A DNA stretch of 64,000 nucleotides, taken from positions 1 through 64,000 of the forward strand of contig JAKVCO010000006.1 of assembly GCA_022448245.1 (NCBI GenBank), written 5' to 3'. Source of the stretch: Paracoccaceae bacterium (GTDB lineage: Bacteria > Pseudomonadota > Alphaproteobacteria > Rhodobacterales > Rhodobacteraceae). A program made the position numbers and the translations under genes. Positions 1 to 64,000 of this stretch are shown here, one piece after another. The notes under the pieces were generated by a model. That model was not told where the DNA came from. It did not search any database and saw nothing but the letters and a program-made list of their open reading frames with translations. Numbering within the stretch: the first letter of the stretch is position 1; each line of letters opens with the position of its first letter.

Positions 1-83
1 ACAGATGCCCGAAGGTCTTCCTGTCCGCCATCGCCCTCGCAGCTCTCGTAATTTACTGGCTATGAGTCCTGAGCCTAGAGACC

Positions 84-623
84 GTGTTTGCTTGGGACGG
101 CGTTCCTAGAAGCGTGCGCGCATGGAACCGCGATCAAACGTTGGAAACGGCATTTCAGGCATCGGCGGTGTGGGTCTATCAAGCGCTCTCGCGAACCGCT
201 GGTCAAAGCACTCTGTCGGGCGCGCTCGCAGACTTCGGCTACGGGAATGCGAACATCGGCGCACCCGATCAGCTCACGACCTACTAGTTGGATGACACGC
301 TTCAAATCTCAGCGGTCGAGCAAGTTGCGTTCCTGTCAAAGCTTGCCCGTGAGCAACTGCCGCTGTCCGAGACGACATACCGAGCCGCTAGGGACATCAT
401 GATCAGCGATACCGGTGAGACTTGGGTGATGCGCGCCAAAACGGGGTGGCGCTAAAGCGCGACCGACATGGATATCGGGTGGTTTGTTGGGTGGCTTGAA
501 TGCGCTGACGAGGCCTTTGTGTTCGCCTTGAATACGGACATGCCGGATACGAGATCTCTCCCTCAAAGGCGAGCAATCACCATTGCAGTCCTCGAAGGCA
601 TCGCTGCATTCGATTGCGATTGA
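84..623 (+). pseudogene. Class D (OXA-type) beta-lactamase remnant with two in-frame stops (TAG 285-287, TAA 453-455)
   Basis: One frame reads WDGVPRSVRAWNRDQTLETAFQASAVWVYQALSR...FGYGNANIGAPDQLTTY*LDDTLQISAVEQVAFLSKLAREQLPLSETTYRAARDIMISDTGETWVMRAKTGWR*SATDMDIGWFVGWLECADEAFVFALNTDM..., with class D motifs S-x-V, YGN and KTG; the N-terminal STFK region is not recognisable in the window. Confidence 0.82.
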
Positions 624-687
624 TGTCGCTAGTCAGGTGTGGCGTTGGGCGCGGCACTGATTTTCGAACCTCTACCCACGCCCGGTG

Positions 688-1350
688 TCAGAGCTTCTTC
701 GCCACAACGTAGCGGCTCACAAGGATCCCTGCTTGATCGCTCACTTCAAGAATTTCGAAGCCCCCCGCCTCGATCCGTTTGTTAAGCTCAGATCCAAAGA
801 TGAAGTTCACTGATGGGGCTTTGCCAAGGGCCTGCATGATCGGAACCGCGATACTGTTGATGAGGAAGAACTTCAGACTGAACCCTTCTGGCGCACACAC
901 AGTTTTGGAGATGAATACCCCGCCCGGCTTTGTGACCGACGCGAGATGCTCAAGCGTTTGGTCGAGCGACGGAACGAGGTGCAGCAAGTTATGCGCCAGA
1001 ACAGCGTCATAAGTCGTCCCCTCCTGAGAATGATCCTGCGCCTGGGCGACTTGAAAGGTGATATTCTCCACCCCCTCCTCGGCCCGCTTTTCATTGGCGA
1101 TCTCGATCATACCGGGGGCAAGATCCGAGGCGGTGATCGTCGCGACATGAGGCGCAATCAGCAGCGCGGTTGACCCTGTGCCACACCCGATTTCGAGCAC
1201 GTTGTCGTCTGCCTTGAGGTAGGACTTCGTGCGTTCGAGCGTGTTGAGATAGCCGTCCATGTTTCGGATGGGGTCCGCGGCGTATTTGCGGGCGGTCTTG
1301 CTCCAGAACGCTGCATCTTTGGATAGGTTCACGCGGTCTACCTTTCGCAA
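688..1350 (-). CDS. Class I SAM-dependent methyltransferase
   Basis: VLEIGCGTGSTALLIAP motif I and overall Rossmann methyltransferase pattern. Confidence 0.85.
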   Translation of the reverse strand: MRKVDRVNLSKDAAFWSKTARKYAADPIRNMDGYLNTLERTKSYLKADDNVLEIGCGTGSTALLIAPHVATITASDLAPGMIEIANEKRAEEGVENITFQVAQAQDHSQEGTTYDAVLAHNLLHLVPSLDQTLEHLASVTKPGGVFISKTVCAPEGFSLKFFLINSIAVPIMQALGKAPSVNFIFGSELNKRIEAGGFEILEVSDQAGILVSRYVVAKKL

Positions 1351-1601
1351 ACGAGTGTTTTCCGCGCTTTACCTTGATCGAGCCCAGCACTCAATCGCTG
1401 CAACCTATCGGCCATCAGATTGGCGGTGCCATGAGCGCCAACCGCGCAAATCTAGCAGCGTGATCGTGCGATTGCTTAGTAAGTAGCGACAATTGATGAA
1501 GTCAGACCCAAAGCCACCTTCGCTTGCTTGAACCTACAGCCCCACTTGCCCCAAACACCTGCCTCGCATAGAAGCTCGCCAAACCGCAGGAAGGGGGCTT
1601 C

Positions 1602-2828
1602 ATGCGCCGCGTCGTTATTACAGGTATCGGGATCGTCTGCCCGATCGGAAACACTGTCTCAGAAGTAGAAGCATCTCTACGCGCCGGGAAATCCGGGATC
1701 ACCGCCGAAGAGAAGTACAAAGAGCATGGCTTCCGCAGCCAGGTCGCGGGCATCCCGCGGATCGATGTCTCTGAACACATCGACAAGCGCCAGTTGCGCT
1801 TTATGGGCCCAGGTGCGGCGTATTCCTACATCGCTATGGAACAAGCCATCGCGGATGCAGGCCTTGAAGAGAGCGACATCTCGAACGAGCGCACAGGCCT
1901 TATCGCCTCCTCGGGCGGGCCGTCCACTTCGAACTTTTTCACGGCGTTCGACACGGTGATCAACAAGGGCTCGCCCAAGCGGATGGGCCCGTTCATGGTC
2001 ACGCGCTGCATGTCGTCGACTGTGTCGGCCTGTCTTGCAACGCCCTTCAAGATCAAGGGCGTGAACTACTCCATCACCTCGGCCTGCTCGACCACGCTCC
2101 ACTGCATGGGCAACGGCGCAGAGCAAATCCAGATGGGCAAACAAGACATCGTCTTTGCCGGCGGCGGGGAAGAGGTCGACTGGACGCTGTCGTGCCTCTT
2201 TGACGCGATGGGCGCGATGTCATCGAAATACAACGACACACCGGAGAAAGCCTCCCGCCCGTTTGACGCCACGCGTGACGGTTTCGTCATCGGTGGCGGT
2301 GGCGGCATGGTGGTCCTCGAGGAGCTCGAGCACGCCAAAGCACGCGGCGCCAAGATTTACGCAGAAGTCACCGGCTACGGCGCGACCTCTGACGGCCACG
2401 ACATGGTGGCTCCGTCCGGTGAAGGCGGCGAGCGTTCCATGAAACTGGCGCTCGGCACGCTGCCAGATGGCCGCAAAGTCGACTACATCAACGCGCACGG
2501 CACCTCGACGCCGGTGGGCGACGTGACCGAGATGATGGCCGTGCGCCGGGTCTTCGGCGAAGAGCACCCGGTGGTGACCTCCACCAAGTCGCAGACGGGC
2601 CACGCGCTCGGCGGCGCAGGCGTGCACGAGGCGATCTACAGCCTCATCATGATGGAGAAAGGCTTCATCGCACCCTCGATCAACGTGACCGAGCTCGCAC
2701 CTGAGCTGCGTCCCGACGAAGTGTGCACCGAGTACCGCGAGGGCGTGGAACTCGATTCCGTTCTTTCTAATTCCTTCGGTTTCGGAGGCACGAACGCCTC
2801 CATGATCATGAGCAAATTCAGCGAGTAA
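1602..2828 (+). CDS. fabB: Beta-ketoacyl-ACP synthase I
   Basis: [17 protein letters not shown]; active-site [43 protein letters not shown]; adjacent to fabI. Confidence 0.93.
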
Positions 2829-2833
2829 TACCC

Positions 2834-3622
2834 ATGGCAGACCTTTTGAAAGGCAAGAAGGGCCTGATTACAGGCATCGCCAACAACCGTTCCATCGCGT
2901 ACGGCATTGCGGCTGCGATGAAGGCCGAAGGGGCCGAGCTGGCCTTTGCGTGCCAGATGGACGTGTTCGGCGAGAAGGTGAAGCCCCTGGCAGAGGAGCT
3001 GGGCGTCAGCATCGTAACCGACTATTCCGCGACAGACGACGCAGTGTCGAAGGCCTGCTTTGATCGCTTGGCCGGTGAGTGGGGCTCGCTCGATTTCTGC
3101 GTCCACGCGATGGCCTATTCCGACAAGAACGAGCTCACGGGTTCCTTCACGGATACGTCGCGCGAGAACTTCAAGAACTCGCTCGATATCTCCGCCTATT
3201 CGCTCATCGACATGGCACGCAACGCGGCACCGCTCATGACCGATGGCGGTTCGATCATGGCCCTCACCTACCAGGGCTCCAAAAAAGCGACGCCGTGGTA
3301 CAATGTGATGGGCGTGGCAAAAGCTGCCCTTGAGACGACTGTACTTTACCTTGCAAATGACCTCGGGCCGCAAGGGATCCGCGTGAACTCGATTTCGCCA
3401 GGACCGATGAAGACGCTGTCCGGTGCCGCCATTGGTGGCGCACGCAAGACGTTCCGCTTCACGCAGGCAAACGCTCCCCTGCGCAAGAACGCGTCGCTCG
3501 AGGCAATCGGTGGTACGGCCGTCTACCTTGCGTCCGACTATTCGGACTGCACGACGGGTGAATGCATCATGGTCGACGGTGGCTACCACATCCTGGGCAT
3601 GCCGCAGCCAGACAACCTCTGA
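2834..3622 (+). CDS. fabI: Enoyl-ACP reductase (NADH)
   Basis: GKKGLITGIANNRSIAYGIA, ISPGPMKTLSGAAIGG; starts 6 bp after fabB. Confidence 0.93.
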   Translation: MADLLKGKKGLITGIANNRSIAYGIAAAMKAEGAELAFACQMDVFGEKVKPLAEELGVSIVTDYSATDDAVSKACFDRLAGEWGSLDFCVHAMAYSDKNELTGSFTDTSRENFKNSLDISAYSLIDMARNAAPLMTDGGSIMALTYQGSKKATPWYNVMGVAKAALETTVLYLANDLGPQGIRVNSISPGPMKTLSGAAIGGARKTFRFTQANAPLRKNASLEAIGGTAVYLASDYSDCTTGECIMVDGGYHILGMPQPDNL

Positions 3623-3629
3623 TCACCGG

Positions 3630-4079
3630 ATGATCGGCGCGCGGATAAAGGCAACGCTTGTTGAAGGCGTCGTTTGCCTCGCCTTGATGCTGCCGATCTT
3701 CTTGCTGCTTGAACGCCAGGACGTCGGTCTTTGGCTTTCATTTAGCTTGGCCGCCGCCCTGGGGCTCTTCTTTGCGCCTCTCGTTTTACTGCTCCGCGCA
3801 ATCGCGCGGGCAAAACCGCCCGCCGAAGAGCACCTTCGCGCCGGGCTCCAACTTGTCGGCGACGGCTGCCACCTGTGCCGCCTCATGCGGTTTTGGTTGC
3901 CGTTGGTCGCACTCCCCGGCGGCGTCGCAGCTGCAATCTACTGGGGCAGTTGGGGCGCCGCGCCGCTGGGCCTTGCAGTCACGGCGGTGCACCTCGCGAC
4001 AGGGCTTTCAGCGCTCGCTGAGGGGCGAGAGCCCCATTGGGCGCGTCTTACCGGGTTCCGGTTCGAACGCACCAACTGA
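3630..4079 (+). CDS. Small membrane protein of unknown function
   Basis: ATG at 3630; several hydrophobic segments (VVCLALMLPIFLLL, LSFSLAAALGLFFAPLVLLL, FWLPLVALPGGVAAAIYWG). Confidence 0.6.
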   Translation: MIGARIKATLVEGVVCLALMLPIFLLLERQDVGLWLSFSLAAALGLFFAPLVLLLRAIARAKPPAEEHLRAGLQLVGDGCHLCRLMRFWLPLVALPGGVAAAIYWGSWGAAPLGLAVTAVHLATGLSALAEGREPHWARLTGFRFERTN

Positions 4080-4080
4080 A

Positions 4081-4161
4081 CGAGGGGCCAGCCCCTCGAG
4101 CTCCCCGAAGTACATTTGCACAAAGAAGAGGGGCGCCCTCTTCTTTGTGCAAATGTACTTC
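4081..4161. repeat. Hairpin CGAGGGGC-CA-GCCCCTCG (4081-4098) followed by 26-bp perfect inverted repeat with 3-nt loop (4107-4132 / 4136-4161)
   Basis: GAAGTACATTTGCACAAAGAAGAGGG-GCG-CCCTCTTCTTTGTGCAAATGTACTTC read directly. Confidence 0.95.
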
Positions 4162-4214
4162 CGCCGGAGGCATCCCGACTTTTCAACTGCGCCGACCTGT
4201 GCGAGCCTCGCATC

Positions 4215-4889
4215 ATGTCTATCAGTACCTGCATTTTCGACGCCTACGGCACGCTCTTTGACGTGGGCGCCGCGGCGAGAGAGGCCGCAAAGGAGAACAC
4301 CGCTCTGGCCGACGCATGGCCCGGGCTTGCCGCGGATTGGCGGCGGAAGCAGTTGGAGTATTCGTGGCTGCGCGCCGTGGCAGGAACCTATTGCGACTTT
4401 TGGCAGCTCACGCAGGACGGGCTCGATTGGGCGATGGAAGCGGCAGGTCTGAGTGATGCCGCCCTTCGCCAACGCTTGCTTGATCTGTATTGGGAGCTTC
4501 AGGCTTACCCGGAAGTTCCCGAGATGCTGGAAGCTCTCGCGGGTGCCGGCAAAGCCACGGGCATTTTATCGAATGGATCACCCAAGATGCTAGATGCCGC
4601 GGTGACATCGGCGGGCATTGGAGACCTACTGGATGCGACGCTGAGCGTTGAAAGCGTGGGCATCTTCAAACCGGCAGCATCTGTGTACGATCTTGTCGGC
4701 CAGCACTTTCGCTGCACGCCATCTGAGGTTCTGTTTGTCAGCTCGAACGGGTGGGACGCCGCGCATGCGGCGGCTTACGGGTTCGAGACCGTATGGGTGA
4801 ACCGAGAAGGCTTGCCCATGGACCGTTTGCCGGGCGCGCCAGCGCATGTCGTCAGCGACCTCACAGCTATTTCAGGCCTCGCGCTGTGA
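4215..4889 (+). CDS. Haloacid dehalogenase type II, HAD superfamily
   Basis: CIFDAYGTLFDVGAAA; ILSNGSPKML; VSSNGWDAAHAAAYGF. Confidence 0.88.
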   Translation: MSISTCIFDAYGTLFDVGAAAREAAKENTALADAWPGLAADWRRKQLEYSWLRAVAGTYCDFWQLTQDGLDWAMEAAGLSDAALRQRLLDLYWELQAYPEVPEMLEALAGAGKATGILSNGSPKMLDAAVTSAGIGDLLDATLSVESVGIFKPAASVYDLVGQHFRCTPSEVLFVSSNGWDAAHAAAYGFETVWVNREGLPMDRLPGAPAHVVSDLTAISGLAL

Positions 4890-5701
4890 GTTACTTCACT
4901 GCCTCGGATGGAGCGCGGATTCACTTCAGCGACGAAGGCAACGGCCGCCCTCTCCTATGTTTGTCGGGCCTTACCCGCACGGGGCGCGATTTTGACTATG
5001 TGGCGCCCCACTTGCCGCCTTGCCGGTTGATCCGGATGGATTATCGCGGGCGGGGCATGTCTGATTTCTCGGGCGCCGCCACCTACTCGGTCCAACGTGA
5101 AGGCCAAGATGCAATTGAGCTTCTTGATCATCTGGGGATCGATAAGGTCTCTATCCTCGGGACATCGCGCGGGGGCATCATTGCTATGGTCTTAGCCTTC
5201 AGCGTGAAGGATCGGCTTGCGGCCGTGGCACTAAATGACATTGGCCCAAAGATCGAGGCGGCGGGGCTCGACGCGATCAAGGATTACCTCGGGCGGCGTC
5301 CCTCTTTCCGGACGTTGGATGAGGCTGTGAGCAAACGCTCAACGGTGATGACGGGCTTTGCCAATGTGCCCGAGGCCCGCTGGGCGCAGGAAGTGATGCT
5401 GCATTACCGTGGCGCGCTGGGGGGCCTCGATATCACCTACGATCCGGCCCTACGCGACGCCGTGTTAAGCAATGAGGCCGCCGCTGTGCCGGACCTCTGG
5501 CCCATATTCGACAGCTTGAATGGACTGCCCTTGGCGCTGATCAGAGGCGCGAATTCGGACCTTCTGAGCAGCGAAACAGCCCAAGAGATGCTCCGCCGCC
5601 GCCCGGATATGATCTTCGCGGATGTGCCCGATCGCGGGCATGTTCCTTTCCTTGACGAACCAGAAGCGCTCGAGGCGCTTCACACATGGTGGGACCTATG
5701 A
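4886..5701 (+). CDS. Alpha/beta hydrolase
   Basis: GTG start overlaps the upstream stop by 4 bp; GTSRGGIIAM nucleophile elbow; RGHVPFLDEP. Confidence 0.82.
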   Translation: MSYFTASDGARIHFSDEGNGRPLLCLSGLTRTGRDFDYVAPHLPPCRLIRMDYRGRGMSDFSGAATYSVQREGQDAIELLDHLGIDKVSILGTSRGGIIAMVLAFSVKDRLAAVALNDIGPKIEAAGLDAIKDYLGRRPSFRTLDEAVSKRSTVMTGFANVPEARWAQEVMLHYRGALGGLDITYDPALRDAVLSNEAAAVPDLWPIFDSLNGLPLALIRGANSDLLSSETAQEMLRRRPDMIFADVPDRGHVPFLDEPEALEALHTWWDL

Positions 5702-6648
5702 ACTTTGACATGATCCAAGCTTCTGCGGCGCGCGCAGAAGGCCACGTACGGCGCACGCCACTCCTCACCTCGCCGTTTATCGACGAAATCGCCGGGCGTC
5801 GCGTTTGGGTGAAGGCCGAATGCCTGCAGCACACCGGCTCATTCAAGTTCCGCGGCGCTTGGTCCGCCGTTTCCGCGCTAAGCGATGAAGAACGCGCTCA
5901 GGGCATCTTTGCCTCCTCGAGCGGCAACCATGCCCAAGCGATCGCGCTGGCCTCCAAGATGCATGGCGCCAGTGCCGTGATCCTGATGCCGTCGGACGCG
6001 CCCAAACTGAAGATTGCCAACACCGAAGCGTTGGGCGCCGAAGTCGTGCTCTATGATCGGGCAACCGAGGACCGGGAGGAGCTTGCAAAGAACCTCGCCG
6101 CCCAGCGCCAGCTGACCTTCATTCCGCCCTACGATCATCCCCAGGTCATTGCGGGCCAAGGCACCTGTGGGCTCGAAATCCATGAGGACGCACCTGAAGG
6201 CGCGGACGTGCTCGTCTGCTGTTCGGGCGGTGGCCTCACGGCGGGCATTGCGCTGGCCCTCGAAGAGACGGGGCGCCGGGTCCATCCAGTAGAGCCAGAG
6301 GGCTTTGACGATGTGGCGCGCTCGCTGATTGCAGGCGAACGCAAGCGTAACGAGAAGACGTCGGGCAGCCTGTGCGACGCGATCATCTCTCCCCAAGCGG
6401 GGGACCTCACTTGGCCCATCATCAAGCGGCTTTGCAAACCGGGGATCGTCGTGACCGAGGACGAAGCTTTGCGCACGATGGCGCTCGCGTGGCTCAGGCT
6501 CAAGATCGTGGTGGAACCCGGCGGTGCAGTGGCGCTGGCCGCGGTCCTCTTCCACGGGGACGAGATTGAAGGCGATGACATCGCGCTCACCGTCTCGGGC
6601 GGCAACGTAGACCCGGCTGTCTTCGCTATGGCCATGGAGAAACTATGA
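5698..6648 (+). CDS. Serine/threonine dehydratase (PLP fold type II)
   Basis: QHTGSFKFRGAWSA PLP-lysine motif; SSSGNHAQAIA; CSGGGLTAGIA. Confidence 0.87.
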   Translation: MNFDMIQASAARAEGHVRRTPLLTSPFIDEIAGRRVWVKAECLQHTGSFKFRGAWSAVSALSDEERAQGIFASSSGNHAQAIALASKMHGASAVILMPSDAPKLKIANTEALGAEVVLYDRATEDREELAKNLAAQRQLTFIPPYDHPQVIAGQGTCGLEIHEDAPEGADVLVCCSGGGLTAGIALALEETGRRVHPVEPEGFDDVARSLIAGERKRNEKTSGSLCDAIISPQAGDLTWPIIKRLCKPGIVVTEDEALRTMALAWLRLKIVVEPGGAVALAAVLFHGDEIEGDDIALTVSGGNVDPAVFAMAMEKL

Positions 6649-7829
6649 CCGACTTCACCATCGCATCCTTCAACGTCAAAAACCTGATCGGCGCCGATCA
6701 GGAATACTACCGCTTTGAGAGCTACACGCCCGAGGAGCACGCTTGGAAAGAAGATTGGCTCGCCGATCAGCTGCTGACCATGGACGCCGATATCGTCTGT
6801 TTTCAGGAAATCTTCGCGGCTGATGCGCTCCGCGATGTGGTGCGCGAAACGAATGCACGTGGGATCGCTTCGAACGAGGCCGTCGTGCCCGATCGTTCCA
6901 AGCGCTACGCCCGCAAGGCGATTTTCCGCAAACTCGCGTTCGAGCCCTATGACGAGGCTCAGATCGCCTTTGCGCCCAATGCCAATGACGGTGAACCGGG
7001 GCAGCGGCGCCCGGGCGTGGCGGTGCTTTCGCGCATGGGGTTTGTGGGGGCGCCGGAGGTCATCCAGGTGCTGCCGGAGCCTTTGGAAATCCCATTCTCC
7101 GATCTCGGTGGCGAGGACGGCGGGTCCTTCACGATCAGCCGCACCTCGCGCCCGATCCTGAAAGTCCGCGTACCCGTGGGCGACAAGATCATCACCATCT
7201 TCAACTGCCATCTGAAATCGAAACTGGGGGAGTTCCCGCGCAAGGATGGCAACCAGCCGCCCGAGGTGGACTTGGTCAACTACGACCCCTCTGGCCGCGC
7301 CATGGGATCGCTGCGGGCCGCACTCCGCCGGATGGCGGAGGCTTGGGTGCTGCGCAACGAGGTGCTGAAATCCCTTGCCGTGGGCGAGCCTGTCATGGTG
7401 CTCGGTGATTTCAACGATGGCGAACATGCGGTGTCGTCAGAAATCATCGCAGGCGAGACGCCGTTCAAAAACTACTCCTGGATGCGCCGCCACGATGCCG
7501 AGCATCGCTCAGACCGCTACACGCAGGACGAAAATGAGGTGATCCGCGAACAGATCGAGGCTGTGCGTCTTCACTCCGCCGAAAAGCTCTTCGTGCGCCG
7601 CTCGCTGCGCGACATGGTCTACACAGCGGCTTTTGGCGGCAATTTCGAGAGCATCGATCAGATCTTCATGTCGCGCCATTTCCATCCGGATTACGCCGAC
7701 CGCATTGGCGAGATGAATTACTTTAGCGTGCTGAACGACCACCTGACGGACGGCTCACATCCTGAGGCGCCCTACAACAAGCTGGCCTCTGACCACGGCC
7801 AGATCATCGCGCATATGAGGCTGGGATGA
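6645..7829 (+). CDS. Endonuclease/exonuclease/phosphatase family protein
   Basis: FTIASFNVKNL...DIVCFQEIF; NCHLKSKLG; VLGDFNDGEHAV; ATGA overlap with the upstream gene. Confidence 0.82.
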   Translation: MTDFTIASFNVKNLIGADQEYYRFESYTPEEHAWKEDWLADQLLTMDADIVCFQEIFAADALRDVVRETNARGIASNEAVVPDRSKRYARKAIFRKLAFEPYDEAQIAFAPNANDGEPGQRRPGVAVLSRMGFVGAPEVIQVLPEPLEIPFSDLGGEDGGSFTISRTSRPILKVRVPVGDKIITIFNCHLKSKLGEFPRKDGNQPPEVDLVNYDPSGRAMGSLRAALRRMAEAWVLRNEVLKSLAVGEPVMVLGDFNDGEHAVSSEIIAGETPFKNYSWMRRHDAEHRSDRYTQDENEVIREQIEAVRLHSAEKLFVRRSLRDMVYTAAFGGNFESIDQIFMSRHFHPDYADRIGEMNYFSVLNDHLTDGSHPEAPYNKLASDHGQIIAHMRLG

Positions 7830-8614
7830 AGGTTTTCGACACCGGCCAAGTGAAGCTGCACTACCGGGTGGATGGTGATCCGTCTGGCGCGCCACTCGTT
7901 TTTGCCAACTCGCTCGGCACGGATCTGAGGCTCTGGGACGCGGTGCTGCCGCTCCTGCCACCGGGTCTCAGGATCATCCGCTATGACAAGCGCGGTCATG
8001 GCCTGAGCGACTGCCCTAAGGCGCCATATTCCATGGGCGCACTGGTCAAAGACGTGGAGAGCTTGCTGGATCACCTTGAGGTGCGCGAATGCGTCTTCGT
8101 GGGCCTCTCCATAGGCGGCCTCATCGCGCAAGGCCTCGCATCCAAGCGTCTCGATATCGTGCGGGCGCTCGTGCTGTCGAACACCGGGGCCAAGATCGCA
8201 ACGCGCGAAATCTGGGGCGACAGGATCGACACGATCCGCCGCCACGGCATGCCCGCCATCGGGGACGCAACGATGAAGCGCTGGTTCTCAAAGGGTTTCC
8301 GCGAAAAGCCTGAGATGGCCGCGTGGCGCAACATGCTGATCTCCACCCCCGCTGAAGGGTACATCGGCTGCGCAGATGCCATCGCGGGCACTGATTTTTA
8401 CACGCCGACGGCCGCGCTGCGCCTCCCTTGCCTCGGCATCGCGGGGTCCGAGGATGACGCGACACCGCCCGATCTGGTGCGCGAGACGGTGGACCTGATC
8501 CCGGGATCGCGACTTGAAATCATGCGCCGCGCGGGCCACCTGCCTTGCGTGGAAGATTCTGAGACCTATGCAAGCCACCTGCGCGCATTCCTCAAAGAGG
8601 TAGGCCACGCCTGA
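7826..8614 (+). CDS. 3-oxoadipate enol-lactonase-like alpha/beta hydrolase (PcaD-like)
   Basis: VFANSLGTDLRLWD; RYDKRGHGLSD; VGLSIGGLIAQGLA. Confidence 0.8.
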   Translation: MKVFDTGQVKLHYRVDGDPSGAPLVFANSLGTDLRLWDAVLPLLPPGLRIIRYDKRGHGLSDCPKAPYSMGALVKDVESLLDHLEVRECVFVGLSIGGLIAQGLASKRLDIVRALVLSNTGAKIATREIWGDRIDTIRRHGMPAIGDATMKRWFSKGFREKPEMAAWRNMLISTPAEGYIGCADAIAGTDFYTPTAALRLPCLGIAGSEDDATPPDLVRETVDLIPGSRLEIMRRAGHLPCVEDSETYASHLRAFLKEVGHA

Positions 8615-8686
8615 GCAAGCGCCCGCATGTAAGCCCTTCTCTTGCAGGAGTTGAAGTGCTAGGCGAGCGCTGCAACTAGAGGCACC

Positions 8687-9913
8687 ATGGCCACATCCGT
8701 CTCCAATCCACGCCTCGCGCTGACCTTCATCATCATCACGCTGACGATCGATGCGATGGGCATCGGGCTCATCCTGCCGGTGCTGCCGACCCTTATCCGC
8801 GAGATTACGGGCGCTGACCTCGGCCAGGCTGCGGTCTGGGGCGGGATCATGACAACGATCTTTGCGGGCATGCAGTTCATCTTTGGCCCGATCGTGGGAT
8901 CACTGAGTGACCGCTACGGGCGCCGACCGATCTTGTTGGGGTCGCTCTTTGTCGTGGCGGTGGACTTTGTGATCATGGGCATGGCGCAGGCCATGTGGCT
9001 CTTGATCCTGACGCGGGTGATCGGGGGTATCGCGACCTCTACACAGTCCACGGCAGCAGCCTTCATCGCCGATATCTCCCCGCCGGAAAAACGCGCGGCG
9101 AACTTCGGTCTGATCGGTGCGGCCTTTGGGGTGGGCTTCGTTCTCGGGCCCTTTATCGGCGGCGCCTTGGGGGAATTCGGCCCCCGCATGCCCTTCTTCG
9201 CTGCGGCTGCGCTTGCCGCAATCAACATGGTCTTTGGCTACTTCGTGCTGCCTGAAACGGTATCGCGCGAGAAACGCCGTCCCTTCGACCTCAAACGCGC
9301 CAATCCCTTCGGCGCGTTCAAATCCGTGGGCAAGCTGGAGGACGTGCAGCGCCTCCTCGTCATCGCGTTCCTCTATGAGTTCGCCTTCATCGTGTACCCC
9401 GTTGTCTGGGCCTATTTCACGCCCGAGCGCTTCGGCTGGAGCGAGTGGATGGTGGGGGTCTCTCTCGGGACCTTCGGCATCTCGATCGCGATCGTGCAGG
9501 GCTTCCTCATTCGCATCATCATCCCCAAGCTCGGCGTGCGCGCGACGATCCTCTACGGGTTCATTTTCAACACCGGCATCTTCATCGCTTTGGCCTTCAT
9601 CACGAATGGCTGGCTGGTGCTGGCGCTGACGCCGATCTCGGCCCTTGGCGCGGTCGTTGTGCCTGCGTTGCAAGGCATGATGAGCCAACGTGCGGGCGAC
9701 GATCAGCAGGGTGAGCTTCAGGGTGTCATCACCTCCGCCAAGGCGCTGGCGCTGATCATCTCGCCCTTGGTGATGACGCAGCTCTTTTTCCTCTTCACGC
9801 GCGAGGGCGGCACGTACCAGCCTGGCGCGCCGTTCCTTTTGTCTGCAGCGCTCGTTCTGGCCTGCCTTATCGTCTTCGTCACACGTAAAAGGCGCACTGA
9901 CGTCACGGGATGA
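8687..9913 (+). CDS. MFS transporter, TCR/Tet-like
   Basis: [36 protein letters not shown]; about 12 hydrophobic segments. Confidence 0.87.
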
Positions 9914-9966
9914 CGCAATAAGGCTTGCACCCGCCGTGCTGATCGGCACGGATCGTCGGAAGAACG

Positions 9967-11067
9967 ATGAGGAAGAACACCATGGCGCGCATCAAGGCAG
10001 CCGTATCGCGGGAATTCGGAGAGCCACTGGTCATTGAAGAGCTTGAGCTTGCTGCGCCACGGGCTGGTGAGGTCGAGGTGACCTTGGGCGCCTGTGCGAT
10101 CTGTCACTCGGATATCTCCTACATTGACGGCGGCTGGGGCGGCACGCTGCCTGCCGTTTACGGCCACGAGGCCGCTGGCACGGTAACGTCCGTAGGGGAT
10201 GGGGTCCGCGGCTTTGCGGAAGGGGACCGTGTGGTCGTGACCTTGATCCGCGCCTGCGGCGCATGCTCCTGCTGCGCATCCGGTGCCCCCGTTGCTTGCG
10301 AAACCCCTGCCGATACGTTCGAGGACGGCCCCCTTCGCACGCAAGACGGCGCACCTGTCATGCAAGCCATGAACTCCGGCGCGTTTGCCGAAAAGGTCGT
10401 GGTCGACCAAAGCCAGATCGTTAAGATCAGCGAAGACATCTCCCTGGAAGCGGCCTCCCTCATCGCCTGCGGTGTGATCACCGGCGTGGGCGCTGTCGTG
10501 AATGCGGCAGGTCTGCGCGCCGGTCAGGACGTGGTCGTGATCGGCGCAGGCGGCGTGGGCCTCAACGCGATCCAAGGCGCACGGATCGCGGGCGCCCGCC
10601 GGATCGTGGCCGTCGACATGACCGAAGAGAAGCTAGAAATCGCCAAGGAATTCGGCGCCACCGACGGCGTGCTGGCCACCGACCAGAAGCCATGGCGCGC
10701 GGCAATAAAGGCCATGGGGCGCGGGGCAGATGCCGTGATCGTCACCGTGGGAGCGATCCCTGCCTATGACCAAGCCCCCCGATACCTCGCGGCAGGTGGC
10801 AAGATGATCATGGTGGGCATGCCCCATTCGGGCGCCACGTCGACCTACGAGCCCGTGATGCTCGCGGCCACAGGCCAGGGCATGGTAGGCTCCAAAATGG
10901 GTGACGTGGTGATCCAGCGCGATATCCCTTGGATGGTCGACCTCTACGAACAGGGGCGACTCAAGCTGGACGAACTCATCTCCGGCCGCTGGTCGCTTGA
11001 AGAGATCAACGAGGCAATCGCGGACACCAAGACAGGATCTGCCAAGCGCAACGTCATCATCTTCTAA
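9967..11067 (+). CDS. Zinc-dependent alcohol dehydrogenase family protein
   Basis: GACAICHSDISYIDGGWGGTLPAVYGHEAAGTV; VVIGAGGVGLNAIQGA; probable start at 9967 or the ATG at 9982. Confidence 0.85.
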   Translation: MRKNTMARIKAAVSREFGEPLVIEELELAAPRAGEVEVTLGACAICHSDISYIDGGWGGTLPAVYGHEAAGTVTSVGDGVRGFAEGDRVVVTLIRACGACSCCASGAPVACETPADTFEDGPLRTQDGAPVMQAMNSGAFAEKVVVDQSQIVKISEDISLEAASLIACGVITGVGAVVNAAGLRAGQDVVVIGAGGVGLNAIQGARIAGARRIVAVDMTEEKLEIAKEFGATDGVLATDQKPWRAAIKAMGRGADAVIVTVGAIPAYDQAPRYLAAGGKMIMVGMPHSGATSTYEPVMLAATGQGMVGSKMGDVVIQRDIPWMVDLYEQGRLKLDELISGRWSLEEINEAIADTKTGSAKRNVIIF

Positions 11068-11087
11068 GCGCGCATCGGGGGAAGACC

Positions 11088-12320
11088 ATGAAGCTTCAAA
11101 CGCTCGACATCATCGTGACCGCTCCGCCCGCACCCGGCTGGGGCGGGCGCTATTGGATCTTCGTGAAGGTCACGACGGACACAGGGATCACCGGCTGGGG
11201 CGAATGCTATGCCTCCTCGATGGGACCTGCGGCCATGGAGGCCGTGATCCGCGATGTCTTTGACCGCCACATGGCGGGCGAAGACCCGGCCAACGTTGAG
11301 AAGATGTTCCGCCGCGCCTATTCCTCGGGCTTCACGCAGCGCCCCGACCTCACCGTCATGGGCGCGTTCTCCGGGCTTGAGATCGCCTGCTGGGACATCT
11401 TGGGAAAAGCCCGCGGCGAGCCTGTCTGGAAGCTCATCGGCGGCAAGATGAATGACCGCGTACGTGCCTACACGTATCTCTACCCCCTGCCCCATCATCC
11501 GCTGGATGAGTTCTGGACCTCGCCTGAAATGGCAGCCGAAGCAGCCGTCGCCGCTTGTGACGCGGGCTATACGGCGGTGAAGTTCGATCCCGCCGGGCCC
11601 TATACCCTGCGCGGCGGCCATATGCCGGGCATGCGCGATATCTCCATGTCGGTGGCCTTCTGCAAAGCGATCCGGGAAGCGGTAGGCGACCGCGCGGACC
11701 TCCTCTTCGGGACGCATGGGCAGTTCACGACGGCCGGCGCGATCCGGCTTGGCCAGGCTTTGGAGCCCTACTCCCCCCTCTGGTTTGAAGAGCCGATCCC
11801 GCCGGATGCGGTGGGCGAGATGGCGAAGGTAGCCCGTGCCGTGCGCATTCCTGTCGCCACGGGGGAGCGTCTCACGACCAAAGCCGAGTTCGCCACGATC
11901 CTGCGCGAAAGCGCCGCCACCGTCTTGCAGCCCGCCCTCGGGCGCAGCGGCGGCATTTGGGAGACAAAGAAGATCGCTACACTGGCGGAGGTCTATAACG
12001 CCCAGATGGCGCCGCACCTCTATGCGGGTCCCATTGAGTGGGCGGCGAACATCCAGCTCGCCGTGGCGATTCCGAACCTGCTAATGGCCGAAACGATCGA
12101 GACGCCGTTCCACGCGAACCTGATCAAGAACTCCATCCAGGTAGAGAAAGGGTTCATCCCCTCACCCACCGCCCCTGGCCTCGGGATCGAAGTTGATGAA
12201 GAGCTCGCCCGCGCGCATCCTTACACGGGCAATGACCTTCACCTGCAGATGCAGGAAGACCCGTGCGACTACGTCAACGGCAACAACTTCGAAGGCGGCG
12301 CGCCCGCACCGCGCGACTAG
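11088..12320 (+). CDS. Mandelate racemase/muconate lactonizing enzyme family (enolase superfamily)
   Basis: WGGRYWIFVKVTTDTGITGWGECY; AVKFDPAGPY; FEEPIPPDAV; GGIWETKKIATLAEVYNAQMAPH. Confidence 0.85.
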   Translation: MKLQTLDIIVTAPPAPGWGGRYWIFVKVTTDTGITGWGECYASSMGPAAMEAVIRDVFDRHMAGEDPANVEKMFRRAYSSGFTQRPDLTVMGAFSGLEIACWDILGKARGEPVWKLIGGKMNDRVRAYTYLYPLPHHPLDEFWTSPEMAAEAAVAACDAGYTAVKFDPAGPYTLRGGHMPGMRDISMSVAFCKAIREAVGDRADLLFGTHGQFTTAGAIRLGQALEPYSPLWFEEPIPPDAVGEMAKVARAVRIPVATGERLTTKAEFATILRESAATVLQPALGRSGGIWETKKIATLAEVYNAQMAPHLYAGPIEWAANIQLAVAIPNLLMAETIETPFHANLIKNSIQVEKGFIPSPTAPGLGIEVDEELARAHPYTGNDLHLQMQEDPCDYVNGNNFEGGAPAPRD

Positions 12321-12352
12321 ACAGGCCCTGCCCGAGCCCGTAACCCGGAGCC

Positions 12353-12943
12353 ATGGCACGGGATACCGCTCAGAAACACGACGCGTTGCGCAAACGGCTG
12401 ATTGACCTGGCCGAGGTGCGGATCGCTGAGGGCGGGCTCGATGTGCTGAAGGCGCGCGACCTTGCGGCGGAGGCGCCCTGCTCCGTGGGCGCAATCTACA
12501 ATGTCTTCGACGACCTGAAGGACATCGCGCTCGCCGTGAACGGGCGCACCTTTCAGCGGATTGGCAAGACGGTGGGTGCAGCCGTTCACGAACGAAACCT
12601 GCCCCCGCGCGACACGCTTATCGCCCTTTCCCACGCCTACCTGCACTTCGCGACTGAGAACCCGCGCCTGTGGCGGGCGCTCTTTGATATCGAGCTGACC
12701 GAAGATGACGACACCCCGGAATGGTACCTGGCAGAGCTGCGACAGCTCTTCGCTTATATCGCCGCCCCGCTGCATGAAGTCTTTCCGGAATACAACGACA
12801 CCGACATCGAGCTGATGACCCGCGCGCTGTTTTCTTCGGTGCACGGTATCGTCCTCCTCGGGCTCGAGCGTCGTATCTCTGGCGTTCCGCCCGAAATGCT
12901 CGAACGCATGATCGAGCTCGTCCTCTCCAACATCGCCGACTAG
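12353..12943 (+). CDS. TetR/AcrR family regulator
   Basis: N-terminal HTH-like [47 protein letters not shown]. Confidence 0.82.
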   Translation: MARDTAQKHDALRKRLIDLAEVRIAEGGLDVLKARDLAAEAPCSVGAIYNVFDDLKDIALAVNGRTFQRIGKTVGAAVHERNLPPRDTLIALSHAYLHFATENPRLWRALFDIELTEDDDTPEWYLAELRQLFAYIAAPLHEVFPEYNDTDIELMTRALFSSVHGIVLLGLERRISGVPPEMLERMIELVLSNIAD

Positions 12944-12972
12944 CCGTTTCCGTACTGGAAACGAACTATTTT

Positions 12973-13043
12973 TGAACTTTGTTCATAGTATTTATTGAAC
13001 GTCGTTCATGGATACCAATATCCCCATTCATGAACACAGTTCA
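12973..13043. promoter_or_regulatory. Three copies of operator-like palindrome TGAAC-N3-GTTCA
   Basis: TGAACTTTGTTCA 12973-12985; TGAACGTCGTTCA 12996-13008; TGAACACAGTTCA 13031-13043. Confidence 0.8.
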
Positions 13044-13059
13044 CAACCGGAGAAACCAG

Positions 13060-13731
13060 ATGCTGACCACACTTCGAACCATCTTCATTGGCGAGAGCCG
13101 CCGTGCAGAAGAAAAGATGCGTGATCACTATGCGCTCGACCTCATCGCCCAGAAGATCCGGGAAACCGAGGACGCACTGAAGGCCGCAAAGGGCACGCTG
13201 GGCGCACTTATCCAGCGACAGCGCAGCGAGACCCGTCAGATCGACGGCCTCAACCGCCGCCTCGTCACGATGACCGAACGCGCTCAAGCCGCTCTTTCGG
13301 ACGACAATGAAACGCTCGCAGCGGAAGCCGCACAGGCCGTCGCCACGATGGAAAACGAGCGAAAGGTCCGTGAAACGACGCTGGAACGGCTCGATCAACG
13401 GATCATTCGTCTCAAAAGCTCCGTCGAAACGATGCACCGCCGCATCATCGACCTCAAGCAAGGTGAGATCGCCGCACGCGCCGCGCGCCATTGCAACGAA
13501 ATCCACCGCCGCATGAGCAGCACCATTGGGAACACCGCCCCTGCCAACGAGGCGCAAAAGCTCATCGACCGCGTCCTCGGTCAAGAAGACAGCTTCGAGC
13601 AGGCCGAGATCATGGACGGCATCAATGCCGATCTCGACCACACGAACCTCGATGATCGCATGGCCGCCGAGGGCTACGGCCCGGCCACTAAATCCACCGC
13701 CGCCGACGTGCTGGCACGCCTGAAATCGTAA
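13060..13731 (+). CDS. PspA/IM30 family protein
   Basis: Coiled-coil protein with PspA-like layout (ALIQRQRSETRQIDGLNRRL...RAQAALSDDNETLAAEAAQAV...RIIDLKQGEIAARAARHCNEI); RBS CCGGAGAAA before the ATG at 13060. Confidence 0.75.
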   Translation: MLTTLRTIFIGESRRAEEKMRDHYALDLIAQKIRETEDALKAAKGTLGALIQRQRSETRQIDGLNRRLVTMTERAQAALSDDNETLAAEAAQAVATMENERKVRETTLERLDQRIIRLKSSVETMHRRIIDLKQGEIAARAARHCNEIHRRMSSTIGNTAPANEAQKLIDRVLGQEDSFEQAEIMDGINADLDHTNLDDRMAAEGYGPATKSTAADVLARLKS

Positions 13732-13772
13732 CTGAAACCAAATCTGAAAACGCAATCTTAAGGACTGAAAAC

Positions 13773-14045
13773 ATGTATAACTCTGACAACGGCCTCATCA
13801 TCTTCTTCAACGCAGCCGGCGTGGTTCTTTCCTACGTTATGCTCGGCATCTCGCTGTGGCTTTCCACCGACGTACCTCTCGCCACCAAGGGTTTCTGGGC
13901 CATCGGTATCCTGATGCTGACGCTGAGCCTCGTTAACTTCGTCAAGTTCCGCTTCGATGATCGCATCAGCGAAGACCGCATCACCCAGATCGAGGCAGCC
14001 AAGAACGAGAAGCTGCTCAAGGATTACGTGGGCGGAGAGGAGTAA
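13773..14045 (+). CDS. YiaA/YiaB-like two-helix inner membrane protein
   Basis: Two hydrophobic helices with charged tail (STDVPLATKGFWAIGILMLTLSLVNFVKFRFDDRISEDR). Confidence 0.6.
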   Translation: MYNSDNGLIIFFNAAGVVLSYVMLGISLWLSTDVPLATKGFWAIGILMLTLSLVNFVKFRFDDRISEDRITQIEAAKNEKLLKDYVGGEE

Positions 14046-14064
14046 AACAACCGCCATCAGTCTG

Positions 14065-14094
14065 AGGGGCTCCGAGAAATCGGGGCCCCTTCTT
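14065..14094 (+). terminator. Intrinsic terminator after pspA-yiaAB
   Basis: AGGGGC-T-CCGA-GAAA-TCGG-G-GCCCCT followed by TCTTC. Confidence 0.65.
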
Positions 14095-14194
14095 CGTGAT
14101 GGGGCAAGAATAACTCATACATTAACGTATACATAATTACATTCGGCGAAAGAATCTTTTTTTAATGTTGCCCAGGGACTGGCACGCAATAAAA

Positions 14195-14232
14195 CGTTGG
14201 TTAGTCGCGGCGAAGGGCAACCTTCGCCAACG
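14195..14232 (+). promoter_or_regulatory. Structured leader upstream of dctP
   Basis: GGCGAAGG-GCAA-CCTTCGCC (14209-14228) nested inside CGTTGG (14195-14200) / CCAACG (14227-14232); RBS GGGAGG follows. Confidence 0.6.
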
Positions 14233-14249
14233 CTCAATGGGAGGATACA

Positions 14250-15293
<1,044 letters not shown>

Positions 15294-15319
15294 GCTTCGC
15301 CGACTGGCATGAAGATCTC

Positions 15320-15351
15320 AGACGCTCCCCTGCCTTGGGGGGCGTCTTTCT
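15320..15351 (+). terminator. Hairpin/attenuator between dctP and dctQ
   Basis: GACGC-T-CCCC-TGCCTT-GGGG-G-GCGTC followed by TTTCTC. Confidence 0.65.
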
Positions 15352-15451
15352 CTGCAAGTGTTGATCTGCATCAAGGCCCCTTTGGGGGGCTTCATCCAGA
15401 TGAACTTATCTGAAGACGTCGCGCGCCGCTCGCGCGGTATGGGAGGGGCAA

Positions 15452-16261
15452 ATGTCATACGATGCTGACGAAATCGCAGCAGTCTCCGATCCCGGAGACA
15501 TAGATCGCGAAACCCACAACCGCGGAGACCGCTTCGTCGTTGGCATCAGCAACTACCTCGCATGGCTCTTCCCAGTCCTGATGATGGTCATCGTCATTCA
15601 GGTTCTTTTTAGAAACTTCGGCCGCATCGGCGTGGGCCCTGGCAACCAGGCGTGGATGGATGACCTGCAATGGTGGGTTTACGGCATCGCGTGCCTCGTG
15701 GGCGTGGCCTATGCGGTGACCACCAACAGTCACGTGCGCGTGGACATTTTCTACGACAACTACCCCGATCAGAGGCGCCGTCGCGTGGATCTCTTCGCTC
15801 TGGGTTGGCTCTTTTTGCCCTTCGCAATCCTGACCTGGGACATCACCTTCCACTATGCCTACGCTTCGATCCTCGCGTGGGAAGGCTCCGACAGCCCCAA
15901 CGGCCTCCACAACCTTTGGTCGCTGAAAGTGATTATGAACCTGTGCTTCATCTTGCTGGCCTTCGCGATTTACACGCGGATTTTGCGCATCCTCTCGAAC
16001 GCAGGTGAGAATACGGGCTGGGCGCGGTTCGTCTGGACCCTTCCTTCGGTCATTCTCAGCGCCAATCTCGTGATCTTTTATGCGTTCTGGTGGATCACAC
16101 GCTGGACCGATCCGGAGATGAACCCGCGCTCCATCGCACGCAACGGCCTCATGATGGCCGAGATCGAGTACGGCCCCTATGAGACCAAACTCACCGTCTT
16201 CGCCGCCTTCGCAGTGACTGCAATCCTCGGCGCTGTGCTCTACGCCCGGAGCGCTCGCTAG
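15452..16261 (+). CDS. dctQ: TRAP transporter small permease
   Basis: Four hydrophobic segments; RVDIFYDNYPDQRRRRVDLF; position between dctP and dctM. Confidence 0.85.
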   Translation: MSYDADEIAAVSDPGDIDRETHNRGDRFVVGISNYLAWLFPVLMMVIVIQVLFRNFGRIGVGPGNQAWMDDLQWWVYGIACLVGVAYAVTTNSHVRVDIFYDNYPDQRRRRVDLFALGWLFLPFAILTWDITFHYAYASILAWEGSDSPNGLHNLWSLKVIMNLCFILLAFAIYTRILRILSNAGENTGWARFVWTLPSVILSANLVIFYAFWWITRWTDPEMNPRSIARNGLMMAEIEYGPYETKLTVFAAFAVTAILGAVLYARSAR

Positions 16262-17709
16262 TGTTTATCCTCGAAGCTCTTGGGCAGTTTCTGACCCTCA
16301 ACGAGATCCTCGTCGCGCTGATCTTTGGCACCTTCATTGTGCTCCTGTTCCGCGGTGTGCCGGTGGCCTTTGCTCTCGTAGGCGTTGCGCTGATCTTCTT
16401 CAGCTTCGCGCAAATTTTCCTCGACCCATTCCGGAGTGAGTTCCGAGATGTCATCGAATTCGACCGAATAGGGCTGGAGTATAAAAAGCTCGGCGTGCAG
16501 GGCGGGCGGCTCTTTGGCTCCATCGTTAAAAACCCGGTCCTTGTGGCCTTGCCCATGTTCATCTTCATGGGCTTGATGCTGGATCAATCGGGCGTGGCCC
16601 AGCGCATGATGCAGTCGATGCAAAAGCTCTTCGGTGGCCTCAAGGGTGGGCTGTCACTGACGGTTCTCTTGATCGGTATCATCCTTGCAGCCTCCACCGG
16701 TGTGATTGGTGCGTCGGTCACGCTTCTGGGCGTGATGGCCCTGCCCGCGATGATGAAGCAGAACTATTCCAAGCCGATCGCAACCGGCACGATTGCCGCT
16801 TCTGGTACGCTGGGGATACTGATCCCGCCGTCGATCATGCTGGTGATCATGTCGGACCAGCTAGCGATTTCGCTGGGTGACCTCTTCATGGGCGCGCTCT
16901 TCCCGGGGCTAATCCTCGGGGCGCTCTACATCATCTTCATCGTGATCTATGGCTTGATCCGTCCGCAAGACATGCCGACCCCGGACCGCACAGAGGCCAT
17001 CGGCTGGACCGAGGTAAAAGAGGTTCTTCTTTCGGTCATCCCGCCGATGCTGCTGATCCTTCTGGTTCTGGGCTCCATCTTTGCGGGCATCGCAACACCG
17101 ACCGAGGCGTCGGGCCTTGGCGCCCTTGGTGCCACCTTGCTCGCCATCGCTTACGGCCGCTTCTCCTGGAAGGTTCTGCGCGAGGTGTCGCACTCCACAC
17201 TCAACACCTCGGGCTACATCCTTGGCATCTTCCTGGCGGCGAACTTCTTTGCCTTCGTGCTGCGCGCCTATGGTGGCGACGAAGTGGTGGAGCACATGAT
17301 TGAAGGGGTGTTCGAGAACCCATACATGGTCGTGGCCTTCATCCTCTTCATCGTCTTTCTCTTGGGCTTCCTGCTCGACTGGATTGAGATCACGCTGATC
17401 ATCATGCCGCTTATGCTGCCGATCATTCAGGGCCTCGCGCTCGAGGTGCCGGACTATGGCACGATCAACGACGCGCAGGTGGTCTGGTTCGCAATCCTTG
17501 TGGCGGTGACGCTGCAAACATCCTTCCTTACGCCGCCTGTGGGCTTTGCGCTCTTCTACCTGAAGGGTGTGTGTCCGCCCGGCGTGAACCTCGGTCACAT
17601 CTATCGCGGGATCATTCCCTTCGTGATGCTGCAGCTTCTTGGCCTCTTGATCGTGTTTGAGATGCCTTGGCTCACGACGTGGCTGCCGAGTGTGGCCTAC
17701 GGGAACTAA
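16261..17709 (+). CDS. dctM: TRAP transporter large permease
   Basis: VPVAFALVGVALIF; GVIGASVTLLGVMALPAMMKQNYSKPIATGTIAASGTLGILIPPSIMLVI. Confidence 0.93.
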   Translation: MFILEALGQFLTLNEILVALIFGTFIVLLFRGVPVAFALVGVALIFFSFAQIFLDPFRSEFRDVIEFDRIGLEYKKLGVQGGRLFGSIVKNPVLVALPMFIFMGLMLDQSGVAQRMMQSMQKLFGGLKGGLSLTVLLIGIILAASTGVIGASVTLLGVMALPAMMKQNYSKPIATGTIAASGTLGILIPPSIMLVIMSDQLAISLGDLFMGALFPGLILGALYIIFIVIYGLIRPQDMPTPDRTEAIGWTEVKEVLLSVIPPMLLILLVLGSIFAGIATPTEASGLGALGATLLAIAYGRFSWKVLREVSHSTLNTSGYILGIFLAANFFAFVLRAYGGDEVVEHMIEGVFENPYMVVAFILFIVFLLGFLLDWIEITLIIMPLMLPIIQGLALEVPDYGTINDAQVVWFAILVAVTLQTSFLTPPVGFALFYLKGVCPPGVNLGHIYRGIIPFVMLQLLGLLIVFEMPWLTTWLPSVAYGN

Positions 17710-17861
17710 AGCGAAGGGGCGGAATCAAGCACTCAGCGCGCCGCCCCATCGACGGGCCGCCCCCCGGTCCGTCGTTGACGCAATCACGAGCATTTTTTGA
17801 CTATGGTAGCCGTGCAGCAGCCATAAAGCGCCTCGAACTGGCCGGAGCTCGACGCACCGCG

Positions 17862-17879
17862 GCCCCTCGACGGGGCTTT
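17862..17879 (+). terminator. Short hairpin after dctM
   Basis: GCCCC-TCGAC-GGGGC-TTT. Confidence 0.45.
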
Positions 17880-18387
17880 ACAGCTCCTGACCGCGCTCCA
17901 AGAGCTCTTCGAGGAGGAGTGCACCGCTGTCACCACCCCCAAAGCTCATGGCTCCGCCTGAGTAGGTGCTGCCATAGGTCAGAGCGATATTGATCGTCTG
18001 ACCGAGGCCCGAGATGAGCTGATCCCTCTCAAGCGGCGACAAAGGATGGATCAAGATAGTCCAGAGCCTACCCTGAGCAATCGCATAGCGCGCATCGAGC
18101 GCTGTATCAAAATTGGCCTGCATCGCCCGTGCGAGTTCCTCCCCCGACATCTCAGAGACGCTCCGGATCGGAACCAAAGCGCGCATCCTGTCCGCGAAAG
18201 GATCCATGATGATGAGCATCGGCACATCGGCGATGGTCATCTCGACCCCGCGTGGGGTCACCCGCGCTTCGGGATCGAGCGCGAGGGCAATCTGGCCCAC
18301 GCGGTCCGCAGTCATCATCTCTTCCGGCGCCTCCTGCACGGCGGCGGCGATGGCAGTTAGCGATAATAGCGCGAGTGCTCTGAGCAT
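17878..18387 (-). CDS. Secreted/periplasmic protein of unknown function
   Basis: Signal peptide MLRALALLSLTAIAAAVQ; no family assigned by eye. Confidence 0.6.
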   Translation of the reverse strand: MLRALALLSLTAIAAAVQEAPEEMMTADRVGQIALALDPEARVTPRGVEMTIADVPMLIIMDPFADRMRALVPIRSVSEMSGEELARAMQANFDTALDARYAIAQGRLWTILIHPLSPLERDQLISGLGQTINIALTYGSTYSGGAMSFGGGDSGALLLEELLERGQEL

Positions 18388-18461
18388 GGTGCAGCCCTCC
18401 TGACCCCGCAAGTTAGGGCCAGGATGTGCTCCGTGCGATGCAAAGTCCTGTTACCGAACTG

Positions 18462-19343
18462 CTAGAGCCTGAGATCTCCGGACATGAGCACATGCGTCTG
18501 TCCGCATACGCGGACGCCCTCTGGCGCCTCTCTCGGGCCCAGAACCTCGACATCTGCCTGGCCGGGACGCTCCATCAGATGGCCCTGTTCGGCCACATAG
18601 CGCGGGCCTTCAAGATGTCCGTGATGCCACAGGTAGGCCGCGGCGGCCCCGGTGGCCGAGCCCGTGAAAGGGTCCTCCGGCGGGGATGGCGGGGCCATGA
18701 GAAGCCGGGCGAACGTATCGCCAGCCTTCGCCCCCTCCAGCGTGACCAGATATGGCTCAAGCATCGTGCCATCCGGCACACCATGCTTGGCGCCAAAGGC
18801 TCTAAGCGCGTCGACATCGAGCTTTGCAGCTTTCATCGCCGCCATCGACTTCACCACCGTGATGAAGAACCCGAGGCCAGTTGAAACGAGCTGCGGCGTG
18901 CCGACGATGTCCGCCGCCCCTAGCCCCATAACGTCCGCCACCTCCTCCGGCGACGCCGTGGGCCCAAACTCAGGTTTCGCCTGAGTCATGGTGAAAACGG
19001 GGCCGCCTTCGCCTTCCGTTAGCTCAACGGGGATAATTCCTGCCCCGGTCTCAAAGGTCATCATGGGGCCCGTCAGGATCCCTCGGTGATAAAGCGAGGC
19101 CGCCGTCGCCACAGTGGGATGGCCCGCAAAGGGGATCTCATGAGACGCAAGGAAATATCGGACTTTCACGTCCGCTACGTCCGAGGGCTCCAGAAACGTG
19201 CACTCGACGAGCGAGGTCTCCCGCACGAAGCGGATGCATGTGGCGGCATCGAGTGCGGCTGCGTCATGCACGACCGCGCATCCATTGCCGCCCATGGGCT
19301 GGGATGTGAAGGCGTCTACCCAGTCGACCGCGTGGATGCTCAA
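18462..19343 (-). CDS. PhzF family isomerase
   Basis: VDAFTSQPMGGNGCAVV; AGHPTVATAASLY; DPFTGSATGAAAAYL. Confidence 0.9.
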   Translation of the reverse strand: MSIHAVDWVDAFTSQPMGGNGCAVVHDAAALDAATCIRFVRETSLVECTFLEPSDVADVKVRYFLASHEIPFAGHPTVATAASLYHRGILTGPMMTFETGAGIIPVELTEGEGGPVFTMTQAKPEFGPTASPEEVADVMGLGAADIVGTPQLVSTGLGFFITVVKSMAAMKAAKLDVDALRAFGAKHGVPDGTMLEPYLVTLEGAKAGDTFARLLMAPPSPPEDPFTGSATGAAAAYLWHHGHLEGPRYVAEQGHLMERPGQADVEVLGPREAPEGVRVCGQTHVLMSGDLRL

Positions 19344-19564
19344 TGCACCGTCACCGGACTCAGATCGTTCTCGCGCGCCAGCGTGAAGGCAAGGCTGCGG
19401 TCAGCGACAAGCGCGAGCTGCTCCCCTTCGGCGTTGTGCACGGCATAAACATGCGCGCGATCCCCAGCCTCGGCGCGCACCTCATCAGGTAGCGTCTCGA
19501 CCGCGACGGCTTTCACGTAAACCAGGGATCCGGTGGCGTCGGGGAATTCGAATTTCGTGTTCAT
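19340..19564 (-). CDS. DUF1150 family protein
   Basis: Small protein next to Hsp20: VYVKAVAVETLPDEV...YAVHNAEGEQLALVADRSLAFTLARENDLSPVTVH. Confidence 0.8.
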   Translation of the reverse strand: MNTKFEFPDATGSLVYVKAVAVETLPDEVRAEAGDRAHVYAVHNAEGEQLALVADRSLAFTLARENDLSPVTVH

Positions 19565-19567
19565 GAC

Positions 19568-19981
19568 TTAGCCATTCCTGATTTCGATGGTTTGGACGAT
19601 TTTCTCGGGCGCGGCGCGGGTCAGATCGATGTGGAGCAATCCGTTCTCCATGATCGCCTCGCCCACATCGACGCCCTCGGCGAGCACGAAGGAGCGTTGG
19701 AACTGCCGCGCAGCAATCCCGCGATGTAGGAACACACGGCCTTCGGTGTCATCACCCTGACGGCCCCGAATGACGAGCTGACGGTCCTCCACGGTGATCT
19801 GCAGGTCACTCTGCGAGAAACCGGCGAGCGCCAGCGTGATGCGGTACGAATTCTCGGATGTTTGTTCGATATTGTAGGGCGGGTAACCGTCATTTCCGGT
19901 CTTCGCCGTCCGTTCGACCAAGCGCTCAAGCTGATCGAACCCCAAAAGGTAGGGATGCGTCCCCAACGTAAGTTTTGTCAC
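19568..19981 (-). CDS. Hsp20 family small heat-shock protein
   Basis: Alpha-crystallin domain: PPYNIEQTSENSYRITLALAGFSQSDLQITVEDRQLVIRG; GTG start inferred at 19981. Confidence 0.88.
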   Translation of the reverse strand: MTKLTLGTHPYLLGFDQLERLVERTAKTGNDGYPPYNIEQTSENSYRITLALAGFSQSDLQITVEDRQLVIRGRQGDDTEGRVFLHRGIAARQFQRSFVLAEGVDVGEAIMENGLLHIDLTRAAPEKIVQTIEIRNG

Positions 19982-20051
19982 GGCCCGTGTCCTCTCCAAT
20001 AAGCGACATGCCAGCAGATGGGTCCTGTCCGTCAGCAACCCGTTAGGAAAA

Positions 20052-20079
20052 ATATGGGCAGAATTCGCGAGATCACAAG
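20052..20079 (-). promoter_or_regulatory. Candidate RpoH-type heat-shock promoter for hsp20
   Basis: Minus strand reads CTTG-N17-CCCATAT upstream of the Hsp20 ORF. Confidence 0.35.
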
Positions 20080-20150
20080 GCCTATCCCCTTTGCAATGAG
20101 CGGTCTCGCACTGATATAAGGATCGACATGCTAGTGAAGCGAGACGCCAT

Positions 20151-20363
20151 ATGAATTCTGGCAGGATGGAACGCGAGGCCGTGCTTGAGGCCGAACACGC
20201 TGTTTTGACAGCGCAGCATCGTGCGCTTGATCAAGAGATCGAAGAGATGCGGCACACGGGCGTGGATCCCTTCACCCTGCAGCGCATGAAGCGCCAGAAA
20301 CTCGCGCTGAAGGACAAGATCGCCCGGCTCGAGGATCAGATCACTCCGGATATCATCGCCTAA
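20151..20363 (+). CDS. YdcH family (DUF465) protein
   Basis: [24 protein letters not shown]...[19 protein letters not shown]. Confidence 0.8.
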
Positions 20364-20418
20364 GCTTGCCTCGCGGGCCTGTGCCCTTATAAGCGGCGGC
20401 TCACGAAGGGGGACCGCG

Positions 20419-20895
20419 ATGGCAGACGTGGGCATTATCATGGGCAGCCAATCGGACTGGCCAACGCTTCAGAAAGCCGCCGAGGTTCTCGACGAACTCG
20501 GCATCAGCAACGAGGCACGGATCGTCTCCGCGCATCGCACACCTGATCGTTTGTGGGATTATGGCCGCGCCGCTTTGGACAGCGGGATCAAAGTGATCAT
20601 CGCAGGCGCCGGTGGCGCCGCGCACTTGCCGGGCATGATGGCCTCCAAAACGCGCGTGCCGGTGATTGGCGTGCCGATCCAGACGAAAGCGCTTGGTGGC
20701 TTGGACAGCCTCTATTCCATCGTGCAGATGCCGCGCGGCTTTCCCGTGGCCACTATGGCCATCGGTGAGGCAGGCGCCGTGAATGCGGGCCTCATGGCGG
20801 CAGGCATCCTGTCGGTCAGCGATGCAAAGCTTGGCGCCCGCTTGGACGCATGGCGCGCCGCCCTCTCTGCCTCGATCCCGGAAACACCGCAATGA
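20419..20895 (+). CDS. purE: N5-carboxyaminoimidazole ribonucleotide mutase
   Basis: [25 protein letters not shown]...SAHRTPDRL...[12 protein letters not shown]. Confidence 0.95.
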
Positions 20896-21953
20896 CGCTG
20901 GCACAAGGCGCCACGATTGGCATTCTGGGCGGCGGACAGCTGGGGCGCATGCTTGCTGTTGCGGCGTCGCGCCTTGGGTTCCAGACATGCATCTTTGATC
21001 CCAATACGAACGCCCCGGCGGCTCAGGTCGCCAATGAAGCATTCCATGCTTCTTACGACGATAGTGACGCGCTGACCGCTTTCGCGAACCGCTGCGATGT
21101 TGTCACCTATGAGTTCGAGAATATCCCCACCGCGGCCCTGGATGCGATTGAAGCGCTTTGCCCGATCCACCCGAACCGCCGCGCACTGGCCACGTCTCAG
21201 GACCGGCTGGTGGAGAAGGACTTTCTCACCGATCTCGGCCTCACCTGCGCCCCTTACACGGCCATCGATCAGGGCGGCGATCTCGCCACGGCCCTGCCCG
21301 CCTTTGGCGGCGGCATTCTGAAGACGCGCCGCTTTGGCTATGACGGCAAGGGGCAACAGCGGCTCGGGGCAGATGATGATCCAACAGCCGCGTTTCAGGC
21401 ATTGAACGACGCACCTGCGATCCTCGAGGGGCTGATCGAATTCTCCTGCGAGATCTCAGTGATTGCGGCACGCACGACCGATGGCTCCGTTGCCTGCTAT
21501 GACCCCGGCCAGAACGTCCACAAGGACGGCATCTTGCACACCACGACAGTCCCTGCGACCGTGCCCGCGCGCGTGAAAACCGACGCGGTGCTCGCCGCGA
21601 GCCAAATCCTGAACGCGCTTGATTACGTGGGCGTGCTGGGTGTGGAATTCTTCGTGACCCCCGGCGCCCTCATCGTGAATGAGATCGCGCCACGTGTGCA
21701 CAACTCCGGCCATTGGACACAAAACGGTTGCGCCATCGACCAATTCGAACAGCACATCCGCGCCGTGGCGGGATGGCCGCTGGGCAACGGTCAGCGCCAC
21801 TCGGACGTGGAGATGGAGAACCTGATCGGCGACGATGTGGACCGGGTGTCAGAGCTCGCGACCTCAGGCGCAGCCATCCATCTCTACGGCAAGGCAGAGG
21901 CCCGCCCTGGTCGCAAGATGGGTCATGTGAACCGGATTATTCCGACCAAGTAA
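20892..21953 (+). CDS. purK: N5-carboxyaminoimidazole ribonucleotide synthase
   Basis: [27 protein letters not shown]-grasp; ATG at 20892 overlaps purE. Confidence 0.95.
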
Positions 21954-22668
21954 CCTCGGCCACGGCCTCATAGTAGGTGAGGCCGTGATCGAACGCGCCT
22001 GTCTCAAGGAAGTTGACGGTCTGCGCGATCACGAGCGGGTTCATCATCATGAAAGTATGGGTCACTGGCAGCGTGATGTGATCGCTCATGCCAGCCACGC
22101 GCGTGGACTCCACGGAGACCTTCCCATCGTCCGGTCCCTCGATGATCGAGGAATAGACCGGGTTCACGCTGCGGTTGCCCGCAATAATGCCGAGCTCGAA
22201 CGTGGCTGCGGGCAGCGCGGAAGGCACGTCGTCGGTGCCAAGCTGCGCACCTGCGGGGCCATTGAGCCACTCAAACGGCGGCCAGTCTTCCAGCGCATCC
22301 ACAAGCAGAGAGCCCTGGTTCGGCGGCCCAAGCATAACCGCGCGGCCCAGACGGGCGCGAAGCTCAGGCTCCGCGTTCTCGACCCAAGCGCGCAAAAGGA
22401 TGCCGCCCATGGAATGGGTGACGAAATGCACAGGCTCGTCCTCGCACGCCCGAATGCCCGCAGGCACCGCCGTACGCGCCAAGGTGGCGACGTCAAACTC
22501 GGTCGATGGATAATCGACACGCACCGTCTCGTAGCCCTTAGACGAAAGCGCCTGATCCATGATCGCGAGCGAGGTCTCCGTCCGGGCAAGGCCATGCAGC
22601 AGCACAACGCAATCCGCCTGCGCTGCGGCGGGCAGAAGTACGAGGATGAATACGAGTTGCTTGACCAT
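21937..22668 (-). CDS. Secreted alpha/beta hydrolase (lipase-like)
   Basis: Signal peptide [45 protein letters not shown]. Confidence 0.8.
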
Positions 22669-22706
22669 AACGTCAACATAAGTCGTGACGCGCAATTCTG
22701 CACACG

Positions 22707-23582
22707 TCACGTGGCGTCACGTTTTGGCGAGAGCACCGCATAGGCCACGCCGCCCAAAACAATGGCAGAGGCAATGATGAAGCGTGTCGTGAGCGGTTCT
22801 GCGAGGAAGATCATGCCCCCTGCCATGGCAATCAGCGGCACCGTGAGCTGTGCCACGGCCGCCGTCGAGGGCGCGAGCGTAGGCAATACACGGAACCACA
22901 GCGCATAGCCCAGACCAGAGGTGATAGCACCTGACGCAATGCCCAACAGCGCACCGCGCAGGGGCACATCGGGGGCCGCGCCGCCTCCCGCACCCACGGC
23001 CATCAGGACAAGGCCCACCGGCACGGTGGCATATAGAAAGTTCCGCGAAGTGTCAGATAGGGGGTCCTTCGATCCGCGTCCGAGGAGAGAGTAGATCCCC
23101 CAGCCCACAGCAGCCGCGCCCATGAGCAGCGCGCCCAGCAGGTCAGGCGCCTCAGTCCCTGACGGCCACAGGAGGTAGACAAGGCCACCAAAGGCGAGCG
23201 TGGCCCCGATCCAACGCGCGCGGGGCACGTTCTCTCCCCCCAGCACCGCACCTGCGAACATGGTGATCTGGACGCCACCAAAGAGGATAAGCGCTCCGAG
23301 CCCAGCGGGAAGTGTCAGATATGCAAAGGAAAATCCCAATAAATAAAGCGTCAACGCTCCTGCCGCCGAAAGCTCTGCCCGTGTTGGCAGGCGGCGTTCC
23401 CGGTCCAGGTGCCGGTCGCGAAGCCGCACGAGAATGATGAGCGCCACCGCCCCCGCAATCACCCGGATCGTAGCAAACTCGAGGGCACCAATTGCCCCGT
23501 TCCCTACCAGCGCCAAGCGATTCAGCACGGAGTTCCCCGCAAAAGCGAGGAGCACGAGAAGGAGCATTCCGACAAGCTTCAT
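22707..23582 (-). CDS. DMT (EamA) family transporter
   Basis: About 10 hydrophobic segments; EamA-like ending [37 protein letters not shown]. Confidence 0.85.
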
Positions 23583-24619
23583 AGCACTTCCAAAAGTGGC
23601 TGAGTGAGGTGGCTCCAACGTCCGCCAACAAGCGTGCCCGCCACACGACCCGTGGTGTCAAGCACTGTGAGATCAGCGCGCAGGCCGGGCGCCAGACGCC
23701 CCCGGTCCTCAAAGCCCAACGCCTTGGCGGGCGCCTCGGAAATCATCTTCCAGCCGTCGATGCCTTCGGCCTCCAGCATCAGGGCAGCTTGCCGCTGCGC
23801 CGGGTAGTGGTAGTCAGAGACCAGCACATCGCAGAGCCCGCGCCGGATGCCCTCAAGGGCGGAGATTTTCTTTTTGTGAGACCCACCACGCACGACATTG
23901 GGCGCCCCAAGGATCGTGACGTCCTCGCGCGCGGCCTCTATGGCCTCCCAGCTCTCTGGAAACTCGGCCACAGGCGCGCCGATGCCCCGAAACCACGCCC
24001 GCCCTTCGGCGGTGGCATCGTCATGGCTGCCCAGAAGCACACCTCCTGCCTGCAGCCTGATGCTCAGCGCCTCGAGCGCTGCAGGGACCTCCGCGTGTTT
24101 GGCGTGAAGCTCCTGCAAGAGCGTCCAATGCGCCTCGGGCGACCGGCCGCTTTTGATGGCTTGCCCGGTGAGGCGTGGCGGCTTTTTACCCTGCTCCAGG
24201 GCGGCGTGCGGCAGATGATCGTTGAAGATCACGCAGCGAATGCCAGCCTCTTCGACCAGCGCGGCAATCTCCTCGAAGTCGTCGATGAGATGGGTCTCGA
24301 CGCGCAACTGGATGTACATATCCGTGAAGAGGCGATCGCGGCACTCGCCCAGCGTAGCAATGATGCGCCGCGCGTAGTCCGGGCCGCGCATGCCCCCTTC
24401 CCAAGACCAAAACTGGGCGAGCATCGCGGTCGTGATGCCGTTCGCCGCGAGTTCTGCATCGAGAGCCAAGAAACCCTCTGTCAGGTCCTTCAAAGCACCG
24501 CGCCTTGGGGCCAGATGCCTCTCGAACCCGTCGCCATGGAAATCAACGATGCCGGGGCGGACCTCAAATTCCTCGAACTGAGGAATGTCCTGAAGAAGGG
24601 AGGGGAATGCGACCGTCAT
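23579..24619 (-). CDS. PhnM-like amidohydrolase (alpha-D-ribose 1-methylphosphonate 5-triphosphate diphosphatase family)
   Basis: VRPGIVDFHGDGFERHLAPRRG; CVIFNDHLPHAALEQ; LLGSHDDATAEGR; LVSDYHYPAQ. Confidence 0.85.
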   Translation of the reverse strand: MTVAFPSLLQDIPQFEEFEVRPGIVDFHGDGFERHLAPRRGALKDLTEGFLALDAELAANGITTAMLAQFWSWEGGMRGPDYARRIIATLGECRDRLFTDMYIQLRVETHLIDDFEEIAALVEEAGIRCVIFNDHLPHAALEQGKKPPRLTGQAIKSGRSPEAHWTLLQELHAKHAEVPAALEALSIRLQAGGVLLGSHDDATAEGRAWFRGIGAPVAEFPESWEAIEAAREDVTILGAPNVVRGGSHKKKISALEGIRRGLCDVLVSDYHYPAQRQAALMLEAEGIDGWKMISEAPAKALGFEDRGRLAPGLRADLTVLDTTGRVAGTLVGGRWSHLTQPLLEVL

Positions 24620-24644
24620 AGTGAGCGCCGCTTACCTGAGCTTC

Positions 24645-25067
24645 CTAAATCGCACCAGCCACGATCCCGTAATCATAGGTCGTCACCTCAAGCCGGTTCT
24701 GATCGGGATCCTTGAAGTAGATCGACCACGATAGGTCATGATCCACCACGTCTTCGCGTGTCAAAGCCTTGCCGCTGACATGCTGGAGGGCGAGGTCATC
24801 GAGTTCGCGCAGGAAGTCGAGGAACGCAGCCCCGCTCACCCTGAATGCAATTGTGCTGTCACGTGAGGGCGTCCGCGCTTCCCGCGCGAAGAGAGAAAGG
24901 GTTGGAATGCCAGAAGCCGTTGCAAGGATCATGGGACCCATGGGGTCTTCGGCCCAAGACGCGTAGGGTTCATGGCGGACGAGGCCAAGGACCCGGCCAT
25001 ACCACCCGGCGGCGACATCGCGATCAGTGACTTCAATATGGACGTGGTCAATCTGGTCAACTTGCAT
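24645..25067 (-). CDS. VOC/glyoxalase family protein
   Basis: DQIDHVHIEVTDRDVAAGWYGRVLGL; YFKDPDQNRLEVTTYDY. Confidence 0.88.
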   Translation of the reverse strand: MQVDQIDHVHIEVTDRDVAAGWYGRVLGLVRHEPYASWAEDPMGPMILATASGIPTLSLFAREARTPSRDSTIAFRVSGAAFLDFLRELDDLALQHVSGKALTREDVVDHDLSWSIYFKDPDQNRLEVTTYDYGIVAGAI

Positions 25068-25095
25068 GGCGCAACGCTACGCCAGCGGGCCCAAA

Positions 25096-25124
25096 GTAAA
25101 AAGGGCGCCCCGGAGGACGCCCTT
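25096..25124 (-). terminator. Intrinsic terminator of groESL
   Basis: AAGGGCG...CGCCCTT hairpin followed on the minus strand by a T-rich tract. Confidence 0.65.
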
Positions 25125-25147
25125 CTCAATTAGTCGAGCCGGGTGGC

Positions 25148-26803
<1,656 letters not shown>

Positions 26804-26834
26804 CTAAAGTTGAAGTTTCGTGATGAGCGAGGGC

Positions 26835-27122
26835 TCAGGAAATGATCCCGAGGATGTCGCTTTCTTTCATGATGAGAAGCTCTTTGCCGTCCACGGTCAC
26901 CTCGGTGCCGGACCACTTGCCAAAGAGAATCTTGTTACCTTCGCTGACAGCCATCGGGATCAGCTCGCCGCTGTCCTTACGTGCGCCTTCGCCTGCAGCA
27001 ACGATCACGCCCTCTGCGGGCTTTTCTTTCGCGCTTTCGGGGATGATGAGGCCGCCGGCCGTCTTTTCTTCGCTTTCGGTGCGCTCGACAAGAACGCGGT
27101 CATGAAGCGGTTTCAATGCCAT
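26835..27122 (-). CDS. groES: Co-chaperonin GroES
   Basis: [35 protein letters not shown]. Confidence 0.98.
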
Positions 27123-27158
27123 CTTTGATGCTCCTATTTAGCTCAAAGGTTACTCTCT

Positions 27159-27185
27159 TTAGCACTCCTTCTAGGTGAGTGCTAA
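27159..27185. promoter_or_regulatory. CIRCE operator (HrcA site)
   Basis: TTAGCACTC-N9-GAGTGCTAA, exact consensus, upstream of groES. Confidence 0.95.
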
Positions 27186-27306
27186 CGGCCGGCAAATATG
27201 GGAGAGGCACGCCCGAGTCAACGTCTGAGTGGCAAAAACTCTCGCAACTTTCGCCTCTGCCAGGGTGAGGCTTGGATAAATCGCGAAAGCGCCGCTTAGT
27301 GCGGGG

Positions 27307-28538
27307 GTGTCTAATCTAGTTTCTCGCCGCGTTCTACTCGCTTCTCTCGGGGCTGCCTCGCTGGGGGCCTTTCAGCCTTTGCCAGCGCGCGCCACGGGTG
27401 CCCGCCGCGCCACAGACTTCATTCGCACAAATTGGAGCCGCGATCCCTACGCTTAGGGGTCCTACTCCTTCTTCGCCAAGGGCTCCCGCCGGCGCGAGAC
27501 GGGTGATCTGTTCGAACCGGTTGGCGACACGCTTTTCTTTGCGGGCGAGGCGACAAACCCGGATCGCAACTGCACGGTCCATGCAGCGCTCGAATCCGGT
27601 CGCTTGGCGGCGCTGCAGGTTTTGGCAACCGACGCCCAGCGCATCTGCGTGATCGGCGCAGGTATGTCCGGTATGGCTGCCGCAGATACTCTCGACCGTG
27701 AGGGACGCGCTGTAACGGTGCTCGAAGCCCGCGACCGTATCGGCGGCAGGGTCTGGACAGACGAACGCCTCGGCGCGCCGCTGGATCTCGGTGCAAGCCG
27801 GGTCCACGGCCATGCGGGCAACCCGCTGACCGAACTCGCCGCCGAACGTGGCATGGCGCAGACCGAGACGGGTTTCGATTACACAATTCGCGGTGGCGAC
27901 GGACGTTTGATGACGGACGACGAAACACCGGATTGGATCGACGAAGTCACCGAGGTTCAGCATTCAGCCGGGGCGTCCTCTCTGGAATCAACCAGCGCGC
28001 CTACATCTTTGGCAGCGACTACGGCGGCGAAGAGCGGGTTTTTCCAGGCGGCTACCTCCCCCTCTTTGATGGCCTCGCCGTCGGCGCAGACGTGAGGCTG
28101 AGCGCCAAGGTGACGGGCGTGTCCACGTCGGACGCGAGCGCATCCGTCACACTTGAGAGCGGCGCGCAGGAGACCTTCGATGCCGTCATCGTCTGCGTAG
28201 CACTTGGCGTCCTGAAACGAGGGGCGATCAACTTCTCCCCCGCCCTGCCCGATCGCAAACAGCGCGCCATCGAAGACCTCGGCATGGGTCTGCTCGACAA
28301 CGTCTCCCTGCGGTGTGACGTGGTCTTCTGGGACGCAAACAGCAGCTGTATCATCACGCCGGAAACTGGCCTGCCACCCGGCCAGTTCAATCAGTGGCTC
28401 AATATGGTGCCCATTGTGGGCGAGCCCATCATTATGGCGTTCAACAGCGCTCAGCCCGCGCCGGATCTGGCCGCGCTTTCGGACGACGAGGCGGTTTCTC
28501 GCGCGCAGCAGGTAATGAGCATGGGCTACCCCACCTAG
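27307..28538 (+). pseudogene. FAD-dependent amine oxidase remnant with rearranged segments, in-frame stop (27454-27456) and frameshift near 27955
   Basis: GTG start with Tat-like signal (SRRVLLASLGAASLGAFQPLPARA), then a C-terminal-type segment (DFIRTNWSRDPYA*GSYSFFAKGS...GDTLFFAGEATNPDRNCTVHAALESGRLAA), then the FAD-binding N-terminus (RICVIGAGMSGMAAADTLDREGRAVTVLEARDRIGGRVWTD), then a shifted frame (VFPGGYLPLFDGLAVGADVRLSAKVTGV...). Confidence 0.8.
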
Positions 28539-28613
28539 CACTGTTCACGCACGGTTAGCCAAGACGATCGGTTGCGCTTGGCGTTAACCAATTTCTTTAC
28601 CTATCTTAATTGC

Positions 28614-29030
28614 ATGGGAGAGGTCGAACTCGCAGCCATTCTGTGCAGCTTGTTCCTTGGCGGAGACGCCGAGGTGCGCCACCCGTTCTCGGCTGGCTAC
28701 GACCTCAGCCGGATCGAGATCGACTGCGAGACAGATACCCATGTCATTGAAGTCGGCCTCGACAAACGTTCCTCCCTCGACAGCGTACAGCAAGCGCTGT
28801 TTGCGGCCTCGCTCACCGGTAAGACGCCCATGGTCTACATCATCGACACCGACGGTCGGGTGGGGAAATATGAATACCGCATCCGGACCGCGGCACAGAT
28901 GGTGGGGATCCAATATCGCACCGACACCGAGGACTGGATTTACCGCCAGCAGATGACCCACTGGCTCCGCCACTACGACCCTTTGGCCTCTGGTGAGCCC
29001 AGAACCCGCAGCATGGCAGAGGGCGGCTAG
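28614..29030 (+). CDS. Conserved-looking protein of unknown function, possible PD-(D/E)XK-like fold
   Basis: Start 28614 or 28572; RIEIDCETDTHVIEVGLDKRSSLDSVQQALFAASLTGKTPMVYIID. Confidence 0.6.
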   Translation: MGEVELAAILCSLFLGGDAEVRHPFSAGYDLSRIEIDCETDTHVIEVGLDKRSSLDSVQQALFAASLTGKTPMVYIIDTDGRVGKYEYRIRTAAQMVGIQYRTDTEDWIYRQQMTHWLRHYDPLASGEPRTRSMAEGG

Positions 29031-29680
29031 GGCAGCGCGTCGCCCCAGTCAGACAGGCCTTTGCGGCCATCGTCGGTGAGGTCGTAGACCCCCTTTTCCA
29101 CCTTCTGGAACCAGCCATAGTGGTTGTTGCGCATAATGGTCGTGGCTTTGGGCACGCCAGTGGCTTTGGCGATGATGGCGCCTTTCTCTGCCCCGCTCGT
29201 TGCCAGATAGGCCGCACACTTCAGCGCGTCCTGGCGGTAGCCCGTGACAATGCCGTGGCGCGTCGCGCCGCCTGCGTTCGGATCGCCGTCCAAACGTTCG
29301 AACTCCCGCAGGAGCCGCGATTTCTTTTTCTTGTTCTTGCGTGGCGCGTAGGGGCCAGGATCGGCGTGAACTTCCAAAAGGCCATCGGCGCGCACCGTCA
29401 TCACACCCAACCCCAGCCGTCGCGCCAGCCGCAGATTGTCGCGGAGCGCGCGTTTCCCCTTGGGGCGCGGCACGCAGAGATAGACGTGATCGCTCACGCC
29501 CAACCGGTCGATCCCTTGGTGAAAAAGGCTGAGCGAAAAGCCTGTTTTGAGCTCGACAATCAGGGGCGGCTCGTCACCGCGCAACGCCACCACATCAGCG
29601 GCCCCCACCTCGCCCTTCACGGCATATCCCTGCCCCTCAAGGTAGGCTTTCACAGGCGGATATAGATCGGCTTCGCGCAT
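29027..29680 (-). CDS. DUF2161 family, PD-(D/E)XK-type phosphodiesterase-like
   Basis: YPPVKAYLEGQGYAVKGEVGAADVVALRGDEPPLIVELKTGFSLSLFHQGIDRL. Confidence 0.85.
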   Translation of the reverse strand: MREADLYPPVKAYLEGQGYAVKGEVGAADVVALRGDEPPLIVELKTGFSLSLFHQGIDRLGVSDHVYLCVPRPKGKRALRDNLRLARRLGLGVMTVRADGLLEVHADPGPYAPRKNKKKKSRLLREFERLDGDPNAGGATRHGIVTGYRQDALKCAAYLATSGAEKGAIIAKATGVPKATTIMRNNHYGWFQKVEKGVYDLTDDGRKGLSDWGDALP

Positions 29681-29742
29681 GGAGGCACCCTAGCGAAGGG
29701 CCCCAGCAAGATCACGTGCGATCCTGCCGGGGCCAATGCGGA

Positions 29743-29928
29743 TCAGCGCCCGCCGGTGCGACCGGGGAAGCGTGGCGGGCGTCCGCCCCTTGTCTTGCCC
29801 TTGGTTGCGCCTTTTCGGTGCGGGGCGCGGGGAGCAAACCCCGGCCGATCACGGGACACATGCTTCAGAGTTTCAGGCAAAATGCGGGATGCGCCCGCGG
29901 GCGGGGTGGTTTTCTTGAAATCAGGCAT
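29743..29928 (-). CDS. Small basic protein (61 aa), function unknown
   Basis: ATG with GAGAGG upstream; MPDFKKTTPPAGASRILPETLKHVSRDRPGFAPRAPHRKGATKGKTRGGRPPRFPGRTGGR. Confidence 0.5.
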   Translation of the reverse strand: MPDFKKTTPPAGASRILPETLKHVSRDRPGFAPRAPHRKGATKGKTRGGRPPRFPGRTGGR

Positions 29929-30205
29929 GAAGGCCTCTCGGATAGAGTATGTTTCGAGCCACTCTTGGCTCAGACGAACGGCATCAGACGCGCTGGTTCA
30001 TTCTCAAGGCACTCCTCTCTTGCGAGTTGGATTGCAGGGTGAGCGGTTCAGCCGCGGATCGTCATCGTCAGGATACTCCTTTGTCCGTGCAACTGTGCTA
30101 TTCCACCTGCCCCCACGGATCAAATTCGCGAGGTCACGGTGGGTGACATCATCCAGACCCGGCGCTATACGGCGCGCGAATTCGATACACGCGAGGCGCG
30201 CAGCA

Positions 30206-31123
30206 ATGATCAAAGTCTTTGGCCACAAATCACCCGACACCGATTCCACCGGCAGCCCGATCATCTGGGCCTGGTACCTGAACCAAGTGAAGGGTGAGGC
30301 TGCTGAGCCCGTGCTTCTGGGCGAGCCGAACACCGAAGCCGCCTTCATGCTCAAGCGCTGGGGTCTTGAGAAGCCCGCGATCATCAGCGACGTGGCCGAG
30401 GACGAGCCTGTCGTCATCGTCGACACCAACAACCCGGCCGAGCTGCCCGACGCGATCAACAGCGCCGACATCCGCGCCATTATCGACCACCACAAGCTGG
30501 TGGGCGGGCTCGAGACCAAAGGCCCCATAGATATCCGCATCGAGCCGCTGGCCTGCACAGCCACGATCATGTGGAAGATGATCGGCAAAGACATGGCTCA
30601 GATGCCTGAGGGCGTGAAGGGCGCGATGCTGAGCTGCATCCTCTCGGACACGCTGGAATTCCGCTCCCCCACGACGACGCAGGAAGACAAAGCCATCGCC
30701 CACGCGCTGGCCGAAGAGTTGGGCGTCGATCTGAGCGCCTATGCGGGGGAGATGTTCGAAGCGAAATCCGACGTCAGCGCCTTCTCCGACGCCGAGCTGC
30801 TACGCATGGATTCCAAAGAATACGAAGTGGGCGGCACCAAGTTCCGCGTCTCCGTGCTGGAGACGACGGCCCCCAAGATGGTTCTCGACCGCAAGGCATC
30901 GCTGATGGAGACCATGACCACCGTCGCGTCCGAGGACGGCGTCGATCAGGTGCTTCTCTTCGTGGTCGACATCCTCAACGAGGAAGCGACGATGCTTATC
31001 CCCAACGACCTCACCAAGGGCGTGGCGGAGAAGAGCTTCGGCGCTTCTGTCGAAGGCGACAGCGTGGTCCTGCCGGGGGTTATGAGCCGCAAAAAGCAGA
31101 TTATCCCAAACCTCGCCGTCTGA
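30206..31123 (+). CDS. ppaC: Manganese-dependent inorganic pyrophosphatase
   Basis: MIKVFGHKSPDTDSTGSPIIWA; DHHKLVGG; family II PPase pattern; C-terminal SRKKQIIP. Confidence 0.93.
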   Translation: MIKVFGHKSPDTDSTGSPIIWAWYLNQVKGEAAEPVLLGEPNTEAAFMLKRWGLEKPAIISDVAEDEPVVIVDTNNPAELPDAINSADIRAIIDHHKLVGGLETKGPIDIRIEPLACTATIMWKMIGKDMAQMPEGVKGAMLSCILSDTLEFRSPTTTQEDKAIAHALAEELGVDLSAYAGEMFEAKSDVSAFSDAELLRMDSKEYEVGGTKFRVSVLETTAPKMVLDRKASLMETMTTVASEDGVDQVLLFVVDILNEEATMLIPNDLTKGVAEKSFGASVEGDSVVLPGVMSRKKQIIPNLAV

Positions 31124-31125
31124 GC

Positions 31126-31425
31126 ATGGTGCACGTCCTACTCGTAGGAACGTCTTTGTTGCTGGTCCTGAACGTCATCACGTTCGGGACCTTTTTCTTT
31201 GATAAGCGCCAAGCGCAGCGTCAGGGTCAGCGGATCTGTGAGGCGACGTTGCTTGGCCTTGCGTTGTTCGGGGGATGGCCCGCCGCCAAACTGGCACAGC
31301 GCAGGTTCCGCCACAAAACCAAGAAACAGCCCTTCCGAACCCAGCTCAACGCTATCCCATTCCTTTGGCTGATAATCGCAAGCGCCTTCCTATGGCTCAG
31401 CGGGATGCCAGCAATTGCTCACTAG
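31126..31425 (+). CDS. DUF1294 family membrane protein
   Basis: NVITFGTFFFDKRQAQRQGQRICEATLLGLALFGGWPAAKLAQRRFRHKTKKQPFR. Confidence 0.85.
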   Translation: MVHVLLVGTSLLLVLNVITFGTFFFDKRQAQRQGQRICEATLLGLALFGGWPAAKLAQRRFRHKTKKQPFRTQLNAIPFLWLIIASAFLWLSGMPAIAH

Positions 31426-31482
31426 AATTTCACAACCTGACACGTAATAACGCCACGCGACGCACAGGGGAGCCGGCCGACA

Positions 31483-32352
31483 ATGAGACTGATCGAAAGA
31501 CTGGAGGAGATCTCCTCCCAATATGACGCCCTCTTCGTTGACCTGTGGGGCTGCGTGCATAACGGGCTGGAACCCTTTGCGGAGGCCGTTGCAGGCCTTC
31601 AGAAATACCGCGCCTCCGGCGGGATCGTGGTGCTGGTGACGAACGCGCCCCGCCACCGCGCCTCGGTCGCGCGGCAGCTCGAAAAGATGGGTGTGGCTGA
31701 GGATTGCTGGGACGACATCGCCACCTCCGGTGACAGCGCGCGGGCGGCCATGTACACCGGCGCCGTGGGCGAGAAGGTCTACTTCATCGGCCAGCCCCAT
31801 GATCAGGCCTTCTTCGATCCTTTGAAGCTGATCGAGAACCCGACACCGATCACACAGGTACCTTTGGCTGAGGCCGAGGGCATCGTCTGCTGCGGGCCCT
31901 TTGATCCGCTTGAGGACCCTGACAAAAGCCGCCCGGACCTGCTCTATGCCAAGCAACAGGGGCTTAAGCTCCTTTGCGCAAACCCCGATATCGTGGTGGA
32001 CCGCGGCGAGACGCGGGAGTGGTGCGCGGGCAAACTGGCAGAGATGTACACCGAGATGGGCGGCACGAGCCTCTACTTCGGCAAGCCTCACCCGCCGATC
32101 TATGACCTGGCGCGCAGACGCCTTGCAGCTATGGGCCGTGACGTGCCCGACAGTCGTATCCTGGCCATTGGCGACGGCATCCTGACGGATATACGCGGCG
32201 CCGTGGGGGAGGACATCGATTGCCTCTTTATTTCCGGTGGATTGGCCGCCGCTGAGACGGCCACAACGTATCAGCCGGACCCTGCCCTGCTTCAGACCTA
32301 CCTCGCAGATCAGCAAATCGCACCGACCTACACGATCGGCTTCCTGCGCTGA
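31483..32352 (+). CDS. HAD-IIA hydrolase, TIGR01459-like (NagD-like)
   Basis: YDALFVDLWGCVHNGLEPF; FGKPHPPIYDLA; ILAIGDGILTDIRGA. Confidence 0.88.
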   Translation: MRLIERLEEISSQYDALFVDLWGCVHNGLEPFAEAVAGLQKYRASGGIVVLVTNAPRHRASVARQLEKMGVAEDCWDDIATSGDSARAAMYTGAVGEKVYFIGQPHDQAFFDPLKLIENPTPITQVPLAEAEGIVCCGPFDPLEDPDKSRPDLLYAKQQGLKLLCANPDIVVDRGETREWCAGKLAEMYTEMGGTSLYFGKPHPPIYDLARRRLAAMGRDVPDSRILAIGDGILTDIRGAVGEDIDCLFISGGLAAAETATTYQPDPALLQTYLADQQIAPTYTIGFLR

Positions 32353-32428
32353 TATTCTGCGTTTGCAAAGTAATAATATTTCGCATATATCCTGCGCAAC
32401 AAAACATGATTGCGCAGTGAGAATCGGT

Positions 32429-32872
32429 ATGCTCGACAATTTGCCTCGCGGCACCATCGTCATCGAAGACCTCGAAATTGGCATGAAGCGCCATGTCTCC
32501 AAGGTCGTAACCGACGCGGATATAGAGATGTTTGCGACGGTATCCACCGATCACAACCCTGTCCATCTCGACGACGACTACGCGCAAGACACAATCTTTG
32601 AGGGTCGTATTGCCCATGGCATGCTGACCGCGGGCCTCATCAGCGCCGTCATCGGTGAACAGCTCCCCGGGCACGGCACGGTCTACCTTGGTCAATCGCT
32701 GAAGTTCCTCGCACCCGTGCGCCCCGGCGACCTCGTGCGCGCCGAAGTCGAAGTCACCGCGATCGACTACGCTAAGCGACGCGTGACGATGGACACGCTT
32801 TGCGAAGTGGATGGCAAAAAGGTCCTCAAAGGCGAAGCAACCGTGCTCGCACCGTCGCGCAAGTTCGACTGA
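32429..32872 (+). CDS. MaoC family dehydratase
   Basis: VSTDHNPVHLDDDYAQDTIFEGRIAHGML. Confidence 0.9.
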   Translation: MLDNLPRGTIVIEDLEIGMKRHVSKVVTDADIEMFATVSTDHNPVHLDDDYAQDTIFEGRIAHGMLTAGLISAVIGEQLPGHGTVYLGQSLKFLAPVRPGDLVRAEVEVTAIDYAKRRVTMDTLCEVDGKKVLKGEATVLAPSRKFD

Positions 32873-32921
32873 CGCCGCGCTGCCCTTGCCCCGCCCGGCG
32901 CCGCGCGTTACGTCGCGCGAT

Positions 32922-33857
32922 ATGGAGCGGCTGACCACCCTGACTGAAATACCCGAGGCAGCTAAAGGCGCCTCCATCGCCATCGGTAATTTCGATGGCG
33001 TGCATTTGGGGCATCAGGCGGTGATTGATCTCGCGAGGCGCGATGATCTGCCCCTCGGCATCATGACGTTCGAGCCGCATCCACGCACTTATTTCTCGGC
33101 GCAGAAAGGCACGGCCAAGCCATTTCGCCTGATGAATGCCGACGCCAAGGCGAACCGGCTCGAAAAGCTGGGCGTTGAGCGCCTCTACGAGGTGCCTTTC
33201 AACGCCGATCTCGCGGCCCTGTCGCCGGAGGCTTTCGTGGCAGAGGTGATCGCAGAACGGCTCGGCGCACGCCACGTGGTCGTCGGGGCTGACTTCTGTT
33301 TCGGCGCCGACCGCGCGGGCAATGCAGAGACGTTGAAGACGCTCGCAGCAACGCACGACATCGATGTGACCATCGCCAACATGGTCAGCACCGGTGAGAC
33401 GGAGGTCTCCTCCACCAATATCCGCCGCGCTTTGTCCGACGCGCGCCCGCGCGATGCCGCCAAGATGCTGGGCCATTGGCACCGCGTCGAAGGCCCCGTC
33501 ATCCATGGTGACGCCCGCGGCCGCGACTTGGGATACCCCACCGCGAACATGTCGCTGGGCTCCCTGCACCACCCGGCCTACGGCGTCTACGCCGTACTCG
33601 TGGACGTGCTAGACGGGGCCCATGCAGGTAGCTACCACGGCGCCTCCTCCATCGGGGTGCGGCCGATGTTTGGCGACAACGCTGCCAACTGCGAGACCTA
33701 TCTCTTTGACTTCAAAGGCGATCTCTACGGCGCCACGCTATCTGTCGGCCTGGTAGAGTATCTCCGCGGCGAACAGAAGTTCGACGGTCTCGACGCCCTC
33801 ATCGCCCAGATGGGTGCCGACTGCGATCGCGCCCGGACGATTCTAAAGGCGCTGTGA
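32922..33857 (+). CDS. ribF: Bifunctional riboflavin kinase/FAD synthetase
   Basis: SIAIGNFDGVHLGHQAVID; FEPHPRTYF; GDARGRDLGYPTANM. Confidence 0.95.
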   Translation: MERLTTLTEIPEAAKGASIAIGNFDGVHLGHQAVIDLARRDDLPLGIMTFEPHPRTYFSAQKGTAKPFRLMNADAKANRLEKLGVERLYEVPFNADLAALSPEAFVAEVIAERLGARHVVVGADFCFGADRAGNAETLKTLAATHDIDVTIANMVSTGETEVSSTNIRRALSDARPRDAAKMLGHWHRVEGPVIHGDARGRDLGYPTANMSLGSLHHPAYGVYAVLVDVLDGAHAGSYHGASSIGVRPMFGDNAANCETYLFDFKGDLYGATLSVGLVEYLRGEQKFDGLDALIAQMGADCDRARTILKAL

Positions 33858-34297
33858 TGAGCGAGAAGTTCTGGGAAACCATCCCCCTCGACAAAATGAC
33901 CGATCAGGAGTGGGAAGCGCTCTGCGACGGTTGCGGGAAATGCTGCCTCAACAAGCTTGAAGATCCCGACACGGGCGAGGTCGCGCTGACCCGCGTGGCG
34001 TGCCGACTGCTGGATAACGAGAGCTGTCAGTGCTCCCAATACCCGATCCGGCATCACTTCGTGCCAGAGTGCATTCGCATGACCCCTGCCACGATCCCCA
34101 TGCACGCCTACTGGTTGCCGAAGTCCTGCGCCTACAAGCGCCTGCACGAGGGCAAGAAACTTCCGAACTGGCACCCCCTCATCACCGGTGATCCTGAATC
34201 AGTGCACGAAGCAGGCGTCAGCGTACGCGGCTGGACAGTGCCCGAATTCGAGGTGCCCGAGGAAGAGTGGGAAGACTACATCGTGGGAGAGGAATAA
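33857..34297 (+). CDS. YcgN family cysteine cluster protein
   Basis: WEALCDGCGKCCLNKLED; CRLLDNESCQCSQYPIR. Confidence 0.9.
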   Translation: MSEKFWETIPLDKMTDQEWEALCDGCGKCCLNKLEDPDTGEVALTRVACRLLDNESCQCSQYPIRHHFVPECIRMTPATIPMHAYWLPKSCAYKRLHEGKKLPNWHPLITGDPESVHEAGVSVRGWTVPEFEVPEEEWEDYIVGEE

Positions 34298-35337
34298 TGC
34301 ACTTCGCCTCAGACAACACCGGCCCCACCCATACCAAAGTCCTCGAAGCCGTGATGCGCGCCTCCGAAGGATACGCAATGCCTTATGGCAATGACCCCTG
34401 GAATGAGGAGGCCGTGGCTCAGATTCGCGAGACCTTCGAGGCGCCTGAAGCCACCGTGTACTTTGCCGCGACGGGCACGGGCGCAAACTCCATGGCTCTC
34501 GGTGCGATGACTGCGCCTTGGGCTGCGATCTTCTGCCATGAGATGGCGCATGTGCTGATCGACGAAAGCCACGGGCCGACCTTCTTTGCGGGCGGGGCGT
34601 CCTTCGCGGCAGTCGGCGGGATCTCTGGTAAAATGTCCCCTGATGCGTTGCGTGGCACCATCGAGAAATACGCGCCCGGCGACATCCACACGCCAGAGCG
34701 TGGCCCCCTCACGATCACCAATGTGACCGAGGCGGGCACCGTCTACACCTTGGCCGAGATCGACGCGCTGGTGGCTGAAGCAAAAGCCGTCGGGATGCCC
34801 GTGCACCTCGACGGCGCGCGCTTTGCCAACGCCTGCGCCGCCCTCGGTTGCACAGCCGCGGAGATGTCCTGGAAGCGCGGCATCGACGCCGTCACCTTCG
34901 GCGGCACGAAGAACGGCTGCATGAGTGTCGAGGCCGTGATCTTCTTTGATCCCACCTATGCAGAAGCATTCAAGCGCCAGCGCATGCGCGCCGGGCACCT
35001 GTTCTCCAAACACCGTGTGCTGTCGGCGCAGATGGCCGTCTATGCCGATGGACTGTGGCTCGAGCTTGCAGAGCAAGCGAACGGGGCTGCGCGCCGCCTG
35101 ATCGAGGGCCTGCATGCCCTGCCCCACGTGGAGTTTGTGCATAAACCGGCCTCGAACCTCATGTTCTGCCGGATGCCACGCCGCCTGCACGTCCATGCCC
35201 ATCAGCAAGGCGCAGAGTTCTACAGCTTTGCTGACACCGAAGCAGGCGACCCGGACGAACCCATCGTCGCGCGCTTTGTCGTCGATTGGTCCGCGACTGA
35301 CGAAAACACCGATCGATTCCTCGACATCTTGGCCTAG
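34297..35337 (+). CDS. Low-specificity L-threonine aldolase/beta-eliminating lyase
   Basis: FASDNTGPTHTKVLEAV; PLP site TFGGTKNGCMSVEAVIFF. Confidence 0.9.
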   Translation: MHFASDNTGPTHTKVLEAVMRASEGYAMPYGNDPWNEEAVAQIRETFEAPEATVYFAATGTGANSMALGAMTAPWAAIFCHEMAHVLIDESHGPTFFAGGASFAAVGGISGKMSPDALRGTIEKYAPGDIHTPERGPLTITNVTEAGTVYTLAEIDALVAEAKAVGMPVHLDGARFANACAALGCTAAEMSWKRGIDAVTFGGTKNGCMSVEAVIFFDPTYAEAFKRQRMRAGHLFSKHRVLSAQMAVYADGLWLELAEQANGAARRLIEGLHALPHVEFVHKPASNLMFCRMPRRLHVHAHQQGAEFYSFADTEAGDPDEPIVARFVVDWSATDENTDRFLDILA

Positions 35338-36089
35338 GGCGCGAGCCTTTCGTCCGTCCCCATGAGGGCGGCAACCTCAGCCGCGTGGGTCATGGGCACC
35401 ATATGCCCAGCTTCCTCGATCACGTGCTCTCTCGCGGCGGGCAGCAAGGACAAAAGCACCCGGTGGATCGCAGCCACAGAGGGCTCGCTTTGCCCCCCAC
35501 GTATCAACGTCACCGGGATCTCGAGCGCTTCTAGTTTTCCAGGCGCGAAGACCCCGCCGGAATCTTCGTCGATCCCAACATGCTGGGCGGAGATCAGGGG
35601 CATCTGGGCTGCCAGCCCGTCTTTGAAGCGCTGCGGCATCAGCCGCCACGGCGCCCCGCCCCACATCGTGGTAAAGAGCTCTGCCGCTTCGTGAAAATTG
35701 CGCGCATGCAGACAGTCCGCGATCGCTGAAAAGGCTGCAGTGTGGGCCCTGTAGGCCTCGCTATCGTGAAGCCTTAGGGCGGCAAAGAACACCGGCTCCA
35801 CGAGGGTGAGCGACGTCACGAGATCAGGGTTTTCCACCGCAAAGCGCAGAGCGACCGTGCCCCCGAAGGAATGCCCAAAGACCGGGCCCGGCATGGGGCT
35901 GGCCGCGCGCGCCATGGCGACGGCTTGGGCCTGGTAGTCGCCCCCATCCCAAGCAGGGCCGTTGCCGTGACCGGGCAGATCAAAGGCACGGGCGCCGCCG
36001 GCCAGAGCCTCAGCCAGGCGCGCCAGCGTGCCGCCGTGACTGAGTGAGCAATGAATGAGGAGGCTTTTCCCCTCGCCCCATTCCCTCAC
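35334..36089 (-). CDS. Alpha/beta hydrolase
   Basis: AFDLPGHGNGPAW; VFGHSFGGTVALRFA. Confidence 0.83.
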   Translation of the reverse strand: MREWGEGKSLLIHCSLSHGGTLARLAEALAGGARAFDLPGHGNGPAWDGGDYQAQAVAMARAASPMPGPVFGHSFGGTVALRFAVENPDLVTSLTLVEPVFFAALRLHDSEAYRAHTAAFSAIADCLHARNFHEAAELFTTMWGGAPWRLMPQRFKDGLAAQMPLISAQHVGIDEDSGGVFAPGKLEALEIPVTLIRGGQSEPSVAAIHRVLLSLLPAAREHVIEEAGHMVPMTHAAEVAALMGTDERLAP

Positions 36090-36676
36090 GCTGACAGATG
36101 CCGATCTAGGTCTTCGATCCGGTCCTGCCCCCAGAAGCGGGCGCCATCATCCGTGATATAGAACGGCGCGCCGAAGGCTCCGGCGTTCACCCCGTCTTCG
36201 AGGTTTTGAGCATAGGCCTCAGCACCCGCCAGAAGTCCACTATCGGCCAACGTCGGATCAAAGCCCGCGGCCGTGAGGCATTCGCGGATAACACTGTCTT
36301 CGGCGATGTCTTTCTCTTCTGCCCAGCAAGCGCGGGTGAAGGCGTGCACCAGCGCACCCAGATCCCCGCCGGCCTTGATGGCCGCAATGAAGGCATAGGA
36401 CGAAGGCGCCGGGTTCGTGGGCCAATGCGCGGGCTTCAGGTTGAAGGCCATGCCGAGTTTTTCTGCCTGTCGCACAAGCTCCTGCGCGCGATACTCCTGC
36501 CGTGCGGGGTGGCGATCCTTCGGGACGGTCCCGCCCGTCCGCGCGAACAGGGTGATGATGTCGAGCGGTTTGTAGGTGATCGTGGCGCCGTGTTTGGCGG
36601 CGATCTCCTCCATTCGCGTTCCCGCGAGATAGGTGTAAGGGGAAATGGTGGAAAAGTAGTAGTCGATATGTGCCAC
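36086..36676 (-). CDS. 2-hydroxychromene-2-carboxylate isomerase (DsbA-like)
   Basis: HIDYYFSTISPYTYLAGTRMEEIAAKHGATITYKP; GAFGAPFYITDDGARFWGQDRIEDLDRHL; GTG start inferred. Confidence 0.88.
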   Translation of the reverse strand: MAHIDYYFSTISPYTYLAGTRMEEIAAKHGATITYKPLDIITLFARTGGTVPKDRHPARQEYRAQELVRQAEKLGMAFNLKPAHWPTNPAPSSYAFIAAIKAGGDLGALVHAFTRACWAEEKDIAEDSVIRECLTAAGFDPTLADSGLLAGAEAYAQNLEDGVNAGAFGAPFYITDDGARFWGQDRIEDLDRHLSA

Positions 36677-36793
36677 GTTTAACCTCGCGAGCCGTCTTAG
36701 TGTTGGTCGCACAGTAGGTCCGTGCTAGGCGCAGTCAACGTCGCGAGTCGCTATAAGGCGCCGCGGTACGAGGGACAGTCACGGGGGACAACA

Positions 36794-37810
36794 ATGGCCA
36801 CTTCCTCAGAGCCAAAGCTCATTTCCGGCAATGCAAACATGAAACTCGCCAAGGCGGTCGCCCGCCGGGTCGGCATGAGCCGGGGCCACCAATTCGGGCT
36901 CGTGGATGCCCGCGTGGAACGGTTCAACGACGGCGAAGTATTTGTCGAAGTTTTCGAAAACGTCCGCGGCGAGGACATGTTCATCATCCAGCCGACCTCG
37001 CGTCCGGCCAACGACAACCTGATGGAGCTTCTGATCATCTCGGACGCGCTCCGTAGGTCTTCGGCAGCGCGCATCACGGCTGTCATCCCCTACTTCGGTT
37101 ACGCCCGTCAGGATCGCCGCACCAAGGCCCGCACGCCGATTTCTGCAAAGCTCGTGTCGAATATGGTGCATGAAGCAGGCATCGAGCGCGTTCTGACGAT
37201 GGATCTGCACGCTGCTCAGATCCAGGGCTTCTTCGATATCCCGGTCGACAACCTCTACGCCTCACCGATCTTCGCACTCGATATTCGCTCGCACTTTGGC
37301 GATCTGAGCGATGTGATGGTGGTGAGCCCTGACGTCGGCGGCGTGGCCCGCGCGCGTGAGCTTGCGCAGCGCATCGGCGCCCCGCTGTCCATCGTGGACA
37401 AGCGTCGCGAGAAGCCGGGCGAGATCGCCGAGATGACCGTCATTGGTGATGTCACGGGCAAGAAATGCCTCATCGTGGACGACATCTGCGACACGGCCGG
37501 CACTTTGTGCAAAGCCGCGGAAGTGCTGCTCGAACACGGCGCCACCGAGGTGCACAGCTACATCACCCACGGCGTCCTTTCCGGCCCCGCCGTTGAGCGC
37601 ATCACGAACTCGGTCATGAAGACGCTCGTCATCACCGACACGATCGAAGCGACAGATGCCGTGAAGAACTGCAAGAACATCCGCATCGTGCCCACCGCAC
37701 CGATCTTTGCTCAGGCCATTCTGAACATCTGGAACGGCACGTCTGTGAGCTCCCTTTTTGACCATTCCACGTTGGGCCCGATCTATGAGGGTCTCTACGA
37801 ATGGGACTAA
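36794..37810 (+). CDS. prs: Ribose-phosphate pyrophosphokinase
   Basis: [61 protein letters not shown]. Confidence 0.97.
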
Positions 37811-37866
37811 GGCAGCTTCAAGGCAGCTGAGCCCCAAGACAGGCCACGCCTAGCGCTGATTGATAA

Positions 37867-38235
37867 CTGAACCCGGATGGCGAAACGCAATCCGTGACTG
37901 TGACCTTCAGTGACGAGGTTACCCTAGTCGGCTTTGCCGGCTTCGACATCTACGCAGATGGCCCAGGCGAGGCCCTGATCGTCAACGGCACTGGCATGGC
38001 CTATGGCAGCGAGCTGTCTGAGAACGGCGGCAAAGGCTGGGGCTACTCCGGCACGCTGAACCTCGTAGGGTCTTCGTTCACGTTCACCGTGGATGTGAAC
38101 AACGACTTGGCAGGCTTTGCCGACGGCGCGCCGGCAGCTCTCGACATCGTCTATGAGATGGCCCCTGTGCCGCTCCCTGCGGGTATCCTGCTGCTCGGTG
38201 GTCTGGCGATGACGCGCAGGCGCAAGGCCGCTTAA
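37867..38235 (+). pseudogene. N-terminally truncated VPLPA-CTERM sorting-domain protein
   Basis: Open frame (LNPDGETQSVTVTFSDEVTLVGFAGFDIYAD...) ends MAPVPLPAGILLLGGLAMTRRRKAA but no signal peptide precedes it; the nearest upstream in-frame codon is TAA. Confidence 0.6.
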
Positions 38236-38264
38236 GCGGAATACATAACGTTCGTGCATCCTAA

Positions 38265-38293
38265 GGCGCGTCCGGATCTCCGGGCGCGTCTTT
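38265..38293. terminator. Hairpin between VPLPA-CTERM fragment and H-type lectin gene
   Basis: CGCG-T-CCGG-ATCT-CCGG-G-CGCG followed by TCTTT. Confidence 0.5.
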
Positions 38294-38296
38294 GCG

Positions 38297-38680
38297 CTAG
38301 TAGAGGTCCCATTCGTCGAAATCGCGAAGCTCGCCCATGGCCATCCAGGTCGCTCGCGCCCGCGCTACGCGCGTATCGCCCCACGTCCGGAACACCACGT
38401 CAAAGCCCGTCTCTGAGACGTCCTCAGCGGTAATCTCCATCCGAGCATTCGGGCCGGAGTCCATATCCCACATCGACAGCGATACCTGCACCATCGGCGG
38501 AGTTTTGAAGCGTTCAGAGAAGAGGATCGGACTACGCGACAGCCGAAGTCCTTTGCCAGCCCACATAGGGCCACCATTCTCAAAGTCGGAGAACAGCGTG
38601 AGTTCCCCGTTATCGAGTCCGATCAGATGGTTTCTTAGTCGCCGCATGGCACCCAACAATTCACTAGTCTGAGGAAACAA
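38297..38680 (-). CDS. H-type lectin domain protein
   Basis: ILFSERFKTPPMVQVSLSMWDMDSGPNARMEITAEDVSETGFDVVFRTWGDTRVARARATWMAMGE. Confidence 0.85.
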   Translation of the reverse strand: MFPQTSELLGAMRRLRNHLIGLDNGELTLFSDFENGGPMWAGKGLRLSRSPILFSERFKTPPMVQVSLSMWDMDSGPNARMEITAEDVSETGFDVVFRTWGDTRVARARATWMAMGELRDFDEWDLY

Positions 38681-38715
38681 TACCCACGAAGAGAGGTGAA
38701 TTTATGGCCAAATAG

Positions 38716-38754
38716 AAAAAAGGCCCCTTCGATCGCGTCGAAAGGGCCTCTTTT
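38716..38754 (-). terminator. Intrinsic terminator of the atp operon
   Basis: AGGCCC-c-TTCGA-TCGCG-TCGAA-a-GGGCCT stem with T6 tract on the minus strand. Confidence 0.85.
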
Positions 38755-38772
38755 GAGCCATATTTGCCCGGT

Positions 38773-39159
38773 TCAGACGGCGGCTTTGAGGGCCTCGTAG
38801 TCTGCGACCAGCTTGTCTGCTGCATCTTTGGCGTCGCCAGTGGCGCCGTCAGCTGCGGCTTTGGCGTCCGCGATGAGACCATCCATGACCTCGCCCGTGA
38901 CGTCAGCAAGCGGCATCGCGCGCTCTGCCAAGACAGAAGCGCCCGTCGGCGTGATCTCGGCGAAACCGCCGGTCACCGCATAGGCCTTCTCCCCGTCAGA
39001 GCCCGTGGCGCGCAGGACGCCCGGACGCAGCGTGGTGATGACGGCCGAATGATCGGGCATTGCCGTCAAATCGCCGTCCGCACCTGGGATTTGCACCTCG
39101 GTCGCCTCGAACGACGCCAGGCGTCGCTCAGGGCTTACGAGGTCGAATTGAAATGCCAT
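38773..39159 (-). CDS. atpC: F0F1 ATP synthase subunit epsilon
   Basis: [47 protein letters not shown]. Confidence 0.95.
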
Positions 39160-39160
39160 C

Positions 39161-40603
<1,443 letters not shown>

Positions 40604-41479
40604 TTAGAGCGCTTCGGCGCCCGAAATGATTTCGATGAGTTCGTTCGTGATGACGGCCTGGCGGGAACGGTTGTACTCGATCGTCAAGCGATCGATCATG
40701 TCGCCGGCATTGCGCGTCGCGTTGTCCATGGCGGACATGCGGGCACCTTGCTCGGACGCACCGTTCTCCAGCAGAGCCGCGAAGATCTGCGTTGCGACGC
40801 CGCGCGGCAGCAGGTCGGCGAGGATCGCCTCTTCACTGGGCTCGTAGTCGTAAAGCGTGGCTTCGTCGCCCTCGCTCTCTGTCTCGTAGGCCGCAGGAAT
40901 GATCTGCTGCGCCGTCGGGATCTGAGAGATCACGGACTGGAACTCGTTGTAGAAGATGGTCGCGACGTCGAACTCACCCGCTTCAAAGCGGCCGAGCACA
41001 TCCTGCGCGATACCAGCGGCGTCTTTGTAGCCGATGCGCTTCACTTCGCTCAGATCCACGTGGCCGACGAGATGATCGCCGAAGTCACGTTTGATCTGTT
41101 CGCGCCCCTTTTTACCAACGGTGAGGATCTTCACCGTCTTGCCTTCGCTAACGAGCTTTTGCGCATGGGTGCGCGCAAGCTTGGCGATGGAGGAGTTGAA
41201 GCCGCCACATAGGCCGCGTTCCGCCGTCATGACGACGAGCATGTGCACGTCGTCTTTCCCCGTGCCCTTCAGAAGGAGGGGCGCGGAGTCAGAGCCACCC
41301 ACCGATGCTGCAAGCCCACCCATCACGGCGTTGAAACGCTCCGTGTAGGGCCGTGCAGCCTCGGCCGCATCCTGCGCCCGCCGCAATTTTGCGGCGGCCA
41401 CCATCTGCATGGCCTTAGTGATCTTCCGGGTCGATTTGACCGAGTCGATCCTGTTTTTGAGGTCCTTCAAGCTGGGCAT
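40604..41479 (-). CDS. atpG: F0F1 ATP synthase subunit gamma
   Basis: [36 protein letters not shown]. Confidence 0.97.
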
Positions 41480-41488
41480 GAGAGGTCC

Positions 41489-43024
41489 TTACGAGAAGCT
41501 CGCTGCGTAGTCGTCGAGCACTGCTTTGATCTTGTCGGCTTCTTCGCCTTTGACCTTCGGGTCGTTCGTCGTGATGTGGTCAAGGAGGTCCTTGCCCTTG
41601 CCCCGCAGGTGGCTGATGAGCCCCTGCTCGAAGCGGCCCACGTCACTGACGGGAAGATCATCGAGGTAGCCGTTCGTACCCGCGTAGATAACGCAGACGA
41701 TCTCTGCGTTCGTCAGCGGCGAGTACTGCGGCTGCTTGAGCAGCTCAGTCAGGCGCGCGCCACGGTTCAGAAGCTTCTGAGTTGCGGCGTCGAGGTCGGA
41801 GCCGAACTGCGCAAAGGCCGCCATTTCGCGGTACTGAGCGAGTTCCAGCTTCATGGAACCTGCGACGGACTTCATCGCGTTCGTCTGAGCCGAAGAGCCC
41901 ACACGCGAAACCGACAGACCCGTGTTCACAGCCGGGCGGATACCTTGGAAGAAGAGTTCCGTCTCAAGGAAGATCTGGCCGTCGGTGATCGAGATCACGT
42001 TCGTCGGAATAAAGGCGGAGATGTCGCCAGCCTGCGTCTCGATGATCGGCAGTGCCGTCAGCGAGCCTGCACCGTTGTCTTCGTTCAGCTTGGAGGAACG
42101 CTCAAGCAGACGCGAGTGAAGGTAGAAAACGTCACCTGGATAGGCTTCACGGCCTGGCGGGCGGCGCAGCAGCAGGGACATCTGGCGGTAGGCCACGGCC
42201 TGCTTGGAAAGGTCATCATAGATGATCAGCGCGTGCTTGCCGTTGTCGCGGAAATACTCGGCCATGGCCGTTGCCGCGTAAGGTGCAAGGAACTGCATCG
42301 GCGCGGGGTCGGAGGCAGTTGCCGCAACCACGATCGTGTATTCGTTCGCACCGGTCTCTTCGAGCTTGTTCACGAGCTGCGCCACGGTGGAGCGCTTCTG
42401 GCCCACGGCGACGTAGATACAGTAAAGCTTCTCGCTGTCGTCCTTGGCCGCGTCGTTGTAGGTCTTCTGGTTCAGGATCGCGTCGAGCGCCACAGCCGTT
42501 TTACCGGTCTGACGGTCGCCAATGATGAGCTCGCGCTGGCCACGGCCAACGGGGATCATTGCGTCGATTGCCTTGAGGCCAGTTGCCATCGGCTCGTGCA
42601 CGGATTTACGCGGGATGATGCCCGGTGCCTTCGAGTCCGCGATGCGACGCTCAGCGGCGTCGATGGCGCCTTTGCCATCCAGCGGGTTGCCAAGGCCGTC
42701 TACAACGCGGCCGAGCAGGGCTTCGCCTGCAGGCACGTCCACGATCGCGTTCGTACGCTTGACCGTGTCGCCTTCTTTAATGTCGCGGTCGGAACCGAAG
42801 ATAACACAACCAACGTTGTCCATCTCGAGGTTCAGAGCCATGCCCTGAATACCGCCCGGGAATTCGACCATTTCACCGGCCTGGATGTTGTCGAGCCCGT
42901 AGACGCGCGCAATACCGTCACCGACGGAAAGCACTCGACCGACCTCGGCCACTTCAGCCTCTTGGCCAAAGTTTTTGATCTGGTCCTTAAGGATCGCAGA
43001 AATTTCTGCAGCTTGGATCGCCAT
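41489..43024 (-). CDS. atpA: F0F1 ATP synthase subunit alpha
   Basis: [28 protein letters not shown]. Confidence 0.98.
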
Positions 43025-43025
43025 T

Positions 43026-43586
43026 CTATCCGACCTCTTTCATGGTGTTCTGGAGTGCTGCGAGCTTTGACTTGATCGACGTATCGACCATGCGGGAGCC
43101 CACTTTCACAATCATTCCGCCGATGAGGCTCTCGTCTACCGAGGCCTCCACATTAACATCTTTGCCGACCTGCGCCTTGAGCGTCTTCGCTAGCTTATCG
43201 GCTTGCGTTTTGGTCAGGGCCTTGGCCGTGACGACCTCTGCAGTCACCTCGCCCTTCTCGGCCGCAATCGCCGCCTTCACGGCAGCAACGAACTGAGGCA
43301 CGACGAACAAGCGCCGGTTTTCTGCCATCAGTGCCAGCGCATTCTTCATAATGTCGCTGAAGCCCGCCTTTTCTGCGACAGCAATCGCAGCGCGGCCCAT
43401 CTCTTCGCGGGTGTACACCGGCGACGAGAAAAAGCCCCGGAGATCATCCGAGGCATCAATAGCCTCCGCAAGGACGGCAATATCGGTTTCAAGAGCCTTC
43501 AGAGATTTGCCTTCCTTGGCAAGCTCGAAGACGGCTGTGGCATAGCGACCTGCGATGCCATTGGAAATCGAAGCTGGTTCGGACAC
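43026..43586 (-). CDS. atpH: F0F1 ATP synthase subunit delta
   Basis: [37 protein letters not shown] start inferred; first gene of the atp operon. Confidence 0.92.
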
Positions 43587-43907
43587 GTCCACCCTTTCGA
43601 TATGTGCCCTGGGTTTTGCGCCCCAGGTTTTGCGCGGGCGAAGGCAGGTCGTGAGTACCCGTCTCGCCGCAAATTCGAGCGCGATGTAGCAGACGCCTTC
43701 GGCTGTCGCAATGCCCTGCGACATATCCCCATCTTCGACATTTTCCTTTCATTTTCAGTTACTTAAGCCATGCACCCAACACCTTGCCGAAAATTTTTGC
43801 GCAACTGGATTCGCAACCCCCTTTGAGCGCCCCGCGATTCCCGCAGAGGGTCGCCCAATAGTTTCACCAACAAAAACAGTAAATTAGCCGGCTTTTCGAA
43901 CTCTTTT

Positions 43908-43981
43908 GGCCCGCCCGGACGTCGATCGAGGGGCGGGGGTGGGTGGGTGGGACGCCCCGGCGATTGGCGTCCGGGCGGGCC
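43908..43981. repeat. Long inverted repeat with a G-quadruplex motif in its loop
   Basis: GGCCCGCCCGGACG 43908-43921 / CGTCCGGGCGGGCC 43968-43981; inner GGGGCG / CGCCCC; GGGGGTGGGTGGGTGGG 43935-43951. Confidence 0.9.
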
Positions 43982-44736
43982 TATCCCCGCCGCACAGGTT
44001 CGGGTGCGGGCTTCCCGATCCCCTCAAGAACCTTGAGCGGGTTCGAAATCACCTGCCCCAATCCGGGGCGCGTCGGTCTCGGCACCTGCTTCTTGACCTC
44101 AACGATCAAAACACCGCCGCCCCGCCACGCGGGAATCGCCCGCCCAATCCGCTCGATCAAGGGACCAGCCTTCAACCAGAACCGCGTACGTCGCGGCGGC
44201 TGGTAGAGCGCCGTGACATGACGGGTCGTCGTCAGCCCGTGGTACGCCAGTCGGCTCTCGATCTGCGACGGCGTGAAAGGCCGCGACACCGAAAAAGGCG
44301 TTCCATCGCGGCGTGCCCAGGCGCTCAGGCGGTTGGGCACGATGAAGAGCGCCCGCCCCTCGGGCGCCAAAACTCGGTAACTCTCTTCCAACAGCCCCGT
44401 CGGGTGTTCAGATGAATCGAGCCCATGGAGAACGATCAGCCGATCAACACTATCGTCTGCGAGCGGCCAAAGCCCCTCCTCACACAAAACGCTCAAATTG
44501 TCGGCTCCCGCAGGCCAGTGCATCACCCCCTGCGGCCCAGGCATCAATGCGATGACGCGCGCAGCGGTCGTCAGATAGGGACGCAACATCGGCACGGCGA
44601 AGCCATAACCCACAACCGATTGCCCATCGGCCTTTGGCCACAAGGTCGTCACCTGATCACGGATCGCGAGCTGCGCCGCCCGTCCGAGCGACGACCGATA
44701 GTAAAAGTTTCGCAACGTCTGGACGTCGAGATACAT
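43981..44736 (-). CDS. Methyltransferase domain protein
   Basis: DDSVDRLIVLHGLDSSEHPTGLLEESYRVLAPEGRALFIVPNRLSAWARRDGTPF. Confidence 0.82.
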   Translation of the reverse strand: MYLDVQTLRNFYYRSSLGRAAQLAIRDQVTTLWPKADGQSVVGYGFAVPMLRPYLTTAARVIALMPGPQGVMHWPAGADNLSVLCEEGLWPLADDSVDRLIVLHGLDSSEHPTGLLEESYRVLAPEGRALFIVPNRLSAWARRDGTPFSVSRPFTPSQIESRLAYHGLTTTRHVTALYQPPRRTRFWLKAGPLIERIGRAIPAWRGGGVLIVEVKKQVPRPTRPGLGQVISNPLKVLEGIGKPAPEPVRRG

Positions 44737-45022
44737 GCATCACCCCAAAACCTCGGGGCTCAGTCTACGCAGCACCGTGCCGCCATTTCCAGCCCACTTG
44801 CATTAACACCGTACGGTTCCCATGTGTTTTGGCCGCCCCGTGAGCAGGCAAAACAAGCCGATACGCTCAATTGTGAATGTATTTTTCGAGAAAGCCCTTG
44901 AAGGCTGCTCATAAAAACCGAAACTTAACTTTAACAGGCCACGGTACGCAGGTGGGTCGACGACTGCGCAGCTGCTTGCGCACCCCCCACCCGAGCGGAC
45001 CCCGAGCAGAGGAGCACCCATC

Positions 45023-47359
45023 GTGCCTTCATTTTCTACGACACTGGAACAAGCGATCCATTCGGCGTTGGCGCTCGCGAACGCACGGCGTCACGAACTC
45101 GCCACGCTCGAGCATCTGCTCCTCGCTCTTTTGGAGGAACCGGACGCCGCAAAAGTCATGCAGGCCTGTTCGGTTGATCTCGATGCCTTGCGCACCACGC
45201 TCCAGGAATTCATCGAAGATGACCTCTCCACTCTGATTACGGAGATTGAAGGCTCTGAGGCTGTTCCCACAGCCGCTTTCCAGCGCGTGATCCAACGCGC
45301 CGCGATCCACGTGCAGTCTTCGGGCCGCACCGAGGTGACGGGCGCCAACGTTCTCGTTGCGATCTTTGCGGAGCGTGAATCGAACGCGGCCTTCTTCCTG
45401 CAAGAGCAGGACATGACCCGCTACGACGCCGTCAACTTTATCGCCCATGGCGTGGCCAAAGACCCCTCCTTCGGCGAAGCGCGCCCCGTACAGGGCGCCA
45501 CCGAAGACGGCGAAGGCTTCAGCACCTCTGATACGAGCGTTGAAGACAAAAAGGACGAAAGCGCACTGGCCAAGTACTGCGTCGATCTGAACGCAAAGGC
45601 CGGCAAAGGCGATGTGGACCCGCTTATCGGGCGCGCCCACGAAGTTGAGCGCTGCATCCAGGTGCTCTGCCGTCGTCGCAAGAACAACCCGATCCTCGTG
45701 GGTGACCCCGGCGTTGGCAAAACTGCCATCGCAGAGGGCCTTGCACGAAAGATCGTGCAGGGTGAAACGCCCGAAGTTCTTTCTGGCACAACGATCTTCT
45801 CTCTCGACATGGGCGCCCTTCTCGCGGGCACGCGCTACCGCGGTGACTTTGAGGAGCGTCTCAAGGCCGTGATGACCGAGCTCGAAGATCACCCCGATGC
45901 GGTGCTCTTTATCGACGAGATCCACACGGTGATCGGTGCAGGCGCGACCTCTGGCGGCGCTATGGATGCCTCTAACCTCCTGAAGCCCGCGCTTCAGGGC
46001 GGCAAACTGCGCTGCATGGGCTCCACGACCTATAAAGAGTTCCGTCAGCACTTCGAGAAAGACCGCGCGCTCAGCCGTCGTTTCCAAAAGATCGACGTCA
46101 CCGAGCCGTCTGTTGAAGACAGCGTGAAGATCCTCAAAGGCCTCAAGCCGTATTTCGAGGATCACCACTCGGTCAAATACACCTCTGACGCCATCAAGTC
46201 GGCGGTGGAGTTGTCGAGCCGTTACATCAACGACCGCAAGCTGCCCGATAAAGCCATCGACGTGATCGATGAAGCCGGTGCCGCTCAGCATCTCCTGACT
46301 GAATCCAAGCGCCGCAAGACCATCGGCCAGAAGGAGATTGAGGCCGTCGTCGCCAAGATCGCGCGCATCCCACCGAAGAACGTTTCCAAGGACGATGCTG
46401 AGGTGCTGAAGGATCTCGAAGTCTCGCTCAAGCGCGTTGTCTTCGGTCAGAATGCAGCCATCGAGGCGCTTTCCTCGGCGATCAAACTGGCACGCGCAGG
46501 CCTGCGCGAACCTGAAAAGCCCATCGGCAACTACCTCTTCGCGGGTCCAACCGGCGTGGGTAAAACCGAGGTGGCCAAACAGCTCGCCGATACGCTTGGC
46601 GTGGAACTGCTGCGCTTTGACATGTCCGAGTACATGGAAAAGCACGCAGTGAGCCGCCTGATCGGCGCGCCTCCGGGCTACGTTGGCTTTGATCAGGGTG
46701 GCATGCTCACCGATGGCGTGGACCAGCATCCGCATTGCGTGCTGCTGCTCGACGAAATCGAGAAGGCGCATCCGGATGTCTACAACATCCTGCTGCAGGT
46801 CATGGACCACGGCACGCTAACCGACCACAATGGCCGTACGGTCGACTTCCGGAATGTGATCTTGATCATGACCTCGAACGCAGGCGCCGCAGAGCAGGCC
46901 AAGACAGCCATCGGCTTTGGCCGCGATCGTCGCGAAGGCGAAGACACCGCCGCGATCGAACGCACGTTCACGCCTGAATTCCGCAACCGTCTGGACGCGG
47001 TCATTTCCTTCGGCGCCCTGCCGAAAGAGGTTATACTTCAAGTGGTTGAGAAGTTCGTGCTGCAACTCGAAGCTCAACTCATGGATCGCAATGTCTCGAT
47101 TGAACTTACGCGTCCGGCAGCCGAATGGCTGGCAGACAAGGGCTACGACGACCGGATGGGTGCCCGCCCGCTTGGTCGCGTGATCCAGGAGCACATCAAG
47201 AAGCCGCTGGCCGAGGAACTGCTCTTTGGCAAGCTCGCTAAGGGTGGCCTTGTGAAAGTAGGCGTGAAGGATGGGCAGCTCGATCTACGCATCGAAAGCC
47301 CGGAGAAGCGGCGCCTGGGCGGCGGTGAAGACAAGCCACCACTGCTCACAGCAGAATGA
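45023..47359 (+). CDS. clpA: ATP-dependent Clp protease ATP-binding subunit
   Basis: [69 protein letters not shown]. Confidence 0.97.
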
Positions 47360-48300
47360 GATTCTTGATCGGGGCGGCTCTTGGGGCCGCCCTTTTCACG
47401 TCCGCCAGCGCGCAAGACCGGCTGCCTTTGGCGTTTCCACTGGCCTGCACCTTGGGCGAGACCTGCTTTATCACGGCCCTGATGGACCACGATATTGGCA
47501 GCTTCTCCACCGACTACAGCTGCGGCACTCTCACCCGCGATGACCATTCAGGAACAGATTTCACCCTTCCCGACATGGAAGCCATGAAGCAAGGCGTGGA
47601 CGTCCTCTCAGCCGCACGAGGCACCGTCGTTGGCGTCCGGGACAGGCTTCCTGACACGGGCGCTGACTACGGCGATGAAGACTGCGGAAACGGCGTTGCG
47701 GTCTCTCATGGCGACGGCTGGGTCACGCAATACTGTCACATGAAACTTGGCTCCATTGCGGTCGAACCAGGCCAACGCGTGGCAACGGGGGATCTCCTTG
47801 GCCAAGTCGGTCGCTCAGGCGCCGCAACCCTGCCCCATCTCCACCTGAGCCTGCGAAAAGACAACGAAGAGGTCGATCCATTTGCCCCCGGCACCATAGG
47901 CTGCGGCAATGGCGAAAACGCCCTCTGGGACGCCCCTCTCTCCGCGCCAGCAGCGGGCTTTCTGAAATCCGGCTTCGCCACCCAAGTGCCAGACTATGAC
48001 GAGGTCAAAGAAACCTTCGCGGGCACCAAAAGCCTCAGTGCAATCCAGCCGATCGTGGCCTGGGTCTCGGGCTACGGGTCCAGGCCCGGAGATATCGTCA
48101 CAACAACGATCTCGACTGAAGCAGGCCTTTTCAGCCAACAAGAAGAGACGCTTCAGCGCCGCCAAGAAGCATGGTTCCGGTTCTTCGGCCGCCGCTACAC
48201 TGACACGCCTTGGCCCCAAGGCACCTATACGGCCACGGTAACGCTCACCCGTCAGGGGCAAGTCATCGCGGAAACGACCTTTTCTGCCAAACTGGACTAA
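47356..48300 (+). CDS. Secreted M23 family metallopeptidase
   Basis: Signal peptide; HSGTDFTLPD; NGVAVSHGDGWVTQYCHMKLGS; LPHLHLSLRKD. Confidence 0.88.
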   Translation: MRFLIGAALGAALFTSASAQDRLPLAFPLACTLGETCFITALMDHDIGSFSTDYSCGTLTRDDHSGTDFTLPDMEAMKQGVDVLSAARGTVVGVRDRLPDTGADYGDEDCGNGVAVSHGDGWVTQYCHMKLGSIAVEPGQRVATGDLLGQVGRSGAATLPHLHLSLRKDNEEVDPFAPGTIGCGNGENALWDAPLSAPAAGFLKSGFATQVPDYDEVKETFAGTKSLSAIQPIVAWVSGYGSRPGDIVTTTISTEAGLFSQQEETLQRRQEAWFRFFGRRYTDTPWPQGTYTATVTLTRQGQVIAETTFSAKLD

Positions 48301-48405
48301 CCCGCCCAAGCTTTGAGTTCTGGGCGGCGCTGCAAAAGCGCGGCCGCGGTTTTGCAGCTGGGTGGGCGGGTGGGCCGGCCGGAAATCAAGGCGTGGGCGG
48401 GTTAG
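48297..48405. repeat. Nested inverted repeats spanning two convergent stop codons, with a G-quadruplex motif
   Basis: CTAACCCGCCCA 48297-48308 / TGGGCGGGTTAG 48394-48405; inner CTGCAAAA...TTTTGCAG; GGGTGGGCGGGTGGG 48360-48374. Confidence 0.9.
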
Positions 48406-50846
48406 TTCTTCTCAGTGAACTTGAGCTCAATACGCCGGTTCTGCGCAAATGCTGCTTCATCATCACCCGTCGCCAGTGGCTGGAATTCCCCAAACCCGTT
48501 GGCACTCAGGCGTTCCGGGTCAAAGCCGAGCGAGTTGATCATGTAGAGCACCACGGAAAGCGCCCGTGCCTGGCTAAGCTCCCAGTTGTTGGCGAACTCA
48601 CCTAAACCGGAAAGCGGTTGGTTGTCCGTGTGGCCGTCCACCTGCAAAACCCAGTCGATATCTGACGGGATTTCGGCGGCCGCGTCGCGCAGCGTCTGAG
48701 CAATACGACCGATCTGCTCACGTCCCGCATCGCTCAGCTGTGCGCCAGCCGGCGGGAAAAGCACCTCTGAGGAGAAGACGAAACGGTCCCCGACGAGGCG
48801 CACCCCCTCCTGCCCTTCAAGCGCGTCGCGCACGCCGGCAAGGAACGTTGATTGCGCCCGCTCCAAATCAGCGGCTCTGGCTTCAAGCTCAAGGCGCAGC
48901 GCCTCTTCAGCTTCGGCCCGCGCTTGCTCGGCAGCCAAGCGCCGCTCTGCCTCCTCGGCCGCACGCTTTTGCTCCTGAGCAACCTGAGCCAGTGCGGAAT
49001 TCAAATCCTGCCCCAAGTTCACCAACTGCGCATCATCCGCGATTGCCTGGGCCTCAAAATCATCCAGCAAGCCGCGCAGAATGCGGACGTCATCCTGCAG
49101 ATCGGAAACCTGCGCATTCAACAGCGCGACGGACCGCTGGGAATCCGCAGATAGCGCCTCCTCGGCGGCCAGTTGTTCCTGAGCTTGCGCCAGTAGCGCG
49201 TCACGACGCTCCACCTCGGTCAACTGCTGCGCCGCATCGTTCTCGGCTGCAAGCTTTTGAGCCAAGGCCGCTGCGAGCTGATCGCGCAGGCTCTCCGCGG
49301 TCTGGCCAACTTCCGTGCGCGCTGACGTCGTCTCCTCCAGCGCCGCTTCAAGCGACGCGATGCGGGCGGTGGCGTCTTCTCCGGCGACGAGAGCCGCCGC
49401 AAGGCGTGCTTCAAGATCATCAACATCGCCCTGCGCCGCAGCCAACAGCGTCAAGGTCTCTTCCGCCTCCAGCCGCCGCTCCTCCAGCTGAAGCGTCATC
49501 GCAGTGAGCTCATCATTGGCCTCAGCCAAACGCGCCCGCAGCGTTTCTGCAGCGGCAAGTTCCGCAAGGCGCGCTTCTTCCTCAGCCGTCAGGGCGCCTT
49601 GGCTCTCCTCAAGGCGCGCCTCCAGCGCGGCCACAGCTGCAGCTTGCGCCAACTGCGCGCGCTCTTCTTCAGCGAGAAGGGCTTGCGCCTCCTGCAGCTG
49701 CGCTTGGAGCGCCGCGACAGTTGCCTGTTCAGCAAGCGCGGCCTGTTGGCCAGCACTTAGTTCAGCTTGCGTATTCTCCAGCTGTTCTTGCAGCGCCAGA
49801 AGGGTCGCCGCCTGCGCCAAGCGCGCAGCTTCCTCGTCCGTAATCTGTTCGAGCGCGGCTTCCAGCTGTGCCCGCACGGCTTCCGCATCTGCCAGCGCTT
49901 GCGCACGGGCGTCTGCCTCGTTTTCGACGTTCTCTTCCAGCGCGCTGATACGCCCGTCGCGCTCGTCCACGCGCGCGGCCTCAGCCTGCCGTGCGGCCTC
50001 AGATTGCGCGAGCGTGTCACGCAAGGCGGCCAAGCTTTCCGTTAAAGAGGCCGTCGTGCCCTGCGATTGCGTCAGCGACGACAGCGCCGCTGCGAGCTGT
50101 TGATCTACGCTGGCCTTTTCAGCCTGCAAAAGCTGCAGGGCGGCCGAAAGCTCATCGCGCGTATCTTCTTCGTCGCTAAGCTGTTGCGCCAACTGAGCGA
50201 GAGAGGCTTCCTGCGTCGCGGCCTGCTGGCGCAGATCAGCAACTACTGCCTCAAGCGCTTGCCGTTCGGCATCGGCTCGGCGCGCGGCAGCCTGCTGTTC
50301 ATCGATCTGCTCACGCGCGGCAATCAGTGCGATGTTGAGCGCTTCCTCGCGGCTCAGGAGCTCTGCGATTTCGGCATCGCCAGCGTCACGTTCTGCTGTC
50401 AGAGAAGCGATCACCGCTTCATTGTCAGTCCGCGCTGCTAGCAGGGAAGCCACCTGTTCTTCAAAGCTGGCAATTCGGCCCGTGGCTTCCGCGAGCGCGG
50501 CATCTTGCGCGTCCCGTTCTGAGCGCAGCGATGCAATCAGCGCCGCTTGCGCACGCGTCTGCGCATCCGCATCCTCGAGCGCGACGCCAAGCTCATCCAC
50601 CTGCCCCGTCAGGCTGCGGTTTTCATCTTTCGCCAGGCCCAGCGCGTCTGCGAGGCTCGCCACTTCGGCTTGCAGCCCCAACACAGCATCGGACTGGCGC
50701 GTGATCTCGTCACGCAGCACGAACTGCACCACAAGAAAGATCGTCAGAACGAACATGAGGACCAGTAGAAGGCCCGTCATTGCGTCAACAAAGCCGGGCC
50801 AGATCGAGTTCTGGACCCGCCCCCCGGAACGGCGGCTCAGCGCCAC
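48402..50846 (-). CDS. MotB/OmpA-like peptidoglycan-binding protein with very long coiled coil
   Basis: One TM with acidic residue (WPGFVDAMTGLLLVLMFVLTIFLVVQ), about 600-residue coiled coil, C-terminal OmpA domain (DIDWVLQVDGHTDNQPLSGLGEFANNWELSQARALSVVLYMI...SANGFGEFQPLATGDDEAAFAQNRRIELKF). Confidence 0.88.
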   Translation of the reverse strand: MALSRRSGGRVQNSIWPGFVDAMTGLLLVLMFVLTIFLVVQFVLRDEITRQSDAVLGLQAEVASLADALGLAKDENRSLTGQVDELGVALEDADAQTRAQAALIASLRSERDAQDAALAEATGRIASFEEQVASLLAARTDNEAVIASLTAERDAGDAEIAELLSREEALNIALIAAREQIDEQQAAARRADAERQALEAVVADLRQQAATQEASLAQLAQQLSDEEDTRDELSAALQLLQAEKASVDQQLAAALSSLTQSQGTTASLTESLAALRDTLAQSEAARQAEAARVDERDGRISALEENVENEADARAQALADAEAVRAQLEAALEQITDEEAARLAQAATLLALQEQLENTQAELSAGQQAALAEQATVAALQAQLQEAQALLAEEERAQLAQAAAVAALEARLEESQGALTAEEEARLAELAAAETLRARLAEANDELTAMTLQLEERRLEAEETLTLLAAAQGDVDDLEARLAAALVAGEDATARIASLEAALEETTSARTEVGQTAESLRDQLAAALAQKLAAENDAAQQLTEVERRDALLAQAQEQLAAEEALSADSQRSVALLNAQVSDLQDDVRILRGLLDDFEAQAIADDAQLVNLGQDLNSALAQVAQEQKRAAEEAERRLAAEQARAEAEEALRLELEARAADLERAQSTFLAGVRDALEGQEGVRLVGDRFVFSSEVLFPPAGAQLSDAGREQIGRIAQTLRDAAAEIPSDIDWVLQVDGHTDNQPLSGLGEFANNWELSQARALSVVLYMINSLGFDPERLSANGFGEFQPLATGDDEAAFAQNRRIELKFTEKN
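49509..49844 (-). repeat. Four tandem 28-aa (84-bp) repeats inside the coiled-coil protein
   Basis: ITDEEAARLAQAATLLALQEQLENTQAE / LSAGQQAALAEQATVAALQAQLQEAQAL / LAEEERAQLAQAAAVAALEARLEESQGA / LTAEEEARLAELAAAETLRARLAEANDE. Confidence 0.85.
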
Positions 50847-50849
50847 GCC

Positions 50850-52040
50850 TTAGCCCTCACCGCGCTTTGCGGCTTGGTCCTGTCCCCGGCGCGAAGGCTT
50901 GAGTGCGCGCGCGAGCCCCGCGATATCGGTGCGAAGTTCAGCAATCGCCTCTTGGCGGCCTGCGGACACCTCTTCGAGCAAGCGCAGAAGTTGGACATCG
51001 ATAGACCGCAACCGCATGCGGCTTTCCGCATCCATTCCTTCGCCTGTGCCGCCCTCGCCTATGGCAGCAATGAGCCGCTCCTGCCCCTCGGCAATGCGCG
51101 CCAGGGCGTCTGCCGAGCTGTCGGGCGCGGCAAGCTTGTCGGCCACACGCTCCATCGAGGTCGTCAGTTGGGAGATCTTTTCGTCCGTCATCGACCGGCT
51201 GATGTCAGACTGGGTGAACATCAACTGCATGCTCTCCATCTGCTCGGCCATGTGATCGAGGATTTGCGCCATAGCGCCCGTTTCGCCGCCCGCATCGCCG
51301 TCACCGCCGCTCAGCGACACGCGTGTGATGGAGGAGACCCATTCCTCAAGCTCGCGGTAAAAACGGTTCTGGCCGTGGCCTGCAAACAACTCCAAAAGCC
51401 CGATCACCAGCGACCCTGCGAGGCCCAGGAGCGAGGAAGCAAAGGCCACTCCCATGCCATCCAGCTGAGACTCAAGCCCCACCTGAAGGCGGCCAAATAC
51501 ATCAAGGCCAGTCTCACCCTCGTTCGGTGTCAGCGACCGGATGGTCTCAACCAGCGCGGGCACCGTGGTTGCGAGGCCAAAGAACGTGCCTAAGAGGCCG
51601 AGGAAGATCAGCAGAGAAACTAGATAGCGCGTGATTTCACGTTGTTCGTCAATACGTTGCGCCACAGAATCGAGAATGGAGCGCGAAGAGGTGGCCCCCA
51701 GCTGCATCCGGGCGCCACGGGTACGCAACAACGTCGCCAGAGGCGCCAGCAGTTGCGGCGGCGTCACGATGTCATGCCCCACCCGGTGGGCCGCAAACCC
51801 TTCGATCCACTGCACGCAGTTAAAGACCTGATAGAGCTGCGCGAAACAAGCAATCACCCCGATAAAGAACACCGCAATGATGAAACCATTGAGCCAGAGG
51901 TTCGCTGAAATGACCGGATAAAGGACCGGGTAAGCCAGTGCCGTGCCAGCGCCAACCGCGCACAACACTGCGACCATCAACACGATCTGCTGAATGGGCT
52001 TTGAGAAGTACGGCTCGGCCTCGCGATCAGGGTGTTCCAC
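50850..52040 (-). CDS. MotA/TolQ/ExbB-family proton channel-like protein
   Basis: VSLLIFLGLLGTFFGLATTVPALVETI...LQVGLESQLDGMGVAFASSLLGLAGSLVIGLLEL; 3-nt gap to the MotB-like gene. Confidence 0.85.
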   Translation of the reverse strand: MEHPDREAEPYFSKPIQQIVLMVAVLCAVGAGTALAYPVLYPVISANLWLNGFIIAVFFIGVIACFAQLYQVFNCVQWIEGFAAHRVGHDIVTPPQLLAPLATLLRTRGARMQLGATSSRSILDSVAQRIDEQREITRYLVSLLIFLGLLGTFFGLATTVPALVETIRSLTPNEGETGLDVFGRLQVGLESQLDGMGVAFASSLLGLAGSLVIGLLELFAGHGQNRFYRELEEWVSSITRVSLSGGDGDAGGETGAMAQILDHMAEQMESMQLMFTQSDISRSMTDEKISQLTTSMERVADKLAAPDSSADALARIAEGQERLIAAIGEGGTGEGMDAESRMRLRSIDVQLLRLLEEVSAGRQEAIAELRTDIAGLARALKPSRRGQDQAAKRGEG

Positions 52041-52099
52041 CGTACGTGTCCTGTATCTTTTGCGTTGCGGCGCAGCATAGCCACAAAATGTTGCGGGGG

Positions 52100-52648
52100 C
52101 TAGGCATTTAGCTCCCTCACACGTTGGGCCAAAGCAGTGAGATCAGCATCTTCGATTCCAAGCTCGGTCAGATGCGCAGCCGTGTTGAACAGGTATTCCA
52201 TATTGGGCCCACGGCCACCTACGGCATGGGCGATCACTTGGGCTTGCCGCTCCATCGGCAGGCCGCCGCAATACTGCACGTGATCGCGCGCGACGATGTA
52301 GGCTAGGGCCTCGACCTGGCGGCCGTCATCAAGGGCAAGCGGCACGCGCGCTTCATAGTAAGCCGATGAAATCAGCTCGCGCTCGCGAAGCTCCGCGAGC
52401 ACCGCATCATGGCCATCGTCCGGCAACCGGAATGCCATCCCCCAGCACGATGCCCCCGCCTCGGTATCGAGCGCGAGAACAAGCCCGGGATCTTCCTCGG
52501 TACCGCGATGATGGATCGACCACATGCAAAAGCTGCGCGCATAATCATCAAGCCGCGCAAGCACGGCCTCCGGCGCATCAAAGCCCGGGTTCCACATGAG
52601 CGAGCCGTAGGCAAAGACCCATGTCTCAGGAGGTGCTGTCATTCCCAT
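52100..52648 (-). CDS. ChaC-like gamma-glutamylcyclotransferase
   Basis: TWVFAYGSLMWNPGFD; FCMWSIHHRGTEEDPGLVLALD. Confidence 0.9.
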   Translation of the reverse strand: MGMTAPPETWVFAYGSLMWNPGFDAPEAVLARLDDYARSFCMWSIHHRGTEEDPGLVLALDTEAGASCWGMAFRLPDDGHDAVLAELRERELISSAYYEARVPLALDDGRQVEALAYIVARDHVQYCGGLPMERQAQVIAHAVGGRGPNMEYLFNTAAHLTELGIEDADLTALAQRVRELNA

Positions 52649-52691
52649 GACGCGCGGCTATAGAGGTTGCTGGAAGAAGGGAAAAGGCACC

Positions 52692-53684
52692 ATGCGCTTC
52701 ATCATCTGGATTCTCGCCATCGGGGCGCTGTGCTGGTGCGGATATTGGTTTGTTGCATCGTCCGCTTTGGATCGTGGCGCGAATGCTTGGTTTGAAGATC
52801 GTCGCGCTGATGGCTGGCAGGCTGACTATAGAGATCTCGACATTTCGGGCTTCCCCTACCGCTTCGACGCCACCCTCTCGGACGTGGCACTCGCCGACCC
52901 CGAAACTGGTGTCGTTCTGCAGGCACCTGAGTTCATCGTGACGGCACTCGCCTATCAACCCAACCACGTCATCGCGATTTTCCCGGACGAACAAACGCTG
53001 CGCTCGCCCTTTGACACGCTCACGATCACCAGCGCCGACATGCGGGCATCTGCGCGCGTGGGCGGCACCAACGTGGAGTTGCGCGAAAGCACCGCCGAGA
53101 TGGAGCAGGTGTCGGTGACCTCCACCCAAGGATGGGAAGTGACGCTCAAGCGCGGCCTGCTGGCCACGCGCGCCACCGGCGACAACAGCTATGACCTCTA
53201 CTTCGAGGCGACGGACCTGCGCCCCTCAGACGCTCTGCGCCTCGACATCGACCCGCAGGACCGGCTGCCAGACACGTTCGAGACCCTCAAACTCGATGCC
53301 ACAGTGGCGTTTGATGCGCCTTGGGATCGCTTTTCGATAGAACGCGCCCGCCCGCAGCCCACCAGCATCGATCTAAAGGAATTCGACGCGCGGTGGGGGC
53401 AGCTGGAACTGCGCGCGGTGGGTCAGCTTGACGTGGCTTCTGACGGTACCCCCGACGGGCGCATCACCGTCAAAGCCATCAATTGGCGGGAGATCGTTTC
53501 CATCGGCCAAGCCACCGGAGTGATCCCCGAAAGCGCAGTGCGGATGATCACGAGCGGGCTGGAAATGATGGCCTCACTCTCTGGGCCGCCCAATACGATC
53601 GACGTGCCGCTAACGTTCCAAGGTGGGCGCATGTCCATCGGGCCGCTCCCGCTGGGCCCCGCCCCTAAGCTAAGACTTCGCTGA
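52692..53684 (+). CDS. DUF2125 domain protein
   Basis: N-terminal TM; ADGWQADYRDLDISGFPYRFDATLSDVALADPETG. Confidence 0.8.
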   Translation: MRFIIWILAIGALCWCGYWFVASSALDRGANAWFEDRRADGWQADYRDLDISGFPYRFDATLSDVALADPETGVVLQAPEFIVTALAYQPNHVIAIFPDEQTLRSPFDTLTITSADMRASARVGGTNVELRESTAEMEQVSVTSTQGWEVTLKRGLLATRATGDNSYDLYFEATDLRPSDALRLDIDPQDRLPDTFETLKLDATVAFDAPWDRFSIERARPQPTSIDLKEFDARWGQLELRAVGQLDVASDGTPDGRITVKAINWREIVSIGQATGVIPESAVRMITSGLEMMASLSGPPNTIDVPLTFQGGRMSIGPLPLGPAPKLRLR

Positions 53685-53690
53685 CGCGAC

Positions 53691-53749
53691 CTTCTTTGTG
53701 CCCCGGTACTTTGGGGCAAGGGCGAAGCCCAAACGCCGCGTAGCGGCGT
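53691..53749. repeat. Intergenic repeat element with three consecutive hairpins
   Basis: CTTCTTTGTGCCCCGGTACTT then TGCCCC...GGGGCA, GGGC-GAA-GCCC and ACGCCGC-GTA-GCGGCGT. Confidence 0.75.
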
Positions 53750-53769
53750 CCCCCAAACACAAGCAAGGC

Positions 53770-54675
53770 CTACCCGCGACCGCGCCCAAAGTCAGGCGCG
53801 TCCGTGTCCTGGCCGGCCTGCACGATCGACCGACGCACCGCGCGGGTACGCGTGAAGTAATCGTGCAGCAGATCCCCATCACCTGTCCGGATGGCCCGCT
53901 GTAGCGCAAAGAGCTCTTCCGTGAAGCGCCCGAGTATCTCCAGCGTCGCATCCTTGTTGGTCAAAAACACATCGCGCCACATCGTGGGGTCCGACGCCGC
54001 GATTCGGGTGAAGTCTCGGAAACCTGCAGCGGAGTAATTGATCACTTCGCTGTCGGTGACGCGCTTGAGGTCATCAGCCACGCCAACCATCGTATAGGCA
54101 ATGAGGTGCGGGGCATGAGATGTCACCGCCAGCACCAAATCATGGTGATCGGCTTCCATCGCATCGACCTTGGCGCCCATCCCCTCGCAGAGCGATTTCA
54201 ACCGGTCAGAGGCCTCGGCATCAGCGCCTTCCGGCGTCAGCAGCCACCACTTGTTCTCAAACAACTCCGCAAAGCCAGATCGCGGCCCGCTGTGCTCTGT
54301 GCCAGCGAGCGGGTGGGACGGCACAAAATGCACGCCTTCGGGAATATGCGGCGACACGGCATCAATAACTGCACGCTTCACCGATCCCACATCTGTGACA
54401 GTTGCCCCGGGCTTCAAGAACGGGCGCATCTCGCCAGCCACCGCCGACATGGCGCCGACGGGCACCGCCAGCACGACAAGATCAGCGCCCTCGACCACGT
54501 CGGCGATCGTGTCATGCACGCTGTCACAAAGCCCGATCTCGCGCGCCACGTCGCGTGTCTCAGCTGAGCGCGCGTAACCCGCGACATGCCCCGCCAAACC
54601 ATCGCGTTTCATGGCCCAATGCATGGACCCAGCAATCAGGCCGAGCCCGATAAGAGCAACACGTTCGTAAATCAT
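53770..54675 (-). CDS. Prephenate/arogenate dehydrogenase
   Basis: [63 protein letters not shown]. Confidence 0.92.
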
Positions 54676-55769
54676 GCATCCACTCCCACGAATGCCCGGA
54701 TGGCGGCCATCACGCGTTCTGTGCCTGCAGTGTCCCCTACCGTGATACGAAGGCCCTCCGGGAAACCATAGCCTTTTACCTTGCGCACAAGGATGCCGGC
54801 GCCCCGCAGTGCAGCCTCACAAGCCACCGCCTCATCCTCGTCCCGGAAACGAGCAAGGACGAAGTTTGCATCGCTCTCATCGCAGGCAATCCCGAGAGAG
54901 GTCAGCTCTTTGCGCATCTCCTCGCGTAACCGCGCGTTATCGGCGATGCATCTCGCGGCGAAGTCCCGATCTTTCATCGCAGCCTCTGCAGCGGCCAACG
55001 CAGGCGCCGACAGATTGAACGGTCCCCGCACACGGTTCAGCACGTCGATGATCTCTTTGCAGGCATAGCCCCAGCCGACGCGCAGGCCACCCAACCCGTA
55101 AAGTTTGGAGAAGGTCCGCGTCATCACGACATTCGCCCGCCCACCAGCAAGGGCGGCGCCTCCGTCGTAGGTATCATCATAACCCCGGGCGTATTCAGCA
55201 TAGGCCCCGTCGATCACGAGGATGACCTCAGCGGGCAGCGCATCCGCCAACCGCTCGATCTCACCCATCGGGATCGTCGTGCCCGTGGGATTGCCAGGGT
55301 TCGTCAGGAACACGAGCTTCGTCTTTTTCGTCACCGCCGCGAGGATCGCATCGACATCAACGCACCGGTCGCTCTCCTTTACGCAGACAGGAACAGCTCC
55401 CGCCGCGCGCGCCAGGATTGGGTACATGGAAAAGCCATGCTCCGTGTGGATCACCTCGTCCCCCACGCCCGCATAGGCTTGGCACAGGAAAGTCAGCACC
55501 TCGTCGGAGCCCACACCGCAGATGATCTGCGCCGGATCGAGACCGTGCACTTCGCCAATCGCGGCCCGCAGGGGCGTGTGATCGACGGACGGGTAAAGGT
55601 GCATTTTCGACGCCGCCTCCGCGAGCGCCTGCTGCGCTGCGGGCGGTGGTCCAACGGGGTTTTCGTTCGAGGACAGCTTCAAAACCTCGCTGACACCCGC
55701 GATATGGCTCTCCCCGCCCACGTAGAGCGAGATATCCATAATTCCTGGCTGTGGCTTTGGTGCGGACAC
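54672..55769 (-). CDS. hisC: Histidinol-phosphate aminotransferase
   Basis: [43 protein letters not shown]. Confidence 0.92.
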
Positions 55770-55819
55770 GACATTTTTCCCTTTGCTTGTCGCTCTGTAA
55801 CCCGCTGCGGCGAGCGAGG

Positions 55820-56224
55820 CTAGGGCTCGCGGTCCGAGCCGCCGCCATCGTAGCTCTGACGCGCGCCAAGCACTTGCTCCATATGCGCCACGCCCCATTC
55901 AGCCATGGCCGCCAGTGGGGTCTGAAGCGTCTCTCCAAGAGTGGAAAGGCGGTACGTAACGCGACGCGGAAAACCGCCCAGTTCCTCGCGCAGAATGAGC
56001 CCGTCGCGTTCCAAGCTACGCAATGTCTGAGTCAGCATCTTCTTTGACACATCGGGTATCCGCGTCTGCAGCGCGCTGAAGCGATGCGGCTCCTGACCGA
56101 GCGCGAAGATTACAAGAATGCTCCACTTGTCGCCCACGGGATCGAGGATGTCCCGGATGGGGCAGGCTTCCGGCCTCAGCGGTCCACTTGGGTCCATAGC
56201 GCGTTCCTCACAGGGCTGTGACAT
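55820..56224 (-). CDS. HxlR family transcriptional regulator
   Basis: [57 protein letters not shown]; start uncertain (56224 or 56197). Confidence 0.87.
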
Positions 56225-56228
56225 CTCC

Positions 56229-56278
56229 TTGGTTACCAAAAAGTGCCTTATTTCCATCGTTAGTCTCTGTTGGTTACC
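56229..56278. promoter_or_regulatory. Direct repeats TTGGTTACC in HxlR-MBL divergent promoter region
   Basis: 56229-56237 and 56270-56278, 41 bp apart. Confidence 0.5.
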
Positions 56279-56311
56279 TAGCAGCACCACATTCAACCCG
56301 AAAGGCAAATC

Positions 56312-57178
56312 ATGCTTCTTCTCGACCGTAGAACCATTCTGCAAGCCGGTGGCGCTGCTCTTCTGACCCCGTCGCTTACTTGGGCCGCAAACAAGCGCGC
56401 TTTGGAAACCTTCACCGCCTCGCCCATGGGCGCCTTCGTGCATTCAACCATGGTCGTGGGCGAAGAGAACGCCCTCGTCATAGATGCGCAGCTGACGCAA
56501 GCGGATGCCACGCTTCTGGCGGACCAGATCGAGACGACAGGCAAACGTCTTGAGACGGTTTTCATCACGCACCTCCATCCCGACCACCTCATGGGCATCG
56601 CTGTCCTCAGCGCGCGGTTCCCGGATGCGTCCTTTGTCGCACATCCCGTTGTCGCAGAAATTCTAGCGCAAGTCGGGCCCGGCATGTTTGACGCATTGAA
56701 GGGCAACCTCGGCTTTGCCGCTGGTGACAGCTGGGTGCTCCCCACCGCCCTCGATGGCGATCTGGAGCTTGAGGGTGAGCGCTTTAAAGTACTTGATCCG
56801 ATGGTGGGTGACACAGCTGCGATCACCCCAATCCACATGCCCCAGTTCAATGCCCTCGTCGCCTCAGATGTCGTCTATTCCGGGCTGGGCCTCTACATCG
56901 CAGAGACGCTTACCGCAGAAGCCTTCGCGGGGTGGCGTGCCTCCCTCGATGCCCTTGAGGCTGTTGGCGCAGAGAAACTGATCGCAGGCCATGAGGGCCC
57001 TGTCCCGATGGAGGGTAGCGCCATCGACTTTACCCGCACGTATCTCGACGGGTGGGAGCAGGCTTTGGCCGAAAGCACTGACCGCGTGTCGCTCGCCTCG
57101 GCGATGGAGCGGATCCTTGGGGCTGACCCTGAAGCGTTTTTCAGCGTCGAGGCACTGAAGGCCGCCTATCCCGAATAG
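56312..57178 (+). CDS. MBL-fold metallohydrolase with Tat-like signal
   Basis: [34 protein letters not shown]. Confidence 0.85.
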
Positions 57179-57182
57179 GCAA

Positions 57183-57213
57183 AGAAAAAGGGCGGCCCTT
57201 GCAGGCCGCCCTT
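57183..57213 (-). terminator. Intrinsic terminator of rpsD
   Basis: AAGGGCGGCC-CTTGCA-GGCCGCCCTT with T5 on the minus strand. Confidence 0.8.
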
Positions 57214-57236
57214 TCCCGTCTCTCGCTGCAGAAGAC

Positions 57237-57857
57237 TTAGTTCTGCGCGTAGAATTCGATCACGAGGTTCGGTTCCATCATCACCGGGTACGGCACATCG
57301 CCGAGGCCCGGGGTACGGGTGAACGTTGCGGTCATCTTGGAGTGATCCGCTTCGATGTAGTCAGGCACATCACGCTCGGGCAGCTGAACTGCCTCAAGAA
57401 CAACGGCGAGCTGCTTGGAGCGATCACGCACCTCGATCACGTCGCCTTCCTTCACGCGGTAGGACGGGATGTTCACGCGGCGGCCGTTCACCTTCACGTG
57501 GGCGTGGTTCACGAACTGACGTGCAGCAAAGATCGTCGGCACAAACTTGGCGCGGTAGACAACCGCGTCCAGGCGGCGTTCGAGCAGGCCGATGAGGTTC
57601 TCACCGGTGTCGCCCTTCAGACGCTCGGCGTCTGCGTAGATGCGGCGGAACTGCTTCTCGGTCAGGTCACCGTAGTAGCCCTTGAGCTTCTGCTTGGCGC
57701 GCAGCTGCGTGCCGAAGTCAGACATCTTGCCCTTACGGCGCTGACCGTGCTGGCCGGGGCCATATTCACGACGGTTAACTGGGGATTTCGGACGACCCCA
57801 GATGTTTTCGCCCATCCGGCGGTCAATTTTGTACTTGGCAGACGTGCGTTTGGTCAC
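57237..57857 (-). CDS. rpsD: 30S ribosomal protein S4
   Basis: [83 protein letters not shown] start. Confidence 0.96.
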
Positions 57858-58083
57858 GATCTGATCTCCTTCGTTCGGGTTTCGAAGGGCGTTGTCCTCT
57901 GTCCGTATTTTGCCGAACCGACAGGGCATCCCCTTGCGGGGGCCACCAACACCAATGAGCGCGCCGTATCGTCGCTTCCGCGCCCCGAGTCAACACCTGA
58001 GAAGGCAGCACTGGCACCCGCTCTTAAGGGGACAGAAAGTTTGGGAAAGCGAGCGCCAGACTGGCATTCCTATCGTTGCGTAT

Positions 58084-58096
58084 GTTATAATATAAC
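58084..58096. promoter_or_regulatory. Zur-like box GTTATA-A-TATAAC
   Basis: ATGTTATAATATAACGT matches the core of the Zur consensus GTTATAnTATAAC, 32 nt upstream of a CobW-family gene. Confidence 0.7.
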
Positions 58097-58127
58097 GTCA
58101 ATCACATTAGCCAGGATTTCCCCGCTC

Positions 58128-59345
58128 ATGACAAAAGATCCCCGCCTCCCCGTAACTGTGCTTTCCGGCTTTCTCGGCGCAGGTAAAACCACGCTGCTCA
58201 ACCGTGTGCTGAACAACCGCGAGGGCCGCCGGGTGGCCGTCATCGTCAACGACATGTCCGAGGTGAACATCGATGCCGATCTCGTGCGCGCAGATACCGA
58301 ACTCAGCCGCACCGACGAGACGCTGGTAGAAATGTCAAACGGGTGCATCTGCTGCACGCTGCGCGATGACCTCCTGCAGGAAGTGCGCAAGCTCGCCTCA
58401 GAGGACCGCTTTGACTATCTGCTGATCGAGTCGACCGGCATCTCGGAGCCCCTGCCCGTGGCTGCCACCTTCGATTTCCGCGATGAAGAGGGCGAAAGCC
58501 TTTCGGACGTCTCGCGACTCGACACGATGGTCACCGTCGTGGACGCAGTGAACTTGCTCAATGACTACTCCTCGCACGACTTCCTGTCCGACCGGGGCGA
58601 GAGCCTAGGCGAAGAAGATGACCGGACCCTCGTGAACCTGCTCGTGGAACAGATCGAGTTCGCTGATGTTGTCATCTTGAACAAAGTCGCCGACGCGGGC
58701 CCTGAGAAGACGGACGCAGCTCGCAAGATCATCCGGTCGCTCAACGCCGACGCAAAGATCGTCGAGGCTGACTATTCCGACGTCGCCGCTGACGCGATCC
58801 TCGACACCGGTCTCTTTGATTTCGACAAGGCGCACGAGCACCCGATGTGGGCGAAAGAGCTATATGGCTTTGCCGATCACGTGCCTGAAACGGAAGAATA
58901 TGGGGTCGCCAGCTATGTCTACCGCGCCCGCCAGCCCTTTATCCCTGAGAAGATCCTCGAAGTCCTGAACGGCGATCTGCCCGGCGTGATCCGTGCCAAG
59001 GGCCACTTCTGGATCGCAACGCGTCCCGATTGGGTCGCTGAATTCTCCCTCGCCGGCGCCCTGTCGTCAGTTAAGCCGCTCGGAACGTGGTGGGCGTCGG
59101 TTCCAGAGGACCGTTGGCCCCAGCACGAAAGCATGCGCGGCTACATGCATGAACATTGGCAGGAGCCGTGGGGTGATCGTCGTCAGGAGATTGTCTTCAT
59201 CGGCGCGGGCATTGAATGGGACGCCCTTAAGAAGAAGCTCGATGCTTGCCTCGTTCCAGCCGTGGCTGCCGCTGGTCCAACCGCGCTTCCGCTCGATTAT
59301 CCGGATCCATTCCCGGGCTGGCGTCGTGCGGATGAAGCCGCCTAA
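58128..59345 (+). CDS. CobW-family GTP-binding protein, putative zinc metallochaperone
   Basis: LPVTVLSGFLGAGKTTLLNRVL; NGCICCTLRDDLLQEV (CxCC); SVPEDRWPQHESMRGYMHEHW. Confidence 0.9.
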   Translation: MTKDPRLPVTVLSGFLGAGKTTLLNRVLNNREGRRVAVIVNDMSEVNIDADLVRADTELSRTDETLVEMSNGCICCTLRDDLLQEVRKLASEDRFDYLLIESTGISEPLPVAATFDFRDEEGESLSDVSRLDTMVTVVDAVNLLNDYSSHDFLSDRGESLGEEDDRTLVNLLVEQIEFADVVILNKVADAGPEKTDAARKIIRSLNADAKIVEADYSDVAADAILDTGLFDFDKAHEHPMWAKELYGFADHVPETEEYGVASYVYRARQPFIPEKILEVLNGDLPGVIRAKGHFWIATRPDWVAEFSLAGALSSVKPLGTWWASVPEDRWPQHESMRGYMHEHWQEPWGDRRQEIVFIGAGIEWDALKKKLDACLVPAVAAAGPTALPLDYPDPFPGWRRADEAA

Positions 59346-59354
59346 GCACGCCTG

Positions 59355-60389
59355 TTAGGCTGCGTGGCCCAAGATCGCAGCCTCTGGACGCGACAGCACG
59401 CGGCGCGCATAGGCGCCGTCTGCGGCACCCGGAAGCAAATCTTCCACCTCCGCCATCTGCTGCGCGTCGAGCGCGGCCTGTGCGGGGTGGAAGCTCTCGG
59501 TCTCTAGCCCGTTGGCAAAAACGATCTCGTGCCGCTCGAAGAGCACATGCACATACGTCACCTCGCGCACCATTCGGTCGATCCAGATGGTCTCGCCATT
59601 GATAAGGTCCCGCGCGTGAACGAGAACCTCGTTGCAATTGAATAGGTCCCGCGCCGCGGCACCTTGCACCAGCATGCGATGCTCCGGTGACACCAGAAGT
59701 TCATCATCCGGGCGCCCGACACCAAGCGCGCTCCGGGTCATGCGGATTGGCGCGAGCTCAGGCATCACATGGAGACGGGCCCCCGTGATCCGGCGGCTGC
59801 CAGTCCAAAGAACTTGTTGCAGGCCATTGTCTTTCGTTTGAACGAAATCGCCCGGTTTGAGCGCAACCACATCGACCGCCCCCTCTGCGACGCGGATCTG
59901 AGTGCCCGGCGTGAAGCAAATCATACGTCCTTGGGCGGGTGCGCCCGCCGCATCTGCATCAATGCGCGCTTCCACGATCCAAAGCTCAGCTCCGCTGGGC
60001 GGTACGGCATCCACAAACATTGCTAGGGGGGTACAGCCCGGCGCCTCGACGATCGTGACGACGTAGGCAGCCCGCCCGTCAGTCACGGCAAAGCAATTGT
60101 CCCGCAAGGGGCCAAAACCGCCGACATCCGCCGTCTCGATATCGTCCGAGTGGGAGCGGGCTGCGCCAATGAGCTTGCGAACCCGGTTCGCCGCCCGTTG
60201 GCGCAGCTCCGTCTCCCCGTTTGCCCCGTCCAGTCGCAATAACGCGCCCGGTCCGTCTATACGGACCACTTCACCGTCCCAACGCCAGGTCTTACCCGCT
60301 GCCAGCGCTGTTGGTTTCGCGGCATTTTCGCCGTCTGTTTGCGTCTGCGACCAGGAGATGACGAACGTGCCCCGAAAGCCCGTTTCCAT
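59355..60389 (-). CDS. Hint (hedgehog/intein-like) domain protein
   Basis: CFTPGTQIRVAEGAVDVVALKPGDFVQTKDNGLQQVLWTGSRRI...LLVSPEHRMLVQG. Confidence 0.82.
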   Translation of the reverse strand: METGFRGTFVISWSQTQTDGENAAKPTALAAGKTWRWDGEVVRIDGPGALLRLDGANGETELRQRAANRVRKLIGAARSHSDDIETADVGGFGPLRDNCFAVTDGRAAYVVTIVEAPGCTPLAMFVDAVPPSGAELWIVEARIDADAAGAPAQGRMICFTPGTQIRVAEGAVDVVALKPGDFVQTKDNGLQQVLWTGSRRITGARLHVMPELAPIRMTRSALGVGRPDDELLVSPEHRMLVQGAAARDLFNCNEVLVHARDLINGETIWIDRMVREVTYVHVLFERHEIVFANGLETESFHPAQAALDAQQMAEVEDLLPGAADGAYARRVLSRPEAAILGHAA

Positions 60390-60467
60390 GCCTGATCCAC
60401 CTGCCAAAGAGTGTCTTTTCGCTGTGCAAGCACAATTCGCACTCGTTCTGCAGGGGAAGATAGCAAA

Positions 60468-60520
60468 GGTGATTCGCCGTGTGAATCAAAAAGTGATTCG
60501 CCTGCTGGAAAAAGTGATTC
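60468..60520. repeat. Three GTGATTC direct repeats plus one inverted half-site in a divergent promoter region
   Basis: GTGATTC at 60469-60475, 60493-60499, 60514-60520; GAATCA at 60483-60488. Confidence 0.6.
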
Positions 60521-60668
60521 TCAGACGTGCAGAGGGATGGGAATCGGCCCTCGTCCGGGCGCAAAGCGCACAGGCGACATTTCCGCCACAGGTCGCGGCT
60601 TTTTCAACCCCTGATTGAAAATTAGCCTATGTTTGCCCTAACGTGAAATCACGAAAGGCGGGCACGCT

Positions 60669-62015
60669 GTGGCATCCCAGGACGCGTTACACAAAGTCCG
60701 GCACGACGGAGAACTTCTGCGCCTATGGCAATCCGCCTTTGGTCGCCCTCAAGAACTCGTCGCTCGCCTGACGGCAGCCAGTGCGGTGGCGGCGGGGCTT
60801 TATGCCTACAACAGCACGCCCCTTGCCCCGATCTGGCTGGGTCTCTACCTCGCGGCGCAGGGCCTGTTTGCCGTCGTCCTCTCCCACGCGCTGAGGTCCG
60901 GCAGCCGCGGGGCTGAGATCGCATCCTGGACAGCATTCGTGGTCGCGTCGGCGTCCTTCACGTGGCTGCCCCTTTACCTATTATCTTGTAATGACAAGAC
61001 GTTGGTCTACTCATCAGTGCTAAGTCTTGCGTGCCTTTGTGTCTACAATGTCTGGCGCGAGGAGCCACCCGATTTCGTTCTCTATGTCGATGTGGGAATA
61101 GGGTGGCTCGTCGTCTTTCTGTCCCTCGCGCTCTTCCTGCCGGGGGTTGAGACATTGGCTGAGAAAGCGATCCTCACGCTACTGACCATCATTTTTGCGG
61201 GCTACTACTCAGCGGCACTGATCTCCGCCCAGTTTTACCGGCAACGTTTGCGGGAAGCCTCCGAGCGCGGCATCCAAGCGCAAAAGATGGAGGCCATCGG
61301 TCAGCTTTCAGGCGGCATTGCCCACGATTTCAAGAACATCCTGACCGTCGTTCAGGGCAACCTAGAGCTGCATGACGAGATCACCGACCCAAGCGAACGC
61401 GCCAAGTTGGTGCGCGAAGCCCACGGTGCGAGCCTGCGCGCCACCGGGCTCGTCTCTCGGCTTCTCACCTTTGCCCGCCAAACCCCGCTGGACGCAGAAA
61501 CCATCGCTGTGCCCGAGGTTTTGCAAGAAATCGCAGCACTGAGCCGCCGCACCCTGCCCGAGAGTATCGCCTTTGAGGTCTCCGCCGCCCCAGACGTGCA
61601 CATCAAGGCCGACCGCGATGGCCTGATCTCTGCGCTTCTAAACCTGATCCTGAATGCGAAGGATGCAATGCAGGAGCCTGGTGGACGGATCTCGCTCCAA
61701 TCTCACATCGTTCCCGGCGACGCGGCCCACCCGGACGGCCGCGCCCGCGCGAGCGAAGCTCACTTATGGCTGTGCGTCATCGACAACGGCCCGGGTATCC
61801 CTGCCCACTTGCTTGAGAAAGTCACTGAACCGTTCTTCACCACAAAGGACGTTGGCGATGGTTCAGGTCTCGGGTTGGCCATGGCCTCAAGCTTTGCCCT
61901 TCAGGCAGGCGGCACACTCAAGATCACGTCCAACACGCGCGGCCATGCGCGGGGCACGACAGTCGCACTTCATCTACCGATTATCAGTCAAGGCGCGCGC
62001 GCAGCTCGGTCTTGA
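60669..62015 (+). CDS. Membrane sensor histidine kinase
   Basis: Multiple TM helices, MEAIGQLSGGIAHDFKNILTVVQGNLEL, ATPase motifs VIDNGPGIP and GDGSGLGLAMASSF; GTG start. Confidence 0.9.
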   Translation: MASQDALHKVRHDGELLRLWQSAFGRPQELVARLTAASAVAAGLYAYNSTPLAPIWLGLYLAAQGLFAVVLSHALRSGSRGAEIASWTAFVVASASFTWLPLYLLSCNDKTLVYSSVLSLACLCVYNVWREEPPDFVLYVDVGIGWLVVFLSLALFLPGVETLAEKAILTLLTIIFAGYYSAALISAQFYRQRLREASERGIQAQKMEAIGQLSGGIAHDFKNILTVVQGNLELHDEITDPSERAKLVREAHGASLRATGLVSRLLTFARQTPLDAETIAVPEVLQEIAALSRRTLPESIAFEVSAAPDVHIKADRDGLISALLNLILNAKDAMQEPGGRISLQSHIVPGDAAHPDGRARASEAHLWLCVIDNGPGIPAHLLEKVTEPFFTTKDVGDGSGLGLAMASSFALQAGGTLKITSNTRGHARGTTVALHLPIISQGARAARS

Positions 62016-63471
62016 GGACTTTGCCGTAGTTGTTCTTCGGAAGCGCGTCGACTACGTGGTACTCTTTAGGTGCCTTGAAGCGCGCGATATTGGCGCGGCA
62101 ATGGGCGTCGAGCTCTGCCGGATCAAGCGCGCCCTCGATCGCCACGAAGGCCACCACCGCCTCGCCCCACTCGGGATCCTTGCGCCCCACAACAGCCACC
62201 TCTTTCACAGAAGGGTGTGTAAGGAGCGCTTCCTCCACCTCACGTGGGTAGACATTTGAGCCCCCGGAGATGATGAGGTCCTTCGAGCGATCCACCAGCG
62301 TCACATAGCCATCAGCGTCCATGTGGCCCATGTCACCCGTCCAAAGCCAACCGTTCTTGATCGTCTTCGCCGTGGCCTTGGGGTTCTCCCAATAGCCCAG
62401 CATCACGGTAGAGCCTTCGACGACGATCTCCCCCACCTCGCCGTAGGGCAGTTCAGTTCCCGCCTCATCCACAATCTTCACCCGCACGACCGACTGCGCC
62501 GTGCCCACGGACGCAAGTCGCTCGCACCATCTAGGATGGTCGCGGTCTGCAATATCCGCACGGGACAGGGCGGTGATCGCCATAGGGCACTCCCCTTGGC
62601 CGTAAACCTGCAGGAAGCGTGGCCCGAGGGTGGAGACAGCCTCTTCGATGTCGTTTAGGTACATCGGCCCGCCCGCATAGACGATGGACCGCAACCCCTC
62701 CCCCGTCTCGCCAGAGGCCACTGCATGGTCGATCAGACGTCGTACCATCGTCGGCGCGGCAAACATGTGCACGCTGTCCAGCTCCCGCGCGAGGGCGAAA
62801 ATCTCGGCCGGTTGGAACCCGCCTGACACTGGCACCACGTGGCGCGCGCCTTTGATGACATGCATGAAGTTGTAGATTCCCGCCGCGTGGCTCATGGGGG
62901 CCGCGTAAAGCACAGCATCCTCGGCATGCACCTCATCGACATCTGCAAAATAGCTCAGCGCCATCGCCTCAATGGTGCGTGCGCCCATCATCACGCCTTT
63001 GGGCCGGCCTGTTGTGCCCGAGGTATAAAACAGCCACGTCAGCGCCTCGGGCCCCATAGGCACGGGCGCCTCCAATGGCGCGTGATCGTATAGCTGGGCC
63101 ATCTCGCTCGCGTCGATCTTGGGCTCAAAGTGGAGATCAGCGGCCACATCGTCAGAGACAAAAGCGAGGGAGGCGCCTGAGTTCTCGAGGATCCATTCAG
63201 CCTCCCGCACGTGCAGCTTGCCGTTGATGGGCACTGCCGCCGCACCCGCGAACCAGATCGCGTAGAACGCCTCCAGATATTCCGTTCGATTGGTCATGAA
63301 GATGGCCACGCGGTCGCCGGGCCCAATGCCACGCTGGGCGAGCCAGCCACCAATCGACGCCGCGCGAGACGCGAAGGCAGCATAGGTCGCCACAAGCTCC
63401 GTCCCGCGCATCAACGCGGGCGCTTTCGGGGATCTTAGCGCCGCCCTGATGAGCCATTCTGCTGGGTTCAT
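61984..63471 (-). CDS. Class I adenylate-forming enzyme, acyl-CoA synthetase
   Basis: LFYTSGTTGRPKGVMMG; YGEVGEIVVEGSTVMLGYW; SKDLIISGGSNVYPREVEEAL. Confidence 0.92.
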   Translation of the reverse strand: MNPAEWLIRAALRSPKAPALMRGTELVATYAAFASRAASIGGWLAQRGIGPGDRVAIFMTNRTEYLEAFYAIWFAGAAAVPINGKLHVREAEWILENSGASLAFVSDDVAADLHFEPKIDASEMAQLYDHAPLEAPVPMGPEALTWLFYTSGTTGRPKGVMMGARTIEAMALSYFADVDEVHAEDAVLYAAPMSHAAGIYNFMHVIKGARHVVPVSGGFQPAEIFALARELDSVHMFAAPTMVRRLIDHAVASGETGEGLRSIVYAGGPMYLNDIEEAVSTLGPRFLQVYGQGECPMAITALSRADIADRDHPRWCERLASVGTAQSVVRVKIVDEAGTELPYGEVGEIVVEGSTVMLGYWENPKATAKTIKNGWLWTGDMGHMDADGYVTLVDRSKDLIISGGSNVYPREVEEALLTHPSVKEVAVVGRKDPEWGEAVVAFVAIEGALDPAELDAHCRANIARFKAPKEYHVVDALPKNNYGKVLKTELRARLD

Positions 63472-63550
63472 GACGTCCCTCCTGGCGGGACCATGCCCCT
63501 CTCGCTGCGCGATTTCCAGACTTGACCCGAAGCAGTTGCGCCGTCACCCA

Positions 63551-63982
63551 ATGCACATGACGATTACGACTGGGTCCTACCACTGCGGCGAAACCACATG
63601 GGAATACAGCGGCGCGCCCGTCTGGTCCGGCTATTGCCACTGCGATGATTGCCGACGCAATTGCGATGCGCCTTTGGTGGCGTGGCTGGGCGTGCCTCTC
63701 GAAAGCTTCCGCTGGACGGGATCGGCCCCTGTGACGCGGCTGAGCTGTCCGGGGTGCAAACGCCATTTCTGCGATACCTGCGGCACCCCGCTGGGCTTAG
63801 GGGCAGATCACTACCCGGGCGACATGCATCTCTACGCGGCCTCGCTAGAGGACCCGACGCAGTTCACGCCCGAGTTTCACGTCTTTTGGAGCGCCAAGCT
63901 CCCATGGCTCGCCATGGACGACGATCTGCCGAAATACGACACCTCGCTCGCCGACTCAGCGCCGGAGCTGCGCGAGCGCTAG
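63551..63982 (+). CDS. GFA family (glutathione-dependent formaldehyde-activating-like) zinc protein
   Basis: GSYHCGETTWEYSG...SGYCHCDDCRRNCDAPLVAW; CPGCKRHFCDTCGTPLG. Confidence 0.88.
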   Translation: MHMTITTGSYHCGETTWEYSGAPVWSGYCHCDDCRRNCDAPLVAWLGVPLESFRWTGSAPVTRLSCPGCKRHFCDTCGTPLGLGADHYPGDMHLYAASLEDPTQFTPEFHVFWSAKLPWLAMDDDLPKYDTSLADSAPELRER

Positions 63983-64000
63983 CCGCATTTTGAAAAGCCG

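Follow-up and report, generated by a model that had tools for sequence, protein, structure and literature searches.

Three genes on the forward strand of the window (the whole 64-kb stretch of DNA that was analyzed) form a compact cassette: a gene for a TetR-family regulator, a pspA gene and a gene for a small YiaA/B-like membrane protein, with three putative operator sites ahead of pspA (Table 1). An earlier note on this DNA had described a TetR, a PspA/IM30 protein and a YiaA/B-like protein as one unit closed by a terminator, and all of these elements were found where it had placed them. The closing hairpin has a weak T tail and was missed by our pattern scan. A second terminator-like hairpin, lying directly 3' of tetR, is absent from the earlier note.

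Table 1. Features of the tetR-pspA-yiaAB cassette, in window coordinates
Feature	Position	Strand	Evidence
tetR, TetR-family regulator, 196 aa	12353..12943	+	TetR_C_33 2.2e-12
Terminator-like hairpin after tetR, then ACTATTTTT	12945..12963	+	pattern scan; -9.4 kcal/mol, z -3.3
Putative operator site 1, TGAACTTTGTTCA	12973..12985	.	exact match; conserved at about -87 from pspA start
-35 box TTGAAC, overlaps putative operator site 2	12995..13000	+	locus alignment
Putative operator site 2, TGAACGTCGTTCA	12996..13008	.	exact match; conserved at about -64 from pspA start
Candidate -10 box AATATC, 16 nt after -35	13017..13022	+	adjoins place of the family's TATATC-like box
Putative operator site 3, TGAACACAGTTCA	13031..13043	.	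exact match; conserved at about -29 from pspA start
pspA ribosome-binding GGAG	13049..13052
pspA, PspA/IM30 (ESCRT-III superfamily), 223 aa	13060..13731	+	PF04012 1.7e-14
YiaA/B-like membrane protein gene (yiaAB), 90 aa	13773..14045	+	PF05360 4.5e-4
Terminator-like GC-rich hairpin after yiaAB	14064..14091	+	-26 kcal/mol, z -3.5

The regulator scored 47.9 bits against TetR_C_33 (cut-off 26.8) and 19.9 bits against TetR_N, just under the cut-off of 24, and its AF2 model has a pLDDT of 94.5. The closest solved structure is 3cjd from Jannaschia sp. CCS1 (56% identity, TM 0.88-0.96), and the TetR_C_33 score together with this fold match places the protein in the TetR family. The 3cjd entry, deposited by structural genomics in 2008 and titled a putative regulator, has the same fold as the window TetR and most likely represents the same regulator in a relative; our literature search found no paper naming 3cjd together with TetR. 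Further matches were to KstR, FasR and FadR-like folds at 14-22% identity, with KstR also among the sequence matches.

The bacterial protein PspA is related to the ESCRT-III proteins, which remodel membranes. The 223-aa product scored 54.4 bits against PF04012 (cut-off 33.9), which makes it a member of PspA/IM30, an assignment on which the earlier note had staked its own reading. Against the classical PspA equivalog TIGR02977 it scored 19.2 bits, far from the cut-off of 243. A profile search of the PDB matched Vipp1/PspA structures, and the AF2 model (pLDDT 79) has a helical hairpin fold like that of Vipp1/PspA, with a fold match to Vipp1 7o3w (E 3.5e-4) and a TM(target) of 0.77 over 113 columns to E. 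coli PspA 4whe, the whole-length superposition being poor (rmsd >30). For the third gene, the PF05360 match of the window protein (20.8 bits) is under the cut-off of 26.6; 23 of 26 aligned relatives match this family, the best at 1.1e-17, and the homologue in Thioclava carries a YiaA/YiaB family annotation. The assignment is weak for the window protein itself and clear for its relatives.

The cassette is flanked by genes for a zinc alcohol dehydrogenase, a mandelate-racemase-like enzyme and a DctPQM TRAP transporter, and the nearest relative (L002, an uncultured Rhodobacteraceae MAG) has the same gene order. A genus-mate, G231, has the alcohol dehydrogenase and mandelate-racemase-like genes, and no PspA was found in it by profile and sequence searches of the family genomes. 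We rejected G231 as a clean empty-site comparison because the TRAP genes that follow are missing along with the cassette. Before dctP, at 14115-14140, lies an element TTAACGTATAC, which is common to L002, where it forms the palindrome TAACGTATACGTTA; it is likely an operator at which a different regulator would control the TRAP transporter.

Putative operators and promoter ahead of pspA

The earlier note had seen three copies of TGAAC-N3-GTTCA, only in front of pspA, and these are indeed the only exact copies in the window; two more matches with one mismatch are scattered. Under a first-order Markov model of the window, 0.042 exact sites and approximately 3e-11 triplets within 71 bp are expected per 64 kb, and the triplet is thus far beyond chance. 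The 3.7 Mb genome as a whole holds five exact sites, three of them at the cassette. The other two lie within an aldehyde dehydrogenase gene (C56:217744) and between an SDR gene and a short ORF (C16:4407). A wider regulon was considered and rejected, as these extra sites and the single sites in relatives, small hints aside, give no consistent target.

When the loci are aligned on site 2, its left arm reads as CTTGAAC, followed after about 17 nt by a TATATC-like box and then by site 3. The nucleotide before site 2 is T in each of the 53 three-site loci, which completes TTGAAC, and TATATC is the column consensus at the -10 place over these 53 loci, the window's own AATATC being weaker. In ten loci with a decayed site 2 it is the right arm that is altered, and TTGAAC, TTGACC, TTGACG, TTGAT or TTGC is mostly kept at the -35 place. 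On this alignment, site 2 must double as the -35 box, site 3 would fall at about +1 to +13 of the transcript, and sites 2 and 3 would look like the frame of a sigma-70-type promoter built for repression. A search for sigma-54 promoters (TGGCAC-N5-TTGCW with up to 2 mismatches) retrieved no match from 12269 to 16325.

Conservation and variants of the cassette

We searched 397 genomes of the family with the window PspA, of which 70 had a match, and analyzed 67 loci for sites, with the G161 locus left out. The earlier note had suggested a survey for the palindrome upstream of other TetR-linked PspA homologs, and the pattern recurs widely: 52 of the 67 loci have three exact sites before pspA, 14 have two, and one has a single site. 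In the three-site loci the spacing is 22-23 bp in 51/52 and 34-35 bp in 47/52. When 385 genomes of the class were searched for the bare triplet, no locus type other than that of the cassette came up; one match, in another family, has a divergent tetR, pspA and yiaAB, and profile searches extend the cassette to further alphaproteobacterial families. The window PspA query missed divergent Rhizobium homologues on plasmids, which a query from family f174 found. As judged from these searches, the cassette is deeply conserved across many alphaproteobacteria. Of 20 relatives whose genomes were scanned for the sites, five have exactly four, and in each of these all four belong to the cassette locus.

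The position of tetR varies among these loci. In 56 loci it lies upstream of pspA in the same direction, and in 50 of them tetR is itself preceded by a site, at a distance of about 25 bp. The earlier claim that no site stands in front of tetR holds for the window and for L002 but fails as a trait of the system; since 50/56 same-direction relatives have such a site, its loss in these two loci is probably secondary, and a lack of tetR autoregulation would be a peculiarity of this genome rather than of the system. Ten loci (L060-L064 and L066-L070) have a divergent tetR, with the same array in the intergenic space that tetR and pspA share. In G090, a TetR of the same type is encoded downstream of yiaAB, from which a small gene and a DUF2145 gene separate it, and the array stays with pspA. 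The locus in G133 has pspA and two sites, with no TetR within the surrounding 9 kb. Family f70 loci (L161, L162 and L164) carry TGCAC-N3-GTGCA or TGAAC-N3-GTGCA arrays before pspA, which may be a further operator variant, and no TetR of the cassette type was found within 1.5 kb of them.

A variant that bears on the regulator is found in the genus g658 (9 loci). Here sites 1 and 3 read TGAGC-N3-GCTCA, with both arms changed symmetrically, and site 2 is either TGAGC or TGAAC, so that the loci have three TGAGC-type sites or two plus a TGAAC site 2. Among the aligned TetRs, Asn at recognition-helix position 45 together with Thr at position 34 occurs in exactly the g658 loci; position 45 is V, L, I or T in TGAAC-type loci. 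This covariation is the best evidence that the TetR reads these sites, and it is strong but not conclusive. We would like to note that the g658 TetRs also differ at other residues, and that the change may represent a single evolutionary event, counting as one at most because it is confined to one genus.

Several further observations were made at and around these loci. In L109 (G632), a second triple operator (3804-3870) with the same 22/34 bp spacing precedes a fatty acid hydroxylase gene (PF04116, 3934-5169) just downstream of pspA-yiaAB. A small secreted-protein gene and a DUF2145 gene have operator sites in two genera (L095 in G336, 3022-4216; L065 in G090, 4111-5291), with two sites around the promoter in G336 and one at the gene start in G090. 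In two genera, one site lies approximately 20-40 bp ahead of related FAD-binding oxidase genes (PF01565; L104 in G259, 2970-4497; L108 in G381, 3049-4614). A single site also lies near a conserved 360-aa coiled-coil protein with no clear Pfam family in two genera (L072, contig C16 of the window's own genome, site 2001-2013 and gene 2632-3726; L105 in G259, site 3032 and gene 1801-2877); as the orientation differs between the two, this proximity is perhaps chance. The divergent-type loci L060, L069 and L173 (a Thioclava plasmid) have a conserved third gene after yiaAB, encoding a protein with an Lnb_N / DUF4105 domain. Just 5' of site 1, some loci have a TGACGT-N-ACGTCA-like inverted repeat and others a GGAAAC...GTTTCC hairpin (L004, L006, L028, L051, L057, L058 and more); these may be alternative terminators of tetR or a further binding site.

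The components of the classical system were also searched for. PspF (TIGR02974) was over cut-off in 0 of 24 genomes, with one control genome over it, and PspC (PF04024) matched in 0 of 24, with positive controls. PspA/IM30 was over cut-off in 56 of 298 family genomes, and 55 of them, all retrieved by the window PspA search, are of the cassette type. The exception, G243 (L165), has none of the three cassette proteins by the profiles used.

Regulation of the operon and its possible signal

Published data link the operon to stress induction in a distant relative. The megaplasmid of Rhizobium tropici CIAT 899 carries a homologous cassette, with a divergent tetR, three sites (23 and 36 bp spacing), pspA and yiaAB. 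RNA-seq of cells grown at pH 4.5 reported a log2FC of 4.87 for pspA (RS28825) and 4.46 for its neighbour RS28820, that is, both 20- to 30-fold up, and a 45-min acid exposure gave a log2FC of 4.42 for pspA; the same study lists the TetR, RS28830, with the regulators found under acid stress (PMC5936775). We matched these tags to the cassette by gene order and replicon, as the plasmid record is without annotation. Judging from its location, RS28820, called hypothetical in that study, is most likely the yiaA-like gene. The earlier note's suggestion of an envelope stress system fits both the PspA family and this induction.

Control of the PspA/YiaAB operon by the TetR, distinct from the PspF type as had been proposed, is strongly supported by the operator geometry, the covariation of sites and recognition helix, the lack of PspC, true PspF or a sigma-54-like match, and the sigma-70-like promoter within the sites. 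We consider it very probable that a dedicated TetR repressor controls pspA-yiaAB as a membrane-maintenance operon through up to three palindromes and is released under envelope stress. In an unstressed cell, TetR dimers would sit on as many as three of the palindromes and keep RNA polymerase out: site 2 overlaps the -35 box, site 3 would lie where transcription begins, and site 1 immediately precedes the promoter. Under envelope stress (acid, in the relative), the TetR would let go and pspA-yiaAB would be transcribed from the sigma-70-type promoter; PspA polymers would then shore up the inner membrane, aided by the small two-helix membrane protein. The TetR of most relatives would repress its own gene as well. 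We infer that the control is negative, that release is driven by a ligand, that the products serve the membrane here and what the signal may be; from the TetR fold, a lipid or acyl-like molecule would be our guess.

It is highly improbable, in our estimate, that another regulator binds the sites and that tetR is a travelling neighbour. Such an arrangement would suit G133 and some f70 loci, where sites or site-like repeats have no tetR nearby. However, most relatives carry a site before tetR too, divergent loci place one array between tetR and pspA, and in g658 the sites and the recognition helix change together. TetR and PspA distances are also correlated (r 0.65; 0 of 2000 permutations), which we do not take as proof because vertical descent, that is, shared ancestry alone, explains it too. 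Activation, or a dual action, by the TetR from the upstream site 1 is likewise very improbable: site 1 lies upstream of the -35 box and is kept in nearly all loci, even those without site 2, but repressors typically bind where sites 2 and 3 lie, over the -35 box and the predicted start, and most TetR proteins repress.

The nature of the signal leaves somewhat more room. A protein or membrane-state signal, for example PspA itself, could release the TetR instead of a small ligand, following the precedent of E. coli PspA holding PspF (PMC9239133), and no inducer is known for the window TetR or 3cjd. We nevertheless find this unlikely, as the TetR fold normally has a ligand pocket and the nearest ligand-characterized folds (KstR, FasR and FadR) bind acyl-CoA or sterol-CoA, albeit at 14-22% identity. 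In R. tropici, the homologue rose 20- to 30-fold at pH 4.5 and within 45 min (PMC5936775), which could also mean that the system senses low pH specifically, with acid as its direct cue, rather than acting as a general envelope stress switch. We doubt this too: acid also damages membranes, the data cover a single stress, and acid would be no obvious stress shared by the marine and soil groups in which the family is common.

Extending the preferred reading, that of a stress-released TetR repressor, we raise a tentative possibility: in much of the Alphaproteobacteria a TetR might run the PspA response and itself directly sense a product of membrane or acid damage. The operator code would have evolved together with the repressor, and lipid-modifying enzymes, such as the G632 fatty acid hydroxylase, would occasionally be recruited under the same triple operator. 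The cassette bears on how PspA production is timed in bacteria that have neither PspF nor PspC. The switch is compact, portable and conserved, and its operator code can be read. Its regulator has a close relative of known structure (3cjd), and acid induction has been published for R. tropici; together, these features make the signal directly testable in a laboratory strain.

Comparison with known systems

The families of the parts are all known, and the regulated TetR-pspA-yiaAB unit appears to be undescribed; our literature search found no description of a TetR-PspA or PspA-YiaA pairing. Two large surveys of PspA systems report HTH genes adjoining pspA and PadR-like regulators; their main texts do not mention TetR or Yia proteins, and no conserved operator array is described in the portions available to us (PMC9239133, PMC11237479). 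In a Zymomonas TetR paper, pspA appears only as a gene raised on deletion of another TetR. The R. tropici study lists PspA as induced and suggests TetR regulators of efflux pumps, and the part of it available to us neither connects the two genes nor describes the sites (PMC5936775).

KstR, FasR and FadR-type repressors share the fold with the window TetR and have palindromic sites, as the window TetR would too, but differ from it in their targets. Similar to E. coli PspF-PspABC, the cassette has a PspA/IM30 effector that would be set by a dedicated neighbouring regulator. In contrast to that system, a TetR here would replace the sigma-54 activator PspF, with a sigma-70-like promoter under the operators, a YiaA/B-like partner would stand in for PspB/PspC, with PspC absent, and the PspA itself is remote from the classical model. 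LiaFSR-LiaIH and other PspA operons with HTH regulators also combine, as here, a local regulator with small membrane proteins.
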